Shown one piece after another: positions 1 to 64,000 of a DNA stretch of 64,000 nt. A program made the translations under genes and the position numbers. The stretch is taken from contig NZ_JACDOB010000004.1 in NCBI RefSeq assembly GCF_017656375.1, positions 1 to 64,000 on the forward strand. Direction: 5' to 3'. Below the pieces are notes generated by a model that was not told the origin of the DNA, did not search any database, and worked only from the letters and a program-made list of their open reading frames with translations. How positions within the stretch are numbered: the first letter of the stretch is position 1; every line of letters begins with the position of its first letter. The stretch is from Thermovirga sp. (lineage in GTDB: Bacteria > Synergistota > Synergistia > Synergistales > Thermovirgaceae).

Positions 1-144
1 AGCAATATTTTCTACCCACTTGTAGATGTGCCTAAGTTTCGTTCCGACTACTTAGTTAAAGTGAAGAAGGTAATGGAAAAGGCGGGCACCTCTCCTTTAT
101 ACTGGTGCTGCCCAAACAACCAAAACAAAGGGAAAAGGAGGTAA
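1..144 (+). CDS. C-terminal end of a hypothetical protein (cut by window edge)
   Basis: An open frame runs from base 1 to a TAA at 142-144 and encodes about 47 residues with a basic tail ending NKGKRR. It is too short for the ORF track and its start lies outside the window. I do not recognise the family. Its last bases contain the AAAGGAGG ribosome site of the next small ORF, as expected for two genes in one operon. Its motif MEKAGTSP resembles MEKGKTSP in the next ORF. The minus-strand ORF 48..296 overlaps it, and which strand is coding cannot be settled here. Confidence 0.3.
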   Translation, partial: SNIFYPLVDVPKFRSDYLVKVKKVMEKAGTSPLYWCCPNNQNKGKRR

Positions 145-150
145 CCCGCC

Positions 151-315
151 ATGGCATCATTATACCAGCGCTTAAAACATTCCAAAAATCCCAATGCCGC
201 CATGGAGGTCATATGTAACCTAATGGAAAAAGGAAAAACTAGCCCTGCCCAGAACCCTAAAATCACCCCCTGGACAGGGCTAGACAGTATACGCAAACAA
301 CATCTAAAAAGGTAA
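151..315 (+). CDS. small hypothetical protein (54 aa)
   Basis: ATG at 151 lies seven to eight bases after a strong AAAAGGAGG site, and the frame closes with TAA at 313-315. The product is 54 residues, hydrophilic and basic (starts MASLYQRLKH, ends RKQHLKR), with no membrane segment or signal peptide. I do not recognise a family. It is convergent with mutS2, 57 bp away. The motif MEKGKTSP parallels MEKAGTSP in the upstream partial ORF, so the two may be related fragments or duplicates. Too short for the ORF track; the good ribosome site is the main support. Confidence 0.35.
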   Translation: MASLYQRLKHSKNPNAAMEVICNLMEKGKTSPAQNPKITPWTGLDSIRKQHLKR

Positions 316-372
316 CATTTTCACTGTCCGTTTACATTGAACAACAATCATAATTCTGAGAAGAACTTAACC

Positions 373-2715
373 TCACCTAAAGCTCACTACAGTTACACCA
401 ATTCCACCCTCTGCTGGCTCTCCTAACCTGAAGCTTGTAACATAAGGAAGCCTTTTACATAAGGCATGCACCTCTCTTCTGAGTATACCCTCTCCTCGCC
501 CATGGATGATAGTAACCTCACCATAACCCGCTCTAAACGCCCTATCCAAATACAGTTCAACCTCGGGCATAGCTTCATCCACAGTCATTCCTCTGATCAT
601 TATTGAGGGAGGGACAGAAACCTTCTTAAAGTTGCCTCTTATAGTCGGAACCGTTTGATCTTCAACTTCTTCTCTTTTCTTTACTAGTTTAAGTTTATTC
701 AATTGCACTTCTATCTTGATGGAACCACATAATAGCGTAGCTTTCCCTTCTTCAATTGCTTCAACAGTCCCCTTTGTGGACTGGCCTACTATTTCCACAA
801 GGTCTCCAGTAGAAATCTCCTCGGCCTTTGCTCTCTCTATGGACACTTCTTCACGCGCATGAATGTTCTTCTTCATCTTCAACATGCGCTGCCTGCCCTT
901 TTCCGTGGATTTATGTAATTCTTTAGCATTGAAAACCCCTATTTTCCCCACCATTTCCTGATACAATTTCTGGGCTTCGTCTATCATTTCCAGGGCTTCA
1001 TCCTTCGCCTCAGAAAGAATTCGCTCTCTTTCCAATTCCAGCTTTGTCCTCTCTTTACTCAACTCTTCTTTTAGCCTGTTAAGTTGCATTTCCTTAAGCT
1101 TCAATTCTTCCCTTAATCTATCTATTGCCATATGCTTGTCATGTAACTCCTCCACAAGCTTTTCTTCTCCATAGTAGGACTCCAAAAGCACATCCTTCGC
1201 TTTGGATATTATCTCTTCCGGCATCCCTAAGTGCTTTGCTATAGTTAAAGCGTTACTTTTACCTGGCATTCCCATAAGAAGACGGAACGTGGGTTTCAAC
1301 GATTTAGAGTCAAATTCCATGCTTGCGGTCTCTACCCCTTTAGCTGTCAAGGCGTATCTCTTTATCAAATTGTGATGTGTTGTGGCAAGAGTTAAGCAAC
1401 CTATAGCTCTAAGTTTATCAAGAATGGCAATTCCCAAAGCCGCCCCTTCTTGAGGGTCCGTTCCAGCACCCAACTCATCTAACAAAAGCAAACTCTTTTT
1501 ATTGGCTTTTTGGAGCATCTCAATCAATCTAGTCAGGTGGGCGCTAAACGTGGAAAGATTCTGTTCTATGCTCTGTTCGTCTCCTATGTCGGCCAACATC
1601 CAGTCAACAAAACCTATTTCTGTTCCCTCACTACAAGGAATTGGGAATCCACACCAACCAAGATACAAAGATACTGCTACAGTCTTAAGCGCTACTGTCT
1701 TGCCGCCAGTATTAGGGCCTGTTATTACCAGCTGTCTAAAAGTAGTTCCACAAAATATATCTATGGGAACACAAAGGTTCCCTAACAAAGGATGTCTAGC
1801 TCCTTTTAACTTGAACATAGGAGAATTTTTCATCACAGGAAGAATCCACCTATGCTTTTTCATTACTTCTCTCAAAGCATACAGCAGGTCTAAAAGGCCC
1901 AATATATGCTCTACTCTTTCCAAAGGCTTTTGTTTTTCCAAAATTTCACGGGTCAGCCTTTGTAAAATTCTTCTTTCTTCTTCCTCTATCTCCTTCTTTA
2001 AAATGGACACCTTGTTATTTATCTCTATCAAGCCTTCCGGCTCCATGTAAAGACTGTTACCTGTGGTAGAACGATCAATAACTATACCCTTGAATCTATT
2101 CAAATACTCTTGTCTCACCAAAAGAACTATGCGCTCTTTACGATAATGAATATTTTTGTCTTGAAGCATGTGAGAAAAAGATGAATTTGAGACAAGATTT
2201 TGAGCTAACTTTCTTGCTTTAAAACTATAGTTCCTATGCTCAGTTCTCAACTTACCAAGCAAATCAGATGCGCTGTCATAAAGCCTTCCATCATCAGCCA
2301 AAATATGCAGGTCTTCAAACAAGGCGCTTAAATCAGGAATTTTTCTTATAAGGGAATAAAGTTCTGGGAAAGATTCCTTTCTGTCCACCAAGGCTTCCCT
2401 CAACCTCATGGCAAGCCCCACCATGTTCCTTATTTGTACCAACTCCATGCCACTTAGAAGGCCAGACACCTTCGCCTCTTCAAAAAGCTTACCCAAGGGG
2501 TTAAGATCCTTTTCCCAAGGCAGCCTTCCGCAAACATCTTCATATTTCCCAAAAGAATTAAGTAGCGCTTGCCTTTCCTCGACCTGCTCGAGAGAAGAAA
2601 AAGGCCCTTGCTGCCTAAGGCATTCAACTCCCAAAGGGCTTCTGCATTCATTTTCTATAAGTTCTAAAACTTTAGGTATATCAACAAGCTGAAGAGTTTT
2701 TTCATCGGTTCTCAC
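373..2715 (-). CDS. mutS2: endonuclease MutS2 (MutS-family ATPase with Smr nuclease domain)
   Basis: 780 residues, full family length. A MutS core lacks the mismatch-recognition domain. The Walker A motif GPNTGGKT lies near residue 340, followed by the Walker B stretch LLLLDELGAGTDP. A charged coiled-coil region comes after the ATPase, and a C-terminal Smr domain contains HGRGEGILR. MutS2 proteins bind branched DNA or stalled ribosomes; they act in recombination control or ribosome rescue, not in canonical mismatch repair. The GTG start overlaps the cvpA-like stop by four bases, so the genes are translationally coupled. It is the last gene of the long minus-strand thrS/infC-pheST run. Confidence 0.96.
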   Translation of the reverse strand: MRTDEKTLQLVDIPKVLELIENECRSPLGVECLRQQGPFSSLEQVEERQALLNSFGKYEDVCGRLPWEKDLNPLGKLFEEAKVSGLLSGMELVQIRNMVGLAMRLREALVDRKESFPELYSLIRKIPDLSALFEDLHILADDGRLYDSASDLLGKLRTEHRNYSFKARKLAQNLVSNSSFSHMLQDKNIHYRKERIVLLVRQEYLNRFKGIVIDRSTTGNSLYMEPEGLIEINNKVSILKKEIEEEERRILQRLTREILEKQKPLERVEHILGLLDLLYALREVMKKHRWILPVMKNSPMFKLKGARHPLLGNLCVPIDIFCGTTFRQLVITGPNTGGKTVALKTVAVSLYLGWCGFPIPCSEGTEIGFVDWMLADIGDEQSIEQNLSTFSAHLTRLIEMLQKANKKSLLLLDELGAGTDPQEGAALGIAILDKLRAIGCLTLATTHHNLIKRYALTAKGVETASMEFDSKSLKPTFRLLMGMPGKSNALTIAKHLGMPEEIISKAKDVLLESYYGEEKLVEELHDKHMAIDRLREELKLKEMQLNRLKEELSKERTKLELERERILSEAKDEALEMIDEAQKLYQEMVGKIGVFNAKELHKSTEKGRQRMLKMKKNIHAREEVSIERAKAEEISTGDLVEIVGQSTKGTVEAIEEGKATLLCGSIKIEVQLNKLKLVKKREEVEDQTVPTIRGNFKKVSVPPSIMIRGMTVDEAMPEVELYLDRAFRAGYGEVTIIHGRGEGILRREVHALCKRLPYVTSFRLGEPAEGGIGVTVVSFR

Positions 2716-3323
2716 TGTTTTATATCGTCACCCTCTTGATGTACTTGGTTATTAATATCTCCTACTGGGACTTTCAATGGTAATGTGCCATCATGTTGCC
2801 AAAGCTCTTTATACAAAGGGAAGGAATTAAATTCTTTCGAATCTATTTTACCCATCAGGTCCTGCACATACGGCAATACCACGCCAGCTATATTCATGGA
2901 TACAGACTTTTTCACCCAGTCTGTTCCCATAAAAGGAACCAAAAAGGATGTTGCCATATATATCAATAACAAAAAAACTAAGCTCTTTAGCAGGCCGGCA
3001 ATTCCTCCAAGGACTCTGTCCACAACCGAGAGGCTTACAAAACGTAGGAAAGCTTTCACTACCCTTCTTAAAAATCCTCCTGCTATAAGGCATAGAAGAT
3101 ATATTAAAAAAAGGCAAAGAATCCTAGCATATCCTGCCTCCAAGGCAAACCAACTCACTAAAAGTTCAGCTGCCTTATCTGACCAGTACCATGCAAGCAA
3201 AAAGCCTCCAACCACGGAAAGGATGGAAATTATCTCTCCCGACAAGCCCCTCAATAAGCCTCTAGATACAAAATAAATCGCCATAAAAAGTACTATTAAG
3301 TCAACTGTAAACGCCAATCCCAT
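2712..3323 (-). CDS. CvpA family inner-membrane protein
   Basis: 203 residues with four hydrophobic segments in the first 130 residues, the usual CvpA/colicin V production family layout, and a polar C-terminal tail. The N-terminal pattern DLIVLFMAIYFVSRGLLRG matches the family's start. CvpA relatives affect envelope homeostasis; the molecular role is not settled. It starts two bases after zapA and overlaps mutS2 by four. The zapA-cvpA-mutS2 order is common in Clostridia-type genomes, which supports the call. No catalytic motif is visible. Confidence 0.85.
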   Translation of the reverse strand: MGLAFTVDLIVLFMAIYFVSRGLLRGLSGEIISILSVVGGFLLAWYWSDKAAELLVSWFALEAGYARILCLFLIYLLCLIAGGFLRRVVKAFLRFVSLSVVDRVLGGIAGLLKSLVFLLLIYMATSFLVPFMGTDWVKKSVSMNIAGVVLPYVQDLMGKIDSKEFNSFPLYKELWQHDGTLPLKVPVGDINNQVHQEGDDIKQ

Positions 3324-3325
3324 AA

Positions 3326-3562
3326 TCAGTTACACTCTTTCAGGGCCTTTTCTAATTTCTCAGTAACTTCTTCTATTTCATAGGCCATCTTTAGGCAACC
3401 CAAAAGCAGTCTCTGTTCTTGCTCTACAGAACCTTCAATGCCTTCAACTGCTTCTTTGACGATTTTCAGAACCGCGTTGAACTTATCTTCATCCAGTCGA
3501 GTTAAAATGGAATATGTCTTTTTCCCCACAAGCACATTAACTCGCCGAACTTCTCCCTGCAA
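3326..3562 (-). CDS. zapA: cell division protein ZapA
   Basis: 78 residues. An N-terminal beta-rich globular part (VNVLVGKKTYSIL) is followed by a helical C-terminal half suited to coiled-coil dimerisation, the ZapA pattern. ZapA binds FtsZ and cross-links protofilaments in the Z ring. The likely start is TTG after a GGGGGG-type site; an in-frame GTG eight codons later is an alternative. It is directly followed by the cvpA-like gene and mutS2, a widespread neighbourhood for zapA. Short length limits certainty, but sequence and context agree. Confidence 0.85.
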   Translation of the reverse strand: MQGEVRRVNVLVGKKTYSILTRLDEDKFNAVLKIVKEAVEGIEGSVEQEQRLLLGCLKMAYEIEEVTEKLEKALKECN

Positions 3563-3624
3563 TTGGGTTGCCCCCCTTCTTCTCGCGCTATGTTTCCCAA
3601 ATTATCTACACAAGGAACTCCTTA

Positions 3625-3900
3625 TTACTCCACAACCCCTCTTATCTTGTCTAACAGCGCCTTTATCCTTTCCTCAGCCTCTTTCTGCACATATTTGAGA
3701 TCGGAAAGTTCTCTGTCCTTTTCTTCTATAATTTTTTTATAGTCTTCTTTTATGGCCTCAATTTCGCTGTTTTTCTCCTCCAAGACTTCCTTGTGGATTT
3801 CGATTTCTTCTTTTAATTGCCTGTTTTCATCGAGCAATTCATTAAGACGCTTTGTAACCCTCTCTACAAGACCTTCAAGATTAGCAAGATATTCCTGCAC
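3625..3900 (-). CDS. small coiled-coil protein next to zapA
   Basis: 91 residues, almost entirely charged heptad sequence (for example NRQLKEEIEIHKEVLEEKNS), predicted as one long coiled coil with no membrane segment. The GTG start follows an AAGGAGGGG site. It lies between pheT and zapA in the same direction. I do not recognise a named family; size and composition resemble ZapB-like division factors, and the neighbouring zapA makes a division role plausible, but this is inference. Coiled coils align spuriously, so homology searches need care. Confidence 0.7.
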   Translation of the reverse strand: MQEYLANLEGLVERVTKRLNELLDENRQLKEEIEIHKEVLEEKNSEIEAIKEDYKKIIEEKDRELSDLKYVQKEAEERIKALLDKIRGVVE

Positions 3901-3918
3901 AGGAATCCCCTCCTTAAC

Positions 3919-6330
3919 TTAGCGTAAAACATAGCCCTTCTGTTGTAGGGCCTCTCTTAGCCCCATATGTGCTTTATCTACTTCTTCATCACGAAGAGTA
4001 ACTTCCTCAGACCTATACTCTAAAGTAAAAGCTACACTCCTTTTGCCCTCAGGGAGCCCTTTCCCTTCATACACATCAAACAGCCTTACACTTCTCACAT
4101 ACTGAGACGCTAAATCCTTTACATCCACCTTAACTTTCTCTACAGGCATTCCCTTGTCAATGAGAATAGATATATCTCTATACACTGCCGGATATTTATT
4201 TGTTTTTCCAAAGCTAACACCTTTCGACCTCTCTAACACCTCAAGGTCTAGTTCAAACAACAACACCGGTTGAGGCAACGAGAGTTCCTCCGCTATTTTA
4301 GGCTTCAATCGACATAAGTATCCTATTACTTTGCCGTTATTCAAAATATGAGCCGATTGTCCTTTATGGCCAAAAGGATATTCACCCTTCACAAACTCTA
4401 ACAAAACGCCTTTAGCCTCAGTCAAGGCCATAATATCTGCCTTCACCGAGAAGAAATCATCTACTTGCTCTTTCCACACGAACCGGGAATCCTTTCCAAG
4501 ACAAACTATACCTCCTATATGGAGATTTTCCTTGACTCCCAATTCTGTTCCATCTTCAAGAGAAAACACTTTCCCTATCTCGAACATTCTTATGGGACTT
4601 CTCCATCCATTTCTAATATTAGCAGCAGCTGCTTTCAGCAAGCCAAATGCCAAAGAAGTCCTCATAATAGATTGTTCCTTGCTCAAAGGGTTAGATAAGG
4701 TTACACAATTTGCCAAGGGGCTATCTTCCGGAATCCTTAAGGTCTTTAGTAAGTCTGGAGATATAAAGCTGTATGTTATTGCTTCCGCGTAACCTCGTCC
4801 CATGGCGATATTGCGCAACTGGCGCTCTGTCCTCATCCTTTTTGTTATGTCACCAGGTTTGCGCGTAACAGCCGGCAATCTGGATTCCATTTTGTCGTAT
4901 CCCCAAACTCTTCCAACTTCTTCTATCAGGTCTTCCTCTATTGATACATCCGCACGGAAACTGGGGACTTGAAAAACTCTTCTATCCTCTTCCTTAGTAG
5001 TTTCAATAAACCCTAACCTACGTAAAATAGTTGATGCTAAATCCATATCTTCGAGCAACAGGACTTTCTTCAGATTCTTTCTGGTCAGCTCAACATAACG
5101 AGGTTGTTCCTCGCCCGATCTTTCCATTACCTGACCAAGGGGACGCGCTGCTTTCCATTTAACAAGATACTCAAAGGTCTTAGATAAAGCTATTGTCACC
5201 TTCGCAGGATCAACCTTTCTGGCAAACCTATAAGCAGCTTCACTAGGAAGACCCAGCCTTCTATACGTCTTGCTCACTCTCACAGAATCGAAATTCGCAG
5301 ATTCTAGCGCTATCCTTTTCGTGCTATCGTTTATTTCCGTGTTTTCTCCTCCCATTACTCCCGCAAGAGCAACAGGAATTCCTCCGCTGGCTATCACGAG
5401 GTCATCAGGAATCAAGCTTCGTTCTTTGCCATCAAGAGTTACTATTTTTTCTCCTTCACGAGCACTTCTTACCGTTATTTCCTTTTCTGGCAAAAGGTCG
5501 TAATCAAAAGCATGAAGGGGCTGGCCTAGATACAACATTACAAGATTGGTAGCATCAACGATGTTGTTAATGGGCCTCATGCCTAAAAGGGACAACCTGA
5601 CGCGTTCCTTCACGGGAGAAGGACCTATTTTTACGTTATCTGCAAAACCCAAAGCATAAAGAGAACATCCTTCATCCTGCAAAGTTATTCCCTTAAATTC
5701 TTTCTCCATATCAGAGGTCGAAGGCCCGGAATCACTAAAACCCTTATTTGGCCTAAGTTCGTTTATCGAAACATCCAGTATAGCAGCAACTTCTTGAGCT
5801 AGTCCTCGGACGCTCAAAAGGTCTCCTCTATTTGGAGTTATAGAAATATCCAACACATAATCATCTAACCCAAGAATGGGCCTTATATCTTTTCCAGGCT
5901 TTTCACTTTCGGATAGTCTCAAAATTCCAAACTCGTCAGCGATATCTGGCAAGCCTATTTCATCTGCCGACAACATCATACCTTCACTCACAATGCCATC
6001 GAACTCCCGTGCTGCCATCACAGTTCCATCAGCAACTGTCGCACCTGGAGGTGCATAAGGCACCACATCTTCTGCTCTCAGATTTTTAGCTGCTGTTACG
6101 CAGGTAGCCTCGCCCTTTCCTGTGTCCAGTTTGACAACTAACAGGTTAGGATTATCAGGGTGCCCCTTTATACTCTTAACTTTCGCAGTAACGACGCCCT
6201 TTAGGAGAGGCACAGGCTTTTCGATGGATTCCACCTCGGAACCCGTTTCTGTCAGCCTTTCAACAACATGTTCCATGTTATCTATCTTGAAATTTACCTC
6301 TTCTTTTAACCAACTCCAACATATCTTCAT
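3919..6330 (-). CDS. pheT: phenylalanyl-tRNA synthetase beta subunit
   Basis: 803 residues, the full bacterial PheT length. An N-terminal OB-fold tRNA-binding domain (about residues 40-150) is followed by the B3/B4 editing region (ALAGVMGGENTEI), the B5 domain and a C-terminal ferredoxin-fold anticodon-binding domain ending in the GKRSVAFTLEYRS stretch. With PheS it forms the alpha2-beta2 enzyme that charges tRNA-Phe in the cytoplasm. ATG overlaps the pheS TGA (ATGA), so the subunits are translationally coupled. Confidence 0.98.
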   Translation of the reverse strand: MKICWSWLKEEVNFKIDNMEHVVERLTETGSEVESIEKPVPLLKGVVTAKVKSIKGHPDNPNLLVVKLDTGKGEATCVTAAKNLRAEDVVPYAPPGATVADGTVMAAREFDGIVSEGMMLSADEIGLPDIADEFGILRLSESEKPGKDIRPILGLDDYVLDISITPNRGDLLSVRGLAQEVAAILDVSINELRPNKGFSDSGPSTSDMEKEFKGITLQDEGCSLYALGFADNVKIGPSPVKERVRLSLLGMRPINNIVDATNLVMLYLGQPLHAFDYDLLPEKEITVRSAREGEKIVTLDGKERSLIPDDLVIASGGIPVALAGVMGGENTEINDSTKRIALESANFDSVRVSKTYRRLGLPSEAAYRFARKVDPAKVTIALSKTFEYLVKWKAARPLGQVMERSGEEQPRYVELTRKNLKKVLLLEDMDLASTILRRLGFIETTKEEDRRVFQVPSFRADVSIEEDLIEEVGRVWGYDKMESRLPAVTRKPGDITKRMRTERQLRNIAMGRGYAEAITYSFISPDLLKTLRIPEDSPLANCVTLSNPLSKEQSIMRTSLAFGLLKAAAANIRNGWRSPIRMFEIGKVFSLEDGTELGVKENLHIGGIVCLGKDSRFVWKEQVDDFFSVKADIMALTEAKGVLLEFVKGEYPFGHKGQSAHILNNGKVIGYLCRLKPKIAEELSLPQPVLLFELDLEVLERSKGVSFGKTNKYPAVYRDISILIDKGMPVEKVKVDVKDLASQYVRSVRLFDVYEGKGLPEGKRSVAFTLEYRSEEVTLRDEEVDKAHMGLREALQQKGYVLR

Positions 6331-7412
6331 TCCTGGCGACCCCCTATTAAAAATGCAAGATCTCCTTCGAAAAACACCCTCAAATCATCTAATCCATATT
6401 TCAACATGGCTATGCGGTCCAATCCCATTCCCCAAGCAAAACCATTGTATTTCTGCGGGTCTATCCCGCCAGCCCTCAATACATTCGGGTGTGTCATGCC
6501 CATACCGGCAATCTCGAGCCATCCTGTCCCCTTGCATATCCGACACTCTGGATTTTTACCAGAACATGCAACGCACTCTACATCCATCTCCAAGGAAGGC
6601 TCAGTAAAGGGGAAATAGCTTGCCCTATATCTCACTTTTAATGAACGTTCAAATATTATGTTAGCAAAAGCCTCCATACAGCCCTTCAAATCTGCCACAG
6701 AAATATCTTCATCTATTAACAATCCCTCCAGTTGATGAAACATCGGAGAATGGGTAGGATCATTGTCTCTTCTATAAACTTTACCAGGGACCACGATACG
6801 TAAGGGGGCACCCATTTGACGCATAGCCCTTACCTCTACAGGAGAAGTATGAGTCCTCAAGAGCAGCCCGTTGGTTGTATAAAAGGTATCTTGCATATCT
6901 CTTGCGGGGTGATGTGGAGGAATATTTAAAGCCTCAAAATTATAGAAATCATTCTCTATTTCAGGCCCATAAGCCACTGTAAATCCCATGGAAGCGAAAA
7001 TTTCAACTACTTCCTCCATTACTTGGGCTACTGGATGGAAACCACCCCACTTCCTGCCTCTAGGGGGAAGTGTTACATCTATGGCATCCTCTTCCTCTTC
7101 CTTCTGATAAAACGCCTCCAAGAGTGCTTCTCTTTTTTGCCTAATTGCCAGTTCTATCTCCTCTTTAAGTTGATTCAATAACTGGCCAGCTTTAGGACGT
7201 TCGCTAGGATCTATATTTTTTATACTTTTTAGAAGGCTTGTTATATTACCCTTTTTACCCAAAAATCTGACCCTTATCTCCTCCAAATCTTCAGGTCCTT
7301 TTGCCTTTTTAAGTTCTGTAAAAAAAAGATCTTTTATTTCCGCTGTTTTTCTTTCTATATCGATCACTACAGCCACACCCCATTTCTCTCTACTGATAAC
7401 TTTATCATTCAT
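6327..7412 (-). CDS. pheS: phenylalanyl-tRNA synthetase alpha subunit
   Basis: Class II synthetase catalytic subunit. Visible are motif 2 (VYRRDNDPTHSPMFHQLEGL), motif 3 (GFAWGMGLDRIAMLKYG) and the cysteine-rich CRICKGTGWLEI stretch typical of PheS. The track start gives 361 residues, slightly long. That ATG has no clear ribosome site, and a GTG 15 codons downstream (about 7367) after GGGGTG fits the family N-terminus better, so the true start is uncertain. It begins 4 bp after ktrA ends, which places it in the same transcript. Confidence 0.97.
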   Translation of the reverse strand: MNDKVISREKWGVAVVIDIERKTAEIKDLFFTELKKAKGPEDLEEIRVRFLGKKGNITSLLKSIKNIDPSERPKAGQLLNQLKEEIELAIRQKREALLEAFYQKEEEEDAIDVTLPPRGRKWGGFHPVAQVMEEVVEIFASMGFTVAYGPEIENDFYNFEALNIPPHHPARDMQDTFYTTNGLLLRTHTSPVEVRAMRQMGAPLRIVVPGKVYRRDNDPTHSPMFHQLEGLLIDEDISVADLKGCMEAFANIIFERSLKVRYRASYFPFTEPSLEMDVECVACSGKNPECRICKGTGWLEIAGMGMTHPNVLRAGGIDPQKYNGFAWGMGLDRIAMLKYGLDDLRVFFEGDLAFLIGGRQE

Positions 7413-7416
7413 ATAG

Positions 7417-8082
7417 TTATTCTAACAATTTATTTAAATCATCTCGATAGGCAGCTACAATCAGTTTGTCCTCTTTTCCCAAAAGGGTATCTGCTTTAGG
7501 AAGAAACTTTTCAGAACCTCTTTTGACTAATAGGACGACAGCATTATATCGGTTTCTGAATTCCAGCTCCGCCAAAGTCTTGCCTACCATCTCTTCGTAT
7601 GTTCCAATTTCACCGATCATAAAATCTGATCCTGGCAACTCGACGAAGTTGGACAGCGCAGGCTTAGAAATTTGTTCTGCTATCTTAACACCAAAATCCC
7701 TTTCAGGGAAAAACACCCTTTGAGCCCCCATCCTTGCCAATACCCGGGCGTGAATAGTGCTGTTTGCTCTGGCCGCCACATAAGGAACTCCCATCCCAAC
7801 AAGCAAAGTTACCGCCAAAATGCTCGCTTCTATGTTTTCCCCTATGGCAACTATGGCTCCATCCACTTCCTTGGCACCTATCTTTTTTAAAGCCTCCTCG
7901 TCGGTTGCATCCATCTGAACGGCAACATCTACTTTATCTGCAAGTTCATCTATCCTGGCTCTGTTTTTATCTACAGCTATCACGTTCTCCCCAAGCTCTG
8001 CCAATCTCTCACATACAGCCTTTCCAAACCTACCCAAACCCACTACTAAAAATGTCTTCCTCTTTCCAATTTTTTTGGGCAA
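7417..8082 (-). CDS. ktrA: KtrA/TrkA-type potassium channel regulatory subunit
   Basis: 221 residues. The N-terminal RCK Rossmann domain has the nucleotide-binding motif VVGLGRFGKAV followed by an acidic VDKN position. A TrkA-C ligand-binding domain covers about residues 140-218. Single-RCK proteins of this size form the cytosolic octameric ring that gates KtrB-type K+ transporters in response to ATP/ADP (or c-di-AMP in some phyla). The TTG start follows GGAGGGTG and lies 12 bp after ktrB. Its place between ktrB and pheS is unusual for a translation operon. Confidence 0.93.
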   Translation of the reverse strand: MPKKIGKRKTFLVVGLGRFGKAVCERLAELGENVIAVDKNRARIDELADKVDVAVQMDATDEEALKKIGAKEVDGAIVAIGENIEASILAVTLLVGMGVPYVAARANSTIHARVLARMGAQRVFFPERDFGVKIAEQISKPALSNFVELPGSDFMIGEIGTYEEMVGKTLAELEFRNRYNAVVLLVKRGSEKFLPKADTLLGKEDKLIVAAYRDDLNKLLE

Positions 8083-8094
8083 GCTAACACCCTC

Positions 8095-9357
8095 CTAACC
8101 TATAGGCACATTGGTATCAATATATGAAATATGTCTTTGCTCATCCTTTCTCGCAACTCCATAGAAGAAAACAATCAAACCAACCCTGCCCCAAAACATC
8201 AACAAAATCAGTAAGAATTTACCTAAGCCAGAAAGCCCTTGCGTTATTCCGGTCGAAAGGCCAACTGTACCTAAAGCAGAAGTCACCTCAAAAAGAATCT
8301 CTCTAAAAGAATAAGGTTCCATTATTCCTAATATAAAGGAAGAAAGAAATATGGTCACCATATAAACTATAACAAGAGACACGGCTTTTCTTAAGATGCT
8401 ATAAGGTATCCTTCTGCTGGAGAAAATTATGTCTTCCCTTTGCAAAATTTCGCTGTATAAGGACAATAACAAAACCCCAAATGTGGTTGTCTTTATGCCT
8501 CCTCCCGTAGAGCCAGGAGAAGCTCCTATTATCATCAGTAAAATCAACACAAAAGATCCCACGGGAGAAATTTTCCCTATATCCACTGTGTTGAATCCAG
8601 CAGTACGGGCTGAAACAGACTGGAATAAAGCATCCCAAAAACTTTGAAATACGGAGACATCATGTCTCCACACAATGTGCTCTGTCAAAAATAAGGCCAA
8701 GCAACCTATTACTATTAGCAAAAACGTGACAGAAAAGACTAGCTTACAGTAAGGTGACATTCGCTTATTGTGGTATTCTATGCCCACTAACTCCATTAGA
8801 GGAACAAATCCTATCCCGCCCAATATTATAAGCAACATTATAATCAAAGTAATAGATGGGTCTTCGCGAAAAGGCACAAGGTTATCCGGAAAGGTTGAGA
8901 AACCAGCGTTACAAAAAGCGCTTATGCTATGAAAAATGGCGTGGCCAAGGGCATCTAACGGCTCGTAATAATCCAACAGCTCCCCAAAAAGCAACAATGC
9001 TCCAAAAAGCTCTATGGCAAAAGTCATCTTCACTATATGCCCTAACAGCCTTATTACCCCCGAAACTCCATCAAGACCTAGGCTACTTGAAAGGCAGTAC
9101 CTATGTTGAAGACTCACCCGCGAACCACGCAATATAAATAAAGATGTAAAGGCAGTCATAACACCTAGACCGCCAAGCTGCATTAAGACAACAATCAAGC
9201 ACTTAGAGTAAAAACTCAAATCAGTGGCTGTATTTACAACAACCAATCCGGTAACACAAACCGCAGATGTGACAGTAAAAAGAGAATCAATAAAATTCAA
9301 TGGTCTATAACTGTGGTTCAAAATCCAAAGAAGGAGGGTTCCTGACACAATCAACAT
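8095..9357 (-). CDS. ktrB: KtrB/TrkH-type potassium transporter membrane subunit
   Basis: About 420 residues of hydrophobic protein with four pore-loop repeats typical of the SKT superfamily, including VCVTGLVVV and TAGFNTVDIG. It is the membrane pore that works with KtrA in K+ uptake. The ATG at 9357 has a good GGAGGG site. However, conserved coding sequence continues upstream in frame: NPKKFYGKLKPERIIVGGFL aligns with the start of KtrB proteins such as the one from Bacillus subtilis. The only upstream candidate adjoining a ribosome site is an ATA at 9418-9420, overlapping the rplT stop. The start is therefore unresolved. Confidence 0.93.
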   Translation of the reverse strand: MLIVSGTLLLWILNHSYRPLNFIDSLFTVTSAVCVTGLVVVNTATDLSFYSKCLIVVLMQLGGLGVMTAFTSLFILRGSRVSLQHRYCLSSSLGLDGVSGVIRLLGHIVKMTFAIELFGALLLFGELLDYYEPLDALGHAIFHSISAFCNAGFSTFPDNLVPFREDPSITLIIMLLIILGGIGFVPLMELVGIEYHNKRMSPYCKLVFSVTFLLIVIGCLALFLTEHIVWRHDVSVFQSFWDALFQSVSARTAGFNTVDIGKISPVGSFVLILLMIIGASPGSTGGGIKTTTFGVLLLSLYSEILQREDIIFSSRRIPYSILRKAVSLVIVYMVTIFLSSFILGIMEPYSFREILFEVTSALGTVGLSTGITQGLSGLGKFLLILLMFWGRVGLIVFFYGVARKDEQRHISYIDTNVPIG

Positions 9358-9416
9358 CAGAAACCCTCCGACAATAATCCTTTCTGGTTTTAATTTACCG
9401 TAAAACTTTTTGGGAT

Positions 9417-9776
9417 TTATTGCTCAAGCGCCTCCTTGGCCTTCTCCACCATCACTTTGAATGCTTGCATATCATTCACCGCCAAGTCAGCAAGCATCTT
9501 TCTGTTAACTTGAATGCCCGCTCTTTTCAAGCCGTTTATAAAATTACTATAAGAAATATCATTCATGCGGGCCGCTGCGCTAATTCTCGTAACCCATAGC
9601 CTTCTAAAATCTCTTTTCCTTGCTCTTCTGTCCTTGTAGGCACTAGCCAAAGCATGCAAGGACGCTTCTTTTGCTCTTTTATAAGTGTTCTTCTTTCTAC
9701 CCCAAAAACCCTTAGTTATTTTAAAAAGTTTTTTGCGCTTTTTGTCGCTCGCAGATCCGCCCTTCACTCGCGGCAT
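9417..9776 (-). CDS. rplT: 50S ribosomal protein L20
   Basis: 119 residues, the normal L20 length, with the conserved basic N-terminus (KITKGFWGRKKNTYKRAKEA) and the C-terminal RKMLADLAVND region. L20 binds 23S rRNA early in 50S assembly and in several bacteria represses its own operon by binding the mRNA leader. It follows rpmI in the conserved infC-rpmI-rplT order. Its last codons contain an AAGGAGG sequence that may serve as the ribosome site of ktrB. Confidence 0.99.
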   Translation of the reverse strand: MPRVKGGSASDKKRKKLFKITKGFWGRKKNTYKRAKEASLHALASAYKDRRARKRDFRRLWVTRISAAARMNDISYSNFINGLKRAGIQVNRKMLADLAVNDMQAFKVMVEKAKEALEQ

Positions 9777-9838
9777 GAGCGTTCACCTCTTTCATTAGAT
9801 TATCTTAATTTTCAATTTACACTCAAACAAAATTTCGT

Positions 9839-10036
9839 TTATGCGTAAGGGAGCAATTTCTTTACATTTCTCTCCATTGTCGGATTCAAATACCCCTTCT
9901 GCTTCAATCTCCTCAACCTCTTACTGTTCTTTTTTCGCAAAAGGTGACCTCTACCACTCTTCTTATAGCTTAATTTCCCAGTACCTGTCACTCTGAAGCG
10001 TTTCTTAGCTCCTGAGTGAGTCTTCATCTTAGGCAT
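9839..10036 (-). CDS. rpmI: 50S ribosomal protein L35
   Basis: 65 residues from the ATG at 10036, which lies eight bases after GGAGGAGG; the TTG used by the ORF track falls inside this ribosome site and is rejected. The sequence MPKMKTHSGAKKRFRVTGTG is the standard L35 N-terminus. It is a small 23S rRNA-binding protein of the large subunit. It lies between infC and rplT in the conserved operon. Confidence 0.98.
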   Translation of the reverse strand: MPKMKTHSGAKKRFRVTGTGKLSYKKSGRGHLLRKKNSKRLRRLKQKGYLNPTMERNVKKLLPYA

Positions 10037-10087
10037 AATTTCATCCTCCTCCAACTGCTTTTTGATCTGTATCGCAAATCTTGATCT

Positions 10088-10702
10088 CTATTTATTGTTT
10101 TCTACATTACCCTCATCGTTATTGGCTTTAGAAGGCTCTTTGTTACTGGCTTTAGAAGGCTCTTTCTTCTTGTTTTTCTGACTCTGTGGCAAAGGCGCTA
10201 GCATTGCACGCATGTAACGTCCTTCCATTCTAGGCTCCATCTCTACCTTTCCTACATCCTCACAATCTCTTATAACCCTCTCCAATACTTCCCTACCTTT
10301 ATCCAAGAAGGCCATCTCTCTACCCCTGAAGAAAACAGCAACCTTAACCCTATGTCCAGCAGCCAAGAAATTCCTTATAGCTTTTGTCTTAAACTCGTAA
10401 TCGTGCTGGTCAATTTTCGGGCGCATTTTCATCTCTTTTACAGTTTGTGATTTACTCTTTTTCCTAGCGTCTTTCTCCTTTTTCTGCAACTGATACTTAT
10501 ATTTACCATAATCCAATATCCTACAGACCGGGGGTGAAGCCTGCGGCGCCACTTCCACTAAATCAAGCTCTCTCTCTGCTGCAATATCAAGAGCCTCGCT
10601 CAGCGGGACCACGCCCAGCTTCACACCTTTGTCATCAATTAACAATACCTCTTTTGCTCTTATCTCATTATTGACCCTTGGTTCATCAACTTTTTTTGCT
10701 AT
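10088..10702 (-). CDS. infC: translation initiation factor IF-3, AUA start codon
   Basis: IF-3 binds the 30S subunit, prevents premature 50S joining and proofreads start codons. The ORF track begins at an internal TTG (10645), but the conserved N-terminus VNNEIRAKEVLLIDDKG extends 19 codons upstream to an ATA at 10700-10702, six bases after a perfect GGAGGTGA. No ATG, GTG or TTG exists in that stretch. Rare starts on infC are a known self-regulation device (AUU in E. coli), so ATA is taken as the start, giving 204 residues. The C-terminus carries a non-conserved Lys/Asn/Glu/Ser-rich tail with an eight-residue duplication. Confidence 0.95.
   Translation of the reverse strand: MAKKVDEPRVNNEIRAKEVLLIDDKGVKLGVVPLSEALDIAAERELDLVEVAPQASPPVCRILDYGKYKYQLQKKEKDARKKSKSQTVKEMKMRPKIDQHDYEFKTKAIRNFLAAGHRVKVAVFFRGREMAFLDKGREVLERVIRDCEDVGKVEMEPRMEGRYMRAMLAPLPQSQKNKKKEPSKASNKEPSKANNDEGNVENNK
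10123..10165 (-). repeat. two-copy 19-bp direct repeat in the infC tail
   Basis: The 19-mer TGGCTTTAGAAGGCTCTTT occurs at 10123-10141 and again at 10147-10165. The 24-bp period keeps the reading frame and duplicates KEPSKA in the IF-3 tail. Confidence 0.9.
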
Positions 10703-10919
10703 AGCTGGTCACCTCCAAAATATTATTCAAAAATTATAGCCGGACGCTGAACGCCCGGCTATAATCAAAGACACGATAGCTCTCTCTTAAAGCTACCTGC
10801 ATTTGACCCGGCAACAGCGTTTTGCGTCGACCCAGGTGGGAGAATGGATCCTCCTCTTTTCATATTAATTTTATATATTATTTTATATATTGCACTTTAT
10901 CCTATCCCACTAACTGCTA
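10703..10919 (-). ncRNA. structured 5' leader of the infC-rpmI-rplT operon
   Basis: About 215 nt separate the predicted transcription start from the infC AUA. On the minus strand the leader can form a GGTAGCT/AGCTATC stem and ACCTG/CAGGT pairings, then the strong attenuator hairpin (10733-10765) just upstream of the ribosome site. Leaders of this operon are bound by L20 in Bacillus (Rfam L20 leader), so an autoregulatory attenuator is likely. I could not compare it with a covariance model, so the class is inference. Confidence 0.6.
10729..10765 (-). terminator. Rho-independent attenuator in the infC leader
   Basis: On the minus strand ATTATAGCCGG-GCG pairs with CGT-CCGGCTATAAT around a five-base loop (14 bp including one G-U), followed directly by TTTTT. 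The hairpin ends about ten bases before the infC ribosome site, so it must be read through or prevented from forming for operon expression. Confidence 0.85.
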
Positions 10920-10926
10920 GTGACTA

Positions 10927-10955
10927 AATATACCATAGGTTACCTTTTATATCAA
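10927..10955 (-). promoter_or_regulatory. promoter of infC operon
   Basis: On the minus strand TTGATA, a 17-bp spacer and TATATT form a good sigma-70-type promoter just beyond the thrS stop codon. It would let infC-rpmI-rplT be transcribed independently of thrS. Confidence 0.65.
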
Positions 10956-10957
10956 CA

Positions 10958-12856
10958 TCACACCTGAGATACAGGCGATAGGCGTTCAGTCATAATAGCA
11001 ATTAATTCTTCCAAGGACATGCTTCCAACATCTCCTGCCTGCCTCTCTCTCACTGCCACTGTTCTTTCCTGCACCTCATTTGCACCTACTACCAGCATGT
11101 ATGGGATCTTTTCCATTTGCGCATCCCTTATCTTCTTCCCTAATTTCTCTTCCCGACTATCTACTTCCACCCTAAATCCTTCATTTTTTAATCTATCAAA
11201 TACTTCTTTTGCATAACCATTATATTCATGCCTTACAGGCAGAACTTTCACCTGAACAGGAGCAAGCCAGAAGGGGAAGGCACCCGCGTAATGTTCTATA
11301 AGAATACCCAAAAACCTTTCCAAGCTACCAAAGACTGTCCTATGTAGCATAACCGGCCTATGATGTTCACCATCTGGGCCAACATAAGTTATATCGAACT
11401 TCTCAGGCATTTGGAAATCAAGCTGTATAGTTCCACACTGCCAAGTTCTACCTATGCAGTCTTCTAAGTGAAAATCAATCTTGGGGCCATAAAAGGCACC
11501 ATCTCCTGGATTTATCTTATACTCAACACCTGCTGCCTTAAGGGCTTCCTCAAGAGCTTTTTCTGCCTTTTCCCACATTAAGGGATCCCCCATAGCCTTC
11601 TCCGGTTTGGTGGATAATTCTACTCTGTAATTGAACCCAAATACGTCCTTATATATGTACTTCACCAGATCCATAATCCCCAATATTTCTTCTTTTATTT
11701 GGTCCGGCATGACATACAGGTGGGCATCATCCTGCGTAAAGCATCTTACCCTCATAAGGCCATGGAGCACTCCAGACCTTTCGTGTCTATGAACCGTCCC
11801 GAGCTCGGCCATCCTAAGAGGCAAATCTCTGTAGCTTCTTATCCGACTCTTGTAAACAAGTATCCCGCCAGGGCAATTCATGGGCTTTATGGCAAAAGGC
11901 CTATCATCTATCTCGGTAAAATACATGTTCTCCCTGTAATGATCCCAATGTCCTGAACGAATCCAAAGCTCCCTATCTAAGATAAGAGGAGTACGTATCT
12001 CACAATACCCCCTCTTCTCGTGCTCCTCACGCCAAAAATCAACAAGCTTGTTTATGATAACCATACCTTTAGGATGAAAGAAGGGGAAACCTGGCCCTTC
12101 AGGCTGAATACTAAACAAATCTAACTCTTTCCCCAACTTTCTATGGTCTCTACGTTTGGCTTCCTCCATTCTCGTTATATATGCATCAAGATCTTCCTTT
12201 GTCGCAAAAGCTGTTCCATATATTCTGGTAAGCATTTTATTCTTTTCGTCACCGCGCCAATAGGCTCCGGCCAAAGAAAGAAGCTTAAAGTGTTTAATGT
12301 AGGAAGTGTCGGGTACATGGGGACCTCTACACAGGTCAACAAACTCTCCTTGTTTGTAAACAGATATCTCTTCGCCATCTAAATCTTCAATCAATTCCAA
12401 TTTATAATCTTCACCTTGCCCCTTAAAAAGCACCAAAGCCTTTTCCTTCGACAAAACACTTCTTTCTATTTTCAATTTTTCCTTGGCAATCCTTTTCATT
12501 TCCTTCTCTATTTTAGGTAAGTCATCCTCAGATATCTGTTGTGGCACATCTAAATCGTAATAAAAAGCATCTTTTATCGCTGGCCCTATACCCAATTTGG
12601 TTCCTGGGTAAAGCCTTTTTACCGCCTGCGCCAAAAGATGTGACGTAGAGTGCCTTAGAATTTCCAAGCCTTCTTCTGTATCAACAGATATTGGCTCCAG
12701 AAAGCCATCCATCTCTATTTTATAATTCAGATCTACCAATTCACCATTAAACCGACCCGCGACTGTCCCCTTCGAACAGCCCCACTCCTTGAAAACTTCC
12801 GCCACACTTACCGGAAGAGTTCCTATATACTTTCTGTCTTCTGGCCCATTTATCAA
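10958..12856 (-). CDS. thrS: threonyl-tRNA synthetase
   Basis: About 632 residues from a TTG at 12856 that lies six bases after GGGAGGG; the track start at 12886 would put this ribosome site inside the gene. Domains in order: N-terminal TGS, editing domain with HSTSHLLAQAV (HxxxH zinc/editing motif), class II catalytic core with MNCPGGILVY and the motif 2 region RMAELGTVHRHERSGVLHGL, then a C-terminal anticodon-binding domain. It charges tRNA-Thr in the cytoplasm. The short upstream region has no visible T-box element. Confidence 0.97.
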   Translation of the reverse strand: MINGPEDRKYIGTLPVSVAEVFKEWGCSKGTVAGRFNGELVDLNYKIEMDGFLEPISVDTEEGLEILRHSTSHLLAQAVKRLYPGTKLGIGPAIKDAFYYDLDVPQQISEDDLPKIEKEMKRIAKEKLKIERSVLSKEKALVLFKGQGEDYKLELIEDLDGEEISVYKQGEFVDLCRGPHVPDTSYIKHFKLLSLAGAYWRGDEKNKMLTRIYGTAFATKEDLDAYITRMEEAKRRDHRKLGKELDLFSIQPEGPGFPFFHPKGMVIINKLVDFWREEHEKRGYCEIRTPLILDRELWIRSGHWDHYRENMYFTEIDDRPFAIKPMNCPGGILVYKSRIRSYRDLPLRMAELGTVHRHERSGVLHGLMRVRCFTQDDAHLYVMPDQIKEEILGIMDLVKYIYKDVFGFNYRVELSTKPEKAMGDPLMWEKAEKALEEALKAAGVEYKINPGDGAFYGPKIDFHLEDCIGRTWQCGTIQLDFQMPEKFDITYVGPDGEHHRPVMLHRTVFGSLERFLGILIEHYAGAFPFWLAPVQVKVLPVRHEYNGYAKEVFDRLKNEGFRVEVDSREEKLGKKIRDAQMEKIPYMLVVGANEVQERTVAVRERQAGDVGSMSLEELIAIMTERLSPVSQV

Positions 12857-12902
12857 ATTAATCCCTCCCAAGAACAATTTCCGCAAAACCGCATTTTATT
12901 GA

Positions 12903-12931
12903 ATTGTACCACAGCCGGTACTGTTAGTCGT
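12903..12931 (-). promoter_or_regulatory. possible thrS promoter (-10 only clear)
   Basis: Minus strand TACAAT is a good -10 hexamer about 45 bp before the thrS start. The matching -35 (ACGACT at 17 bp) is poor. Confidence 0.35.
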
Positions 12932-12964
12932 CGTTAAACTTGAAAAAAGTATACTGTATGTGCT

Positions 12965-12992
12965 TTGTGCAGATAATAAAAAGTGGTATATT
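12965..12992 (+). promoter_or_regulatory. promoter of the NSS transporter operon
   Basis: TTGTGC, a 16-bp spacer and TATATT. The predicted leader is about 230 nt long. It contains an AAAGGAGGTGAT sequence near 13109 with no start codon at a usable distance; I see no other recognisable element between here and the transporter start. This accounts for the 342-bp gap between thrS and the transporter. Confidence 0.5.
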
Positions 12993-13228
12993 ATGTATGA
13001 TCTTTCTGATATTGTTTTTATTTCTGCTTTTCTATCTAAATCTTACAGTATCTTACAATCCGCTACCCTACGTTGTTCAATCGCCGCATACGCCACAACC
13101 ATAAGCAAAGGAGGTGATAGAGGCGACAAGACCCACACAAGTTTCCTCGCATTTTTAGTTCTTTGTTTTCAGAAGAAATGGAGTATTGGTGTGACTTATT
13201 TTTGGTTCAGCTAGGAGGGATTTAAAGA

Positions 13229-14701
13229 ATGGCCGAGATTAAGAAAGCTGATCAGTGGGGCAGTAGATGGGGATTGATCCTATCTGCTATAGGAATGGCT
13301 GTAGGTACAGGTAATATTTGGCGGTTTCCTCGCGTAGCTGCAGCCCAAGGTGGAGGAGCTTTTGTTATAGCTTGTGTTATTGCTTTATTTTTATGGGCTA
13401 TTCCTCTTTTAATGGCCGAATCTGTTTGGGGTAAAGTAACCCGTATGGGAGTAATAGGATCCTTTAAGGAAATGCTTGGCCGAAAATGGGCATGGGCCGG
13501 TGGATGTGTGGCATGGATCTCACTAGGTATAGCTTTTTACTATGCAGTAGTTATGGGTTGGTGTATCAGGTACTTTGTCTATGTTTTAACCGGTGTAATC
13601 AAACCAGGATTGGACACAGAAGCACTTTGGACGGCCTTCTCAACAACCCCAGGAGCAATGGTGCCCTGGCATATTATCTCAATGGTGTTAGCCACCATAG
13701 TAATTTTTAAGGGCGTATCTCAGGGACTTGAGAAAATCAACAAGATACTTATACCTAGCCTTTTTGTTCTCCTAGTTGTTTTAGCAATAAGAGCCGTAAC
13801 TCTCCCAGGCGCTACAAAGGGACTTCAGTACCTATTTGAACCCAAGTTTGAACTATTCACTTCTGGTCGGTTGTGGCTTGAGGCATTTACGCAGGTTGCC
13901 TGGTCCACAGGAGCCGGTTGGGGGCTTCTTTTAACATACTTTGTGTATTCCAAAAAAGCAGAAGATATTTCTCTTAACGCCACCACCATTTGTTTTGCTG
14001 ATACTTCAGCGGCATTAATCGCAGCAATCGCCATAATTCCCACTATTTTCGCCCTTTCTCCAGATCCTCAGGCAGCTGTGGCCTCTGGAAATACAGGGCT
14101 TGCGTTCATTCACCTTACCAAACTATTCACGGTAATGCCAGGAGGCACATTATTTGCAGGCTTTTTCTTCTTGGCATTGATCTTTGCAGCTTTGAGCTCC
14201 TTGCTCTCAATGGTAGAGCTGGGTGTCAGGCTCTTAATGGATGCCGGATGGGAACGTCCTAAGGCAGCCTTGACAGCAGGGATAGCAATAACAATTCTAG
14301 GCTTACCTTCCTCAATGAGCATAGACTTCCTGAACAACCAGGACTGGGTCTGGGGCGTAGGATTGCTGGTAAGTGGCGTATTTTTCTCTATTGGAGCCAT
14401 AAAGATAGGCGTCAACAAAATATGGGAAGAATATATTGAGCCATACTCTGATCTTAAGGCATCCTGGATGTGGAAGCTTATTTATCTGTTCCCTTTGTGG
14501 TTTGTCATCATCTTTACCTGGTGGATCAAACAGGCTATGAGCTGGTATCCTGACAGCTGGTGGAAATGGCTGCCTATCTCTAAATACACCTACACCGTTG
14601 GAACAATGTTCTATCAATGGGCTATAATGGTCGTAGTATTCTTGTTGCTCAATAACTGGCTTGCCGATAAGATGACCCACAAGTTCGAGGCAACAGAATA
14701 G
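13229..14701 (+). CDS. neurotransmitter:sodium symporter (NSS) family transporter
   Basis: 490 residues with about 12 membrane segments. The diagnostic first helix GMAVGTGNIWRFPRVAAAQGGGAF carries the unwound substrate/Na+ site of LeuT-fold NSS transporters. Members import amino acids (Ala, Met, Trp, Tyr and others) with Na+; substrate cannot be read from the sequence. The ATG start follows TAGGAGGG. The longer 12-helix form and the tiny MetS-type gene downstream match the MetP/MetS methionine/alanine importer arrangement, so neutral amino-acid uptake is likely. Confidence 0.95.
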   Translation: MAEIKKADQWGSRWGLILSAIGMAVGTGNIWRFPRVAAAQGGGAFVIACVIALFLWAIPLLMAESVWGKVTRMGVIGSFKEMLGRKWAWAGGCVAWISLGIAFYYAVVMGWCIRYFVYVLTGVIKPGLDTEALWTAFSTTPGAMVPWHIISMVLATIVIFKGVSQGLEKINKILIPSLFVLLVVLAIRAVTLPGATKGLQYLFEPKFELFTSGRLWLEAFTQVAWSTGAGWGLLLTYFVYSKKAEDISLNATTICFADTSAALIAAIAIIPTIFALSPDPQAAVASGNTGLAFIHLTKLFTVMPGGTLFAGFFFLALIFAALSSLLSMVELGVRLLMDAGWERPKAALTAGIAITILGLPSSMSIDFLNNQDWVWGVGLLVSGVFFSIGAIKIGVNKIWEEYIEPYSDLKASWMWKLIYLFPLWFVIIFTWWIKQAMSWYPDSWWKWLPISKYTYTVGTMFYQWAIMVVVFLLLNNWLADKMTHKFEATE

Positions 14702-14751
14702 AATAAAGAGGGCTTCAATGCTTTTTAGCCTAGCCAAAGGAGGGATTGTGT

Positions 14752-14847
14752 ATGGGCTGGCAAGTTTACATGGCAATAGTTCTTCTGATAGTGTGGGGCG
14801 GTACTTTATGGTGTATTAGCAAAACCATTAAGGCTGAAAAACAATAG
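14752..14847 (+). CDS. MetS-type small subunit of NSS transporter (31 aa)
   Basis: A 31-residue ORF absent from the track: MGWQVYMAIVLLIVWGG, one membrane helix, then a short basic tail ending KTIKAEKQ. The ATG lies seven bases after AAAGGAGGG and 50 bp downstream of the NSS transporter, and the terminator follows immediately. Size, single helix with conserved Trp/Gly, and position match the MetS family (methionine/alanine import NSS small subunit), which in Corynebacterium glutamicum is needed for MetP function. Confidence 0.85.
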   Translation: MGWQVYMAIVLLIVWGGTLWCISKTIKAEKQ

Positions 14848-14856
14848 AATACATAC

Positions 14857-14904
14857 AAATAGAGGAGGGGTGGCTTTTAAGGCCTCCCCTCCTCTATTTA
14901 TTAT
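14857..14904. terminator. bidirectional terminator between metS-like gene and dut
   Basis: AAATAGAGGAGGGG pairs with CCCCTCCTCTATTT (plus GGC/GCC at the top of the stem), with T-rich sequence on both sides. It separates convergent transcripts. Confidence 0.85.
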
Positions 14905-14919
14905 TTACCCTATACTACT

Positions 14920-15369
14920 TTACTTCCCAGTACTACCAAAACCACCGCTACCTCTAGCCGTGGCGGTTAGCTTTTCTTTTAGATGGAGCTCCGCCCTTTC
15001 CACCTTGGCAAACACCAGTTGAGCTATCCTATCTCCTCTAGCAATCTTAAATGAAGTCTTACCATGATTTATCAGCAAGACCTTAACCTCGCCTCGATAG
15101 TCACTATCTATCGTCCCAGGCGCATTAAGAACCGTTACTCCTTCCCTAAGGGCCAAACCACTCCTAGGCCTTACCTGGCATTCATATCCCTTTGGTATCT
15201 CCATAAACAAACCAGTACTTACCGCCTTCCACTCTCCTGGCTGAATAACACAGCTTTCTGCAGCCACTACATCCATCCCCGAAGAGCCTTCAGTGGCATA
15301 ACTTGGCAAAGGCAAATCTTCGCTTTCCTTACTCCGAGTGATGTGAACAGGCAGTTTAACCTCTTCCAT
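14920..15369 (-). CDS. dut: deoxyuridine 5'-triphosphate nucleotidohydrolase (dUTPase)
   Basis: 149 residues, the trimeric dUTPase length. The five family motifs are visible, including [43 protein letters not shown] and the C-terminal [11 protein letters not shown] that closes over the active site. It hydrolyses dUTP to dUMP and pyrophosphate, keeping uracil out of DNA and feeding dTMP synthesis. The start is two bases after the pnp stop, so it is co-transcribed with pnp. Confidence 0.98.
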
Positions 15370-15371
15370 GA

Positions 15372-17609
15372 TTAGCCTCTCCTCCTGGGATGAGCATTAG
15401 GCCTTCCACCCGGTTTCCTTTCTCGTGTGGCAGGTTTTTCTCTTTTACTGGAAGCACTTTCTATTTTCTCTTCCCTTGTCATCTCTTCCGAGAAAGCTTC
15501 CTGATACATGCTTTCCATCTCTTCTTTCCTGTCAAATATTCTCTTTCTGGAAAGATTAATGCGCCCCATGTCGTCTATCTCCTTGACCACCACCAGAACC
15601 ATATCTCCTGGCTTCAAAATGTCATCCACCTTAGCTACATGATGGGTGCTCACTTCGCTTACATGAAGCAGCCCTTCTTTGCCTGGAAGAACCTCCACAA
15701 ATGCTCCAAAGGGCATCAACCTTGTGACCTTCCCAAGATAAACGTCCCCTGCTTCCACTTCTTTGACCAGCTCTTCGATTATGTTTATGGCTTTTTGTGC
15801 CGCTTCATCGCTGCTTGAAGCGATAAGTACAGTGCCATTATCTTCCACATCTATCTTTACACCTGTCTCAGCCACTATGCTCCTTATGGTCTTTCCGCCT
15901 GGGCCAATGATATCCCTGATTTTTTCTTGGTCTATCTTCAAGGTATATATCCTAGGAGCAAGAGAGGACAACTCTCCTCTTGGTTCGCTTATTGCTTCAT
16001 CCATTTTGTCCAAAATGAACAATCTACCACGCTTCGCCTGCTCAAGAGCCTGGGTAAGGATTTCTCTAGTAATGCCGCCAGCCTTATTATCCATTTGAAG
16101 GGCCGTTACGCCGTCTCTTGTCCCCGCCACTTTGAAATCCATATCTCCAAAATGATCTTCTAATCCCTGAATATCAGTTAGGATAACCACTTTCTCTTGC
16201 TCCTTTATAAGCCCCATAGCTACTCCTGCAACGGCCTTTCTTATCGGCACACCTGCATCCATAAGAGATAAGCTGGCCCCACAAACCGAAGCCATGGAAC
16301 TAGAGCCGTTAGATTCTAAAATATCTGATACTACTCGAATAGCGTAGGGAAACTCCGCTTCATCAGGCAAAAGAGGCCTAACTGCCCGCTCAGCGAGGGC
16401 CCCATGGCCTATTTCTCGCCTGCCTGGCCCCCTCATTGGGCGAACTTCTCCAACAGAGTAAGGAGGGAAATTGTAGTGTAACATGAAGCGTTTGGACGTT
16501 TCATCATGCTGCAAACCATCAACCAGCTGATCATCCTCTCCAACCATTCCCAACGTAGTAGTTACAAGAGCCTGGGTTTCACCTCTAGTAAATACAGCAG
16601 AACCGTGTGTCCTAGGTAGAACCCCTACCTCACAAGTGATGGGCCTTATTTCATCGTTTTTCCTCCCATCTGCCCTTTTGCCTTCAAACACTATAGACTC
16701 CCTAACAGCCTTCTTGACAAGCTTACTTATATATCCTTTTATATAACCTTCTTTATCCGGATATTCCTCTAGCAAGGCCTCAATGGCCTTGCTCTCTATC
16801 TCATCTAAAGCCTTCGCACGCGGCTTCTTCTCGTGAATCATTACAGCAGCCTTTATATCATCATAAAGGTTTTCCATTATCCAATTATCTATCTGTGGAT
16901 ATTCTTCAGGTAAAGGCAATTCTATCTTTCCCTTACCCAACTTCTCCCTCATCTCTAACTGAATATCTACAATTTTTTTTATTTCCTGCTGGGCCAGCTC
17001 CAACGCCTCAACCAAAAGGTCCTCTGAAACTTCTGAAGCGCCGGCTTCAACCATGGTTATGCCATCTCTATGGCCACTCACAACTAGATCCAAGGAACTG
17101 TCCCTCATGAGGCTTTCTGTTGGGTTTACTACCAGTTGGCCATCTACGCAACCAATTCTTACAGCACCTACAGGTCCTTCCCAAGGAATATCAGAAATAG
17201 TAAGTGCTGCAGATGCTCCATTTATAGCCAAAACGCTTGGAGAATTCTCCTGATCCACCGAAAGGGTAGTTGCCACCACATGAACGTCGTTACGCATGTG
17301 TTCCGGGAAAAGGGACCTTATGGACCTATCTATCAGCCGCGCAGTCAATATAGCAGTCTCCGATGGCCTCCCTTCCCTTTTTATGAAACCGCCAGGAATT
17401 TTCCCTGCAGAATAAAACCTTTCTTCGTAATCCACCAGAAGGGGGAAAAAATCTATCCCTTCCCTTGGGGTCTCGGAAAAACATGCAGTGACAAGCAGAA
17501 CAGTCTCTCCAATAGACACCTTCACCGAGCCATTAGCCTGCTTTGCTAGAGCTCCTGTCTCAAAAGTTATCACTCCTCCGCCGGTTTCGACGGTAAAAAC
17601 ATTTGCCAT
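15372..17609 (-). CDS. pnp: polyribonucleotide nucleotidyltransferase (PNPase)
   Basis: 745 residues. Two RNase PH-like domains flank a helical linker, with the second containing [20 protein letters not shown] and [19 protein letters not shown]. They are followed by a KH domain ([20 protein letters not shown]) and an S1 domain ([20 protein letters not shown]), then a low-complexity basic tail. It degrades RNA 3' to 5' by phosphorolysis and can add tails. The rpsO-pnp order is the classic one; a strong hairpin lies between them. Confidence 0.99.
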
Positions 17610-17676
17610 TATTACTCCTCCTCATTATTTCTCTTTATTTTCTCTCTATTTACAAAAAGAATACCACAATCCGATA

Positions 17677-17714
17677 AAAAATGACGAGGGCTCCTCATGG
17701 CCCTCGTCATTTTG
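17677..17714 (-). terminator. hairpin/terminator between rpsO and pnp
   Basis: Minus strand ATGACGAGGGC pairs with GCCCTCGTCAT around an eight-base loop and is followed by TTTTTTAT. It is a rpsO terminator with partial read-through into pnp, or a processing hairpin like the RNase III site that controls pnp in E. coli. Confidence 0.8.
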
Positions 17715-17734
17715 TTACAACTTTTAGCCAAAAA

Positions 17735-18001
17735 CTAGTGGCGCAAACCAAGGCGCTCAATAAGAGTCCTGTAACGGTTAAAGTCCTTAAGTCTCAAATA
17801 CTTTAACAATCTGCGCCTCTTACCGACCATCTTCATAAGTCCGCGCTGAGAATGATAATCTTTCTTATGCACCTTGAGGTGCTCAGTCAGCTCCCTTATT
17901 CTCGTAGTGAGCAGAGCTATCTGAACCTCAGGGGAACCAGTATCTGCATCGTGCAATTTGAACTCTTCGATTATCGCCTGCTTCTTATCCTTTTCCAACA
18001 T
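17735..18001 (-). CDS. rpsO: 30S ribosomal protein S15
   Basis: 88 residues from the ATG at 18001, five bases after GAGGTGG; the GTG chosen by the ORF track is part of that ribosome site. Conserved S15 features: [20 protein letters not shown] and [20 protein letters not shown]. It binds the 16S rRNA central domain early in 30S assembly. It has its own promoter and a 60-base GC-rich leader, and is followed by pnp. Confidence 0.99.
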
Positions 18002-18076
18002 GTCGACCACCTCTCTTGTAAAATCCTAAAACCAAGTAAAGCGCCGTCACCGCCACACCTAGTATTAGGCGACGGT

Positions 18077-18104
18077 ATTATACCATTTGGCAGCACTTTT
18101 GCAA
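18077..18104 (-). promoter_or_regulatory. promoter of rpsO-pnp-dut
   Basis: Minus strand TTGCAA, a 16-bp spacer and a perfect TATAAT. The transcript leader contains inverted GTCGCC / GGCGGTGAC sequences that could form an S15-responsive structure. Confidence 0.8.
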
Positions 18105-18180
18105 ACATGAATGTTACGATTAATTGAAATACAAAAACAACTAACTAAAATGTTGAAATAAGTTTAAACTCATTCTGCAC

Positions 18181-18210
18181 TCGACATTTTATTAAATTTG
18201 TGGTTATACT
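18181..18210 (+). promoter_or_regulatory. promoter of the two-component operon
   Basis: TCGACA, an 18-bp spacer and TATACT, about 30 bp before the response-regulator start. Confidence 0.65.
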
Positions 18211-18244
18211 ATTAATAAAGAGACTAGAATGGGAGGCATAGGTA

Positions 18245-18925
18245 ATGAAGATAATAATAATAGAAGACAACCGAGACTTAGTACAAGTTCTAGCAGAAGG
18301 CTTAAGCGAAAGCGGTTTTATTGTGGACAGCGCATATGATGGCGAGGAAGGCCTGGATAAAGTCGTCAAAAACGAGTACGAATGCATAATCCTTGACATA
18401 ATGTTGCCCAAGATGGATGGTTACGAGTTAATTGAAAAAATAAGAGAGGCAGGGAAGGACACGCCAATTCTTGTTTTGACCGCAAAAGACTCCATAGAAG
18501 ACAGAGTTAAGGGATTAGAAGCTGGAGCCGACGATTATCTGGTCAAACCCTTCGATTTCAGGGAACTTTTGGCACGTATAAACGCTCTTATTAGAAGACA
18601 TACTGAACACAAAAGACCTATTTTACAATGTGGCCCCCTTGTTTTGGATCCAATTGCCAGAGAGTGCAAAGTAGACGATGAAATAATTCCTTTGAGAAAG
18701 CGAGAATTTGATATCCTCGAGCTTCTAATGCGATACGAAAATCAAGTTTTCTCCAGGGAAAGAATTATCGCCCACGTTTGGAAGAAAGAGTACGACGGAA
18801 CCAGCAACGTCGTGGATGTTCACATAAAATACCTTAGAGACAAATTGCGCCCTTACAATCTGGAAGGTATAGTGGCAACAGTAAGAGGTGTTGGGTATAA
18901 GATTTCTTGCCCCTATAGACAATAA
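18245..18925 (+). CDS. OmpR/PhoB-family response regulator
   Basis: 226 residues. The receiver domain has acidic residues near the N-terminus (IIEDNRDLV), the phosphoacceptor aspartate in CIILDIMLPKMDGYEL and the lysine of YLVKPFDF. The C-terminal winged-helix DNA-binding domain ends with VVDVHIKYLRDKLRP and VRGVGYKI. It is a phosphorylation-controlled transcription factor, paired with the histidine kinase 36 bp downstream. The ATG follows GGGAGGC. Target genes cannot be inferred. Confidence 0.96.
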   Translation: MKIIIIEDNRDLVQVLAEGLSESGFIVDSAYDGEEGLDKVVKNEYECIILDIMLPKMDGYELIEKIREAGKDTPILVLTAKDSIEDRVKGLEAGADDYLVKPFDFRELLARINALIRRHTEHKRPILQCGPLVLDPIARECKVDDEIIPLRKREFDILELLMRYENQVFSRERIIAHVWKKEYDGTSNVVDVHIKYLRDKLRPYNLEGIVATVRGVGYKISCPYRQ

Positions 18926-18961
18926 ACTATAAGAAACAGTAACAATAAGGCGTGAACAGAG

Positions 18962-20446
18962 TTGCTTCATAAAAAGATGCAAAAAGAGCGGGGAAAAGCC
19001 TTTCTCCGCTCTTTTAAGGTAAGTTATATATTTGTAATTTTGATCTTTTTCACTCTCATTTTATGGGGTGCGTTTTCCTTTTTTATGCACTCAAGGTTAG
19101 CGGAAATGGATAACACCCTCTCTAACATTTATACCCTAATAAGCTTTAACAATGATCAAAAGAAGCCAAATGTCCCTCAATTGCTTCATCCTACAGTTGA
19201 AATACAGTTATACGATGACGATTTTACACTGATGAAAAGCTCAAATCCTTATGGGGATCTAGTAAAGCTCCCCCAAATTATAGAAAGATATATCCGCAAA
19301 GGTGCTTCTACCGAATCGTTGTCAATTAATACTAAAAATATGCAAATAGAGCGAGATGCACTGCTTTGTATGCCTCTATACAAGGACTTAGAGGCTTCTT
19401 ACATTTATAGGGTGAGAATACAAAAGATCAAAAATAGCGAAGGGCAAAGAAAAAAAAACTATTATGTAGTACTAACTTCCCCGATGAAGAGTTTCTTTCA
19501 ATTGAAATTTAGCCTTTATGCAGTTTTCTCCTTGATAATGGGAGCTTTTATAATTTTTATGTGTTGGCACATTTTTCTCATAACATCAACAAATAAAGAG
19601 CTGCTAACCCTCAAGAAAGCCATAAAATCCATCGACTTAAAGGGAAATATGCGTATATTTATCTCAAAACAGGTTAAAAACCCTCATATTGAGGGAATAG
19701 CAACTGAACTGAATTCGCTTTTTTCAAGGATCGAGGAAGCAGTGAATGGATTGCTGACGTTTACTGCAGATGCAAGCCACGAATTACGAACCCCTTTGGC
19801 GATCATAAAAGGCATTGTAGATGTCACCCTCCTTAAAACCAGGGACGTGGCATATTATGAGCGCAAACTTAGAGAACTTGCAGCTCACGCCGATAAAATG
19901 CAGTCCCTTTTGACGGCGCTACTCGAAATGGCAAGATTGGAAACTTCAGGAGAACAGATGAAGATGGAACCCTTAGAACTAATGGTCATAGGTGAGGAAG
20001 TGGCATCATCACTAAAGCCCATTTGGGAAAGCAAAAAGCAAACCCTAGAACTTAGGCTCAATCCTGCACCTATAAAGGGAAACGAAGCTCTTATAAACCA
20101 ATTGGTAACCAACCTTCTAGATAATGCTAGCAAATACACACAGCACGGAGGGCACATAAAACTAATAACGGACCATGACATAAGGAACAATAAAGCTGTG
20201 CTTGAGGTATGGGATACAGGAATAGGAATGGATAAGGAAACTATAAACAAGTGCTTCAATCGACTGTGGAGAGCCGAAAAATCCCGAACTGCACCGGGCT
20301 ACGGCATAGGACTTTCTTTAGGATTGCGCATAATAAAAATTCACAAAGGCCAAATAGAAATAGAATCAGAACCAAACAAAGGAACTAAGATTAAAATACT
20401 TTTTCCCCTTGATTTGACTTCTTTCGAAGCTTACGGCTTATCCTGA
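18962..20446 (+). CDS. membrane-bound sensor histidine kinase
   Basis: 494 residues. Membrane segment near residues 20-43, an extracytoplasmic sensor region of about 140 residues without a motif I recognise, a second membrane segment near 183-205, then a HAMP-like linker. The HisKA domain has the phosphorylated histidine in ADASHELRTPLAI, and the HATPase domain has NLLDNASKYT, DTGIGMD and GYGIGLSLGLRI. It should phosphorylate the upstream regulator. The start may be the track TTG or an ATG five codons later; neither has a strong ribosome site. Confidence 0.95.
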   Translation: MLHKKMQKERGKAFLRSFKVSYIFVILIFFTLILWGAFSFFMHSRLAEMDNTLSNIYTLISFNNDQKKPNVPQLLHPTVEIQLYDDDFTLMKSSNPYGDLVKLPQIIERYIRKGASTESLSINTKNMQIERDALLCMPLYKDLEASYIYRVRIQKIKNSEGQRKKNYYVVLTSPMKSFFQLKFSLYAVFSLIMGAFIIFMCWHIFLITSTNKELLTLKKAIKSIDLKGNMRIFISKQVKNPHIEGIATELNSLFSRIEEAVNGLLTFTADASHELRTPLAIIKGIVDVTLLKTRDVAYYERKLRELAAHADKMQSLLTALLEMARLETSGEQMKMEPLELMVIGEEVASSLKPIWESKKQTLELRLNPAPIKGNEALINQLVTNLLDNASKYTQHGGHIKLITDHDIRNNKAVLEVWDTGIGMDKETINKCFNRLWRAEKSRTAPGYGIGLSLGLRIIKIHKGQIEIESEPNKGTKIKILFPLDLTSFEAYGLS

Positions 20447-20455
20447 AACTATACT

Positions 20456-20489
20456 AAATGGGCGGAGCACAAATGCCCCGCCCATAGAC
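20456..20489. terminator. bidirectional terminator between kinase and protease genes
   Basis: ATGGGCGG-GCA pairs with TGC-CCGCCCAT between two convergent genes. T-rich sequence follows on the plus side only in part. Confidence 0.7.
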
Positions 20490-20521
20490 TTTTACCAATA
20501 AGTTTAACTCTACCTCAATGG

Positions 20522-21931
20522 TTATAACCTAAAAGAGATATAAAAAGTCCTTCCATCGCGCCACACTAAAAAGACTATCGTTCTATTGGATTTTTGCAGG
20601 CTTTTAGCTAATGAATCCGGATTTTCTACATCTTTGCCATTTACCTCCAATATCACGTCTCCATTTTTAAGTCCCACCATATCTGCTAATGACCCAGGAG
20701 ACACCTCAGAGATCATAACGCCCTTAGTACCCGAAGGTAGCCCTTTTTGCTTTCTTTGGGCATCTGTAATAGATTGGACCTTTATGCCAATCTTCTTGAG
20801 ATTTTCGTTCAAGCTTGAAAAACCACCTTCACTACCTGGAATATTGCCCAAAACAACGCTTATTTTCCTTTCAGCGCCATCTCTTAAGATTTTAATGATG
20901 ACCTTATCGCCAGCCAGATGGCTCCTGATCTTCATAGTCAAATCAAGATCATCCTTAACCTTCTTTCCATCCACCTCTACTATTACGTCGCCTCTTTTTA
21001 GGCCTGCTTTATCAGCTGGGGAACCAGGCACTATGTCAGCTATTATTGCGCCCTCTTCTGATTTGATTCCGTAGACATCAGCAAACTCCCTTGTTAATGG
21101 TTGGATATAAACGCCAAGCCAACCTCTTTTGACGCTTCCATATTTGACTAAATCTTGCAAGACTTGCTTGGCCATGTTTATCGGAATAGCAAAACCTATT
21201 CCCTGCGCGTAGGGTATTATTGCCGTGTTTATCCCTATAACCTCTCCTTTCAAATTTAACAGGGGGCCACCACTGTTTCCTGGATTTATTGCTGCATCGG
21301 TCTGCAGAAAACCATCAAAGCTAAAATCCCTTGCCCTTATGGAGCGGTTCTTCGCTGAAATAACTCCAACTGTCACACTGCTTTCAAAACCAAAGGGGTT
21401 ACCTATTGCAATAGCCCACTCTCCTACTCTTACCTTATCAGAATCTCCCAATTTCAAGGTGGGCAAATTTTTTCCATCTATTTTTATTACCGCCAGGTCG
21501 TAACTCGGATCAGTCCCAATGACTTTTGCAGGATATGCTTTCCCATCGGACATACTTACTGTTATCTCATCTGCACCTGCAACAACATGATTATTGGTCA
21601 ATATATAGCCATCCTTTGAAACTATAAACCCTGAACCCTTCCCCTTCATAGGCACTAACCTAGTAAATTGCTCTAACTGGTCTCCCAAAAACTCCCTCAA
21701 AAAAGGGTCATTTGCAAAAGGGCTCAAGGGTTGTCGAACCATAGCTTTAGTATCTATATTGACAACAGCAGGAGAAGTTTTCTCCACTATTTGGGCTATG
21801 GGGTTTCCTGTAAAAGGATCTTCCACAGAAGGAGAAGCCCAAACTATGGTTGAAAACCACACAATACTTAGAATCAAACTAACAACCACAAGTGGCATTT
21901 TTTTAAACCTTGCATAGGGGAGCTTTCTCAT
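20522..21931 (-). CDS. periplasmic HtrA/DegQ-family serine protease with two PDZ domains
   Basis: 469 residues from the ATG at 21931 after GGAGG; the track start (21952) lies upstream of that site. Signal peptide or anchor near residues 13-33 ending TIVWA. Trypsin-like domain with the catalytic triad in LTNNHVVAG (His), YDLAVIKI (Asp) and NPGNSGGPLL (Ser). Two PDZ domains follow (about 270-355 and 385-465). It degrades or refolds damaged envelope proteins. It follows the SAM-hydrolase-family gene with a 40-60 bp gap, so they are probably co-transcribed. Confidence 0.96.
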   Translation of the reverse strand: MRKLPYARFKKMPLVVVSLILSIVWFSTIVWASPSVEDPFTGNPIAQIVEKTSPAVVNIDTKAMVRQPLSPFANDPFLREFLGDQLEQFTRLVPMKGKGSGFIVSKDGYILTNNHVVAGADEITVSMSDGKAYPAKVIGTDPSYDLAVIKIDGKNLPTLKLGDSDKVRVGEWAIAIGNPFGFESSVTVGVISAKNRSIRARDFSFDGFLQTDAAINPGNSGGPLLNLKGEVIGINTAIIPYAQGIGFAIPINMAKQVLQDLVKYGSVKRGWLGVYIQPLTREFADVYGIKSEEGAIIADIVPGSPADKAGLKRGDVIVEVDGKKVKDDLDLTMKIRSHLAGDKVIIKILRDGAERKISVVLGNIPGSEGGFSSLNENLKKIGIKVQSITDAQRKQKGLPSGTKGVMISEVSPGSLADMVGLKNGDVILEVNGKDVENPDSLAKSLQKSNRTIVFLVWRDGRTFYISFRL

Positions 21932-21991
21932 CTTGCTCACCACCTCCATCAATAATTTCCTGATGAATATTCTGCTTTATTTGCTCATCTT

Positions 21992-22795
21992 TCACATCGT
22001 AAATTCTACTGATATAGGGTCTCCCGGTTTAGAGCCCAAAAGGTCAGAAGCTCTCCCTTGATTAATTGCTATTGACACGTAACCCCAGCTATCCTCTAGG
22101 ATCACCAGGTCTCCTTTGGCTACATCAGCAAAAGTTCTCCCCACAGGAATGCTAAATAACCAACTACTGGAAATTTTTAAGTTTTTAACATTCCCTTTCA
22201 AGGATCTCCACAATATGTTGGTCCTAACCGTTCCATAAGCATCAATATAGGCAACGGAACCCGTTATTTTCCCGTTTTCCTGCTTAGGTTCAGCTAGAGG
22301 ATAATCGATCAATGCTTTTTCCTCTATCTCTTCCCCCAAAGTAGAGGGAGGAATACCCAAACCTAAATCGCCAACGACAGGTGCCATAATATCTCTGGCA
22401 TGAAATGTAGAAGAAATTTTCTTGAAGCCAGAACGCTCCATACAAACGGACCAGGCTCTTTTTATCCCTCCCAAACGTCTTGCCGCTTCCATCAACAAAC
22501 CATTATCCGGGCCCACAAGAAAATCTCCCCTTTGAACGTGAAGTATCACTATCTTCCTTTCTGTCCCCACACCAGGATCTACTACGGCAAGGTGTGCGCC
22601 CAAAGGCATAAATGGCAGAGCCCCAGCCAATATCCATCCCCCTGAAATAATGTCGAAAGGAGGAACTTCATGGCTTATATCAATAATGGGTAGATTCAGC
22701 CCTTTGCTCAGAAGAACTCCCTTGCAGCAGGCTACTGTCTCATCGGATAGCCCAAAATCAGTTAGCATAGTCACGCACGCTAATTGGGAATTCAT
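21992..22795 (-). CDS. SAM hydroxide adenosyltransferase family protein (DUF62)
   Basis: 267 residues. The N-terminal motif TMLTDFGLSDETVACCKGVL and HLAVVDPGVGTERK are signatures of the DUF62/fluorinase-like family. Characterised members hydrolyse S-adenosylmethionine to adenosine and methionine using activated water. The ATG follows GGAGGGAG. The fluorinase-specific loop is not evident. It lies upstream of the HtrA-type gene, divergent from a DNA glycosylase gene. Physiological role is unclear; an adenosine-specific kinase and metK are in the same window. Confidence 0.9.
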   Translation of the reverse strand: MNSQLACVTMLTDFGLSDETVACCKGVLLSKGLNLPIIDISHEVPPFDIISGGWILAGALPFMPLGAHLAVVDPGVGTERKIVILHVQRGDFLVGPDNGLLMEAARRLGGIKRAWSVCMERSGFKKISSTFHARDIMAPVVGDLGLGIPPSTLGEEIEEKALIDYPLAEPKQENGKITGSVAYIDAYGTVRTNILWRSLKGNVKNLKISSSWLFSIPVGRTFADVAKGDLVILEDSWGYVSIAINQGRASDLLGSKPGDPISVEFTM

Positions 22796-22910
22796 CCAAC
22801 TCCCTCCTTATCTGAAAGTTGCCTTTTCTGATCTTTCATGTTTTAATATACCACTATCCGCCTGTACATATCTATTTGAAAATACTTATAGCTTTATCTG
22901 GAGGGATTCC

Positions 22911-23570
22911 ATGTCTTCCTTGCTGAACATTTACAATATGTTATTAAACTATTGGGGCCCTCAAAACTGGTGGCCAGGAGAAACTATAGACGAGATATGC
23001 ATAGGCGCTATCCTAACCCAAAACACAACATGGAATAACGTAGAAAGAGCACTACAAAACCTAAAAAGCAAGCATTTACTTTCCATTTCATCCATCGCCT
23101 TAGCTCCTGAAGAGACTATAGAGGAGTGCTTAAAGCCTGCAGGAACTTACAGAAGAAAAACCCAATACCTTATAAACTTCTCTCAAAAAATTGTCTCTCA
23201 ATTAGGAAAAATAGAAAAGCTGTTCTTGATGGAGCCTAATAAGGCCAGAAAATGGTTATTGGGACTCAAGGGTATAGGTCCTGAGACTGCAGACAGCATC
23301 CTGTGCTATGGGGGCAATTTGCCATTTTTGGTTATAGATGCCTATACACTAAGGCTTGGCAAAAGAATGGGGTGGCTTAATTCAAAAACAAAATCATACG
23401 AAAATGTACAAGAAATTCTTCAAAGAGAGCTCCCTAAAGATCCCCAGGTCTTAGGGGAGTTTCATGCACTCATCGTGAAGCATTCAAAAGAAATATGCCG
23501 CAAAAGACCGCGTTGCAACAGCTGTTTTATGAAAGATTGCTGCAACGCGGGGAAACAAAATATATATTAA
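22911..23570 (+). CDS. HhH-GPD DNA glycosylase (endonuclease III / MagIII-like)
   Basis: 219 residues from the ATG at 22911 after GGAGGG; the longer ORF-track start is antisense to the neighbour. The helix-hairpin-helix LKGIGPETADSILCYGG is followed by the catalytic aspartate in VIDAYTLRLGKR. Where endonuclease III has its lyase lysine (GRKTA), this has GPETA, so it is probably a monofunctional glycosylase like Helicobacter pylori MagIII (3-methyladenine). A C-terminal cysteine set (CRKRPRCNSC then CC) suggests a 4Fe-4S cluster. Ends overlapping jag by four bases, tail to tail. Confidence 0.88.
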   Translation: MSSLLNIYNMLLNYWGPQNWWPGETIDEICIGAILTQNTTWNNVERALQNLKSKHLLSISSIALAPEETIEECLKPAGTYRRKTQYLINFSQKIVSQLGKIEKLFLMEPNKARKWLLGLKGIGPETADSILCYGGNLPFLVIDAYTLRLGKRMGWLNSKTKSYENVQEILQRELPKDPQVLGEFHALIVKHSKEICRKRPRCNSCFMKDCCNAGKQNIY

Positions 23571-24208
23571 TTTCTTCTCAGGCTTTTACCATACTTCCTC
23601 GCCTTACCTATTTGTGGAGTTACTACCACGTACCTCTGAGGCTCTATTCCATAAGAACTTGTCGTAACATCCGAGCGATCCTTCAATGTTATATGTATTA
23701 TTCTTCTCTCCCAGCTGCTCATAGGCTCTAATTTAACTGGCCTACCTTTTCTTACAGCTTCCCTCGCAGCAGCTAAAGCTAGCTTCTCTAAGCTCTTTAA
23801 TCTCCTCTCCCTATAACCATCACTGTCAATGGTAATTCTTTTTAGGCTATCCCTAAAAACAAGATTGGTTATAAATTCTATGGCTTTTAGGGTCTCACCG
23901 TAGCGGCCAATGACGATCCCAGCATCGTCACCTACTAGATTCAAACTTCCATTTTCAGCCACTTCAGGAATAACGTCCAGGTCCATACGGGAAAATAACT
24001 CCTTCAAGAACTTCCTGGCTTTAACAAGGTGCAGCTCCCCGTTTAAGGTAACTTGCATTTTTCTCTTCTTGCTGAACAACCCCCAAATACCCTTACTCTC
24101 TTCTAACACTTCTACAATAACATCCTCAGGATCAACAGACCACCTCTCGCTACCAAGTAGCTGAGCTTCTTCTACTGATTGAACCTCAACGATAAAACTG
24201 TTTTCCAT
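23567..24208 (-). CDS. jag: RNA-binding protein Jag/KhpB (Jag-N, KH, R3H)
   Basis: About 213 residues. N-terminal Jag domain (IWGLFSKKRKMQV), KH domain with GIVIGRYGETLKAIEFI and C-terminal R3H domain with LEPMSSWERRIIH. It is a KhpB-type RNA-binding protein, usually a partner of KhpA and linked to cell-division or cell-wall control. It ends the conserved rpmH-rnpA-yidD-yidC-jag cluster. The start is either the ATG at 24208 or the one three codons upstream; the former has better ribosome-site spacing. Confidence 0.95.
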   Translation of the reverse strand: MENSFIVEVQSVEEAQLLGSERWSVDPEDVIVEVLEESKGIWGLFSKKRKMQVTLNGELHLVKARKFLKELFSRMDLDVIPEVAENGSLNLVGDDAGIVIGRYGETLKAIEFITNLVFRDSLKRITIDSDGYRERRLKSLEKLALAAAREAVRKGRPVKLEPMSSWERRIIHITLKDRSDVTTSSYGIEPQRYVVVTPQIGKARKYGKSLRRN

Positions 24209-24237
24209 AGACAGCATATCCTCTCTCTTCCTCGTTT

Positions 24238-25029
24238 TTAATCTTTTTTGCTCCCGGGTTTCTCTTTATATAGGACTGGCTTCTCCTGCATTTCGACCTC
24301 TGTCCTGTGTTTAACATACCATTGTTGGGCCACTCCCACCAAAGAAGACACGCCCCAATAAAGAAGAACCCCTCCAGGCAAGCTTAAGCATATAAACGCC
24401 AAAAATGCCGGCATGAACCAATTCATAAACTGCATTTGTGGATTTGATGCCCCACTTAGCTGCTGTTGATACCAAGTAAGGAAAGCTATAACCACTAGAA
24501 GGACCAAGTTCCCCAAGTACATATTCACGTTGGCCAGCCCAGCAGGATTAGCCATAATTGCAGACAACAAAGCACCTATGCCTATTTTCCCGGCAGGAGC
24601 CCCTACGGCAGCAGCCAAAGTAGATATGACCGAACCTTCAAGGCTTATGCCAAGGAAAGTGGCTCCTTGCAGGTCCAAGTTCATCAAAACCCTGAAAAGC
24701 AGTATTAATATGGGCAATTGAACAAGAAGCGGCAAACACCCCGCAGCAGGATTAACGTTGTTTTCCTTATAAAGACGCATGATCTCTTTATTCAAGGTCT
24801 CTTTGTCATCTTTGTATTTTTCTTGCAGGACCTTCAGCCTTGGTTGAAGCCTTTGCATTTTTTGCATACTAGTCATTTGCTTATGGGACAACGGGTACAA
24901 AAGAACTCTAACCACCAACGTGAGAATTATTATGGCAAGCCCATATGAGTGAGTTAACGAATATAGTCCATTAATTATTAATATAAGAAAGTCGCCCGCC
25001 GCTTTCCAAATAGTGCCCAATTTATTCAC
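24238..25029 (-). CDS. yidC: membrane protein insertase YidC (short form)
   Basis: About 263 residues with five membrane segments. The family hallmark [20 protein letters not shown] and the cytoplasmic hairpin [17 protein letters not shown] are visible. It lacks the large periplasmic domain of proteobacterial YidC. It inserts inner-membrane proteins alone or with SecYEG. The likely start is GTG (25029) or TTG three codons later after AAGGTG; the track start extends into yidD. Slight overlap with yidD indicates coupling. Confidence 0.95.
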
Positions 25030-25300
25030 CTTCCCTGAATGATGTTTTTGTGACAACTATCTTCTTAAACAACACAAAACGCTCTGGCACAGGATCATAT
25101 CCTCCTGGATGCCATGGAGCACACTTTAGTATTCTTATAACTCCCAGCAAACTTCCTTTTACCAATCCATGAGCCTCTATACACCCCAAAACATACTGGG
25201 AACATGTGGGGTAAAACCTACAGTTTTTCCCCAAAAGGGGAGATATAAAATATTGATAGCCCCTTATTAAAAATCTAGCTAACTTTACTGATATGGTCAA
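25022..25300 (-). CDS. yidD: membrane protein insertion efficiency factor YidD
   Basis: 92 residues. The conserved core [20 protein letters not shown] and [13 protein letters not shown] are diagnostic. YidD is a small amphipathic membrane-associated protein that aids YidC-dependent insertion. It lies between rnpA and yidC in the usual order. The start is a TTG, with 13 bp from the end of rnpA. Confidence 0.96.
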
Positions 25301-25313
25301 CTCTTTATTCTCC

Positions 25314-25700
25314 CTATTCCTTCTCGGTAGAACTCGGCTTCTGGCCCTTTAACATACCTTCTTGGCTCAACAATTTGATCAAATCCCTTTGAATTTCCTG
25401 TGTTTTCGCGTTCAATCCCCTTTTTCGCAGTGAGAAAACAATCCAATATCCCTCTTTCATCTGGGGATAAGTCTTTCGTACAGCTTCTCTTAATATTCGT
25501 TTACCCCTGTTTCTTGTAACTGCGTTGCCCTGTCTTTTGCCTACAGCCATGCCAATTAAAGTTTTCTTACCAGGAACTTCAAGAAACAGCAGCCGCACCA
25601 ACGCGCCATTCCTTCGGCGGCCAGTGCGGAAAATTAAGTCGTACTGCCATGCCTTTTTAAGCCTTATTCCTGCTGGGTAACCAAACCTAGTAGTGCCCAT
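25314..25700 (-). CDS. rnpA: ribonuclease P protein component
   Basis: 128 residues. The RNR signature [17 protein letters not shown] and the N-terminal [14 protein letters not shown] region are characteristic. It binds RNase P RNA to mature tRNA 5' ends. The ATG is four bases after the rpmH stop. The C-terminal 15-20 residues are polar and non-conserved. Confidence 0.97.
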
Positions 25701-25704
25701 CTTA

Positions 25705-25839
25705 TTAGGCAGCTAGTCTTTTCCTACCTTTAGCTCTCCTGTTTTTAAGGATTTTGCGGCCGCTATGGCTTCTAGAACGGCTTAAAAAGCCAATGGTTCT
25801 CTTTCTGCGTCTATTATGGGGCTGAAAGGTCTGCTTCAT
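25705..25839 (-). CDS. rpmH: 50S ribosomal protein L34
   Basis: 44 residues, too short for the ORF track. Reads [20 protein letters not shown] and ends GRKRLAA, the universal L34 sequence. The ATG at 25839 follows GGGAGGTG. First gene of the rpmH-rnpA-yidD-yidC-jag cluster, with its own promoter. In many bacteria dnaA lies divergently upstream; here a DinG-like helicase gene lies upstream in the same direction. Confidence 0.98.
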
Positions 25840-25907
25840 GAAAAACACCTCCCGAAAATTGCTTTGAAATACCGAAAAAAACACGCTGTTTTTTGGACAG
25901 CTTGGTT

Positions 25908-25936
25908 ACTATAGCATAGCCGACTAAAGTGAGCAA
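25908..25936 (-). promoter_or_regulatory. promoter of rpmH-rnpA operon
   Basis: Minus strand TTGCTC, a 17-bp spacer and TATAGT, about 70 bp upstream of rpmH and just after the helicase stop codon. No DnaA-box-like TTATCCACA is visible in the gap. Confidence 0.75.
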
Positions 25937-25944
25937 CATCCTTT

Positions 25945-27858
25945 CTAGGCAAGCTTAACTTTTTTGTACGGCACCTTTGGAAGGCTATCATAAATTTTCC
26001 AATCTTTTCTTGATAAAACTCTACCATCTAAAATGACTACCCTTCCTCGGTCCCTTTCAGTCCTAATCAATCTTCCTACTGCCTGCTTCAATGTCAATTT
26101 TGCCCTAGGCAACACAAAGGATCTAAAATATGCCCTTCCAAACAAGACCTTTAAAGTTTTCATCATTGGGTCTTCTGGATGATCAAAGGGGATCCTATCT
26201 ATTATAACCTGCGTGAGTCCTTCACCTGGGACATCAAAACCTTCCCTAAAAGTCACACTACCTATAAGGACTGAAGTCAAATCCTCCTTGAAAGAAGCTA
26301 CCAACCTGCTTAGTGGCGCTTCTTTTTGCACGTAAATATTATATTTTTTTGCCCCGCTCTTCATGTATTCACCCACAAACCTGAGGAGGCTCAAAGAGCT
26401 CAGCAAAACTAAAGATCTACCACCATTTTCGTCACACAAATGTTCGACAATTTTAGCTATCGTTTCTTCATACCCCAAATCTGTGACTTTCTTGTTTGTC
26501 TCAACTACCCATATCTGCATTTGTTTTTCCAACTCGAAAGGAGAATCAATTACTACAGTCCGGTCGGCTACAACATTTGTCTCCCTTTGCCAGTAGGAAA
26601 AGTCTCCATTTAGGGCTAAGGTAGCTGAAACAGCGATAATGCTATGAGGAGCAAGATTTTCAAAGCTTTCCTGCAGCACCTCCGCCACGGAAGCCGGAGC
26701 ACTCACTAAATGAGACCCATCCCACCAATACGCCCAGCTGGGGAAATTAGCAAACCCTGCACACCACGAAAGGTTATCAAATGCTTTTTTAAATCCTTCG
26801 AATGACTCTAGAACCTCCAAACAATAAGGAAATTCCTCCGGATTAAAGTTATCCTCGTCTGTGATCTTTCGTAGCTCGTTTGAAATAACACTATATTCTC
26901 CCTTTAACCTCAAAAGCGACTCGGAGTTCAAGGGACCTTCAAGCGCTTGGCCGGGCTTGTAACTTTTTTCCAACAACATGAACAATTCTTTCCCTAATTC
27001 TAAAAATTTTTTGCCACTTTTTACAAATCTATCGACATTTACATATCCTTTCCCCGCTAAAAAGGGTACTACCTTGCTCAATATGCTATTAATCGGTTTT
27101 TGGAAGTTATGGTAGCCTACTTTCACTGAAGCCACACTCCTTGCCACTTCAGGCATTTTGTGAGCCTCGTCAAAAATCAAAATATCCACTGGAACTACGA
27201 ACTTGCCACCAGCGCCAATAAGGTGAGATAGAAAAAAATGATAGTTGGTTACAACTAAATCCCAATTTTGGGCCCTTTTTACGAGTTTCAGAAAAAAACA
27301 CTCACCACGAAAGGGGCACCTCGACCCCAAACAATCCTCCTGAGAAATAGCCAAAGCTGAAGCTACTTCCCCAGGAATTAGAGCCGCTATTTCGTCAACT
27401 TCTCCGCAAAATGTGCTCTTAAGCCAAGAATCAAGTTTAAAAGAAGTTGTAGTGCCAGCGTTTCTAAGCTCATGTTCAGCTTTTCTGTAGCAAACATAAT
27501 TATTTCTCCCTTTTATAGTGCCATATGCCACTTTTCCATCAAAGATTTGTTCAAGCTTTGGAAGGTGATAAGCCATTACCTGGTCCTGTAAATTCCGCGT
27601 CGAAGTAACATATACAATTTTTTTGCCCTCTTTTGCAGCAAGAATGGACGGAACTAACAAGGCTAAAGTTTTGCCTATGCCAGTGGGAGCTTCTGCGAGC
27701 AAAACTTCTCCTTTTTTCATACTTTCCCAAACCTCTTCGGCAAGACGCACCTGCCCCTCTCTGTAGCTATACTGAGGGAAAACAGAGGAAATTAGGCTTC
27801 CGACATCAAATAATTTCGTTATGCTTTCTTGTAGGCAATTATCTTCTAATACCATCAA
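25945..27858 (-). CDS. DinG/XPD-like superfamily 2 ATP-dependent DNA helicase
   Basis: 637 residues. Walker A in AEAPTGIGKTLALLVPS near residue 60, a four-cysteine iron-sulfur region (CLGSRCPFRGEC with the upstream CYR cysteine), DEAH box in ILIFDEAHKMPEVA, and C-terminal motif VI QAVGRLIRTERDRGRV. DinG-type helicases unwind 5' to 3' and clear R-loops, D-loops and G-quadruplexes. It lacks the N-terminal exonuclease domain found in some relatives. Start overlaps the prsW-like stop by four bases. Confidence 0.92.
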   Translation of the reverse strand: MMVLEDNCLQESITKLFDVGSLISSVFPQYSYREGQVRLAEEVWESMKKGEVLLAEAPTGIGKTLALLVPSILAAKEGKKIVYVTSTRNLQDQVMAYHLPKLEQIFDGKVAYGTIKGRNNYVCYRKAEHELRNAGTTTSFKLDSWLKSTFCGEVDEIAALIPGEVASALAISQEDCLGSRCPFRGECFFLKLVKRAQNWDLVVTNYHFFLSHLIGAGGKFVVPVDILIFDEAHKMPEVARSVASVKVGYHNFQKPINSILSKVVPFLAGKGYVNVDRFVKSGKKFLELGKELFMLLEKSYKPGQALEGPLNSESLLRLKGEYSVISNELRKITDEDNFNPEEFPYCLEVLESFEGFKKAFDNLSWCAGFANFPSWAYWWDGSHLVSAPASVAEVLQESFENLAPHSIIAVSATLALNGDFSYWQRETNVVADRTVVIDSPFELEKQMQIWVVETNKKVTDLGYEETIAKIVEHLCDENGGRSLVLLSSLSLLRFVGEYMKSGAKKYNIYVQKEAPLSRLVASFKEDLTSVLIGSVTFREGFDVPGEGLTQVIIDRIPFDHPEDPMMKTLKVLFGRAYFRSFVLPRAKLTLKQAVGRLIRTERDRGRVVILDGRVLSRKDWKIYDSLPKVPYKKVKLA

Positions 27859-28511
27859 ACATTACAACTCCATGATTTTTTTATTAGAGAAATTGATCGT
27901 AGCCAAAACAAGACAACTAATAATATCGCCAGCAAAACTCCAGAACTAGACCTCAAAAAAAGAAAATAATTGAAAAGGCCATGAGCTATCACAGGTAACG
28001 ATAAAATCCTAATCATATTGTACTTAACTCCACCGCTAAGTTTTTGCCTGGCTGCTTCATAGCCCATAAAGAGCCCGCAGAGACCATGCAGAGGAACGGA
28101 AAGAAAGGCTCTCCACCCCGCCACTAAGAAAGGATTCACAGATCCTAAAACATAAAACAGGTTCTCCAACGTGGCGAAACCCAAAGCCACTGAGGTCCCA
28201 TACACTATCCCGTCATAACATTCGTCACATGCCTGGTGGTTTATAAACCTCTTTAATGCCAACCATTTCATGTACTCTTCTATAAGTGCTACACCTACAA
28301 TTTGATATATTAAAGGTCCCAATAGAGCCAAATAACTAGTAAAAATCTCCAATAAGGCCGCAGGAAAGACAAACAAAGCTCCCGTCAAAAAAGATCTCAC
28401 TACCAACGCCAAGGGTTCTGGATCAAGTTTATCTTTATGATAAAACCACCATGCTAATGCCAATCCGGGTGCCACTGCCAAGATAACTAACCATTCAAAA
28501 CCAATTTTCAA
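27855..28511 (-). CDS. PrsW-family intramembrane metalloprotease
   Basis: 218 residues with about seven membrane segments. The PrsW motifs are seen: ALIEEYMKWLA (EExxK), the glutamate in FATLENLFYV, and histidines in PLHGLCGLFMG and VIAHGLFNYF. PrsW-like proteases cleave membrane proteins such as anti-sigma factors. No anti-sigma gene lies next to it, so the substrate is unknown. It is coupled to the helicase gene downstream. Confidence 0.88.
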   Translation of the reverse strand: MKIGFEWLVILAVAPGLALAWWFYHKDKLDPEPLALVVRSFLTGALFVFPAALLEIFTSYLALLGPLIYQIVGVALIEEYMKWLALKRFINHQACDECYDGIVYGTSVALGFATLENLFYVLGSVNPFLVAGWRAFLSVPLHGLCGLFMGYEAARQKLSGGVKYNMIRILSLPVIAHGLFNYFLFLRSSSGVLLAILLVVLFWLRSISLIKKSWSCNV

Positions 28512-28575
28512 AAAATCACATCCTTGGATTTTAATATTTCCATTTACAGAACATTTATATTATACTTTCCTATTG

Positions 28576-28605
28576 TTGCAGAACACATAAAACCCGTGTT
28601 AGAAT
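28576..28605 (+). promoter_or_regulatory. rpsT promoter
   Basis: TTGCAG, an 18-bp spacer and TAGAAT, about 30 bp before rpsT. A minus-strand TATAAT near 28557-28564 could serve the divergent prsW-like gene, with no clear -35. Confidence 0.7.
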
Positions 28606-28634
28606 GGGGGCTGCTGTAGAAGGAGGTGAAGGAT

Positions 28635-28916
28635 TTGCCAAACAAGAAATCTGCTGCTAAGAAGTTGCGCGTTGCAGAGAGAAACAGGTTGTACAACAAA
28701 TATTGGAATACTCGCTGCAAAACAACTGCGAAGAAAGTGCTTGAAGCAGTAGCTAGCGGAGATAAGGAGCTAGCGTTAAAGAGATTGGATGAAGCCCAAT
28801 CTGTCCTAGATAAGGCTGCTGTTAAGGGCGTCATACATAAGAACAAGGCTGCTCGCAAAAAATCTAGGTTAACCAAGGCAGTAAAGAGCCTTTTTCCTCA
28901 TACAACAGATGCCTAA
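28635..28916 (+). CDS. rpsT: 30S ribosomal protein S20
   Basis: 93 residues from a TTG at 28635, which gives the standard N-terminus MPNKKSAAKKLRVAERNRLY. The GTG used by the ORF track lies inside the AAGGAGGTGAAGG ribosome site. The C-terminus VIHKNKAARKKSRLTKAV is the usual S20 end. It binds 16S rRNA. Convergent with holA, with an efficient-looking terminator between them. Confidence 0.98.
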   Translation: MPNKKSAAKKLRVAERNRLYNKYWNTRCKTTAKKVLEAVASGDKELALKRLDEAQSVLDKAAVKGVIHKNKAARKKSRLTKAVKSLFPHTTDA

Positions 28917-28940
28917 CCCCTTGTTTTTTCTGTACATTTG

Positions 28941-28983
28941 AACCGGGCATTTATCTTTTCTCAATGGTAAGTGCCCGGTTTTT
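28941..28983 (+). terminator. rpsT terminator
   Basis: AACCGGGCA pairs with TGCCCGGTT around a 22-base loop, then TTT. It overlaps the holA stop region. Confidence 0.75.
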
Positions 28984-29904
28984 GCTATTCAACAAATCCA
29001 AAATAGCCATTTCCAACACTTCCCAAGCACCTGATGGCAGGCTCTTATTTATGCAACTTGCCTTTACCATCTCCAAAACAAATTTTCTCAATGATTTTGC
29101 TCCATAAATGCGTGAAGCCTTTAGGGCCTTCTGAGCCTGGTAAGGTTTCGCACCAAAGATGCGAAACAATTCTTCCTTTTCCTTCTCTTTATAATCTGCC
29201 AAATACATAGCCAAGCGCATCCTTCTATGAAGCCCACTTACGACTGGTAATACATCCATTTCCATCTTTATCCTCTTAAAAGATTTAATTACCGCGGACA
29301 CATTCCCTTCACAAAGACCATCCAAGAGAGTTAAGAAGGCTTTACCCCCTTCATCTATACAAAGATCCTTGACAAGTTTCTCTGTAACTACTCCATCCAA
29401 TGCCGCAGTTTCAAGCTTATAGATTTCGCTTCTTATCTCCTCTGGGTCCTCTATCCATTCTTCTAGAAGGGATACCGCCTCCTTGGCCCATTTCACCCTT
29501 GTTCCTTTTATGATGCGCTTTATCCATTCTATTCTCCCAGTTGTCCAGTGAGGAACCTTTTCAGGCCTCTTAATCGTGGACATTTTAATTACTTCCCGAG
29601 GTAGATGCTTTTCCACCTCGCTTTCATACAGCAGCAAGATAATCGTAGAAGCCAACTCCTTTGGTTCTATCTGAGCCGAAAGAGGCGATGGGAATTTCCC
29701 CATCGCCTCTGGAGAATCAACTACATAAACAGTCTTCTCGTCAAAGAGGCCTCCATTCGTAGCTGTGGAAAACAAATCCCACCAATTGTAGCCCTCTGTG
29801 CGGCCAGCTATACTGAACCCCATTCGAGAAAGCTCTTCTAGCGTTTCTTGTAAAAGCCTGCTTTTGGCGGGCTCTTTAGAACAAATAGCCAAAAGGGAAG
29901 GCAC
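28951..29904 (-). CDS. holA: DNA polymerase III delta subunit
   Basis: 317 residues, in the normal range for HolA, with the AAA+-like N-terminal part (VVDSPEAMGKFP), central region (RIEWIKRIIKG) and C-terminal collar domain (SGLHRRMRLAMYLADYKEK). The delta subunit opens the beta clamp during clamp loading. Sequence conservation is low in this family, so the call also rests on length and the rpsT-holA neighbourhood seen in many bacteria. Starts one base after the leuS stop. Confidence 0.88.
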   Translation of the reverse strand: MPSLLAICSKEPAKSRLLQETLEELSRMGFSIAGRTEGYNWWDLFSTATNGGLFDEKTVYVVDSPEAMGKFPSPLSAQIEPKELASTIILLLYESEVEKHLPREVIKMSTIKRPEKVPHWTTGRIEWIKRIIKGTRVKWAKEAVSLLEEWIEDPEEIRSEIYKLETAALDGVVTEKLVKDLCIDEGGKAFLTLLDGLCEGNVSAVIKSFKRIKMEMDVLPVVSGLHRRMRLAMYLADYKEKEKEELFRIFGAKPYQAQKALKASRIYGAKSLRKFVLEMVKASCINKSLPSGAWEVLEMAILDLLNSKNRALTIEKR

Positions 29905-29905
29905 T

Positions 29906-32386
29906 TTACCCCTTCACCACCACATTCACCAACTTATTGGGCACAACTATCACTTTTACTATCTCTTTACCTTCAAGGCGCTTAGCAACCAAAGGATCTT
30001 CCAGGACCATCTTTTTCATGGAGTCTCTATCAAGACCTGCAGGAACAACCAATTGTGCTCTCACTTTCCCATTTATCTGCAATACTACTGTAATCTCATC
30101 TTCAACTAGAGCTTCTGGTTCTGCTTTTGGCCAAGGTGATTCACATACCAAACTTTCATTGCCCAAGCAAGACCACAACTCTTCAGATATGTGAGGCGCT
30201 ACAGGAGAGAGACATAGTAGTAATATGTCTACTCCTTCCCGGAATATAGCCCAATCGTCCTGGCTTTTGGGAGTGAAAGCACCTAAAGCATTAGACAACT
30301 CCATCAATCTAGCTACTGCCGTATTGAACTGCTTTTCTATTTCAATATCTCTAGTAACAGCATCTATAGTTTTATGGATCTTGCGTTTGAGGTCTCTTGA
30401 AGGTTTCTCTTTTATCTCTGCCATCTTTACCCGCTTACCTGAGACCTTCTTAAGTTCATCAAGGTTTTCATCCACCAGGCGCCACACTCTGTTCAAAAAT
30501 CTATGAGCTCCTTCAACTCCCCTATCAGACCAATCCAAATCCTTCTCTGGAGGGGCTGCAAACAGTATAAATAATCTAGCCGTATCAGCACCATATTTGC
30601 GGATTATTTCGTCTGGATCTACAACGTTTCCCTTCGATTTGGACATCTTGGCTCCATCTTTTATTACCATGCCTTGAGTCAACAAATTGGCAAATGGTTC
30701 CCTAACGTTAACCATTCCTAAATCCGCCAGAAACTTGGTGAAAAACCTAGCATAGATAAGATGTAGGCAAGCATGTTCTATGCCCCCTATGTATTGATCA
30801 ACAGGCATCCAGTAATTCACATCATCCTTACGGAATGGGCCTTCTTGCGTCCATGGGGAAGCAAAGCGCAAGAAATACCATGAAGAACATATAAAAGTAT
30901 CCATGGTATCCGTTTCCCTTTTAGCAGGGCCTCCGCATGATGGGCATTTAGTGTTAACCCAGTCATGTTGGTCTTCAAGGGGATTGCCTCCTACCTTCAT
31001 CTTCACGTCTAAGGGAAGCTCTACCGGCAGTTGTTCTTCAGGGACAGGTACCACGCCACATTTTTCGCAATATACGACAGGGATCGGAGCTCCCCAATAC
31101 CTCTGCCTGGAAATAAGCCAATCCCTTAGCCTGTAATTAACTTCCCGCTTTCCCCATCCATTTTCTTCGAACCATTCAGCCATCTTCACTTTGGCTTCCT
31201 CAGTGGGCATACCATCAAATGGGCCTGAATTAACCTGAACTCCATCTTCCTCAAAGGCCTTCTCCATAGTCTCGCCATTTAGCACTTCACCCGATTTGGG
31301 ATTAATCACAACCCTCACGGGAATACCATAGGCCCTTGCAAACTCGAAATCCCTTTGGTCATGGGCAGGTACACCCATTATGGCTCCAGTTCCGTATTCC
31401 ATCAGTATATAGTTTGCTATCCATATGGGGACTTCCTCACCGTTAACCGGGTTTATTGCCTTAAGTCCCGTGTCCACGCCTAATTTTTCAGCGTTATCTC
31501 CTCTCGTGTTTTCCCCCGATCCTTTGTGCTTACTCACAAATTCTTTCACTTCTGCTGCTTTGGGCGACACCTTAACTATTTTCTCCACCAAGGGATGATC
31601 AACGGCCAAGGCCACAAATGTCACTCCAAAAATAGTGTCTATTCGGGTTGTGAAGGTTTCTATATCTATATCTTTTCCACTCACTTTAAAAGATAACCTT
31701 ACTCCCTCTGACCTTCCTATCCAATTGCGCTGCATTATCTTTACCCTTTCAGGCCAACCATCCAGCTCATCCAGAGAATCTAAAAGCTCTTGTGCATAAT
31801 CGGTTATCTTCAAGAACCACTGCTCTAAATTTTTCTTTATTACAGGAGTTCCACAACGCCAACAATGCCCGTCATTTATTACCTGTTCATTGGCAAGCAC
31901 CGTACTGCAGCTTTCACACCAGTTCACCGGAGCCTTTTTCTTGTAGGCAAGGCCTTTCTTATAAAATTGAAGGAATAACCATTGAGTCCACCTATAGTAA
32001 TCTGGATTGCATGTCTCAACTCTTCTTCGCCAATCATAACTGCACCCCATGCTTTTAAGTTGCTTCGTCATGTGTTCTATGTTTTCCCATGTCCACTTGT
32101 TTGGGTGCGTACCATATTTAATTGCAGCATTTTCTGCTGGCAATCCAAAAGCGTCAAAACCCATTGGATGCAGCACATTATATCCCTTCATCCTGAGAAA
32201 TCGGGCCAACATATCACCTATGGAATAGTTTCTCAAATGCCCCATATGAAGAGCACCGCTAGGATACGGAAACATCTCTAGACAGTAAAATTTTTCCTTT
32301 TCATTGTCAGTATCAACGTTGAAGGTCCCGTTCTCCTCCCAATAACGCTGCCATTTTTTCTCTATAGTGTTAAAATCATATCCCAC
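29906..32386 (-). CDS. leuS: leucyl-tRNA synthetase
   Basis: About 826 residues from the GTG at 32386 after GGGGGAGG; the track start overlaps that ribosome site. Class I signatures: HMGH within EMFPYPSGALHMGHLRNY, and MSKSKGNVVDPDEI (KMSKS). The CP1 editing domain holds TTRIDTIFGVTFVALA, and a Zn-ribbon holds CWRCGTPV. It charges tRNA-Leu and hydrolyses mischarged products. A clear promoter lies upstream; no T-box leader is visible in the 60-base gap. Confidence 0.98.
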   Translation of the reverse strand: MGYDFNTIEKKWQRYWEENGTFNVDTDNEKEKFYCLEMFPYPSGALHMGHLRNYSIGDMLARFLRMKGYNVLHPMGFDAFGLPAENAAIKYGTHPNKWTWENIEHMTKQLKSMGCSYDWRRRVETCNPDYYRWTQWLFLQFYKKGLAYKKKAPVNWCESCSTVLANEQVINDGHCWRCGTPVIKKNLEQWFLKITDYAQELLDSLDELDGWPERVKIMQRNWIGRSEGVRLSFKVSGKDIDIETFTTRIDTIFGVTFVALAVDHPLVEKIVKVSPKAAEVKEFVSKHKGSGENTRGDNAEKLGVDTGLKAINPVNGEEVPIWIANYILMEYGTGAIMGVPAHDQRDFEFARAYGIPVRVVINPKSGEVLNGETMEKAFEEDGVQVNSGPFDGMPTEEAKVKMAEWFEENGWGKREVNYRLRDWLISRQRYWGAPIPVVYCEKCGVVPVPEEQLPVELPLDVKMKVGGNPLEDQHDWVNTKCPSCGGPAKRETDTMDTFICSSWYFLRFASPWTQEGPFRKDDVNYWMPVDQYIGGIEHACLHLIYARFFTKFLADLGMVNVREPFANLLTQGMVIKDGAKMSKSKGNVVDPDEIIRKYGADTARLFILFAAPPEKDLDWSDRGVEGAHRFLNRVWRLVDENLDELKKVSGKRVKMAEIKEKPSRDLKRKIHKTIDAVTRDIEIEKQFNTAVARLMELSNALGAFTPKSQDDWAIFREGVDILLLCLSPVAPHISEELWSCLGNESLVCESPWPKAEPEALVEDEITVVLQINGKVRAQLVVPAGLDRDSMKKMVLEDPLVAKRLEGKEIVKVIVVPNKLVNVVVKG

Positions 32387-32436
32387 TGCTCTTCCTCCCC
32401 CATCCAGCACTTATTGTTCAAGTTAGGTTGCACACC

Positions 32437-32465
32437 ATTATATATATGTTAGCCTCATGACGCAA
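32437..32465 (-). promoter_or_regulatory. leuS promoter
   Basis: Minus strand TTGCGT, a 17-bp spacer and TATAAT, about 50 bp upstream of the leuS start. Confidence 0.75.
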
Positions 32466-32471
32466 AACCAT

Positions 32472-33269
32472 TTAGCTAATTTCTTTTGTTTTGCTCTTAT
32501 CTTTTTCCATCAAAGCGCCTAAAAGGTCAATGGGAACCGGGAAAATGGTAGTTGAATTGTTCTCCGACGCTATTTCCCGCAAGGTCTGAAGGTACCTCAG
32601 CTGTATTGTTATAGGAGATTCCTCCATCCATTTAGCAGCTTCTGTGAGCTTTTCTGCTGCCTGAAGCTCCCCTTCCGCTGCTATGACCTTGGCTCTTCTC
32701 TCCCGCTCGGCTTCAGCCTGGCGGGCCATAGCCCGTTTCATCCCTTCAGGAAGCTCTAATTCCTTTACCTCTACAGCACTTACCTTTATCCCCCAAGGAT
32801 CCGTTCGCTCATCTATGATATGCTGCAACTCCACGTTTATCTTGTCCCTAGCGGACAAAACCTCATCTAATTCAGACCTCCCCACAACAGACCTCAGGGT
32901 AGTCTGTGAAAGCTGACTAGTGGCAAGTACGTGATTTTCTACCTCAATTATGGATTTAGCAGGATCCATAACCCTGAAATACACTACCGCGTTCACCTTA
33001 ACGGGGACATTATCTTTTGTTATGACTTCCTGATAAGGGACATCAAGGGTCACCACTCGCAAATCAACCCTACGCAACCTATCAATGAAAGGTACTATCA
33101 AAACCAACCCAGGTCCTTTAACACCCACAAATCGTCCTAACCTGAAAACCACACCTCTCTGATATTCTGGAACAATTCGTACAGCAGCGACCAGAAGAAT
33201 TGCCAGTATTACTATGGTCCCTACGTAACTTCCCAAATTAAAGATGGCATATACGATGTCACTTATCAT
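32472..33269 (-). CDS. slipin (SPFH/band 7, stomatin-like) membrane protein
   Basis: About 265 residues from an ATG at 33269 after AAAGGAG. One N-terminal membrane hairpin, then the SPFH domain with [21 protein letters not shown] and a helical region ([19 protein letters not shown]). Slipins form membrane scaffolds. It overlaps the end of the NfeD-type protease gene; slipin/NfeD pairs are a known functional unit in which the protease cleaves the slipin C-terminus in Pyrococcus. Confidence 0.93.
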
Positions 33270-34611
33270 CGTTCTCATCTCCTTTCTCTTCACTTCTCAA
33301 TGGTTCTACATAAAGGACTAGCCCCTCGGCCCTTACTACTCGCACAGGTACATCCTTCTCTATTCTCTCATCTGTTAAGCTCCTAGCCTCCCATATCTCT
33401 CCATGGCACTTCACCATCCCAGAAGGATCCAAATCACTAAATGTAGATCCCTCTGAGCCAATTAGACCCTCGCTGCCAGAAACAGCCTTTCTTGACAAGG
33501 ACCTCCAAACCGCCCAAGTCGCCAACATAAAAAACGCCGTGATAGCTATTACAGCACCGATCAAAAAACTATATGACATATTAAGAAGCTCACCCCCCGG
33601 AGCTCGGTATATAACTAACCCCCCTACAATAAGGGCAGCAGCACCGAACGCGCTTAATATACCTATTCCTCCGATAACTAGATCCAAAATCATTACTACA
33701 ATACCAGCGATCAATAACACTATACCCGCCCAATTCAAAGGAAGCATCCTGAGTCCCAAAGAGGCCAGCAGAACTAAAATAAGCCCCGAAGTCCCAAGGA
33801 CGAAACCTCCAGGAGACATTATCTCGAAAATAATGGCATAAATCCCCGCTATCAAGAGCAGGTACGCCACATCAGGACGAGATATAAAGTGGAGCGCCTT
33901 CAATCTTGGAGGCATCTCATGCCTATGTATTTTATAATCCCTGAAATCCAGCCTAACTGAACTATTACCCAGTTTAATCTCCCTTCCACCGATAGCCTCC
34001 AGCAATGTAGGAAGGTCAGAAGCTACAATATCTATTACTCCCTCTTGCAGGGCTTCTCTGGCCGTATAAGATACGCTCTCTAAAACCATTTTTTCGCAGG
34101 AGTTCGGGTCTCTACCTCGCTCTTCCGCGAGAGACCTCATCTGGGCAGCCAGGTCACTCGTTATTTTTTTATCCATCTCTTCCGGGACATTCTCACCTCC
34201 TGCGGTTACGGGATGAGCTGCTCCTACGTTAGTTCCAAAAGACATGGCAGCAACGTGCGCAGCCTCCAGGATAAAGGCCCCAGCAGACGCCGCCCTGGCT
34301 CCTGGAGGACTAACCCACACAACTATAGGTATATCTGACTTTAGGATTTTCTGAGTAATCGCCCTCATGGAGCTCACTAGCCCTCCAGGCGTGTCCATAT
34401 CAATAACTATCAATTCGGCATCTACTTTTCGCGCTTCCTTAATGATATCATCAAGGTGCTCCTCCATGACCACACCCACTATGCCGTCAAAGGAAGCACT
34501 TAAAATATTTCTTACCTCCTTCGCAGCGACAGGTGAAGCAAGGAGAGAGATTGCTCCAAACACAAAAGCCAACGCCAACAAGGATACCTTACACAATTTA
34601 TGTTTTCTCAT
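33259..34611 (-). CDS. NfeD-type membrane-bound serine protease (long form)
   Basis: 450 residues. Signal peptide ending SPVAA near residue 29, a ClpP-like protease domain with [10 protein letters not shown] and the nucleophile region [14 protein letters not shown], four or five membrane segments (about 240-370), and a C-terminal OB-fold NfeD domain. The catalytic Ser/Lys dyad fits known homologues. Coupled by ATGA to radA upstream and overlapping the slipin downstream. Confidence 0.92.
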
Positions 34612-35945
34612 AAGCCCACCTCTTTCAGCGCCTCCTTAACGTTTCCAACCTTGCACAAACTTATTCCCTCAAACATATCTAAATCCTGCCCCCTGCTTAC
34701 GATGAAACGCTTATAGCCCAAGCGCTTAGCCTCCTTTATTCTGCTTGTAAGCCTGGGCAGGGGTCTCACTTCGCCGGCAAGCCCTACTTCACCTATGAAA
34801 CAAAACGAGGGGTCCACTGGCCGGTTGTAGTGGGCGGAAGCCAAAGCTACACATAAAGCCAGGTCTATCTGGGGGCCTTTTACTGAAATGCCTCCAACTA
34901 CGTTTACATACACGTCATGTGAGGTCGTCAAAATTCCGCATCGCCGTTCAAGGACTGCCAGCAAAAGTTGCAACCTGCTAACATCTACCCCAATAGCAGT
35001 CCTTTTGGGGTATGGGAAGGGTGAATTTGCGACAAGTGTCTGAACCTCCACCAAGAAAGCCCTTGAGCCCTCCACAATAGGAGCAACCGTAACACCCGGG
35101 GTTTTTTCCTGTTTACCCCTCCAATAGAGCATACTTGGATCGTTTACAGCAAAAAGTCCCTTATCCAACATCTCATAAACTCCCATCTCATCAGTTGCTC
35201 CAAAGCGATTCTTTACAGCTCTAAGGATCCTGTAGGGCGAAAGTCTGTCTCCAGAGAAAAGCAAAACTGTATCAACCATATGTTCCAGAAGTTTAGGCCC
35301 TGCAATCATACCTTCCTTGTTTATATGGCCAACCATAACCACAGGGCATCCACTTCGTTTTCCTAAAACAATAGCTCTTTGTGCCACTGCCCTAACCTGT
35401 GAAGGTGTGCCCGGCAGGCCTGACAACTCGCCAGACATGAACGACTGTACGCTGTCTACAACAGTCAGATCTGCTTCTGTTATGCTCTGTAGCAACTCAT
35501 CAATATTATCTCCACAACCTATTTTTAAGCTATGTGGCATCATCCCCAATCGTTTTGCCCTCAAAGCAACCTGGGAAGGAGATTCTTCTCCGGAAAGATA
35601 TACTACGTTTCTTCCTTTTTGCGCCATCCTAAGACAAACTTGCAGCAAGAGGGTAGATTTGCCTATACCTGGCTCTCCTGCCAAAAGAATCGAAGCCCCT
35701 GGAACCCATCCCCCACCCAAGACCCTATCTAACTCTTCATCCTCAGAAGACAATCTTTTAGGGCTCTTTATTTCATGCAAAGACAAGGGCAATAAAGTTG
35801 TTTTAACTCCCACATCTTCTGAGGGAATTTCCACTACTTCTTCGATACTCCCCCAGGCCCCGCATTTGGGACACCTGCCGGACCAGGTAAAACCTATATA
35901 TCCACACTCAAGACACTCATATCGCTTATTTCCTTTTTTAGCCAT
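34608..35945 (-). CDS. radA: DNA repair protein RadA
   Basis: 445 residues. N-terminal zinc finger CLECGYIGFTWSGRCPKCGAW, RecA-like ATPase with Walker A GEPGIGKSTLL, the RadA-specific KNRFGATDEMGVY motif, and a C-terminal Lon-protease-like domain (GGISVKGPQIDLALCVALAS). RadA is a branch-migration helicase in homologous recombination. It heads a coupled radA-nfeD-slipin run. Upstream sequence to 36060 is A+T rich, with no convincing -35/-10 pair. Confidence 0.97.
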   Translation of the reverse strand: MAKKGNKRYECLECGYIGFTWSGRCPKCGAWGSIEEVVEIPSEDVGVKTTLLPLSLHEIKSPKRLSSEDEELDRVLGGGWVPGASILLAGEPGIGKSTLLLQVCLRMAQKGRNVVYLSGEESPSQVALRAKRLGMMPHSLKIGCGDNIDELLQSITEADLTVVDSVQSFMSGELSGLPGTPSQVRAVAQRAIVLGKRSGCPVVMVGHINKEGMIAGPKLLEHMVDTVLLFSGDRLSPYRILRAVKNRFGATDEMGVYEMLDKGLFAVNDPSMLYWRGKQEKTPGVTVAPIVEGSRAFLVEVQTLVANSPFPYPKRTAIGVDVSRLQLLLAVLERRCGILTTSHDVYVNVVGGISVKGPQIDLALCVALASAHYNRPVDPSFCFIGEVGLAGEVRPLPRLTSRIKEAKRLGYKRFIVSRGQDLDMFEGISLCKVGNVKEALKEVGL

Positions 35946-36146
35946 TTCTAAAAATCAACCTTTCCGCAAACGATATACTTCTTTACTATATTACCGCAGC
36001 TATATAATTTATAAAAGCAATATATTTAAAGTGTCTTACCTGCCTATCACAGTAACAGCTGCCATTTTGTTATAATAATCTGACCTTATGCATTTTTCAT
36101 CCTAATAAGCAAGGAGTGGTGCCTTATTTTTCTCCTTTCTGCTTTT

Positions 36147-37490
36147 GTGGTCGTTATGTTCTTTGTGCATCTTGGGGCTAAATCCAGCAGCCATACCAAG
36201 CATGAAGATTATTCTCTAGCTGGCAGAAAGTCCTCTGCCACATTGGTGTCTGGAATTCTATTGGGAGCCCTCGTAGGTGGAGCCTCAACTGTAGGTACGG
36301 TACAAATGGCCTATGCATATGGCCTTTCTGCCTGGTGGTTCACTTTAGGAGGAGGTATTGGGTGTTTGGTCCTCGGTTTATTCTTTGCTGTACCTTTAAG
36401 AAGTTCTGGCTTAGAAACCATTACTCAATTTCTGGCAGAAAAATATGGGCACCCAACGGCTAAAGTTTCCATGTGGGCTTCGGTCATGGGAACTTTTATC
36501 TCAGTTGTAGCACAATTTCTGGCCGGAGCAGCAATGCTCCGAAGCATTATTCCAGCAAACGACTGGATAATAATGTTCTTATTTTCTTTGATTATCCTGG
36601 CCTTCATATTCTTGGGAGGCCTCAAAAGCTATAGCAAAATAGGAGTATATAAAATAGCCCTACTTTACGGAATACTATTGCTATGCTTTTTGGTGTCCTT
36701 GAAGGCCCTGGGTGATTTTGGCCAGATTTGGCGTACATTGCCACGCAGGCCTTTCTTCTCACTGTTCGGCAATGGCGTCGGAAAAGGCCTGAATGCAGGG
36801 GTCTCTCTTGTGGTTGGGGTTTTATGCACACAAATATATATTCAAGCTATTTATTCCTCTTCCTCCCCCAAAACTGCGAAAAAGGGCGCACTGATTGCTG
36901 CCTTACTAATGCCCCCACTAGGGCTTTTGGGAATATGGATAGGCCTTTATCTGCGAAGCTCTGGCATAAACATACAGCCATCAGAAGCCCTTCCTTATTT
37001 TATACACAACTATTTCCACCCCGCTTTGGCTGGAGCAATCTGGGCCGGCATACTCATAACGGTCGTTGGAACTGCTGCAGGCTTAGCACTGGGTATGGCA
37101 ACAAATATCGTCTCGGATTTCATTATCCCTTTGCAGTCATCAAAAACATACAACACCTTAAGCCTTAACAGGATAACTGTATTAGTAGTCATCTTAGGTG
37201 CTGCTCTTATTGCCGTTGTAGGCAAAAGCTCCATGATACTGGAGTGGAGCTATCTAAGCATGGGATTAAGAGGAGCCGGAACATTCTTTCCCCTCGTAAT
37301 AGGGATCCTAAAACCTGGCATGTTGCCCTCTAGCTGGGCTTTTGCCTCCAGCATTCTCGGGTTGTCAACCACTCTACTCTGGCCCTTAACGAACCTCCCC
37401 CTAAAGCCTCTCTTTGCAGGGCTCGGGGCCTCAGCCTTGATAACTTTGGTAGGCTCAATAAGCAATGTTGTCAAGAAAAAGAGGTGGTAG
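36147..37490 (+). CDS. sodium:solute symporter (SSS family)
   Basis: At least 447 residues, about 12-13 membrane segments. The family stretch EDYSLAGRKSSATLVSGILLG follows the first helix, and the second helix begins VGGASTVGTVQMAYAYGLSA. Members use Na+ to import sugars, proline, pantothenate, acetate and others; substrate unknown. The track GTG at 36147 has no ribosome site and cuts the first helix. The frame stays open upstream, and AAGGAG at 36111-36116 sits nine bases before an ATT at 36126, a possible non-canonical start. Confidence 0.9.
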   Translation: MVVMFFVHLGAKSSSHTKHEDYSLAGRKSSATLVSGILLGALVGGASTVGTVQMAYAYGLSAWWFTLGGGIGCLVLGLFFAVPLRSSGLETITQFLAEKYGHPTAKVSMWASVMGTFISVVAQFLAGAAMLRSIIPANDWIIMFLFSLIILAFIFLGGLKSYSKIGVYKIALLYGILLLCFLVSLKALGDFGQIWRTLPRRPFFSLFGNGVGKGLNAGVSLVVGVLCTQIYIQAIYSSSSPKTAKKGALIAALLMPPLGLLGIWIGLYLRSSGINIQPSEALPYFIHNYFHPALAGAIWAGILITVVGTAAGLALGMATNIVSDFIIPLQSSKTYNTLSLNRITVLVVILGAALIAVVGKSSMILEWSYLSMGLRGAGTFFPLVIGILKPGMLPSSWAFASSILGLSTTLLWPLTNLPLKPLFAGLGASALITLVGSISNVVKKKRW

Positions 37491-37506
37491 GGCTTAGCCC
37501 TCCACC
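37483..37506. terminator. bidirectional terminator after the SSS symporter
   Basis: GGTGG-AGGGC and GCCCT-CCACC form a compact hairpin overlapping the symporter stop codon, with T-rich sequence on both sides. Confidence 0.65.
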
Positions 37507-37518
37507 CTTCTTCTTTTC

Positions 37519-38016
37519 CTAACGCTTGTAACCTATTATATCTCTCAGTAATTTCTTTCTTTCTGCAATTTCCCCAGGACCTTCTACACCTTTTGGGGGA
37601 GCTCCGTCGACAACACCTATCACTCCTCTGCCCTGCTCCGTCTCAGCCACTACGACCTGAAGTGAATTGGCTGTGGCTGCATATATCCTACATACTTCCT
37701 GACAGGATTTTATCTTATTAAGAACGTTTATAGGGTAACCTTTTCTCAACAATATGACAAAAACATGACCTGCCGAAATCTTTTTAGCATTCTCCACTGC
37801 CGCTTCTATCAAATCTTCTGCATTTCCATCCTTCCTGATCAGGCATGGGCCAGAAGCCTCGTTAAAGGCAATCCCAAATTCCAAGTATGGAGAGGTGGTA
37901 ACTAATACCTCGTAAAGGTCTTCCACTGTCTTAATAAAATGGCTCTGGCCTAAAATAATGTTACACCCATCAGGAATAAACATATCCACCACATCAAGTT
38001 TAATTTTTGCACTCAA
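37519..38016 (-). CDS. adenosine-specific kinase (PF04008 family)
   Basis: 165 residues. Matches the archaeal/bacterial adenosine-specific kinase family (DUF355): [35 protein letters not shown], and the Gly-rich [17 protein letters not shown] loop. The family was assigned adenosine-binding and kinase-like activity from Pyrobaculum; physiological function is weakly established. The TTG start follows AGGAGGTG. It follows a HAD phosphatase gene with a 21-bp gap. Confidence 0.85.
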
Positions 38017-38037
38017 AATCCTGCACCTCCTTGAAAT

Positions 38038-38907
38038 TTAAATATCTTTACACTCCCCTATATTTAATCCTTTTTTTGATAGAACAAAAAATAAAAATTC
38101 TTCGTCCTCTAAATATTTGACAATTTCCGCAAACCCACCATTTTCAGCGGAAGGCAGAACTACATCTGCCTGCTTTTTAAGGGCATCTGGCGCATCTTCC
38201 ATGGCAAAGGCTATATGCGCTTTCAAAAGAAGAGTTTCATCATTCATATGATCCCCTACAGCTACAACTATCTTATTACTACTGCCTTTCATCTTTAAAA
38301 TTTTAGATAAAGCATGCCCTTTGGAAACCCCAGGTGGTAGCACATCCAGAAACTTCTCCCCCGCCATAGTTATTGATGTTCTGTCTTTGAATTTGCCAGA
38401 AATATGATCATAAAGCTCTTTAATTAGCCCTTCATCCCCGTGAAAAATAACTCTGTAAACCGAATTAAGTTCCTTGGGCTGGGTAAGGTTAGGCTCTACT
38501 TCTACTCCAATACTCTTGAAATAATCTATCACAACTTCATCATGAGGTCTGCAAAACACCTTCTCGTCTCCCATAACTTGAATTCCTACTCCAAAATCCC
38601 AACCAGCTAATAGCACATCCCTAACTAGGCCGCCGTCAATCTTTTTCTCCCAAAAGAGCATCCCTCTCTCAAAATCCATTATTCTGGCCCCATCATACAC
38701 TATGGCAGGGCCAGAGGCCTTTATTTTACGGATATGCTGCAATGCAGAAGCTAAAATCCTCCCTGTAGCAACCATCAAAGTCCAGCCACCGCCTTTTAGC
38801 TTCAAACAAGCGGATTCGACTCTCTTCGATATAACATCCCTATACGCAAGGGTCCCGTCTATGTCTGATATTAAAAGTTTCTCGCATTTCACTATCAAAG
38901 CCACCAC
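38038..38907 (-). CDS. HAD-superfamily hydrolase (Cof-type)
   Basis: 289 residues. Motif I LLISDIDGTLAY, motif II MVATGR, and motif III/IV region KIVVAVGDHMNDETLLLKA with a C2 cap between them, the Cof subfamily layout. Substrates are usually sugar phosphates or nucleotides/cofactors; not predictable here. The downstream adenosine-specific kinase could hint at nucleotide metabolism. The start is GTG or a TTG a few codons later near AAAGGACGG. Confidence 0.88.
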   Translation of the reverse strand: MVALIVKCEKLLISDIDGTLAYRDVISKRVESACLKLKGGGWTLMVATGRILASALQHIRKIKASGPAIVYDGARIMDFERGMLFWEKKIDGGLVRDVLLAGWDFGVGIQVMGDEKVFCRPHDEVVIDYFKSIGVEVEPNLTQPKELNSVYRVIFHGDEGLIKELYDHISGKFKDRTSITMAGEKFLDVLPPGVSKGHALSKILKMKGSSNKIVVAVGDHMNDETLLLKAHIAFAMEDAPDALKKQADVVLPSAENGGFAEIVKYLEDEEFLFFVLSKKGLNIGECKDI

Positions 38908-39068
38908 CGTCCTTTGAAGTTATATTATAAGCTATTGTCAGATTTAACCTATCAATACTGAATAAAAAATCAATAAAATAAACTCACACTTTCTTGCAGT
39001 ACAATTTGCCTTTATATGCTAAAATTCCTTATATAGGTATTATTCAACTTAATGTGGAGGTGGAGATA

Positions 39069-40223
39069 GTGAGGAAAGGTTTTGCAGTGTTACTTCTTGC
39101 GGCATTTTCATTGACCCTCTTTGTGGGGGGAGCTTTAGCTGAAGAGGTGGTCAAAGTAGGCTACCTTGCAGCACTGACAGGCGACTGGGCCGCCTACGGG
39201 CAAACAGAGCTGAAATCCGCCCAGTTAGCTGTCGAAGAAATCAATGCTTCTGGTGCCCTGGGGAATTTGAAATTGGAGCTAGTGCCTTATGATTTCCGTT
39301 CAAGGCCGGAAGATGCAGTAAACGCCGTCAGAAGGATGATCAACCAGGACAAGGTAGTTGCTATAGTTGGCGCTAACGCCAGCGGCGTTAACATTGCTAC
39401 CGCCCCGGTAGTTAATCAGGCAGGAGTGCCACAGATAGGAACAGTTTCAACTAACCCCTATGTAACAATGGACGAAAGCGGTAAAGTCCGGCCCTACTCC
39501 TTCAGAGTCTGCTTTACTGACCCTTACCAGGGCAAATTAATAGCTTATTTCGCCGCAAAAGACCTTGGTAAACTTAAAGCTGCAATTCTTTACGACGTGA
39601 GCAGCGACTACTCTCAAGGGCTCCGTGAGTTCTTCATCAAGAGTTACGAAGGTTACGGGGGAAAAGTTGTAGCTGACTTAGGCTTCAGAGGCGGCCAGGA
39701 CGTTGACTTCAGAGCTCAGCTAACGGAAATCCGCAACAGCGGCGCCGACGTACTTGTCCTGCCCAATATGGGTAAGGAAATGGCCCTTATTATGAAGCAA
39801 GCCAGGGAGCTCGGCATGAGCGACATAGTCTTCGTAGGTGGCGATGGTTACGGGGAATTTATGTGGGAAATAGCTGGAGATGCCATGGAGAACTCTTACT
39901 GGATCAACCACGTCTCCCCTGAAGACCCTGCAATGCAGCCTTTCTTCGAGGCCTACAAAAAGAAATACAACGATGAATGCAAGGAGTTCGTGAATGGAAT
40001 CCTTGCCTACGATGCAGTATACTTCTTGGCAGATGCAGTAAAGAGAGCAGGTAAAGCTGATTCTGAGGCCATCACAAAAGCTCTTGCAGAGACCAAGAAT
40101 CTTCAGCTGCACCACGCCGTAATAACGATGGACGAGTTCCACAACCCCAAAGATAAAGACGGCGTCGTTCTCATAGCCAAAGATGGCAAAGGCAGATTCT
40201 ACAAGAAGGTCAGACCAGAATAA
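39069..40223 (+). CDS. livK: branched-chain amino-acid ABC transporter substrate-binding protein
   Basis: 384 residues from the GTG at 39069 after GGAGG; the ORF track extends upstream past the ribosome site. Signal peptide MRKGFAVLLLAAFSLTLFVG ending before EEVVK, without a lipobox cysteine. Periplasmic binding-protein type I fold: VKVGYLAALTGDWAAYGQ, VAIVGANASGVNIATAPV and FRGGQDVDFRAQL. It captures branched-chain or related amino acids. First gene of livKHMGF; a terminator follows it. Confidence 0.93.
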   Translation: MRKGFAVLLLAAFSLTLFVGGALAEEVVKVGYLAALTGDWAAYGQTELKSAQLAVEEINASGALGNLKLELVPYDFRSRPEDAVNAVRRMINQDKVVAIVGANASGVNIATAPVVNQAGVPQIGTVSTNPYVTMDESGKVRPYSFRVCFTDPYQGKLIAYFAAKDLGKLKAAILYDVSSDYSQGLREFFIKSYEGYGGKVVADLGFRGGQDVDFRAQLTEIRNSGADVLVLPNMGKEMALIMKQARELGMSDIVFVGGDGYGEFMWEIAGDAMENSYWINHVSPEDPAMQPFFEAYKKKYNDECKEFVNGILAYDAVYFLADAVKRAGKADSEAITKALAETKNLQLHHAVITMDEFHNPKDKDGVVLIAKDGKGRFYKKVRPE

Positions 40224-40259
40224 TATCCAGATATGATACAGCCCTAACCGCTTAGACAT

Positions 40260-40286
40260 GGCGGGCCTTAAGGGCCCGCCTTTTTT
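40260..40286 (+). terminator. intra-operon terminator between livK and livH
   Basis: GGCGGGCC pairs with GGCCCGCC around five bases, followed by TTTTTT. It probably keeps the binding-protein mRNA more abundant than the permease mRNA. Confidence 0.85.
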
Positions 40287-40318
40287 AAATACACCAAGCA
40301 AGAAAGAGGTGGTAAATA

Positions 40319-41200
40319 TTGCAGACCCTTTTACAACAAATCATAAACGGGCTCTCTCTGGGATCAGTTTATGCGCTAATAGCAGTCGGATATTCCCTAG
40401 TCTACTCAATACTTCTCTTCTCTAACTTTGCACATGGAGGCTTTTTGGTCATTGGGGGATATATCTGCTATTTCATGCTTAGATCTGTGGGAGCCAATAT
40501 CTGGCTTGCAGGCGCAGCCGCCATGGTGGGTGCAGGCGTATCTGCCATCCTTACTGAAAGGGTAGCCTATAAGCCCATAAGAGAAAAGACAAATATCACC
40601 CTATATCTGTTAATAGCTTCGATGGGCATGAGTATAGTAATTGAGAATGTCTTCGTTATTTTAGCTGGAGGCAGGTTTAGAGCTTTGCCTCCTGTCATAC
40701 CGACAAGCCCTGTTAATGTTTTTGGCGTGGCAACAACAAGCATGTTTGACATACTCTCCCTTGTTACTGCCGTTATATTTCTCAGCTGCCTGCAGCTTTT
40801 CTTGACAAGGACCAAATGGGGGCTTGCCATTCGGGCAGCTGCTTATGACCTAAGAGTGGCAGGGCTTATGGGTGTCAATGTAAACAGGCTTGTATCGATT
40901 GTCTTCTTCGTTGCAGGAGTATTGGCAGCAGTAGGTGGCATCTTCCTGTCGGCAAGATACACCTTGTATCCTCAATTGGGATTGATAACTATAAAAGCCT
41001 TCATCGCAGCGGTTATAGGTGGATTAGGCTCTTTGCCCGGAGCGGTAGTAGGGAGCCTCATTTTGGGCCTAGCAGAGATGCTTACAGCAGGATTCATATC
41101 TAGCCAAATGCGTGACCTTGTGGTTTTCTTGCTTTTGATAATAACTTTGCTCATCAGGCCCAGTGGGCTCTTCGGCAAAGAAGTCAAAGAAAAGGTATAG
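40319..41200 (+). CDS. livH: branched-chain amino-acid ABC transporter permease LivH
   Basis: 293 residues, about eight membrane segments. N-terminus QQIINGLSLGSVYALIAVGYSLVYS is the LivH hallmark, and GGLGSLPGAVVGSLILGLAE is the conserved EAA-like loop region. It forms the channel with LivM. TTG start after GAGGTGG. Downstream genes are closely spaced. Confidence 0.94.
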   Translation: MQTLLQQIINGLSLGSVYALIAVGYSLVYSILLFSNFAHGGFLVIGGYICYFMLRSVGANIWLAGAAAMVGAGVSAILTERVAYKPIREKTNITLYLLIASMGMSIVIENVFVILAGGRFRALPPVIPTSPVNVFGVATTSMFDILSLVTAVIFLSCLQLFLTRTKWGLAIRAAAYDLRVAGLMGVNVNRLVSIVFFVAGVLAAVGGIFLSARYTLYPQLGLITIKAFIAAVIGGLGSLPGAVVGSLILGLAEMLTAGFISSQMRDLVVFLLLIITLLIRPSGLFGKEVKEKV

Positions 41201-41215
41201 AGGGGAGGTATTTTT

Positions 41216-42100
41216 GTGTTTGGTGGCTACGTTGACGGTATAATAATATTGCTCTGCATAAACTCTATCGCAGCAATGGGAGTCTCCCTTCTCACAGGAT
41301 TCACCGGCATATTCACTTTGGGCCATGCAGGCTATATGGCGTTGGGGGCCTATATATCCTCTATTTTGATAATAAAGGCAGGGTTTCATTGGTTGGTTGC
41401 GGTCTTGTTGGGAGGAGCTGGAGCCATGGTGATAGCCTGGCTGGTAGGAATACCAACCCTTAAGCTCATGGGAGACTATTACGCCATAGCATCTATAGGC
41501 TTGGGAGAAGCTATTAGGCTTGTGCTTGAGAACTGGCAATCCTTAACAAGAGGTTCTCGAGGCATTCCAGGAATACCTATTTATACGTCCCTTCCCGTCG
41601 CAGTGATATTTTTCCTTGTTATGGCGACTTTTATGTTTTTCCTAATAAATGGTAAATATGGAAGAGCATTCAAGGCAAGCAGGGATGACTACATAGCCGC
41701 ATCATTGCTTGGATTCAATACAGCACACTACAGGGTTTTGAGCCTTGCAATTTCTGCTTTCTACTGTGGGATAAGTGGCGCCTTGCTAGCGGGATTCTTA
41801 TCGTTCATACAGCCCATAATGTTCGACATGTTGAAATCCACAGAGTTGACGGCAGTTGTGGTTTTTGGGGGATTGGGCTCATTAAGTGGAACACTTATAG
41901 GGACAACTATAATAACCCTTGTGACTGAGCTTTTCAGGCCTATATCCCAATATAGAATGCTCATTTACGGCGCAGTAATCGTCTTGATTATGATTTTCCG
42001 CCCTGAAGGCATAATGGGCCAACATGAGCTTCATCCTCGGCTCATTTTAAACCTATTCAAAAAAGATAAGTCGAAACCGGCCGAAGGAGGGAAAATGTGA
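41216..42100 (+). CDS. livM: branched-chain amino-acid ABC transporter permease LivM
   Basis: 294 residues, about eight to nine membrane segments, with LLTGFTGIFTLGHAGYMALGA and VVVFGGLGSLSGTLIGTTII, both typical of LivM. It partners LivH in the membrane. The stop codon shares one base with the livG ATG. Confidence 0.94.
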   Translation: MFGGYVDGIIILLCINSIAAMGVSLLTGFTGIFTLGHAGYMALGAYISSILIIKAGFHWLVAVLLGGAGAMVIAWLVGIPTLKLMGDYYAIASIGLGEAIRLVLENWQSLTRGSRGIPGIPIYTSLPVAVIFFLVMATFMFFLINGKYGRAFKASRDDYIAASLLGFNTAHYRVLSLAISAFYCGISGALLAGFLSFIQPIMFDMLKSTELTAVVVFGGLGSLSGTLIGTTIITLVTELFRPISQYRMLIYGAVIVLIMIFRPEGIMGQHELHPRLILNLFKKDKSKPAEGGKM

Positions 42101-42873
42101 TGTCGTCCTATATTCTGGAGCTCGAAAACGTAAACAAATTCTTCGGCGGAGTTCATGCTGTTAACGATATAACATTCTCCCTTAAAAAGGGAGAGCTGGC
42201 GGGTCTCATAGGGCCTAATGGCGCCGGTAAAACCACCATTTTTAATCTCATAACTGGTGTATATCCCTGCGATAGTGGACATATAACTTTCAGAGGTGAA
42301 GACATAACAGGCCTTAAAACCTATGAAGTAATTAAAAAAGGTATAGCCAGAACATTCCAAAACCTCAGACTCTTCCCCAGATCTAGTGCTCTTGAAAACG
42401 TAATGACAGCCTGTCAACAACACTACAATTACAGCTTCCTGGAAGCTATAACTCACCTCGGAAGGTGGAAATCTACCGAAAGAGATATCATGATGGAAAG
42501 TTTAGAACTTTTGGAAAAAGTGGGACTGGCCGATAGAGCCTATCAAGCTGCAGGAACTTTGCCTTATGGGCATCAAAGAAGACTGGAAATAGCTAGAGCC
42601 TTAGCCTTGAGACCTGACCTTTTATTGCTTGATGAGCCTGCCGCAGGTATGAACCCTGAAGAAGTTCAGGAACTCAACATACTTATAAAAGATATACACA
42701 AAACTTTTGACCTCACCATTCTGGTTATAGAACACCACATGGAGCTTGTTATGGAGATATGCCCCCATGTGATATGCATCAATTTCGGAGCCAAGATAGC
42801 CGAGGGCACACCTCATGAAGTCCAAAATCACCCAGAGGTTCTTCGGGCATATCTTGGAGAGGAGGTGAAATAA
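42100..42873 (+). CDS. livG: branched-chain amino-acid ABC transporter ATPase LivG
   Basis: 257 residues from the ATG at 42100, eight bases after GGAGGG. Walker A GPNGAGKTT, an atypical signature region LPYGHQRRLEIARALA (LivG proteins often have YGQQR), Walker B LLLLDEPAAGMNP. The C-terminal BCA_ABC_TP extension RAYLGEE is present. Provides ATP hydrolysis with LivF. Confidence 0.95.
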   Translation: MSSYILELENVNKFFGGVHAVNDITFSLKKGELAGLIGPNGAGKTTIFNLITGVYPCDSGHITFRGEDITGLKTYEVIKKGIARTFQNLRLFPRSSALENVMTACQQHYNYSFLEAITHLGRWKSTERDIMMESLELLEKVGLADRAYQAAGTLPYGHQRRLEIARALALRPDLLLLDEPAAGMNPEEVQELNILIKDIHKTFDLTILVIEHHMELVMEICPHVICINFGAKIAEGTPHEVQNHPEVLRAYLGEEVK

Positions 42874-42875
42874 AG

Positions 42876-43604
42876 TTGAACTCCCAAAAGCCCCTTTTGG
42901 TTATAGAGAATCTGAACGTAAGCTATGGAGCGATAAAAGCCGTAAGAAACTTGAGCCTCCACATAAACGAGGGAGAGATAGTTTGTGTCATAGGCGCAAA
43001 TGGAGCTGGGAAAAGCACGTTGATGAACGCCATAATGGGCATGGTTAAAAGAGAAAGTGGAACCATACTCTTAGAGGACAAGCCTCTGGCTGAAAAGAGC
43101 TACCAGGTAGTTGCTCAGGGAGTATCTCTTTCCCCTGAGGGACGTAAGGTTTTTGCTCCTCTAACTGTCTACGAAAACCTAATGATGGGCGCTTTCCCCC
43201 GAAAAGACAGAGAAAACATAGAGCGAGATCTAGAGTGGGTCTATTCATTATTCCCCAGGCTTAAAGAAAGAAGGAATCAACATGCTGGCACCCTATCTGG
43301 AGGGGAACAGCAAATGCTAGCAATTGGAAGAGCACTAATGTCAAGGCCCAAGTTGCTCCTGTTGGATGAACCATCTCTTGGGTTGGCACCTATAATAATA
43401 AAAGACATTTTCAAAGAGCTAAAACGCATAAACTCCGAAGGGGTTACCATCCTCCTAGTCGAACAAAATGCAAAACAGGCCCTAATGTTGTCCCATAGAG
43501 GTTACGTCTTACAGACTGGCGAAATCCTAATGGAAGGACCATCGGCGGAACTATTGAAAAATCCAGAAGTAGAGGCAGCATACCTTGGAACCACGAAACA
43601 TTAA
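42876..43604 (+). CDS. livF: branched-chain amino-acid ABC transporter ATPase LivF
   Basis: 242 residues. Walker A GANGAGKST, signature LSGGEQQMLAIGRAL, Walker B LLLLDEPSLGLAP, C-terminus VEAAYLGTTKH. TTG start after GGAGGTGAAA, two bases beyond the livG stop. Last gene of the liv operon; a terminator begins at its stop codon. Confidence 0.95.
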   Translation: MNSQKPLLVIENLNVSYGAIKAVRNLSLHINEGEIVCVIGANGAGKSTLMNAIMGMVKRESGTILLEDKPLAEKSYQVVAQGVSLSPEGRKVFAPLTVYENLMMGAFPRKDRENIERDLEWVYSLFPRLKERRNQHAGTLSGGEQQMLAIGRALMSRPKLLLLDEPSLGLAPIIIKDIFKELKRINSEGVTILLVEQNAKQALMLSHRGYVLQTGEILMEGPSAELLKNPEVEAAYLGTTKH

Positions 43605-43630
43605 AGGGGAGGTAATTCCTCCCCTTTTAA
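43602..43630 (+). terminator. liv operon terminator
   Basis: AAAGGGGAGG and CCTCCCCTTTT pair around TAATT; the hairpin also has T-rich flanks on the minus strand, so it may serve ompH transcription as well. Confidence 0.8.
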
Positions 43631-43681
43631 ATTAATTATTTTTCCTTCTCTTCCCAAATTAATATTGATTTAGTTGTTTTA

Positions 43682-44128
43682 TTATTGAGTTGCATATTTC
43701 TTCTTCAAGTTTTGAATAACATCTTCCGTTATGTCTATCCCGCCGAAGAAAACCTGGGCTTTATCCAACACTATGGTTATGCCTTTTGTTTTAGCAACCG
43801 TCCTTATTGCCAGGTCTATATCCTTGAAAAGGGGCTGCATAAGTTTTTGCTCTTGCATTGCTGCTTCTTGTCTTTTTGTACTAAATATTTTCTGTTTCTC
43901 TTTATCATCTGTGGCTTTCTCAATAGCAGCTTTGGCTTCAGCTTGCTTCTTCTGCATCATAGCCTTTATTTCTTTTTGAACTTGAGCAAATTTAGGATGC
44001 TGGAATAAAACCTTCTGTGGATCCAAAACTCCTATCTTTTCCTGGGCCAATGCGGTCCCACATACAAAGGCTACCAGAAAAAGAGATAGAACACCTACAG
44101 TCACAATGCTTCTTACACCTTTTGTCAT
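43682..44128 (-). CDS. OmpH/Skp-family periplasmic chaperone
   Basis: 148 residues. Signal peptide with hydrophobic core VTVGVLSLFLVAFVCG and a cleavage region TALAQ, then KIGVLDPQKVLFQHPKFAQ and a long charged helical hairpin, the Skp 'tentacle'. Skp chaperones unfolded outer-membrane proteins across the periplasm, so this implies a diderm envelope. Monocistronic by context; not next to bamA or lpx genes here. Confidence 0.9.
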   Translation of the reverse strand: MTKGVRSIVTVGVLSLFLVAFVCGTALAQEKIGVLDPQKVLFQHPKFAQVQKEIKAMMQKKQAEAKAAIEKATDDKEKQKIFSTKRQEAAMQEQKLMQPLFKDIDLAIRTVAKTKGITIVLDKAQVFFGGIDITEDVIQNLKKKYATQ

Positions 44129-44170
44129 AGAAAAACCTCCTTCTAAAATCTTTACCTGCTTATTTTAACC

Positions 44171-44198
44171 TTCACAAAGTTCCTGGTCTAGTTATAAT
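44171..44198 (+). promoter_or_regulatory. promoter of the DUF3343 gene
   Basis: TTCACA, a 16-bp spacer and a perfect TATAAT. Confidence 0.7.
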
Positions 44199-44245
44199 TA
44201 CCTATAGCACACACAAAAATTCCTAATTAAGTCGAGGTGATTAAG

Positions 44246-44464
44246 GTGCACTGCCTTGCCACATTCGAAACTACTCATATGGCTATTCTGTTCGAAAAAA
44301 CCTTCAGGAAAGCAGGGCTAAACGTAAAAATAGTCCCCATCCCCAGATCTCTTTCTTCTAGCTGCGGTTTAGCATGCCGCTTCCCATGTGACCAAAAAGA
44401 TTTCATCTTGACCTATTGCGAGGAAAAGGACATAGAAATACAAGACATACATGAAATAGACTAG
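44246..44464 (+). CDS. DUF3343 protein (putative Se/S carrier-like)
   Basis: About 72 residues from the GTG at 44246, six bases after GAGGTG. CLATFETTHMAILFEKTFRK and IPRSLSSSCGLACRFP, with the cysteine pair in SCGLAC, match DUF3343, a domain also found fused to TusA/YedF-like proteins and proposed as a selenium/sulfur carrier. A stand-alone gene with its own promoter; no selenium genes are nearby. The role is inference. Confidence 0.75.
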   Translation: MHCLATFETTHMAILFEKTFRKAGLNVKIVPIPRSLSSSCGLACRFPCDQKDFILTYCEEKDIEIQDIHEID

Positions 44465-44469
44465 TTTAG

Positions 44470-45150
44470 TTATGCACCATATCCTCCTAAAGACCATACA
44501 ATAGCCCCAACAACATCCCACGCTTCGTCCTCCAAAGCTTCCCTGCACCTCCTGAGGGTCATACCTGTAGTGCACACATCATCTACGATCATGACTCTCT
44601 TCCTCTTATAGGTCTTAGCCTTATCAATGACAACTACCGCTCCCTTGGGCAATGCCCTTCTTTCTTGATATGTTCTTCCTACCTGGGTTGGCATTTCTTT
44701 TTTCCAAGAAAGCACGTCCAAAACTGGAACATCTAAAATCTTTCCCACACCTTTGGCTATCTCTAATGCCTGATTGAAATGTCTACAGGAACCTATATGC
44801 AAAGGCACAGGCACTAATCCCTCAACTATGCCATCTATTACCAAATTTCTAGCCAGAGCCTCTCCCATTTTAGAACCCAAACTTTTGAAATGACCATATT
44901 TCAACAAGTGGACCACTTCTCTGGCCTTGCCTTTGTGAATAGATCCCCAGTACAAAGGAACCGACCTGAATGAATGCCTAGCACAAGGATAATTAGCCAT
45001 ACAATGTAAGCACAAGACACCAGCGTTTTCTAAGATTGAGTCCAGGCACTCATCACAAATAGAAACTCCTAATTTTTTGCAAAAGGGGCATTCCACCGGC
45101 CAGAACAAGTGGAAAAGCCCCTCAACTATCGTCTTGAATCCAAGCTCCAT
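44470..45150 (-). CDS. ComF-family phosphoribosyltransferase-like protein
   Basis: 226 residues. N-terminal zinc ribbon cysteines (CPFCKKLGVSICDEC, then CLHC) and the PRTase loop RVMIVDDVCTTGMTLRRC. ComF proteins are used in natural transformation (ComFC) or are housekeeping PRTase-like proteins. No other competence genes lie here. The ATG is 28 bp after the metK stop. Confidence 0.9.
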   Translation of the reverse strand: MELGFKTIVEGLFHLFWPVECPFCKKLGVSICDECLDSILENAGVLCLHCMANYPCARHSFRSVPLYWGSIHKGKAREVVHLLKYGHFKSLGSKMGEALARNLVIDGIVEGLVPVPLHIGSCRHFNQALEIAKGVGKILDVPVLDVLSWKKEMPTQVGRTYQERRALPKGAVVVIDKAKTYKRKRVMIVDDVCTTGMTLRRCREALEDEAWDVVGAIVWSLGGYGA

Positions 45151-45178
45151 GCTTTACATTTAACACTCTCACAGTAGC

Positions 45179-46381
45179 TTATAGTTTTTCGGCAGCTTCT
45201 CTGAGTTTTTCCGTCCTGTCAGTTCTCTCCCACGCTGGCATAGGATCAAGATCCACTCTTCCAATGTGACCATACGCTGCTAACCGGAGATACTGGGGTT
45301 TGCGCATCTGTAGATCTCTTATTATAGCCGCGGGACGGAAATCAAAATGCTCCCTCACTAACTGGGTTATCTTGGGATCTGGCAAAACACCAGTTCCATT
45401 GGTGTCCACCATTATAGAGACTGGGTGAGCCATACCTATAGCGTAGGCAACCTGTATCTTGCACTCCTTTGCCAAACCGGCAGCCACTACATTTTTAGCA
45501 GCATATCTTGCCATGTACGCAGCAGACCTATCTACCTTAGTTGGATCTTTTCCAGAAAAACATCCACCTCCATGAGGCACTACACCACCGTAAGTGTCAA
45601 CCATTATTTTCCTACCTGTCAGCCCAGTATCAGCCATTGGGCCTCCCATGACAAAGCGACCACTGGGATTGACCAATATTCTAGGTTTTTGGGGCACTAG
45701 ATGTTCTGGAATTATGGGATTTATCACTTCTTCTATGATATCTTTTTCTATTTGGTCATTTTCCACCGCAGGGTGGTGTTGCGTGGATACTACAACCGTA
45801 TCAATTTGTACAGCCTTTCCATTTTCATACTCTACTGTGACCTGAGTCTTACCGTCTGGCCTAAGGTAAGGCAAAATCTTTTCTTTCCTTACGAAACTCA
45901 ATCTTCTGGCCAGACGGTGCGCAAGAGCTATCGGAAGAGGAAGAAACTCTTCGGTCTCGTCACAGGCATATCCTACCATAATACCCTGGTCCCCTGCTCC
46001 CACCTTATTGAGCTCATCCGATATTTCGCCTTTCTCCCTGACCTCTATAGCTTCATCCACTCCACCCTTTATATCTGGAGATTGCTCATCAATTGCAGTA
46101 ATAACTGCACAAGTGTCACCATCAAATCCATATTTAGCTCTCGTGTATCCGATATCTTTTATGATCTTTCTGGTTAATCTAGGAATATCTACATAACAAG
46201 TTGTAGTAATTTCTCCAGCAATTACCACTAAGCCCGTCGTAACCAAAGTCTCGCATGCAACTCTACCGTATGGGTCTTCAGCCAATATGGCATCCAACAC
46301 TCCATCGGAAATCTGGTCTGCCAGCTTGTCTGGATGTCCTTCCGTAACTGATTCTGACGTCAAAAGAAACTTGCTCGTCAA
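45179..46381 (-). CDS. metK: S-adenosylmethionine synthetase
   Basis: 400 residues. [37 protein letters not shown] and the loop [20 protein letters not shown] are diagnostic. It makes SAM from ATP and methionine. TTG start after GGAGGTGG. It lies within a cluster: DUF3084, Zn-ribbon, GNAT, metK, comF. No SAM riboswitch is visible in the 70-base upstream gap. Confidence 0.99.
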
Positions 46382-46450
46382 TCTTTTCCACCTCCAAAAT
46401 TTAGAAATAATTATTTATCTTCCAAGTTTATATCTGTATTTCCCTGCTTT

Positions 46451-46879
46451 CTAGGTGTATTCTATCGGCCTTTTTAGCAAGAGCATTGCTCCATCTTTAT
46501 GTTCGAAACCAAGCTTCTGCAGAAATACAGACAACTCGCTCGTATACGTTATAATTAAAGGGATGTCCTTTATCCTAGGATGCTCCATGACGTATTTCAA
46601 AAGCAACGAACCAAGCCCTTTCCCCTGATGATCAGGATGCACCATTATATCCCATAAGGAGCCCCTAAAAACGAAATCCGTCAATATACGACAAAAGGCC
46701 ACAAGTTTTCCCTCATACCGTACAGAAAAGCACATGGACGTTCCTTCCAGCATTTTTTCTATCTGTTCCAACGACCTGCTCTTTCCCCATTTGGTAAAAC
46801 GATAGAGTATTAAAAGTTCATCCGGTGTAATCGCTTCTTTGCTGTCATAGAAAAAGTAAGGCATAGGTAAATTTTCCAT
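46451..46879 (-). CDS. GNAT-family N-acetyltransferase
   Basis: 142 residues. The acetyl-CoA binding motif WDIMVHPDHQGKGLGSLLLKY is clear, with the earlier SVRYEGKLVAFCRIL strand. Substrate unknown. It lies between a small zinc-ribbon gene and metK in the same direction. Confidence 0.9.
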   Translation of the reverse strand: MENLPMPYFFYDSKEAITPDELLILYRFTKWGKSRSLEQIEKMLEGTSMCFSVRYEGKLVAFCRILTDFVFRGSLWDIMVHPDHQGKGLGSLLLKYVMEHPRIKDIPLIITYTSELSVFLQKLGFEHKDGAMLLLKRPIEYT

Positions 46880-46905
46880 TGTTAAAATATCTTCTCCCCC
46901 ACCTT

Positions 46906-47100
46906 CTATTTTACGCTAAATGACATACCTCCAACAATTTCCCTCAGATTTCCCCTTCCATCTCCTGCAACCTGCAATTGAAGTACCTGACTAGTTCCAC
47001 AGTAAGGGCAACTGAAAACAATCCTGGCAACCCCATCAACATCAGGAGCACCTGGCAAAATTGCCGTCTCTCCACACGCTTGACACGCCACTATTAACAT
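46906..47100 (-). CDS. small zinc-ribbon protein (64 aa)
   Basis: 64 residues from the ATG at 47100 after TGGAGGG; the track TTG precedes this ribosome site. Two CxxC pairs (CQACG and CPYCG) form a likely zinc ribbon. No family recognised. It follows the DUF3084 gene by 20 bp. A nucleic-acid or protein contact role is possible but not shown. Confidence 0.75.
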   Translation of the reverse strand: MLIVACQACGETAILPGAPDVDGVARIVFSCPYCGTSQVLQLQVAGDGRGNLREIVGGMSFSVK

Positions 47101-47120
47101 GACTGTACCCTCCAAAAACT

Positions 47121-48299
47121 TTATTCTAATGGCAAAATCCGAATTTTAACACGAACAGGCCCTTCCGTATAGATATCCTCTGCAGCCTCCACCTTAATTT
47201 TTAAGGTTTTTTCAGCATTTTCTATTTTTTCCAAACTATTAAAGAACTCCAACGCGTCCAAATTTCCTACTGTCCCTCTTATAGGATCGGGCAAAACTCC
47301 GTCTTCTTTTGCTTTTGTGTTTATTTTCCTAAGAATACCATACAAATATCTTTCAGCACTATCCCTATCCAAGCCTGCAGGTAAGATTTCAACAGCGAGA
47401 AGATCCCCCTTCTTATAAATCAGTTGACTCTCAAGTCCAACAAGCTCGACAGGAATAGGCTTACCCCTAACAGTATTCTCAAGAGCCACAAGCCTTAGTA
47501 TATATCTTTTGTTTCCTTTACAATATTTTTTGATAGCATCTTCTACATGCTCATCCAACTGTATTTTTATATCCTCTGGCCTGGTTCCTGCCCTAAAAGC
47601 CATGCTCCTTCGAGCTAGTTCTATAAGCCCTTGTTCAACTATAATAGGATCCCATCCTTCTGGATTAACTGTGAGGATCTTTTGCGCCACAACTTCACCT
47701 GAAAAGACTATTATCCTACCCTCTTTTAGTTCCTCAAGCCCTCGTTTCAAGGCAGCAGTTTCTTCTTGCAACTCCTTAATCTCATTTTGAAGACCTTTTC
47801 TTACTCCTTCTAAGGACTCCAAATCCCTCTCTGCCTTTTGCTGGGCTTTGCGTGCCTCTTTAAGTTCTTTCTCTGTCTTCTTTAGTTTTGCTTCGCTCTC
47901 TTTGAGCTTGCTTTCGATCTCAGACAGCTGTGCCTGTTTGCCCAAAAGTTCTTCTTTACTAGCTTCAAGCTGTTCTTGCAGGCTCTCCAATTCCAATCTA
48001 TTATCTTGAAGCTGCGCGGTAAGATCCGTTATCTGTCTTTGAACTATCTTCATGCTTAATATAGCCGTTCGCACTGTCTGTGAGGTGGTAAGCAAAACAC
48101 CCAAAGTAAACAACATAATCAGCAAGCCAGATAACACAGTGATGATAGAGGATGTGTACTTTGGTCGCAAACCAAATATAGATATCCTTTTCTTGCCAAC
48201 ACGCATACCTACAACATCGCCTATGAAGGCCACGATGCAGCTTACCGCTAACAATATTATTATCAGTTTCCAGTTCAGGTCAGAGACGCCACTAAACAA
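47121..48299 (-). CDS. DUF3084 membrane-anchored coiled-coil protein
   Basis: 392 residues. Two N-terminal membrane segments (about 11-31 and 48-72) separated by the family stretch GDVVGMRVGKKRISIFGLRP, then a long coiled coil (about 80-200) and a C-terminal globular domain. This is the DUF3084 layout. Function unknown. TTG start, nine bases after AGGAGG. First gene of the cluster running to comF. Confidence 0.85.
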   Translation of the reverse strand: MFSGVSDLNWKLIIILLAVSCIVAFIGDVVGMRVGKKRISIFGLRPKYTSSIITVLSGLLIMLFTLGVLLTTSQTVRTAILSMKIVQRQITDLTAQLQDNRLELESLQEQLEASKEELLGKQAQLSEIESKLKESEAKLKKTEKELKEARKAQQKAERDLESLEGVRKGLQNEIKELQEETAALKRGLEELKEGRIIVFSGEVVAQKILTVNPEGWDPIIVEQGLIELARRSMAFRAGTRPEDIKIQLDEHVEDAIKKYCKGNKRYILRLVALENTVRGKPIPVELVGLESQLIYKKGDLLAVEILPAGLDRDSAERYLYGILRKINTKAKEDGVLPDPIRGTVGNLDALEFFNSLEKIENAEKTLKIKVEAAEDIYTEGPVRVKIRILPLE

Positions 48300-48378
48300 T
48301 CATAAATACCTCCTGCGTGCTAATAATAACAGAATTGCCTCAATTTTTCCCTAGTACAAATACTAAAAGGTATTTCCT

Positions 48379-48416
48379 AAAAAAAATCAGGGGGAAAGTC
48401 TTATTTCCCCCTGAAA
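48379..48416 (-). terminator. terminator after lysine aminotransferase gene
   Basis: Minus strand TCAGGGGGAAA pairs with TTTCCCCCTGA around six bases, followed by TTTTTTTT. It isolates the aminotransferase from the DUF3084 cluster. Confidence 0.9.
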
Positions 48417-48457
48417 AGCCTTTTAGCTATGTTTAAGCTCTAGATATAACCTGTAGC

Positions 48458-49828
48458 TTACATTTCCTTGCTAAGCTCAGTAAATACCTCCCTAGTCAAA
48501 TCTAGCGCTTTTTGCAGGTCTTCAACCGGCACATTCAAGGCAGGACGGAACCTGATGGAAACATCGCCACAAGGTAAGACGAGCATCTTTTTAGCCCAGA
48601 ATTTCTTTATGGCTTTTGACCTCAACTCTTCAGATGGCAAATCATAAGCACACATGAGGCCTTTACCACGCACGTTGCTCATCAACTTGGGGAACTCCTT
48701 TTGAAGAGTTTTCAACCCATCAAGTAATGCCGGTCCCGCAGTGTTAGCAACGTAGTCAAGGATATTATCTTCCTCATAGATTTCGAGATAGCGGGTTGCC
48801 CTTACCATGTCCACCAAGTTCCCTCCCCAGGTGGAGTTGATACGGCTTGAGACCTTGAAGCAATTGTGCTCTACTTCGTCTACTCTAGGCCCTGCCACAA
48901 GTCCACAAATTTGAGCCTTTTTACCAAAGGCAAACATATCTGGTTTCACTGGTGAATGATGCTCCCAAGCCCACATCTTACCTGTAATACCCATGCCGCA
49001 CTGTACTTCGTCAAAGATCAAAAGGATTTCGTTCTCGTCGCATATTTCCCTGAGCTGCTTGAAAAACTCAGTCCTGAAGTGGTTATCTCCGCCTTCTCCC
49101 TGTATAGTCTCTATGATGATGGCACAAATATCATCTGGGTTATCCCAAATAGCCTGTTTAATCTGCTTTATAGCTACCCTTTCTAACCATTCTACTACTC
49201 CAAGGTTTTCTTCCAAAGGCCAGAAGATCTTTGGGTTTATTACCCTTGGCCAATCGAACTTGGCAAAATACTGATATTTATTGGGGTCATGCGTATTAGT
49301 TGTAGTTAGGGTATACCCGCTACGTCCGTGGAAAGCTTCATTGAAGTGGATAACCTTCGTGCCTTTTCTTCCGCTTATTGCGTCTCCCTTGCTTATCTTG
49401 CCTTTTTGAAGAAGTTTTTGAACCTTCCAGTCCATGGCTACCTTGAAGGTGTTTTCTACCGCCAATGTGCCATAGTCGATCAAGAAAATATGGTTGAAGC
49501 CCTCAGGCACAGCCACTTCACCAAAGGTCTTTATAAATTTAGCAAGCTCGGTAGTATAAATATCCGAATTAGCAACTTTGTTTATGGCCGCCCTGAAGAT
49601 AGTCTCCTTAAACTCATCGTTTGCAAGCTTTGGATGGTTCATTCCGAAAGGTGACGAAGCAAAGAAAGTATAGAAATCCAGCCACACTTCCCCGTTTAAC
49701 CTATTGACCATATGCGACCCTTGAGACTTCTCCATGTCGATGACTATGTCGAAGCCATCCCGCAACAAAAGCTTCTCAATCTCCTTGAAAGCATCCTGCG
49801 GCAATACATCTCTGTTAACCTTTGCCAT
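48458..49828 (-). CDS. lat: L-lysine 6-transaminase
   Basis: 456 residues. Class III PLP aminotransferase resembling lysine 6-aminotransferases: FDIVIDMEKSQGSHMVNRL, the aspartate region LLIFDEVQCGMG and the PLP lysine in AFGKKAQICG. It transfers the epsilon-amino group of lysine to 2-oxoglutarate, giving allysine. It fits an amino-acid-degrading lifestyle. It is monocistronic, with two candidate promoters and its own terminator. Confidence 0.88.
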   Translation of the reverse strand: MAKVNRDVLPQDAFKEIEKLLLRDGFDIVIDMEKSQGSHMVNRLNGEVWLDFYTFFASSPFGMNHPKLANDEFKETIFRAAINKVANSDIYTTELAKFIKTFGEVAVPEGFNHIFLIDYGTLAVENTFKVAMDWKVQKLLQKGKISKGDAISGRKGTKVIHFNEAFHGRSGYTLTTTNTHDPNKYQYFAKFDWPRVINPKIFWPLEENLGVVEWLERVAIKQIKQAIWDNPDDICAIIIETIQGEGGDNHFRTEFFKQLREICDENEILLIFDEVQCGMGITGKMWAWEHHSPVKPDMFAFGKKAQICGLVAGPRVDEVEHNCFKVSSRINSTWGGNLVDMVRATRYLEIYEEDNILDYVANTAGPALLDGLKTLQKEFPKLMSNVRGKGLMCAYDLPSEELRSKAIKKFWAKKMLVLPCGDVSIRFRPALNVPVEDLQKALDLTREVFTELSKEM

Positions 49829-49873
49829 TATCCTGCCCCCTCCTATGTTTTTAGATATGCTTTATACCTTTTT

Positions 49874-49903
49874 ATTGTACTCCTTTTATTTTACTACTCG
49901 CAA
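49874..49903 (-). promoter_or_regulatory. lat promoter, proximal
   Basis: Minus strand TTGCGA, an 18-bp spacer and TACAAT, about 45 bp upstream of lat. Confidence 0.6.
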
Positions 49904-49995
49904 CATTTAGTTTACTTGTTATAACAATAATTTTCAGTCAAGTGAGAATAAAAATTTTTATATATCGTGACGTACCTTGGTTATGCAACTCAATT

Positions 49996-50023
49996 ATTAT
50001 ACTCCTTATAGCAAATACATCAA
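49996..50023 (-). promoter_or_regulatory. lat promoter, distal
   Basis: Minus strand TTGATG, a 16-bp spacer and TATAAT in a very A+T-rich stretch. Confidence 0.5.
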
Positions 50024-50068
50024 TACTTATTCTTTATATTTATATGTTTGTTCTCTATATGGAAATCT

Positions 50069-50506
50069 TCACAAATCCTCATACGGGGCATGAGCCAAAA
50101 GTTTTTCTATTTTCTGGGCACTATGATATTCACCTTCGCCAATGCCAGGGCATCTAAGCTTTTCTCTTTCCCAATTTTCCTTGCACGCCATCAATGACGG
50201 CCAAAAGGGGAAAAGCCTGCACTGGAGGGGTCTTACTTTATAAATTGTACATCTATTACTCTCGCTGTCATAAAAGACACATTCACCATTTCTCTTTTCC
50301 CTAAGAGTTACCCTCTCATCAATTCTGTATGTATATTTACTTAAAAACTCCCTTTCCTTGAGGGAGAAAAACTCTGCAATCTTTTTTATCTCATCTTCTG
50401 TAATCCACACACAGCCCGGCTCTCCCCTACAACATCTCCCACAACCCAAGCATGAAAAATATAAACCCTCCGACCACCAATGTTCATTACACAAAGTACT
50501 ATTCAC
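50069..50506 (-). CDS. YkgJ-family cysteine-cluster protein
   Basis: 145 residues. The CxxCxxCC cluster appears as CLGCGRCCRGEPGC, followed by CVFYDSESNRCTIYKVRPLQCRLFPFWPS, the PF03692 pattern. Family members are proposed to bind zinc or an iron-sulfur cluster. Function unknown. It lies 14 bp after mreB and shares its transcript. Confidence 0.88.
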   Translation of the reverse strand: MNSTLCNEHWWSEGLYFSCLGCGRCCRGEPGCVWITEDEIKKIAEFFSLKEREFLSKYTYRIDERVTLREKRNGECVFYDSESNRCTIYKVRPLQCRLFPFWPSLMACKENWEREKLRCPGIGEGEYHSAQKIEKLLAHAPYEDL

Positions 50507-50520
50507 CTCAATTAATTCTC

Positions 50521-51564
50521 CTAACGTCCTCTACGGCTTCGTTTTCTGGATGCACCTATAAGTGAACCGTTGGCTTTCAGCACATCCAACTCATCCAGAG
50601 CTTTGCCTGTCCCTATCGCAACACACTCTAAGGGAGAGTCAGCTACGTACGTAGGAATCCCTGTGTTTTCTCTAACTCTCTCAGGTAACCCTCTCAAGAG
50701 GGCCCCTCCTCCTGTGAGAGTAATGCCTCTATCTATAATATCTGCAGATAGTTCCGGAGGAGTCTGTTCCAAAACCTGTTTTATGCCCTCTATTATCAAG
50801 TTTACAACTTCTTCTATTGCTGCTGCGACGAAACTTGAGGTTATCTTTATCTCTTTAGGAAGACCATGAACCAAATCCCTTCCCTTAATTGTCATTGCTG
50901 CTTCCTCACTAAGACCTGGCATGCAAGTCCCTATAGCTATTTTTATATCCTCCGCCGTCTGCTCCCCAATTGCAAGGTTGTATTCTTTCCTAATATATTT
51001 AGTAATGCTATCGTCAAGTTTGTCTCCTCCAATTCTCAAAGACTGAGTTACTACTATACCCCCATAAGATATTACAGCTATATCAGTAGTTCCTCCCCCA
51101 ATATCTACCACCATATTACCCCTTGGCTCCGCAATATCAAGGTTCGCTCCTATAGCTGCAGACATAGGCTCTTCTATCAAATATGCTTCCTTTGCGCCTA
51201 TTTCTACCGCTGCTTCAAGTACCGCTCTTCGCTCTACATCAGTGGCACCGGAAGGCACACACACCATCACCCGGCGCCTAAAAAAACGACTTATTCCAGG
51301 GGTAACTTTCTTTAAGAAATAACGAAGCATCGCTTCTGTCATAGTGTAATCAGCTATAACACCGTCTCTCAAGGGCCTTACTGCAACTACATTGCCCGGC
51401 GTACGCCCCAACATTTTCTTAGCTTCATCTCCTACAGCTAAAATTCTATCTGTGTTCAAATCCACCGCTACTACGGAAGGTTCCCTTAAGACAACGCCCT
51501 TTCCCTTCATGTAAATAAGCACGTTCGCTGTACCTAAATCTATTCCTATATCTACACCCCACAC
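50521..51564 (-). CDS. mreB: rod shape-determining protein MreB
   Basis: 347 residues, standard MreB length. Phosphate loop 1 GVDIGIDLGTANVLIY, VDIGGGTTDIAVIS and GITLTGGGALLRGL show the actin fold. It forms membrane-bound filaments guiding lateral wall synthesis. GTG start after AGGAGGT. mreC and mreD are not adjacent; ykgJ follows instead. Confidence 0.97.
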   Translation of the reverse strand: MWGVDIGIDLGTANVLIYMKGKGVVLREPSVVAVDLNTDRILAVGDEAKKMLGRTPGNVVAVRPLRDGVIADYTMTEAMLRYFLKKVTPGISRFFRRRVMVCVPSGATDVERRAVLEAAVEIGAKEAYLIEEPMSAAIGANLDIAEPRGNMVVDIGGGTTDIAVISYGGIVVTQSLRIGGDKLDDSITKYIRKEYNLAIGEQTAEDIKIAIGTCMPGLSEEAAMTIKGRDLVHGLPKEIKITSSFVAAAIEEVVNLIIEGIKQVLEQTPPELSADIIDRGITLTGGGALLRGLPERVRENTGIPTYVADSPLECVAIGTGKALDELDVLKANGSLIGASRKRSRRGR

Positions 51565-51622
51565 TATTGTATACCTCCTTAAAACACAAACGTTACTAAT
51601 AATGTCACACAGATATATAGAA

Positions 51623-51652
51623 ACTATATCCTATATATGCCTTCTCGCTCAA
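51623..51652 (-). promoter_or_regulatory. mreB promoter
   Basis: Minus strand TTGAGC, an 18-bp spacer and TATAGT, about 60 bp upstream of mreB. Confidence 0.65.
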
Positions 51653-51660
51653 CATCCCTT

Positions 51661-52413
51661 TTACAACAAAGAGGAAGGATAACCAACTTTCCAAAAGAAT
51701 AACCCCTTTGCTGGGGCTGTGGGCCCTGCGTTAGGTCTTTCAGCTTTGTCTTCAAAAAGGCTTTCAAGATAATCTATATCCTGTTTGCCTGTGCCTATGC
51801 AATCTAAAGTGCCCACCATAATCCTCACCATATTTGTCAAAAAGGAATTTCCCCTCACCCTGAACCACACAAGGTCTCCTCTAGTAAAAATTTCAGCCTT
51901 GTAGATTGTTCGTGAAGCATTAGGGGGACACTCGCTCTTTCTGCAAAAAGCCCTGTAATTTTTTTCTCCTAGAAAACACCGGCACGCTTGTTTTACTTTC
52001 TTCAGGTCCCATTCTTGCTTTCTGTGCCACACGTAATCTCGAAAATGAGGGTAGCATGTTTTTGCGGTCCATATGAAATACACATACTCCCTCCACAAAG
52101 CACTATAACGAGCGTGAAAAGATTCTTCCACATCAAAAGCCTTAATGGCGCTAACATCCTCCGGCAAGTTTGCGTTGACAGCCAAAAGAAGCTTTTGAGG
52201 ATCCCATGACCTTTCAAGATCAAAGGAGACAATCTGCCCTACCGCATGAACTCCTTTATCTGTTCGTCCTGCAGCACAAACTGTAACAGGATGACCTGCC
52301 AGCAACTGTAGGACATTCTCTAACGTACCTTGAACTGTCCTACCCCCTGGCTGTTTCTGCCATCCTGAGAAATTTTTCCCATTATAAGAAATCTTTATGG
52401 CATACCTCTTCAT
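51661..52413 (-). CDS. truA: tRNA pseudouridine synthase A
   Basis: About 250 residues from the ATG at 52413 after AAAGGAT. Catalytic aspartate in CAAGRTDKGVHAVGQ; ISYNGKNFSGWQKQPGGRT and RGNSFLTNMVRIMVGTL are typical. It modifies uridines 38-40 in the tRNA anticodon arm. It follows ecfT, as in many Firmicutes alpha-operon downstream regions. Confidence 0.96.
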   Translation of the reverse strand: MKRYAIKISYNGKNFSGWQKQPGGRTVQGTLENVLQLLAGHPVTVCAAGRTDKGVHAVGQIVSFDLERSWDPQKLLLAVNANLPEDVSAIKAFDVEESFHARYSALWREYVYFIWTAKTCYPHFRDYVWHRKQEWDLKKVKQACRCFLGEKNYRAFCRKSECPPNASRTIYKAEIFTRGDLVWFRVRGNSFLTNMVRIMVGTLDCIGTGKQDIDYLESLFEDKAERPNAGPTAPAKGLFFWKVGYPSSLL

Positions 52414-53225
52414 TACAGCCATATCCTTTTATCCAATAAGATTATCAAAAGTGTCGTTAAAATAGTAAAAAGCATAAAGATCGATTCCTTAAAACTCCAG
52501 ACCAAAGGATACATCCGAGTCCTTCCTTCTCCACCCTTGTAGTTGCGGGATTCCATGGCCACAGCGAGTTCATCGGCCCTTTGAAACACAATCACAAATA
52601 GGGGAACCAAAATAGGGATAAACGATCGAATTCTCTTTATTATTCCTCCCTGATCCAACTCTGCTCCTCTAGCTATCTGCGCCTTAACTATTCTGTCCGT
52701 CTCATCAAGTAGGGTAGGGATAAACCTTATGGCTATAGTCATCATCATAGCCATCTCGTGAGCAGGGAAGCCAAATCGCTTTAGGGGGCTAAATATACTT
52801 TCCAAACCATCTGCCAACTCCGTTGGGCTGGTAGTAAGGGTTAAAATGCCAGCATACATAACAAGGAGAACTAGCCTTAACCCTATTTTTACAGCCATCA
52901 TTACACCTTCCAAAGTGATGGTTAAAAAGCCATATTGAAAGATTATTTCCCCCTTGGTGAAAAACAGATGGATCAAAGACGTAAAAAGAACAAGAATAAT
53001 AACCGGCCTTGCAGATCTCAAAACCATGGACAATGGCAATTTTGATAACTTCACAACCACAAAGAGCACTACAGCCCACAGCAAAAAGCTATCTATCCTA
53101 TTAACCGCGAAAATACCAGATAAAACAACGACAACCGATATAATCTTAGCTCTAGGATCAATGCTATGAACTATTGATGAAGCTGGCACATACTGTCCAA
53201 GGGTCAGGTGATTTAAAAATTTCAT
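52413..53225 (-). CDS. ecfT: ECF transporter transmembrane subunit EcfT
   Basis: About 270 residues from the ATG at 53225 (ATGA overlap with ecfA2); the track start extends into ecfA2. About five to six membrane segments; coupling helices with ARG signatures (AQIARGAELDQGG, and a second Arg-rich stretch near VALAMESRNYKGGEGRT). It connects the ATPases to vitamin-binding S subunits encoded elsewhere. Confidence 0.94.
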   Translation of the reverse strand: MKFLNHLTLGQYVPASSIVHSIDPRAKIISVVVVLSGIFAVNRIDSFLLWAVVLFVVVKLSKLPLSMVLRSARPVIILVLFTSLIHLFFTKGEIIFQYGFLTITLEGVMMAVKIGLRLVLLVMYAGILTLTTSPTELADGLESIFSPLKRFGFPAHEMAMMMTIAIRFIPTLLDETDRIVKAQIARGAELDQGGIIKRIRSFIPILVPLFVIVFQRADELAVAMESRNYKGGEGRTRMYPLVWSFKESIFMLFTILTTLLIILLDKRIWL

Positions 53226-54064
53226 TTTTGCAAATTCTCCTCTATAGCTGAAGCTAAGACTTGAGCTTTCCACGTAACGGGAACATCAAATCCTACATCC
53301 CTAAGTCGTCTAGCTAACTCAACTACTGGAGGCATTACAAGTCCCTCTATTCCTCTTTCTATAAGTTCTTCCACAATTATTTCAGGGCTGCCCCAGAGTA
53401 AGGCTTTGCCACCTTCCAACACAAGTATCTTATCACTAAAATCCAAAGCTAATTCCAAATCATGGGTTACATGTATAATTCCTGTTCCACTTGTCTTAAG
53501 TTTTTCAAGAAGAGCACAGAGTTCATCTTTCCCCTTGGAATCTAACCCTGCTGTAGGTTCATCCAAAACCAAATATCTTGGCCTCACAGAAAGCACTGAA
53601 GCAATAGCAACCCTTCTCTTCTCGCCTCCTGAGAGCTGAAAAGGGCTACGTTTAGAGAAGGATTCATCAAGACCAACCAGATATAAAGCCTCACTAACTC
53701 TTGAAGGAATCTCCCCTTCTGGCACTCCCCAATTTCTAGGTCCAAAAGCAATTTCTGCGAAAACCGTCTCTTCAAATAATTGTTGCTCAGGATATTGAAA
53801 TATAAGCCCCACCAACTGTCTTATTTTCCTATGTTCTTTGCTGTCAGTTCCTACTTCAATACCATCAATTATCACTTTCCCTCTAGTCGGCACCAACAGG
53901 GCATTCAAGTGCTGTGCTAAGGTGGATTTGCCACTACCAGTATGTCCCACAATAGAAACCCATTCGCCTGGAGTCGCATTCATGCTCACTCCTTTCAGCG
54001 CCTCTATCTCAAGGGGGGTCCCTTCATGATAAATATGGACCAAATTTTCTACAACTATAGGCAT
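53222..54064 (-). CDS. ecfA2: ECF transporter ATP-binding subunit EcfA2
   Basis: 280 residues. Walker A GHTGSGKST, Q-loop region IFQYPEQQLFEETV, signature LSGGEKRRVAIASVL, Walker B YLVLDEPTAGLD. The GHTGSGKST form is typical of the A2 subunit. It starts inside the end of ecfA1. Together with EcfA1 it powers vitamin or metal uptake through shared S subunits. Confidence 0.95.
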   Translation of the reverse strand: MPIVVENLVHIYHEGTPLEIEALKGVSMNATPGEWVSIVGHTGSGKSTLAQHLNALLVPTRGKVIIDGIEVGTDSKEHRKIRQLVGLIFQYPEQQLFEETVFAEIAFGPRNWGVPEGEIPSRVSEALYLVGLDESFSKRSPFQLSGGEKRRVAIASVLSVRPRYLVLDEPTAGLDSKGKDELCALLEKLKTSGTGIIHVTHDLELALDFSDKILVLEGGKALLWGSPEIIVEELIERGIEGLVMPPVVELARRLRDVGFDVPVTWKAQVLASAIEENLQK

Positions 54065-54888
54065 AAAGCATCCACCATCTCGTCGATTTTTGGTAACACT
54101 TCATCTGATAGCAAGCCAGCATCCCTTAAACGGCCCCAAACTTCAACCAACGGCGGAACTCGAAGCCCCCACTCTAGAAGGCCATCACCCATAATTAATA
54201 AATCCCTAGGCGTGCCTTCCCAAACTTTAGCGCCTCTAGAGAGGACCACACATCTATCACAATATACAATTTCCTCCAAGCGGTGGGTTATGGAAATCAA
54301 AGTCATGCCACCCTTATGCAGCTTGCAGAGGACATCGTTAATTTCTTTTCTTCCTTTAGGATCAAGCATGGACGTTGCCTCATCAAGAACCATACAAGCT
54401 GGTTCCATTGCAATAGCCCCAGCAACTGCCAGACGCTGTTTCTGCCCACCTGATAAAGTATACGTTGGCCTTTTCCTAACATCGTATAATCCCGTAACCT
54501 TTAAAGCCTTCTTCACTCTTTCCTCTATTTCTACAGAAGGAATACCCAAGTTCTCTGGCCCAAAGGCCACATCTTCCTCAACTATTGCTGCAACTATCTG
54601 GTTATCCGGATTCTGGAAAACAAGGGTAACGTTTTTTCTAGCCAAAAACTGCCCCTCGTTGGTTTTTGTATCGTGACCATAAACAAAACAAGCGCCCTGC
54701 GTAGGTACTAGCAGGGCGTTAAAATGTTTAGCCAACGTAGATTTTCCAGAACCATTAGCCCCTAGTACTGCTATCCACTCTCCACTACGCAGTTTAAAAT
54801 CCAGATCCCTTAACACAGGTCTTTTCGTCCCGGGATAGAAGAAGCTAAGGTTCTTTAACTCTATTATGAGTTCTTTCTGAAAATTCAT
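54055..54888 (-). CDS. ecfA1: ECF transporter ATP-binding subunit EcfA1
   Basis: 277 residues. Walker A GANGSGKST, FQNPDNQIVAAIVEEDVAFG, signature LSGGQKQRLAVAGAIA, Walker B CMVLDEATSMLDP. The start ATG overlaps the rplQ TGA (ATGA), so it is translationally tied to the ribosomal operon. Confidence 0.95.
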   Translation of the reverse strand: MNFQKELIIELKNLSFFYPGTKRPVLRDLDFKLRSGEWIAVLGANGSGKSTLAKHFNALLVPTQGACFVYGHDTKTNEGQFLARKNVTLVFQNPDNQIVAAIVEEDVAFGPENLGIPSVEIEERVKKALKVTGLYDVRKRPTYTLSGGQKQRLAVAGAIAMEPACMVLDEATSMLDPKGRKEINDVLCKLHKGGMTLISITHRLEEIVYCDRCVVLSRGAKVWEGTPRDLLIMGDGLLEWGLRVPPLVEVWGRLRDAGLLSDEVLPKIDEMVDALCL

Positions 54889-55244
54889 GACTCCTCAACT
54901 AGCTCAATTATCGCTTTCTGGGCACCGTCCCCAAATCTGTACGTGGTTCTGACTATCCTCGTATATCCACCATTCCTATTAGCATACCTTTTGGCGATAT
55001 CATCAAAAAGTTTTTGCACTGCCTTCTTGTTGGGCATTCTTGATATCACTAACCTTCTGTTATGCAATCCTCCAAGCTTCGCTTTGGTTATCAGCCTCTC
55101 GGCTACCCTCCTAAGCTCTTTAGCCCTTGGAAGAGTAGTCTCTATTTTTTCCTTCAAGAAGAGCTCTGCTGCCATGTTGGAAAGCATAGCTCTTCTATGA
55201 CTGCCAAAGCGTCCAAGAGTTCTTCTGTCTACTCGATGCCTCAT
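54885..55244 (-). CDS. rplQ: 50S ribosomal protein L17
   Basis: About 119 residues from the ATG at 55244 (MRHRVDRRTLGRFGSHRRAM) after AAGGAGG; the track TTG is upstream. C-terminus GGYTRIVRTTYRFGDGAQKA is standard L17. Last ribosomal gene of the alpha operon, directly after rpoA. Confidence 0.98.
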   Translation of the reverse strand: MRHRVDRRTLGRFGSHRRAMLSNMAAELFLKEKIETTLPRAKELRRVAERLITKAKLGGLHNRRLVISRMPNKKAVQKLFDDIAKRYANRNGGYTRIVRTTYRFGDGAQKAIIELVEES

Positions 55245-55249
55245 TGGAC

Positions 55250-56269
55250 TCAATCCTCCTTCGTCTCTATAGAGGTAGCTTCACTCTTATCTTCTGAAGC
55301 TCCATCTTGAAGTTCAAGACCATATTTCTTGAGTTTTTCCTCTATTTCTCTGAGAGATATTTTCCCAAGATTTCTTATTTTAAGCAGTTCATTTCTGCCT
55401 TTGGAGATAAGATCACCTACTGTGTGAACTCCTCCCCTTAAAAGGCAATTCTCACTTCTTATAGAAAGTTCAAGTTCCTTTATGGGCTTGGCTAAAAGCA
55501 TTTTTTCTTCTTCGCTCATAGCACTACTCTCATCAAGATCTTCGCTTTCTTCCGGTTCTTCAGGCTCTTGAGGAATCACTAAATCTGCCCTACCAAGAGC
55601 TGTTTTCACCCTCGCAAAATAGCCCTCTAGTATCCCCGCTGCCTCGGCTACTGCCTCATCAGGTTGGACAACCCCATTAGTCCAAACATCCAATATTAGC
55701 CTCTCATAGTCAGTTCTCTGTCCCACTCTGGCATCTTGGACTTCATATTTAACCCTCTTAACCGGGGAGAATATACCATCTACCATTAAAGCATCAACTG
55801 GCAGATAAGTAGGCCTAGGCCTAGCTGGAGAGGCGTATCCAGTGCCATTTTCAACATATATATCCATTTCAACTTTAGCACCATCAGCAAGATGGCATAT
55901 AACTGCATCAGGGTCCACGAACTCCACCTGGCTATCTGGCTGTATATCCTTTACAGTTACGACTTTTGGCCCTACTGCCTCCAACCTTAAAATTTTTACT
56001 TCTGAAGCATGAGACTTAACAGGAATATGTTTCAAATTAAGAATTAACTCTATGACATCTTCCCGTACACCTTCAATGGTGCTAAACTCATGAACAACAC
56101 CTTCAATTCTAACGGCCGTGATAGAAGCTCCCTTTATCGAAGACAAAAGAACTCTCCTCAAGGCGTTCCCCAACGTGACCCCATATCCCCTCTCCAAGGG
56201 TTCTACAACGATTTTGCCATACTGGGGGGTACTTTCTTCCACTCTTATCTCAGGTCTAATATGTTCCAA
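55250..56269 (-). CDS. rpoA: RNA polymerase alpha subunit
   Basis: About 339 residues from a TTG at 56269 after GAGGGGGG; the track ATG (56302) lies inside rpsD. N-terminal dimerisation domain with FVVEPLERGYGVTLGNALRR-type sequence (VVEPLERGYGVTLGNALRRV), an acidic linker (PEEPEESEDLDESS) and the alpha-CTD (LELSIRSENCLLRGGVHTVG) that contacts activators and UP elements. Confidence 0.98.
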   Translation of the reverse strand: MEHIRPEIRVEESTPQYGKIVVEPLERGYGVTLGNALRRVLLSSIKGASITAVRIEGVVHEFSTIEGVREDVIELILNLKHIPVKSHASEVKILRLEAVGPKVVTVKDIQPDSQVEFVDPDAVICHLADGAKVEMDIYVENGTGYASPARPRPTYLPVDALMVDGIFSPVKRVKYEVQDARVGQRTDYERLILDVWTNGVVQPDEAVAEAAGILEGYFARVKTALGRADLVIPQEPEEPEESEDLDESSAMSEEEKMLLAKPIKELELSIRSENCLLRGGVHTVGDLISKGRNELLKIRNLGKISLREIEEKLKKYGLELQDGASEDKSEATSIETKED

Positions 56270-56291
56270 TTTTAATCCCCCCTCTTTTTCA

Positions 56292-56918
56292 TTATCTGGC
56301 ATAGAACTCGACTACCAGCTGTTCTTTGACCGGAACTTCTATCTGGTCTCTTGTCGGAAGCGATATCACTTTCCCTTCCATACGTTCAGCGTCAAACTCA
56401 AGCCATGCTGGCAGGGTTCTCACTCCAGCCGCTTCGGCGTTCTCTTTTATTACCATGAGATCCCTACTTTTCTCACTTACAGAAATCTTATCCCCCGCCT
56501 TAACCATGTAGCTAGGTATATCTACTTTTCTACCATTTACCCAAATGTGGCCGTGTCTCACTATCTGCCTTGCCTGACGCCGGCTCACCCCTAGCCCCAT
56601 CCTGTAAATAACGTTGTCCAGCCTACGCTCTAAAAGCTGCAGGAAATTATGGCCAGTTTGCCCAGGCATTTTTGTGGCCATGGTGTAGAATCTTCTAAAC
56701 TGAGACTCATTCATGCCATAAAACCTACGAAGTTTCTGCTTCTCCCTCAAACGCAAGCCATACTCACTTTCTTTCCTGCGCCTGGCTCCGTGCTGTCCAG
56801 GCTTATGATTCCTTCTGCCAATTGCACACTTCTCAGTGTAGCAACGATCACCCTTCAGAAAAAGTTTTGTGCCCTCAGCCCTACATAAGCGACATACGGG
56901 TCCTGTATATCTACTCAT
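56292..56918 (-). CDS. rpsD: 30S ribosomal protein S4 (zinc-binding form)
   Basis: 208 residues. N-terminal [18 protein letters not shown] and CAIGRRN give four cysteines, the C+ zinc form; the S4 RNA-binding domain has [14 protein letters not shown] and [18 protein letters not shown]. It binds 16S rRNA early in assembly and often represses the alpha operon. Confidence 0.99.
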
Positions 56919-56947
56919 ATTTCCATTACTCTCCCCTCAATTGTTGT

Positions 56948-57340
56948 TTACACTCGGCGCCTCTTTGGAGGACGGCAGCCATTGTGTGGTATAGGAGTTT
57001 CATCCCTTATAACATTAACCTGCAGTCCAGCAGCCTGTAGAGACCTGATAGCCGATTCTCTACCTGGACCTGGCCCTTTAACTACTACGTCAATTTCCTG
57101 TACTCCATGGTCCTGTGCTTGCTTGGCAACCTGCTGTGCAGCCATCTGAGCTGCATAAGGGGTGGATTTTCTTGTACCCTTGAAACCCACTGTCCCGCCA
57201 GAAGACCAAGAGAGCAAATTCCCCTCTTTGTCAGTCACACTAATGATGGTATTGTTGAATGTAGAGTATATATGGGCAACACCATAACTTATATTTTTCC
57301 TCTCTTTTCTTTTGCCTCGACGCTGCGTTCTCTTTGCCAC
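56948..57340 (-). CDS. rpsK: 30S ribosomal protein S11
   Basis: 130 residues. [20 protein letters not shown] and [10 protein letters not shown] are the S11 hallmarks. GTG start after AAAGGAGGG. Part of the platform of the 30S subunit. In the conserved order rpsM-rpsK-rpsD-rpoA. Confidence 0.99.
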
Positions 57341-57394
57341 GTCTGGTTTCCCTCCTTTTTTACTTCAGAACCAGTAAAACTAAGGCCCTAAATG

Positions 57395-57778
57395 CTATTT
57401 TTTACCTGTTGGCTTTTTCTTTCCAGCAACCGCACGCCTTGGGCCTTTACGGGTGCGAGCGTTGGTCTTCGTTTTCTGGCCTCTCACTGGAAGCCCAAAC
57501 TTATGCCTCAGCCCTCTGTAACACCCAATCTCCATAAGGCGTTTTATGTTCATAGTGATTTCCCTGCGCAGATCACCCTCAACTTTATAGTTATTTTCGA
57601 TCTCCGCACGCAACTTCTGCTCCTCATCCTCCGTGAGGTCCTTCACCCTGGTATCTGGGTTTATTCCTGTAGCCTCAAGGATTTTTTTAGAAGTAGGCAA
57701 CCCTATACCAAAGATGTAGGTCAACGCTATTTCAATTCTTTTTTCTCTCGGTAGGTCCACTCCTGCTATTCTAGCCAT
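57395..57778 (-). CDS. rpsM: 30S ribosomal protein S13
   Basis: 127 residues. [19 protein letters not shown] and the C-terminal [20 protein letters not shown] are typical. It sits in the head of the 30S subunit and touches 50S. ATG after AGGAGGT. Confidence 0.99.
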
Positions 57779-57785
57779 ATTTGAG

Positions 57786-57911
57786 CTACCTCCTTGCGCC
57801 CTGGCGCTGTTTATGTCTTGGGTTCTTCTCGCAAATTACCCTTACTACACCCTTCCGTTTAATAACACGGCAATACTCGCAAATTGGCTTAACTGATGGT
57901 TTCACCTTCAT
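57786..57911 (-). CDS. rpmJ: 50S ribosomal protein L36 (zinc-ribbon form)
   Basis: 41 residues, too short for the ORF track. Reads [20 protein letters not shown] and ends RQGARR. The CxxC, later Cys and His form the zinc-binding C+ type. Usual L36 is 37-38 residues, so the tail is slightly long. It lies between infA and rpsM, its conserved place. Confidence 0.97.
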
Positions 57912-57961
57912 TTATAACACTCCCCCTACGATAACAAGCAACTTTTACATCTGAGAAAAAG

Positions 57962-58180
57962 CTATTTATATCTATACACGATTCGCCCTCGTGTCAAGTC
58001 ATAAGGCGAAATTTCTAATAAAACTTTATCCCCTGGCAGAATTCTTATAAAGTGCATCCTCATTTTTCCCGAAACATGTGCCAAAATCTTGTGCCCGTTC
58101 TCTAGCTCAACACGAAACATAGCATTTGGAAGCGGCTCAACTACTGTTCCTTTTACTTCAATTACATCGTCCTTAGGCAT
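57962..58180 (-). CDS. infA: translation initiation factor IF-1
   Basis: 72 residues, OB-fold. [20 protein letters not shown] and [13 protein letters not shown] are the standard ends. It occupies the 30S A site during initiation. The start overlaps the KOW-domain gene by eight bases. Confidence 0.98.
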
Positions 58181-58481
58181 AAGACCCCGTCACCTTTCCA
58201 CAGGTATTTTTCGCTTTTTTGCAACTTTCAATTAGCGAAAGAAGCTGATTATCTGCCAAGCATCTGTTTCCTTCGACCATTTCGGTTACCTCCTTTATAA
58301 ACATTCCAGTTGGCTGTAAATGTTTTGGGTTTTTCCGCTTGGGATTGATTCTGGTCTTTTTCTTTCCGTCTATTAAGAGGACGAAACCTGACCTTTCATC
58401 TCGTCCAACTACAACATACCACGTCCCAGAATCTTTACCCTGCTTAGAAATAACCACTTGACCAATCTTGAGCAGATCCAC
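58173..58481 (-). CDS. KOW-domain RNA-binding protein (L14e-like)
   Basis: About 102 residues from the GTG at 58481 after GGGAG; the track start would overlap map. N-terminal KOW/SH3-like fold: [20 protein letters not shown]. Clostridia-like genomes carry such a gene between map and infA. Probably ribosome- or RNA-associated; function not established. Confidence 0.85.
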
Positions 58482-58486
58482 ACAAA

Positions 58487-59257
58487 TCACTCCCACGGAG
58501 TAAGGATCTCAGGCCCGTCCTCTGTTATGAACACACTCTTTTCAAAGTGTGCAGCATCTGAGCCATCTGCCGTAACCACCGTCCACATATCGGGCAAGGT
58601 CCTAACCTTCTCCCCACCCAGCATAACCATGGGTTCGATAGCTATAGCCATTCCCTCCTTGAGAGTAACTCCTGTTCCTGGAGACCCATAATTCGGGATC
58701 TGAGGAGGTTCGTGCAGCTTTTTGCCTATACCATGACCTGCATATTCCCTTACTATCCCAAAACCCCATTTTTTTACAAAGGTTTCTACAGCATATCCTA
58801 TGTCACCAACTGTATTTCCCGGAACAGCCACCTCTATAGCCTTGTTAAGTGCCTCTCTAGTGACATAAATGAGTTCGGCCTTTTCTTTGCTAATTTCTCC
58901 CACGGGATAAGTACAAGCTGCATCTCCGTAATAACCTCCGTAAAAAGAGCCGACATCAATACTCACTATGTCCCCTTCTTCCAGGATCCTGTCCTTGCTA
59001 GGCATACCATGCACTACTTCATCGTTTATAGACACACACAACGTACCCGGAAACGGCCTAGGGATGCCTGGCACTCTGTATCCCTTGAACGCCGGCTTGG
59101 CCTTTTCCTTTCTTATCAGCTCCTCCGCTTTTTTATCAAGAGTATACGTATCTACACCTGGCTTAATCAGCTCTCTCATTAAAGATAGAACATCTGCCAC
59201 GATTTTCCCTGCTTTTCGCATGTTGACGAGATCGGTCTTCTTTTTTAAAAGAAACAT
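58487..59257 (-). CDS. map: methionine aminopeptidase, type I
   Basis: 256 residues. Metal ligands in SIDVGSFYGGYYGDAAC (two Asp), FAGHGIGKKLHEPP (His) and two C-terminal glutamates (AIEPMV, FITED region). It removes the initiator methionine from nascent chains. It begins one base after the adk stop. Confidence 0.98.
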   Translation of the reverse strand: MFLLKKKTDLVNMRKAGKIVADVLSLMRELIKPGVDTYTLDKKAEELIRKEKAKPAFKGYRVPGIPRPFPGTLCVSINDEVVHGMPSKDRILEEGDIVSIDVGSFYGGYYGDAACTYPVGEISKEKAELIYVTREALNKAIEVAVPGNTVGDIGYAVETFVKKWGFGIVREYAGHGIGKKLHEPPQIPNYGSPGTGVTLKEGMAIAIEPMVMLGGEKVRTLPDMWTVVTADGSDAAHFEKSVFITEDGPEILTPWE

Positions 59258-59902
59258 CTACTTTCTTACCGCCTCCACTATAGCTTCGACTACAACAGAG
59301 CTATCCCGCGATGCATCAACTTTTATAAATTTATCCGATTTTTCGTAATAAGAAATCAACGGTGCAGTTAGCTCTTTGTAGACCTTTAATCTGTTCATCA
59401 CAACTGACTCTTCATCATCACTTCTCTGATACAACTCACCACCACAAAGATCGCACACACCATCCTTTTTAGGAGGTTGAGAATGGATATTATATATGGC
59501 TCCACACGATTTACATATGCGGCGCCCCGACAACCTCTTGACTACTACTTCATCAGGAACGTCAAAGTAGATTATCCCATCAAGCTCGATATCCAATTTC
59601 TCCAACAACTTATCCAAAGCTTCGGCCTGTACGACAGTCCTCGGGAACCCATCCAAGATAAAACCTTCCTGGCAATCCTTTTCCTGCAATCTACTCTCGA
59701 CCATAGCTACTATAACATCATCAGGAACCAACTGCCCTGCCTCCATATATTTCTGCGCCTGGATTCCAAGATCAGTTTTCTTGGAGACGTTTTCCCTCAA
59801 AATATCCCCTGTGGAAATATGAGCTATACCAAACCTTTTACTTATAACTGCAGCCTGCGTGCCCTTACCAGCACCAGGAGGCCCTAAAAATATAAGCTTC
59901 AT
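59258..59902 (-). CDS. adk: adenylate kinase (zinc LID form)
   Basis: About 214 residues from the ATG at 59902 (MKLIFLGPPGAGKGTQ). The P-loop GPPGAGKGT, DGFPRTVVQAEAL and a LID domain with CKSCGAIYN and CDLCGGELYQR (four Cys, zinc) are seen. It balances ATP, ADP and AMP. In the usual secY-adk-map order. Confidence 0.98.
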   Translation of the reverse strand: MKLIFLGPPGAGKGTQAAVISKRFGIAHISTGDILRENVSKKTDLGIQAQKYMEAGQLVPDDVIVAMVESRLQEKDCQEGFILDGFPRTVVQAEALDKLLEKLDIELDGIIYFDVPDEVVVKRLSGRRICKSCGAIYNIHSQPPKKDGVCDLCGGELYQRSDDEESVVMNRLKVYKELTAPLISYYEKSDKFIKVDASRDSSVVVEAIVEAVRK

Positions 59903-59921
59903 TTGTCCATGCACCTCTGAG

Positions 59922-61217
59922 TTAGAATTTGAACAATCCTCCGGCTTTCCCCTTGTTTCGCTTCAGGATTCCCTCATAATGCCTCATCAAGAGCTGAGCT
60001 TCTATTTGATGTACCGTATCAAGTGCTACGCCGACGACTATAAGAACTGCCGTTCCACCAAAATAGAAGGTAGTTATACCCATAAGGCGAGTCATTATAG
60101 TCGGCAATAGAGCCACAGCAGCAAGGAAAACCGCTCCGCCCAAAGTTATCCTGGACATGACCTTTTCAATATATTCCGCCGTAGGCTTACCTGGCCTTAT
60201 CCCCAAGATAAATCCACCATATTTTTTCATGTTATTAGCTGTATCTACAGGATCAAATACGACAGCTGTGTAGAAATAGGAGAAAAAGATTATCAATGCT
60301 ACATACAAAACCATGTAAACCACACTACCTGGAGAAAGAATCGCTTGTATTTTAGACGCAATTTCACCAGAGAAAAAGCGCGTAATGGTGTATGGGAATA
60401 ACAACACTGAGGACGCAAAGATTATAGGAATAACTCCCGCCTGATTCACCCTCAAGGGGATAAAGGTACTCTGTCCCCCATAGACCTTGTTGCCTACAAC
60501 TCTCTTAGCGTACTGCACAGGGAGTCTCCTCTGTCCCTCCTGTAACAAGACACATCCAGCCACTACTACAACCATGACTATAATGGCTATGAGCAAAACC
60601 AAGAAACTCATTTCACCAAGGCGCACCATGGACCATGTTCGCACTATAGCTTCAGGAATCCTAGCAACTATACCAGCAAATATGAGCAAAGATATACCGT
60701 TCCCTACACCATGATCTGATACTTCTTCGCCAAGCCACATAACTACCACAGAGCCAGTCGTGATGGTTATAACCACGATCATCATATCCAATAGTGACCC
60801 AGCAAAAACTCCTAGATTTCTGAGCCAAAAGGTCATACCAAGAGCCTGCACTGCCGCAAAAAAAACTGTTCCCAATCTAGTGTATTGCACTATTTTTTTG
60901 CGACCTTGTTCCCCTTCTTTTTGCATCTTTTCAAGTGCAGGGAATATGACCACCAAAAGTTGCATAACGATACTGGCATTAATGTAAGGTGCGACGCCAA
61001 GTGCAAAGATACTAAACCTCCTGAGCGCGCCACCAGCAAAAAGATCCAAGAAATTAAGGGCACTGCCCTCGCCAAAAAGCTTTGCCATAGCCTCAGTATC
61101 TATCCCAGGAGTTGGAATATGAGCACCAAGGCGGTATATGAATAATACCGCCAAGGTAAACAATATGCGTCTCTTTAGATCAGGCAACCGGAAGGCATCC
61201 TTCATGGCATCCAGCAC
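59922..61217 (-). CDS. secY: protein translocase subunit SecY
   Basis: 431 residues, ten membrane segments. The plug region near AGGALRRFSIFALGVAPYINAS and cytoplasmic loops QGRRKIVQYTRLGT-like (EQGRKKIVQYTRLG) and RPGKPTAEYIEKVMSRIT are standard. Main channel of Sec export with SecEG. Confidence 0.98.
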   Translation of the reverse strand: MLDAMKDAFRLPDLKRRILFTLAVLFIYRLGAHIPTPGIDTEAMAKLFGEGSALNFLDLFAGGALRRFSIFALGVAPYINASIVMQLLVVIFPALEKMQKEGEQGRKKIVQYTRLGTVFFAAVQALGMTFWLRNLGVFAGSLLDMMIVVITITTGSVVVMWLGEEVSDHGVGNGISLLIFAGIVARIPEAIVRTWSMVRLGEMSFLVLLIAIIVMVVVVAGCVLLQEGQRRLPVQYAKRVVGNKVYGGQSTFIPLRVNQAGVIPIIFASSVLLFPYTITRFFSGEIASKIQAILSPGSVVYMVLYVALIIFFSYFYTAVVFDPVDTANNMKKYGGFILGIRPGKPTAEYIEKVMSRITLGGAVFLAAVALLPTIMTRLMGITTFYFGGTAVLIVVGVALDTVHQIEAQLLMRHYEGILKRNKGKAGGLFKF

Positions 61218-61664
61218 TTATACCACCTCAATCTTTCCGCCAGCGGCCTCTATTTTTCTAATAGCCTCAGCGCTGAAAGCATTGGCCTTCACAGTGAATG
61301 CCTTAGTTACCTCACCTTCTCCTAATATTTTGTAAGGCTTTGTAAGTTTCTTTATCAAATTGCGCTCGTAAAGCTCCTTGGCACCAATCACTTCATCTGG
61401 CTCAAATCTTTCCTCCAAAGAAGCAACGTTCACTACCTGATAAGTTTTAGCAAACTTTGCATTATTAAATCCTCTTTTAGGCGTCCTGCGGGAAAGAGGC
61501 ATCTGACCTCCTTCGAATCCTGGCCTTACGCCTCCTCCAGCTCTGGCCTTCTGCCCTTTATGTCCTTTACCTGAGGTCTTACCTGTTCCACTACCTCTTC
61601 CTTGCCCCAGGCGTTTGCTCTTCCTTTTGCTTCCTGGTGCTGGACGTAGCTCATGCAATTCCAT
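61218..61664 (-). CDS. rplO: 50S ribosomal protein L15
   Basis: 148 residues. The glycine-rich N-terminal arm KRLGQGRGSGTGKTSGKGHK and RPGFEGGQMPLSRRTPKRGF are diagnostic. It starts immediately upstream of secY (adjacent coordinates) and follows rpmD. Confidence 0.98.
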   Translation of the reverse strand: MELHELRPAPGSKRKSKRLGQGRGSGTGKTSGKGHKGQKARAGGGVRPGFEGGQMPLSRRTPKRGFNNAKFAKTYQVVNVASLEERFEPDEVIGAKELYERNLIKKLTKPYKILGEGEVTKAFTVKANAFSAEAIRKIEAAGGKIEVV

Positions 61665-61677
61665 ATCTGTCCACCCC

Positions 61678-61860
61678 TTATTCAGTCATTTCCCACTCTA
61701 CCAGGTGAGATACGGCCTTCACCATTCCCCTCACCTGGGGACTATCTTCATGGACAACAGTATGATTGAGTTTTCTAAGACCCAATGCCCTTACTGTCGC
61801 TCTTTGTCTTTCCGGGCGCCCTGCTAAACTTCTCTTCAACGTAACGCGTATCTTAGCCAT
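61678..61860 (-). CDS. rpmD: 50S ribosomal protein L30
   Basis: 60 residues. [20 protein letters not shown] and [20 protein letters not shown] match bacterial L30. Between rpsE and rplO as usual. Confidence 0.97.
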
Positions 61861-61874
61861 AATACATCTGCCTC

Positions 61875-62390
61875 CTATGCACCTTCGGCCTTCTTGTTGA
61901 GTTTACCTCTCAGCTTCAAGACTTCCTCAGGTCTACGCAATGATTTTACTGCCTGCATCGTTGCATAGGCCACATTTACTGGATTGGATGTCCTACCAAT
62001 AACCTTGGTAAGAACGTCTCCAACTCCACCCAACTCCATTATGGCCCTTATGACTGCTCCTGCTATAACTCCCGTACCTGGCGACGCTGGTTTGAGTAAA
62101 ACTTCAGCAGCTCCAAAGCGCCCTATTACCTCATGAGGCAAAGTCTTGCCAACTTTTTTAACCTCTACCATGTTCTTCTTAGCTTTATCGATTCCTTTGC
62201 GAACTGCTTCAGATATCTCTCTAGCTTTTCCGATACCTACTCCTACCTTACTTTCCCCGTCGCCAACTACAACCAACACGCTGAATTTAAACCTCTTACC
62301 ACCCTTAACAACCTTACTTACCCTACTAATTGAAACAACTCTTTCGAGTAATTCAGTCCCCTTAGGAACAACAGAAGTCGAGCCTTTCAT
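61875..62390 (-). CDS. rpsE: 30S ribosomal protein S5
   Basis: 171 residues. The double-stranded RNA-binding-like N-terminal domain ([20 protein letters not shown]) and the C-terminal [19 protein letters not shown]-type stretch ([20 protein letters not shown]) are visible. Contributes to decoding accuracy. Confidence 0.98.
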
Positions 62391-62403
62391 TCTCCAAGCC
62401 TCC

Positions 62404-62772
62404 TTAGATCTTCAGGCCGGCATTTCGGGCTGCTTCGGCCAGCGCTTTTACTCTACCATGGAATTTGTGGCCACCACGGTCGAACACTGCTTCCTTGATC
62501 CCTTTCTCAAGGGCCCTTTTAGCAATCAACTCTCCGACAGCCTTGGCAGCTTCAATATCCTTAGTACTATTAAGCTTCTCGCGAAGCTCCTTATCCAGCG
62601 TTGAAGCCGAAACGACTGTGTGCCCTACCGTATCATCAATCATCTGAGCATATATGTGGTTCAAGCTTCTGAAAACTGCAAGACGCGGACGCTCAGGCGT
62701 TCCCGAAATCTTACGGCGAAGGCGTCGATGCCGGATTAATCTCATTTCGTTCCTAGATCGTTTTGTAATCAC
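62404..62772 (-). CDS. rplR: 50S ribosomal protein L18
   Basis: 122 residues. [20 protein letters not shown] and the C-terminal [20 protein letters not shown] are standard. Binds 5S rRNA. Confidence 0.98.
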
Positions 62773-62786
62773 TGTCCTTCACCTCG

Positions 62787-63326
62787 CTATTTAGCTCCAG
62801 CCTTGCCGGCCTTACGTACTATGTGCTCACCCACATAGCGGATACCTTTACCTTTATAAGGCTCAGGTGGCCTTACTCCTCGGATCTCCGCCGCTACCTG
62901 ACCTACTTTCTGCTTGTCAATGCCTCGCACAATTATCTTGGCCGGACCATCCGTGGAAATCTCTACTCCTTCAGGCGCAACATACTCAACAGGATTTGAA
63001 TAACCTACGTTCAAAATAAGCTTTTTCCCTTGTGTTTGGGCTCTCCAACCTATTCCAACGATTTCAAGCTGCTTTTCAAATCCCTTGCTTACGCCCTCTA
63101 CTAGATTATTGAGCAATGCACGCGTCATACCATGAAAGGCGCGCATTTTTTTATCTTCGATCTCTCTTTTTACAAGCACTTTTCCATCTTCTACCTGGAC
63201 GTCTATCCCTGGAACAAGGCTCATAGAAAGCTCCCCCTTAGGACCTTTCACTAGGACCCTGTTAGCCTCTTTATTTACAGTGACGCCGCCAGGCAGGGTT
63301 ATGGGTTTTCTCCCTATCCTAGACAA
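62787..63326 (-). CDS. rplF: 50S ribosomal protein L6
   Basis: About 179 residues from a TTG at 63326 (MSRIGRKPITLPGGVTVN) after AGGGGGG; the track GTG three codons upstream is the alternative. C-terminus PEPYKGKGIRYVGEHIVRKA is typical. Near the sarcin-ricin loop. Confidence 0.97.
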   Translation of the reverse strand: MSRIGRKPITLPGGVTVNKEANRVLVKGPKGELSMSLVPGIDVQVEDGKVLVKREIEDKKMRAFHGMTRALLNNLVEGVSKGFEKQLEIVGIGWRAQTQGKKLILNVGYSNPVEYVAPEGVEISTDGPAKIIVRGIDKQKVGQVAAEIRGVRPPEPYKGKGIRYVGEHIVRKAGKAGAK

Positions 63327-63339
63327 ACCGCGCACCCCC

Positions 63340-63744
63340 CTACCATATGTAACATACTACTTCGCCGCCTAGGCCTAACTTACGGGCTTCACTGTCAGTC
63401 ATCATCCCCTGAGAAGTGGAAATGACGGCTGTGCCTAGGCCACTCATTACCTTGGGAAGCTCATCTTTCTTGACATATATACGCCTCCCTGGCTTACTGA
63501 TTCTCCTCAGGCCCTGAATAACCCGCTCCTTATTGGGGCCATAGTTCAAATAAAGCTTCAAAATGCCATAAGGCAGCTTAGGGTCATTAATTACCCGGTA
63601 ATTTTTGATATAGCCCTCTTCCTTCATTATCTTTGCAATAGCCAGTTTAGCCTTGCTAACCGGCATATCTACCGATTCATGATAAACCATATTAGCATTA
63701 CGTATCCTGGCCAACATGTCCGCAATAGGATCAGTTACATACAT
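63340..63744 (-). CDS. rpsH: 30S ribosomal protein S8
   Basis: 134 residues from the ATG at 63744 ([18 protein letters not shown]) after AAGGAGG; the track start is six codons upstream. C-terminus GVVCYIW-like (GGEVVCYIW) ends the protein as usual. Regulates the spc operon in many bacteria. Confidence 0.98.
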
Positions 63745-63774
63745 AGCATTTGCCTCCTTCACCGCGTTCCGTAA

Positions 63775-63960
63775 TTACCAACTGGCTTTTACTACGCCAG
63801 GAATCTTACCTTCTCTAGCAAGCTTCCTGAAACAGCAGCGGCACATGTTGAATTTTCTCATATAGGAATGCACTCTCCCGCACAGCGGGCACCTGTTATA
63901 GGCCTGAACTGCATATTTAGGTTTCAATTTAGCTTTATGTTCTAGAGCCTTACGGGACAT
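63775..63960 (-). CDS. rpsN: 30S ribosomal protein S14, type Z (zinc)
   Basis: 61 residues, short zinc form. [20 protein letters not shown] and CCFRKLA give the CxxC...CxxC ribbon. Lies between rplE and rpsH as expected. Confidence 0.98.
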
Positions 63961-63975
63961 ACTCTCATCCCCTCC

Positions 63976-64000
63976 TTAATCGCTGAAGGGCATCCCTATC
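63976..64000 (-). CDS. rplE: 50S ribosomal protein L5 (C-terminal end, cut by window edge)
   Basis: The last codons IGMPFSD and a TAA at 63976-63978 match the conserved L5 C-terminus (LGMPF). The gene continues beyond the window. Position upstream of rpsN agrees. Confidence 0.85.

Follow-up and report, generated by a model that had tools for sequence, protein, structure and literature searches.

A probable AUA start of ktrB, in overlap with the end of rplT, in Synergistota, and a conserved RNA hairpin close behind it

In the stretch of DNA analysed here (the window: 64,000 nucleotides of Thermovirga sp., phylum Synergistota, from a draft genome of 1.8 Mb and 85 contigs), the gene ktrB is very probably translated from an AUA codon (9420-9418) that overlaps the stop codon of rplT. 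A preliminary description, made from the letters of the window, had placed the start there, and the comparison with relatives bears it out: the frame, the first residues, the ATA codon and its Shine-Dalgarno (SD) sequence are kept across 12 genera. The proposed start is built on the comparison of its position and frame, of the selection on the codons that follow and of the pairing of a non-AUG codon with a strong SD.

The ktrB locus and its start across the phylum

The gene order in the window is thrS, infC, rpmI, rplT, ktrB, ktrA, pheS, pheT (Table 1). On the minus strand, ktrB reads TGA(9426-9424) GCA ATA(9420-9418) AAT CCC AAA AAG TTT TAC ... CTG ATG(9357-9355). As had been described, the frame is bounded by the TGA and contains no ATG, GTG or TTG between this codon and 9357; the ATA shares bases with the rplT TAA (9419-9417) as ATAA, and AAGGAGG (9437-9431) lies inside rplT with a 10-nt spacer. 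The product matches solved KtrB structures in sequence searches (8k1s, 1.6e-76; 8k1s/4j7c, E 1e-76), and the top Foldseek matches of its AlphaFold model are all KtrB (7zpr, 8k1t; TMq 0.82-0.87). Its partner is the adjacent, short, single-unit KtrA of 221 aa, which covers about half of the TrkA profiles and is not a double TrkA. The KtrAB systems of B. subtilis and Vibrio are of the same protein family and fold, those of Synergistota differing by the rplT operon and the proposed non-AUG start. Among the 74 genes of the window that are conserved in the same-genus genome G001, only ktrB and infC have coding conservation upstream of their first canonical start, the remaining flagged ORFs having been dismissed by eye (plausible canonical start at the conserved N-terminus, overlap with a neighbouring gene or antisense artefact).

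Table 1. Features of the ktrB region, in positions of the window
Feature	Position	Strand	Remarks
ktrB CDS, 441 aa counted from ATA	8095..9420	minus	KtrB by sequence and fold
Probable ktrB start ATA, in overlap with the rplT stop	9418..9420	minus	ATA and GCA the sole candidates behind the in-frame TGA; ATA/ATC kept in 25 loci, 12 genera
rplT stop TAA, two bases in common with ATA	9417..9419	minus	
Shine-Dalgarno AAGGAGG within rplT, 10 nt before ATA	9431..9437	minus	Duplex -10.5 kcal/mol
In-frame TGA bounding the ktrB frame	9424..9426	minus	
ATG at residue 22, first canonical codon but probably no start	9355..9357	minus	Mid first TM helix; only G000, G001, G004
RNA hairpin, ktrB codons 18-30, terminator- or pause-like	9333..9369	minus	Core 9366-9336, codons 19-29
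rplT (L20)	9417..9776	minus	TIGR01032
rpmI (L35)	9839..10036	minus	Identity from position and sequence, without profile scan
ktrA, 221 aa, single-unit Ktr-type regulator, TTG start	7417..8082	minus	
infC (IF-3)	10088..10702	minus	TIGR00168; conservation in relatives begins at the ATA
ATA start codon of infC	10700..10702	minus	TGA CCA GCT ATA GCA; without canonical start
infC Shine-Dalgarno GGAGGTGA	10709..10716	minus	

We searched 188 genomes of the phylum and examined 75 ktrB loci. In 25 of them, from 12 genera and 7 families, the KtrB N-terminus lacks a canonical start; the homologous position, 20 codons ahead of residue 22 (21 codons in the genus of the window), is occupied by ATA (24) or ATC (1). 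These are the AUH-only loci. Canonical starters carry ATG, GTG or TTG directly before the motif RTYSSL, 18 codons ahead of residue 22, and begin 2-3 codons downstream of the ATA position, at a homologous place. Further downstream, some AUH-only loci contain GTG, TTG or ATG codons, scattered within the conserved N-terminus or the first transmembrane helix (TM1), with none in common, and the alignment with the KtrB of G001 (76% identity) begins right at the ATA. Of the 25 AUH-only loci, 16 have an ATAA or ATAG in which the ATA and the rplT stop overlap; in nine, ktrB is detached from rplT and lies behind an intergenic region, with ATA (8) or ATC (1). Beyond the 25, G040 has ATC, and G017 and G085 have ATA, each with a TTG two codons later. 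On the ktrB tree, the AUH and canonical states changed only 2-4 times.

One distant ktrB of the phylum (L105 of G103) has a probable CUG start. A clade of relocated ktrB genes (L045, L047, L052, L054, L059-L061, L063, L066, L069) spans families f1, f3 and f8 and has a response-regulator gene upstream in most cases, which suggests horizontal transfer. Most other phyla have canonical ktrB starts. Nine Atribacterota genomes (L210, L211, L215-L221), with ktrB away from rplT and no nearby canonical start, carry ATA or ATT at the N-terminus, and their sister group (60% identity) starts at GTG; in two genomes of a spirochaete order (L243, L244), ktrB lies directly behind rplT and a shared ATT is the only start candidate. 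The rplT-ktrB adjacency is also found in Omnitrophota (L143, L159, L161-L163), with canonical starts.

Strong Shine-Dalgarno sequences, a weak codon and the alternatives

Measured as duplex energy with CCUCCUUUCU, the SD averages -10.6 kcal/mol in the 25 AUH-only loci (worst -7.0; 25/25 at this value or lower) versus -3.7 in 40 canonical loci. Compared by genus (12 vs 20), the Mann-Whitney p is 6e-6, related species not being independent; a test on tree pairs has only 2-3 contrasts and no power, nearly all pairings lying in the expected direction, and joint changes of SD and start codon number only 2-3 on the tree, which does not suffice for a corrected test. Where the TTG is able to serve, in G017 and G085, the SD for the ATA is gone. 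Such a pattern would be expected if translation does begin at the AUA and output is kept down in either of two ways, by a weak codon with a strong SD or by a normal codon with a weak SD. The anti-SD CCTCCTTTCT is present in G001 and G116; the same search, for the exact pattern only, did not find it in draft G000, nor in G014 and G034.

We lean towards the reading that the weak ktrB start is a selected control. Less probable, though credible, is that the AUA start is real but has no regulatory role, the codon having only resulted from the 4-nt overlap with rplT, a gene bound to end in TAA or TAG. Where the two genes are linked, one base serves both as the middle of the rplT stop and as the third position of the ktrB start, and this stop is TAA or TAG, never TGA, in every linked genome, canonical ktrB starters included, even though TGA makes up 18/74 of the stops in the window; ATGA may thus be disallowed, and the ATA of linked loci may partly reflect the stop codon. 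An argument for selection from the absence of ATGA is weakened by the same observation. However, the nine detached loci, in which no overlapping gene was seen and nothing was seen to block a change to ATG, have kept ATA or ATC. In the ten loci of the detached clade, moreover, the third base of the start is A in eight, C in two and G in none, while only 10/85 four-fold columns of this clade lack G and only 1/85 has at least 8 A. These third bases favour selection for a weak start, the clade counting as one lineage.

It is very improbable that ktrB starts at ATG 9357, either alone or as a second, shorter form, with the upstream codons untranslated or rarely used. The preliminary description had credited this ATG with a good ribosome site and allowed for two forms; the first part stands, since GGAGGG (9369-9364) lies 6 nt ahead, and the same ATG occurs in G001 and G004, while the second form is disfavoured. 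The codon is common to three genomes only (G000, G001, G004), the other families having Ser, Ala, Leu or Gly there; TM1 spans residues 12-34 in the AlphaFold model, so that a start at residue 22, mid-helix, would halve it and drop invariant residues; and both the ATG and its SD are buried in a 16-pair stem (9369-9333, by pattern scan). Its place mid-TM1 and in a hairpin makes a second form unlikely. The check named in the preliminary description, dN/dS and residue conservation upstream of the ATG, came out in favour of the longer protein: pooled dN/dS is 0.085 (11 pairs) over the 19-20 codons from the start to residue 22, versus 0.113 in the next 60 codons, and E13, G19, F20 and L21 are invariant in an alignment of 23 KtrB sequences, which indicates purifying selection on the codons before the ATG.

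Practically negligible is a KtrB made as a fusion to RplT by -1 frameshifting, since ktrB does lie in the -1 frame, directly overlapping rplT, but the TGA two codons before the ATA blocks this frame in the window, no slippery site is evident and the same ATA or ATC stands in nine loci without rplT upstream. Equally negligible is a canonical start hidden by sequencing error, conceivable in a draft of 85 contigs and foreseen in the preliminary description as what could overturn the AUA start, but refuted by the same ATA in independent genomes of many families, near-complete G001, G034 and G023 included.

A hairpin of the rplT operon within the ktrB coding region

A stable, G+C-rich hairpin under selection at the RNA level occupies ktrB codons 19-29, about 50 nt after rplT: its 13-pair form, GGGUUCCU...AGGA(A/G)CCC, is found in 57/57 rplT-linked loci, with at least 10 pairs in each. 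Paired cells amount to 95.9% in the hairpin versus 45-57% when it is slid, double changes number 36 versus 12.4 +/- 2.8 in shuffles, and in a gene-wide consensus-fold scan of 26 genera the hairpin reaches -23 kcal/mol, windows not touching it never falling below -1.2. Codon choice is limited accordingly: Gly19 is nearly always GGG, Gly27 only GGA or GGG, codon 26 ends in a purine, and Leu21 is CTA only where the middle base of codon 26 is U. A DNA palindrome in place of an RNA hairpin is unlikely because G-U pairs are frequent and the four-fold sites are limited to A/G. Two further ideas were rejected: the length of a small ORF from an ATG formed at codon 31/32 after the hairpin is not conserved (3 to 188 codons), and the folds that might mask the SD in detached loci differ and are not conserved.

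A covariance model of the hairpin also matches where ktrB is not behind rplT, although not in several g7 genomes. In 15 genomes without ktrB behind rplT, the hairpin is noncoding, 37-82 nt past the rplT stop (regions L280-L296), and precedes pheS wherever the next gene was read; 12 of these genomes were picked via model hits, which brings some selection bias, and G033, G107 and G116 were without a hit there. Mean fold energy is -23.9 at rplT in these 15 genomes, -20.5 in linked ktrB and -13.0 in relocated ktrB, for folded lengths that differ slightly, and genomes with both have a full-strength hairpin at rplT and a decayed one in the relocated gene. In G006, a relic of the ktrB 5' end lies behind rplT after an ATAG overlap (60% identity to KtrB over 30 aa); its frame is lost soon after, and the hairpin is retained. 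Because noncoding copies are kept without ktrB, copies in relocated ktrB have decayed and the G006 relic has kept its own, the hairpin is a part of the rplT operon, and the ktrB coding sequence runs across it. Nor is it specific to the AUA, since it is equally present in canonical-start lineages.

As to its function, the hairpin may serve the rplT operon as a terminator, an attenuator or a pause element. The tail, although U-rich, has an imperfect U-tract, of the TTCTGCTATGG type in linked loci, with TTTTTCTTTG or CTTTTTTATG only in some unlinked ones. Most linked loci have [A/T]UGG about 9-11 nt past the stem; in almost all, codon 31 ends in A or T and is followed by the Trp codon TGG, an arrangement that may belong to the hairpin tail or to a pause signal. 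The stable stem and short U-rich tract recall the pauses of his and trp leaders and intrinsic attenuators (for the background on pausing, PMC6336406). Unlike those leaders, the ktrB hairpin lies within a coding region in linked loci, its function is a candidate one and it matched no Rfam family at the gathering threshold.

IF-3, known systems and the proposed control

That ktrB would be a second AUA start in an operon encoding IF-3 had also been proposed, and the AUA of infC proves to be common almost throughout the phylum: among the Synergistota examined, nearly all have ATA as the infC start, and two genera of f5 and distant G103 have ATT. In E. coli, IF-3 is established to discriminate against AUH start codons. 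In S. aureus, the AUA starts of infC, ccpN and citZ have been mapped by Ribo-Ret, and non-canonical start sites yield about 10-30% of AUG in reporters (PMC13009471). By analogy with E. coli discrimination and S. aureus output, sensitivity of ktrB to IF-3 is likely in kind; that IF-3 is a physiological input to ktrB is a more tentative idea, possible but not the one we would back. Upstream of infC, on the minus strand, a hairpin AGCCGGGCG..CGTCCGGCT is followed by T-rich DNA (10760-10738) and another lies at 10797-10775; these hairpins (10738-10797) are a possible leader attenuator of the operon. A search with Rfam found no riboswitch or leader upstream.

The ktrB start resembles several known systems and differs from each: (i) AUGA stop-start overlaps are a form of translational coupling, and ktrB has the same four-base overlap with the SD in the upstream gene; its overlap, in contrast, is AUAA or AUAG, and the AUA persists once the overlap is lost. 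(ii) The AUU start of E. coli pcnB limits expression; pcnB, however, is a different gene without overlap with the infC operon. (iii) infC of E. coli and S. aureus (AUU/AUA) shares with ktrB an AUH start and a strong SD and is described (PMC13009471, citing Butler 1986) as subject to IF-3 discrimination and autoregulation; yet infC encodes IF-3 itself, whereas ktrB encodes an unrelated transporter in the same operon. (iv) ccpN (AUA) and cvfC1 (AUU) of S. aureus and B. subtilis likewise combine a conserved start with a strong, extended SD and have low output; they are other genes, and the passages on them in PMC13009471 do not place them in an IF-3 operon or over a stop codon. A literature search found no paper on AUA or AUU starts of ktrB.

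In the control that we propose, the strong SD close to the 3' end of rplT (AAGGAGG) would position the 30S subunit, and fMet-tRNA would start on the AUA overlapping the rplT stop. This codon would cut initiation well below that of AUG and would make it responsive to IF-3, a factor that selects against codons of this kind and whose gene, upstream, has an AUA start of its own. More speculatively, the hairpin about 50 nt after rplT might act as a terminator- or pause-like element of the operon; as ribosomes starting at ktrB might cover it, weak initiation might also limit transcription into ktrAB and pheST. That the rplT-ktrB junction is a translation-gated attenuator, in which a deliberately weak start, whether AUA with a strong SD or a canonical codon with a weak one, decides if ribosomes hold the hairpin open and polymerase enters ktrAB and pheST, we consider quite unlikely; if true, IF-3 level and ribosome state would set potassium uptake.

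The literature contains very few natural AUA starts, and gene callers limited to ATG, GTG and TTG will cut such KtrB proteins short inside TM1. The persistence of a weak start in 12 genera, even after relocation, offers a good natural test of selection on non-AUG starts. The hairpin, which has no Rfam match and is under both coding and RNA constraint, is a candidate for a regulatory RNA. With IF-3 encoded in the ktrB operon, a link between the state of translation and potassium supply becomes testable. The weak AUA, the strong SD and the conserved hairpin nearby suggest that potassium uptake is tightly controlled, possibly with sensitivity to IF-3.

Follow-up and report, generated by a model that had tools for sequence, protein, structure and literature searches.

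A sodium:solute symporter gene of Thermovirga sp. that probably starts at AUU

Where does translation of a sodium:solute symporter gene begin if its first ATG, GTG or TTG lies inside helix 1? The question arises in the window, by which we mean the whole 64,000-nt stretch analysed here, from contig 4 of the 1.80-Mb, 85-contig draft genome of Thermovirga sp. The first-pass annotation had pointed out that the GTG at 36147 leaves just 11 residues of helix 1 and lacks a ribosome site, and it proposed an ATT codon as the start instead. We confirm both points: the residues left are VVVMFFVHLGA, and the sequence before the GTG holds no purine-rich site. AUU and AUA starts are regarded as great rarities, known for infC and a few other genes, and gene finders usually consider only ATG, GTG and TTG. 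One known AUU-start gene outside the translation-factor set is pcnB of E. coli. The features discussed below are collected in Table 1.

Table 1. Positions of the symporter gene, its start region and the companion genes (window positions unless a locus is given).
Feature	Position	Strand	Remarks
Sodium:solute symporter family gene	36126..37490	+	454 aa counted from ATT; PF00474, E 2e-13
Shine-Dalgarno site AAGGAG	36111..36116	+	identical in sister species, inside AGCAAGGAGTG
Proposed start codon ATT (AUU)	36126..36128	+	ATA in sister species, same column
GTG, first canonical codon, would-be annotated start	36147..36149	+	judged internal; no Shine-Dalgarno site; 10 residues before helix-1 glycine
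Extended -10 promoter element TGnTATAAT	36068..36076	+	box CATTTTGnTATAATAATC conserved with sister species
infC (IF3), ATA start at 10702	10091..10702	-	PF00707, PF05198
trkH, ATA start at 9420	8098..9420	-	PF02386; overlaps rplT stop TAA (ATAA, 9417-9420)
rplT (ribosomal protein L20)	9417-9776	-	L20 match
phoH (PhoH), ATA/ATT start	L059:17148	-	outside window; both species of genus
wecG-family gene, ATA start	L090:13840	-	outside window; both species of genus

The gene belongs to family PF00474, its profile match of 50.3 bits exceeding the curated cut-off of 22.8; its product would be a putative sodium-coupled transporter. Orthologues at E values below 1e-100 are present in 31 of the 41 genomes of the order. 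When named genomes were searched with the single sequence, no matches were returned; an alignment query of the same protein did give matches, and the relatives found in this way are Synergistota. The nearest solved structures are choline transporters of weak similarity (E about 2e-7), none of them close. The reading frame is open through the TAG at 37488-37490, and a RadA-like gene with zinc ribbon, AAA and ChlI domains lies divergently on the minus strand.

Upstream, the frame is closed by the TGA at 36081-36083, and it holds no ATG, GTG or TTG between this stop and the GTG at 36147. As the first-pass annotation had noted, the AAGGAG motif stands before an in-frame ATT, with a 9-nt spacer (36111-36116 to 36126). 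The extended -10 box predicts a transcript beginning near 36083, so that a start upstream of the TGA would probably fall outside the message. A possible fold of the leader (36110-36150) in both species of the genus, with GGAG paired to a run of pyrimidines within codons 3-6, counts against an AUU start, although its z-scores of -1.4 and -1.9 are not significant.

The sister species (G001), the sole other genome of the genus compared, has a symporter that is 77% identical at the protein level. Its leader reads AGCAAGGAGTGATGAATTATATTTCC, in which two in-frame TGA codons directly precede ATT ATA. The ATA matches the ATT at 36126 in column and in spacing (9 in both), with the caveat that the adjacent ATT of the sister species, at spacing 6, could also serve as a start. 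Within the otherwise diverged intergenic region, AGCAAGGAGTG and the promoter box CATTTTGnTATAATAATC stand out as islands of identity between the two species. The first canonical codon of the sister gene is a TTG aligned with the GTG at 36147. Because these two codons are both canonical and occupy the same column, one may ask whether translation starts there without a Shine-Dalgarno site, with a shortened helix 1 and only incidental similarity further upstream. We regard this as improbable: neither species has a ribosome site for this position, helix 1 would be cut to half its length, and the conserved site upstream would serve no purpose. Furthermore, the bias of substitutions towards third codon positions begins at the ATT and not at the GTG, four of the five base differences in the interval between the two falling on third positions.

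Orthologous N-termini argue in the same direction. Helix 1 contains an invariant glycine, which is residue 17 if counted from the ATT; the ATT and the ATA of the sister species thus lie exactly 17 residues before it, whereas the GTG and TTG would lie at 10. Across some 40 orthologues from Synergistota, canonical starts are found 17-22 residues before this glycine, with peaks at 17 and 19, and several genera have an ATG at exactly 17. The alignment that had been suggested as a check on the AUU proposal hence places orthologue starts at the ATT column or about two residues upstream of it, 7-12 residues further upstream than the GTG, and in none of the about 40 is position 10 the evident start. 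A point against the AUU reading is that the symporters of other genera of the family start with ATG.

Two further explanations do without an AUU start. In the first, translation would begin out of frame at the GTG at 36119, which is an ATG at the identical position in the sister species and thus canonical in both, two bases after AAGGAG, and would enter the symporter frame by a +1 frameshift. This is very improbable, as neither genome has more starts than background at 2-6 bases from AAGGAG, in contrast to those 8-11 bases after it; no shared slippery motif is seen in the two species, and the out-of-frame peptides (VPYFSPFCFCGRYVLCASWG followed by a stop in the window, MNYISSFRFIGYPFF in the sister species) do not resemble the orthologues. 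In the second, the gene would be decaying, and the ATT would reflect either an error of sequencing or the recent loss of its start codon. The window genome is indeed a draft, but a second, independent genome likewise has no canonical start, the Shine-Dalgarno site and the promoter are kept in both species, and both carry an uninterrupted frame of about 450 codons, with 50 synonymous versus 23 non-synonymous codon changes in the first 112 aligned codons after the GTG. We consider error or decay highly unlikely as well.

A genome-scale comparison was made between 864 kb of the window genome (about half of it) and 1.2 Mb of the sister species, which gave 545 ortholog pairs. After all filters, 190 conserved canonical starts were left, with 54 at a spacing of 9, 38 at 8 and 35 at 10 bases; the nine-base spacer of the symporter is therefore the modal spacing of conserved canonical starts in the genus. 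The scan bore out the expectation of further such cases, in that all genuine genes without a canonical start have an ATA or ATT at normal Shine-Dalgarno spacing. Five genes combine protein conservation upstream of every canonical start with an ATA or ATT at spacing 9-11 (window genome/sister species): infC (ATA/ATA), trkH (ATA/ATA), the symporter (ATT/ATA), phoH (ATA/ATT) and a gene for a wecG-family glycosyltransferase (ATA/ATA). Four of them passed the filter for a conserved Shine-Dalgarno site, and trkH was found by a scan for N-terminal homology. The symporter is indeed the third gene of the window with an AUA or AUU start, the others being infC (10702) and trkH (9420), both on the minus strand; no further case with a conserved site was found in the 64,000 nt.

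Among the nine filtered pairs without a nearby canonical codon, four have ATA or ATT in both genomes at that spacing, against an expectation of 3.8% from interior columns (P about 2e-4, or about 0.003 without infC, the textbook example among the four); given the small numbers and the filters of our own choosing, we offer this statistic as support, not as proof. The remaining five pairs are false positives, either because a real canonical start follows within a few codons or because the frame is antisense. When the codons following Shine-Dalgarno motifs were counted regardless of homology, no clear ATA/ATT signal emerged, which indicates that such starts are rare and not general.

Several candidates were rejected on inspection: pheT has an ATG downstream and nearly invariant DNA upstream, the candidate at 42870 of the window has a TTG two codons on, and a coaE-like gene, rpsM and others have canonical starts nearby. 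The N-terminal homology scan also returned the programmed frameshift of prfB and antisense ORFs as false positives. For a membrane-protein gene in L059 (G000:C10:13678, minus strand), the two species share the Shine-Dalgarno site, but it is followed by ATA here and by TTG in the sister species; with a GTG two codons on, this case is ambiguous. At L064:1869-2453 (minus strand), a membrane-protein gene has directly before its first GTG a stretch of about 38 bases that is nearly identical in the two species and may represent either a leader or promoter or the N-terminus.

The companion genes differ in how widely the unusual codon is kept. infC starts with ATA, not ATT, after a Shine-Dalgarno site in every genome of the order that is readable there (L191-L220). 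For trkH, 21 of 29 relatives have a non-canonical start (19 ATA and 2 ATC). In 13 of the 14 loci in which L20 was recognised, the ATA shares bases with the stop codon of rplT, giving ATAA or ATAG, and the conservation of this codon may in part be due to the stop codon; most of the trkH genes overlapping the rplT stop have no other start close by. In the operon infC-rpmI-rplT-trkH, both the first and the last gene would consequently start with AUA. The ATA/ATT starts of phoH and the wecG-family gene are restricted to this genus, relatives of other genera having canonical starts.

The start site at AUU 36126 itself is well supported by the Shine-Dalgarno site, the AUA of the sister species, the fit of the N-terminus and the lack of a canonical alternative, all of which are features read from sequence. 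That translation starts there, behind a short leader, is very probable in our view; a low, IF3-dependent output would be the simplest reading. According to this proposal, the extended -10 promoter would give rise to a leader of about 43 nt, in which AAGGAG would position the ribosome at the AUU. Initiator fMet-tRNA would then read AUU by imperfect pairing, and IF3, by rejecting AUU-type codons, would keep initiation low, as in S. aureus, where AUU and AUA starts give about 10% of AUG output (PMC13009471). Little transporter would thus be made, and its output would presumably follow the IF3 level, alongside that of infC, trkH, phoH and the wecG-family gene. IF3 control of AUU and AUA codons in this organism is suggested by analogy. 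Aligned to E. coli IF3, the IF3 of the window genome keeps Arg99, 116, 131, 133, 147 and 168, residues which we take to matter for start-codon discrimination, and has Phe in place of Arg129. No altered IF3 was found by this alignment, the protein being an ordinary IF3, nor was any unusual initiator seen when about half the genome was scanned for tRNAs, all Met calls having a CAU anticodon.

Such starts have precedents. A non-canonical infC start with repression by IF3 is established for AUU in E. coli and ATC in Streptomyces (PMC5472188), and S. aureus infC uses AUA (PMC13009471). The symporter shares with infC an IF3-discriminated codon, a strong Shine-Dalgarno site at normal spacing and the absence of a canonical start. 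Unlike infC, it does not belong to the translation machinery, so the self-feedback of infC would not apply, and its control by IF3 is a prediction. Closer parallels are cvfC1 (AUU), ccpN (AUA) and citZ (AUA) of S. aureus, likewise non-infC genes with AUU or AUA behind a strong Shine-Dalgarno site; their start positions come from ribosome profiling and their output from reporter measurements, ccpN reaching up to 30% of AUG output in rich medium, and the starts of cvfC1 and ccpN are conserved among relatives (PMC13009471). The symporter start differs from these in being derived from comparison only and in having a six-base Shine-Dalgarno site, not an extended motif. The stress sigma factor gene sigR of Streptomyces, for which IF3 repression was demonstrated, is also a non-infC gene with an IF3-discriminated start, though its codon is GTC and the gene is of another type (PMC5472188). 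With pcnB the symporter has in common an AUU start outside the translation factors, the genes being otherwise unrelated.

IF3-sensitive AUU and AUA starts are therefore well established already, and the symporter adds one gene. More surprising are how many such genes the genus has and that trkH keeps AUA across the order. It is conceivable, if rather doubtful, that the genus, and to some extent all of the order Synergistales, has a small AUA/AUU-start regulon set jointly by the IF3 level, comprising infC, trkH, the symporter, phoH, the wecG-family gene and more, with AUA at both ends of infC-rpmI-rplT-trkH and AUAA/AUAG coupling trkH to L20. With the genes named here one can ask whether a group of transporters and other genes is controlled by the level of IF3. 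At least five such genes among the 545 compared, together with the AUA kept across the order at infC and mostly at trkH, suggest that AUU and AUA starts are under-counted because of the restriction of most gene finders to three codons; standard gene finders would truncate such genes, and the N-termini of the proteins concerned are corrected here.

In another genus (g10), the symporter has no ATG, GTG or TTG near its start, and a CTG at 19 stands behind GGAGGTG (loci L016, L017, L023 and L024). The CTG thus seems to be a weak start that this gene acquired independently.
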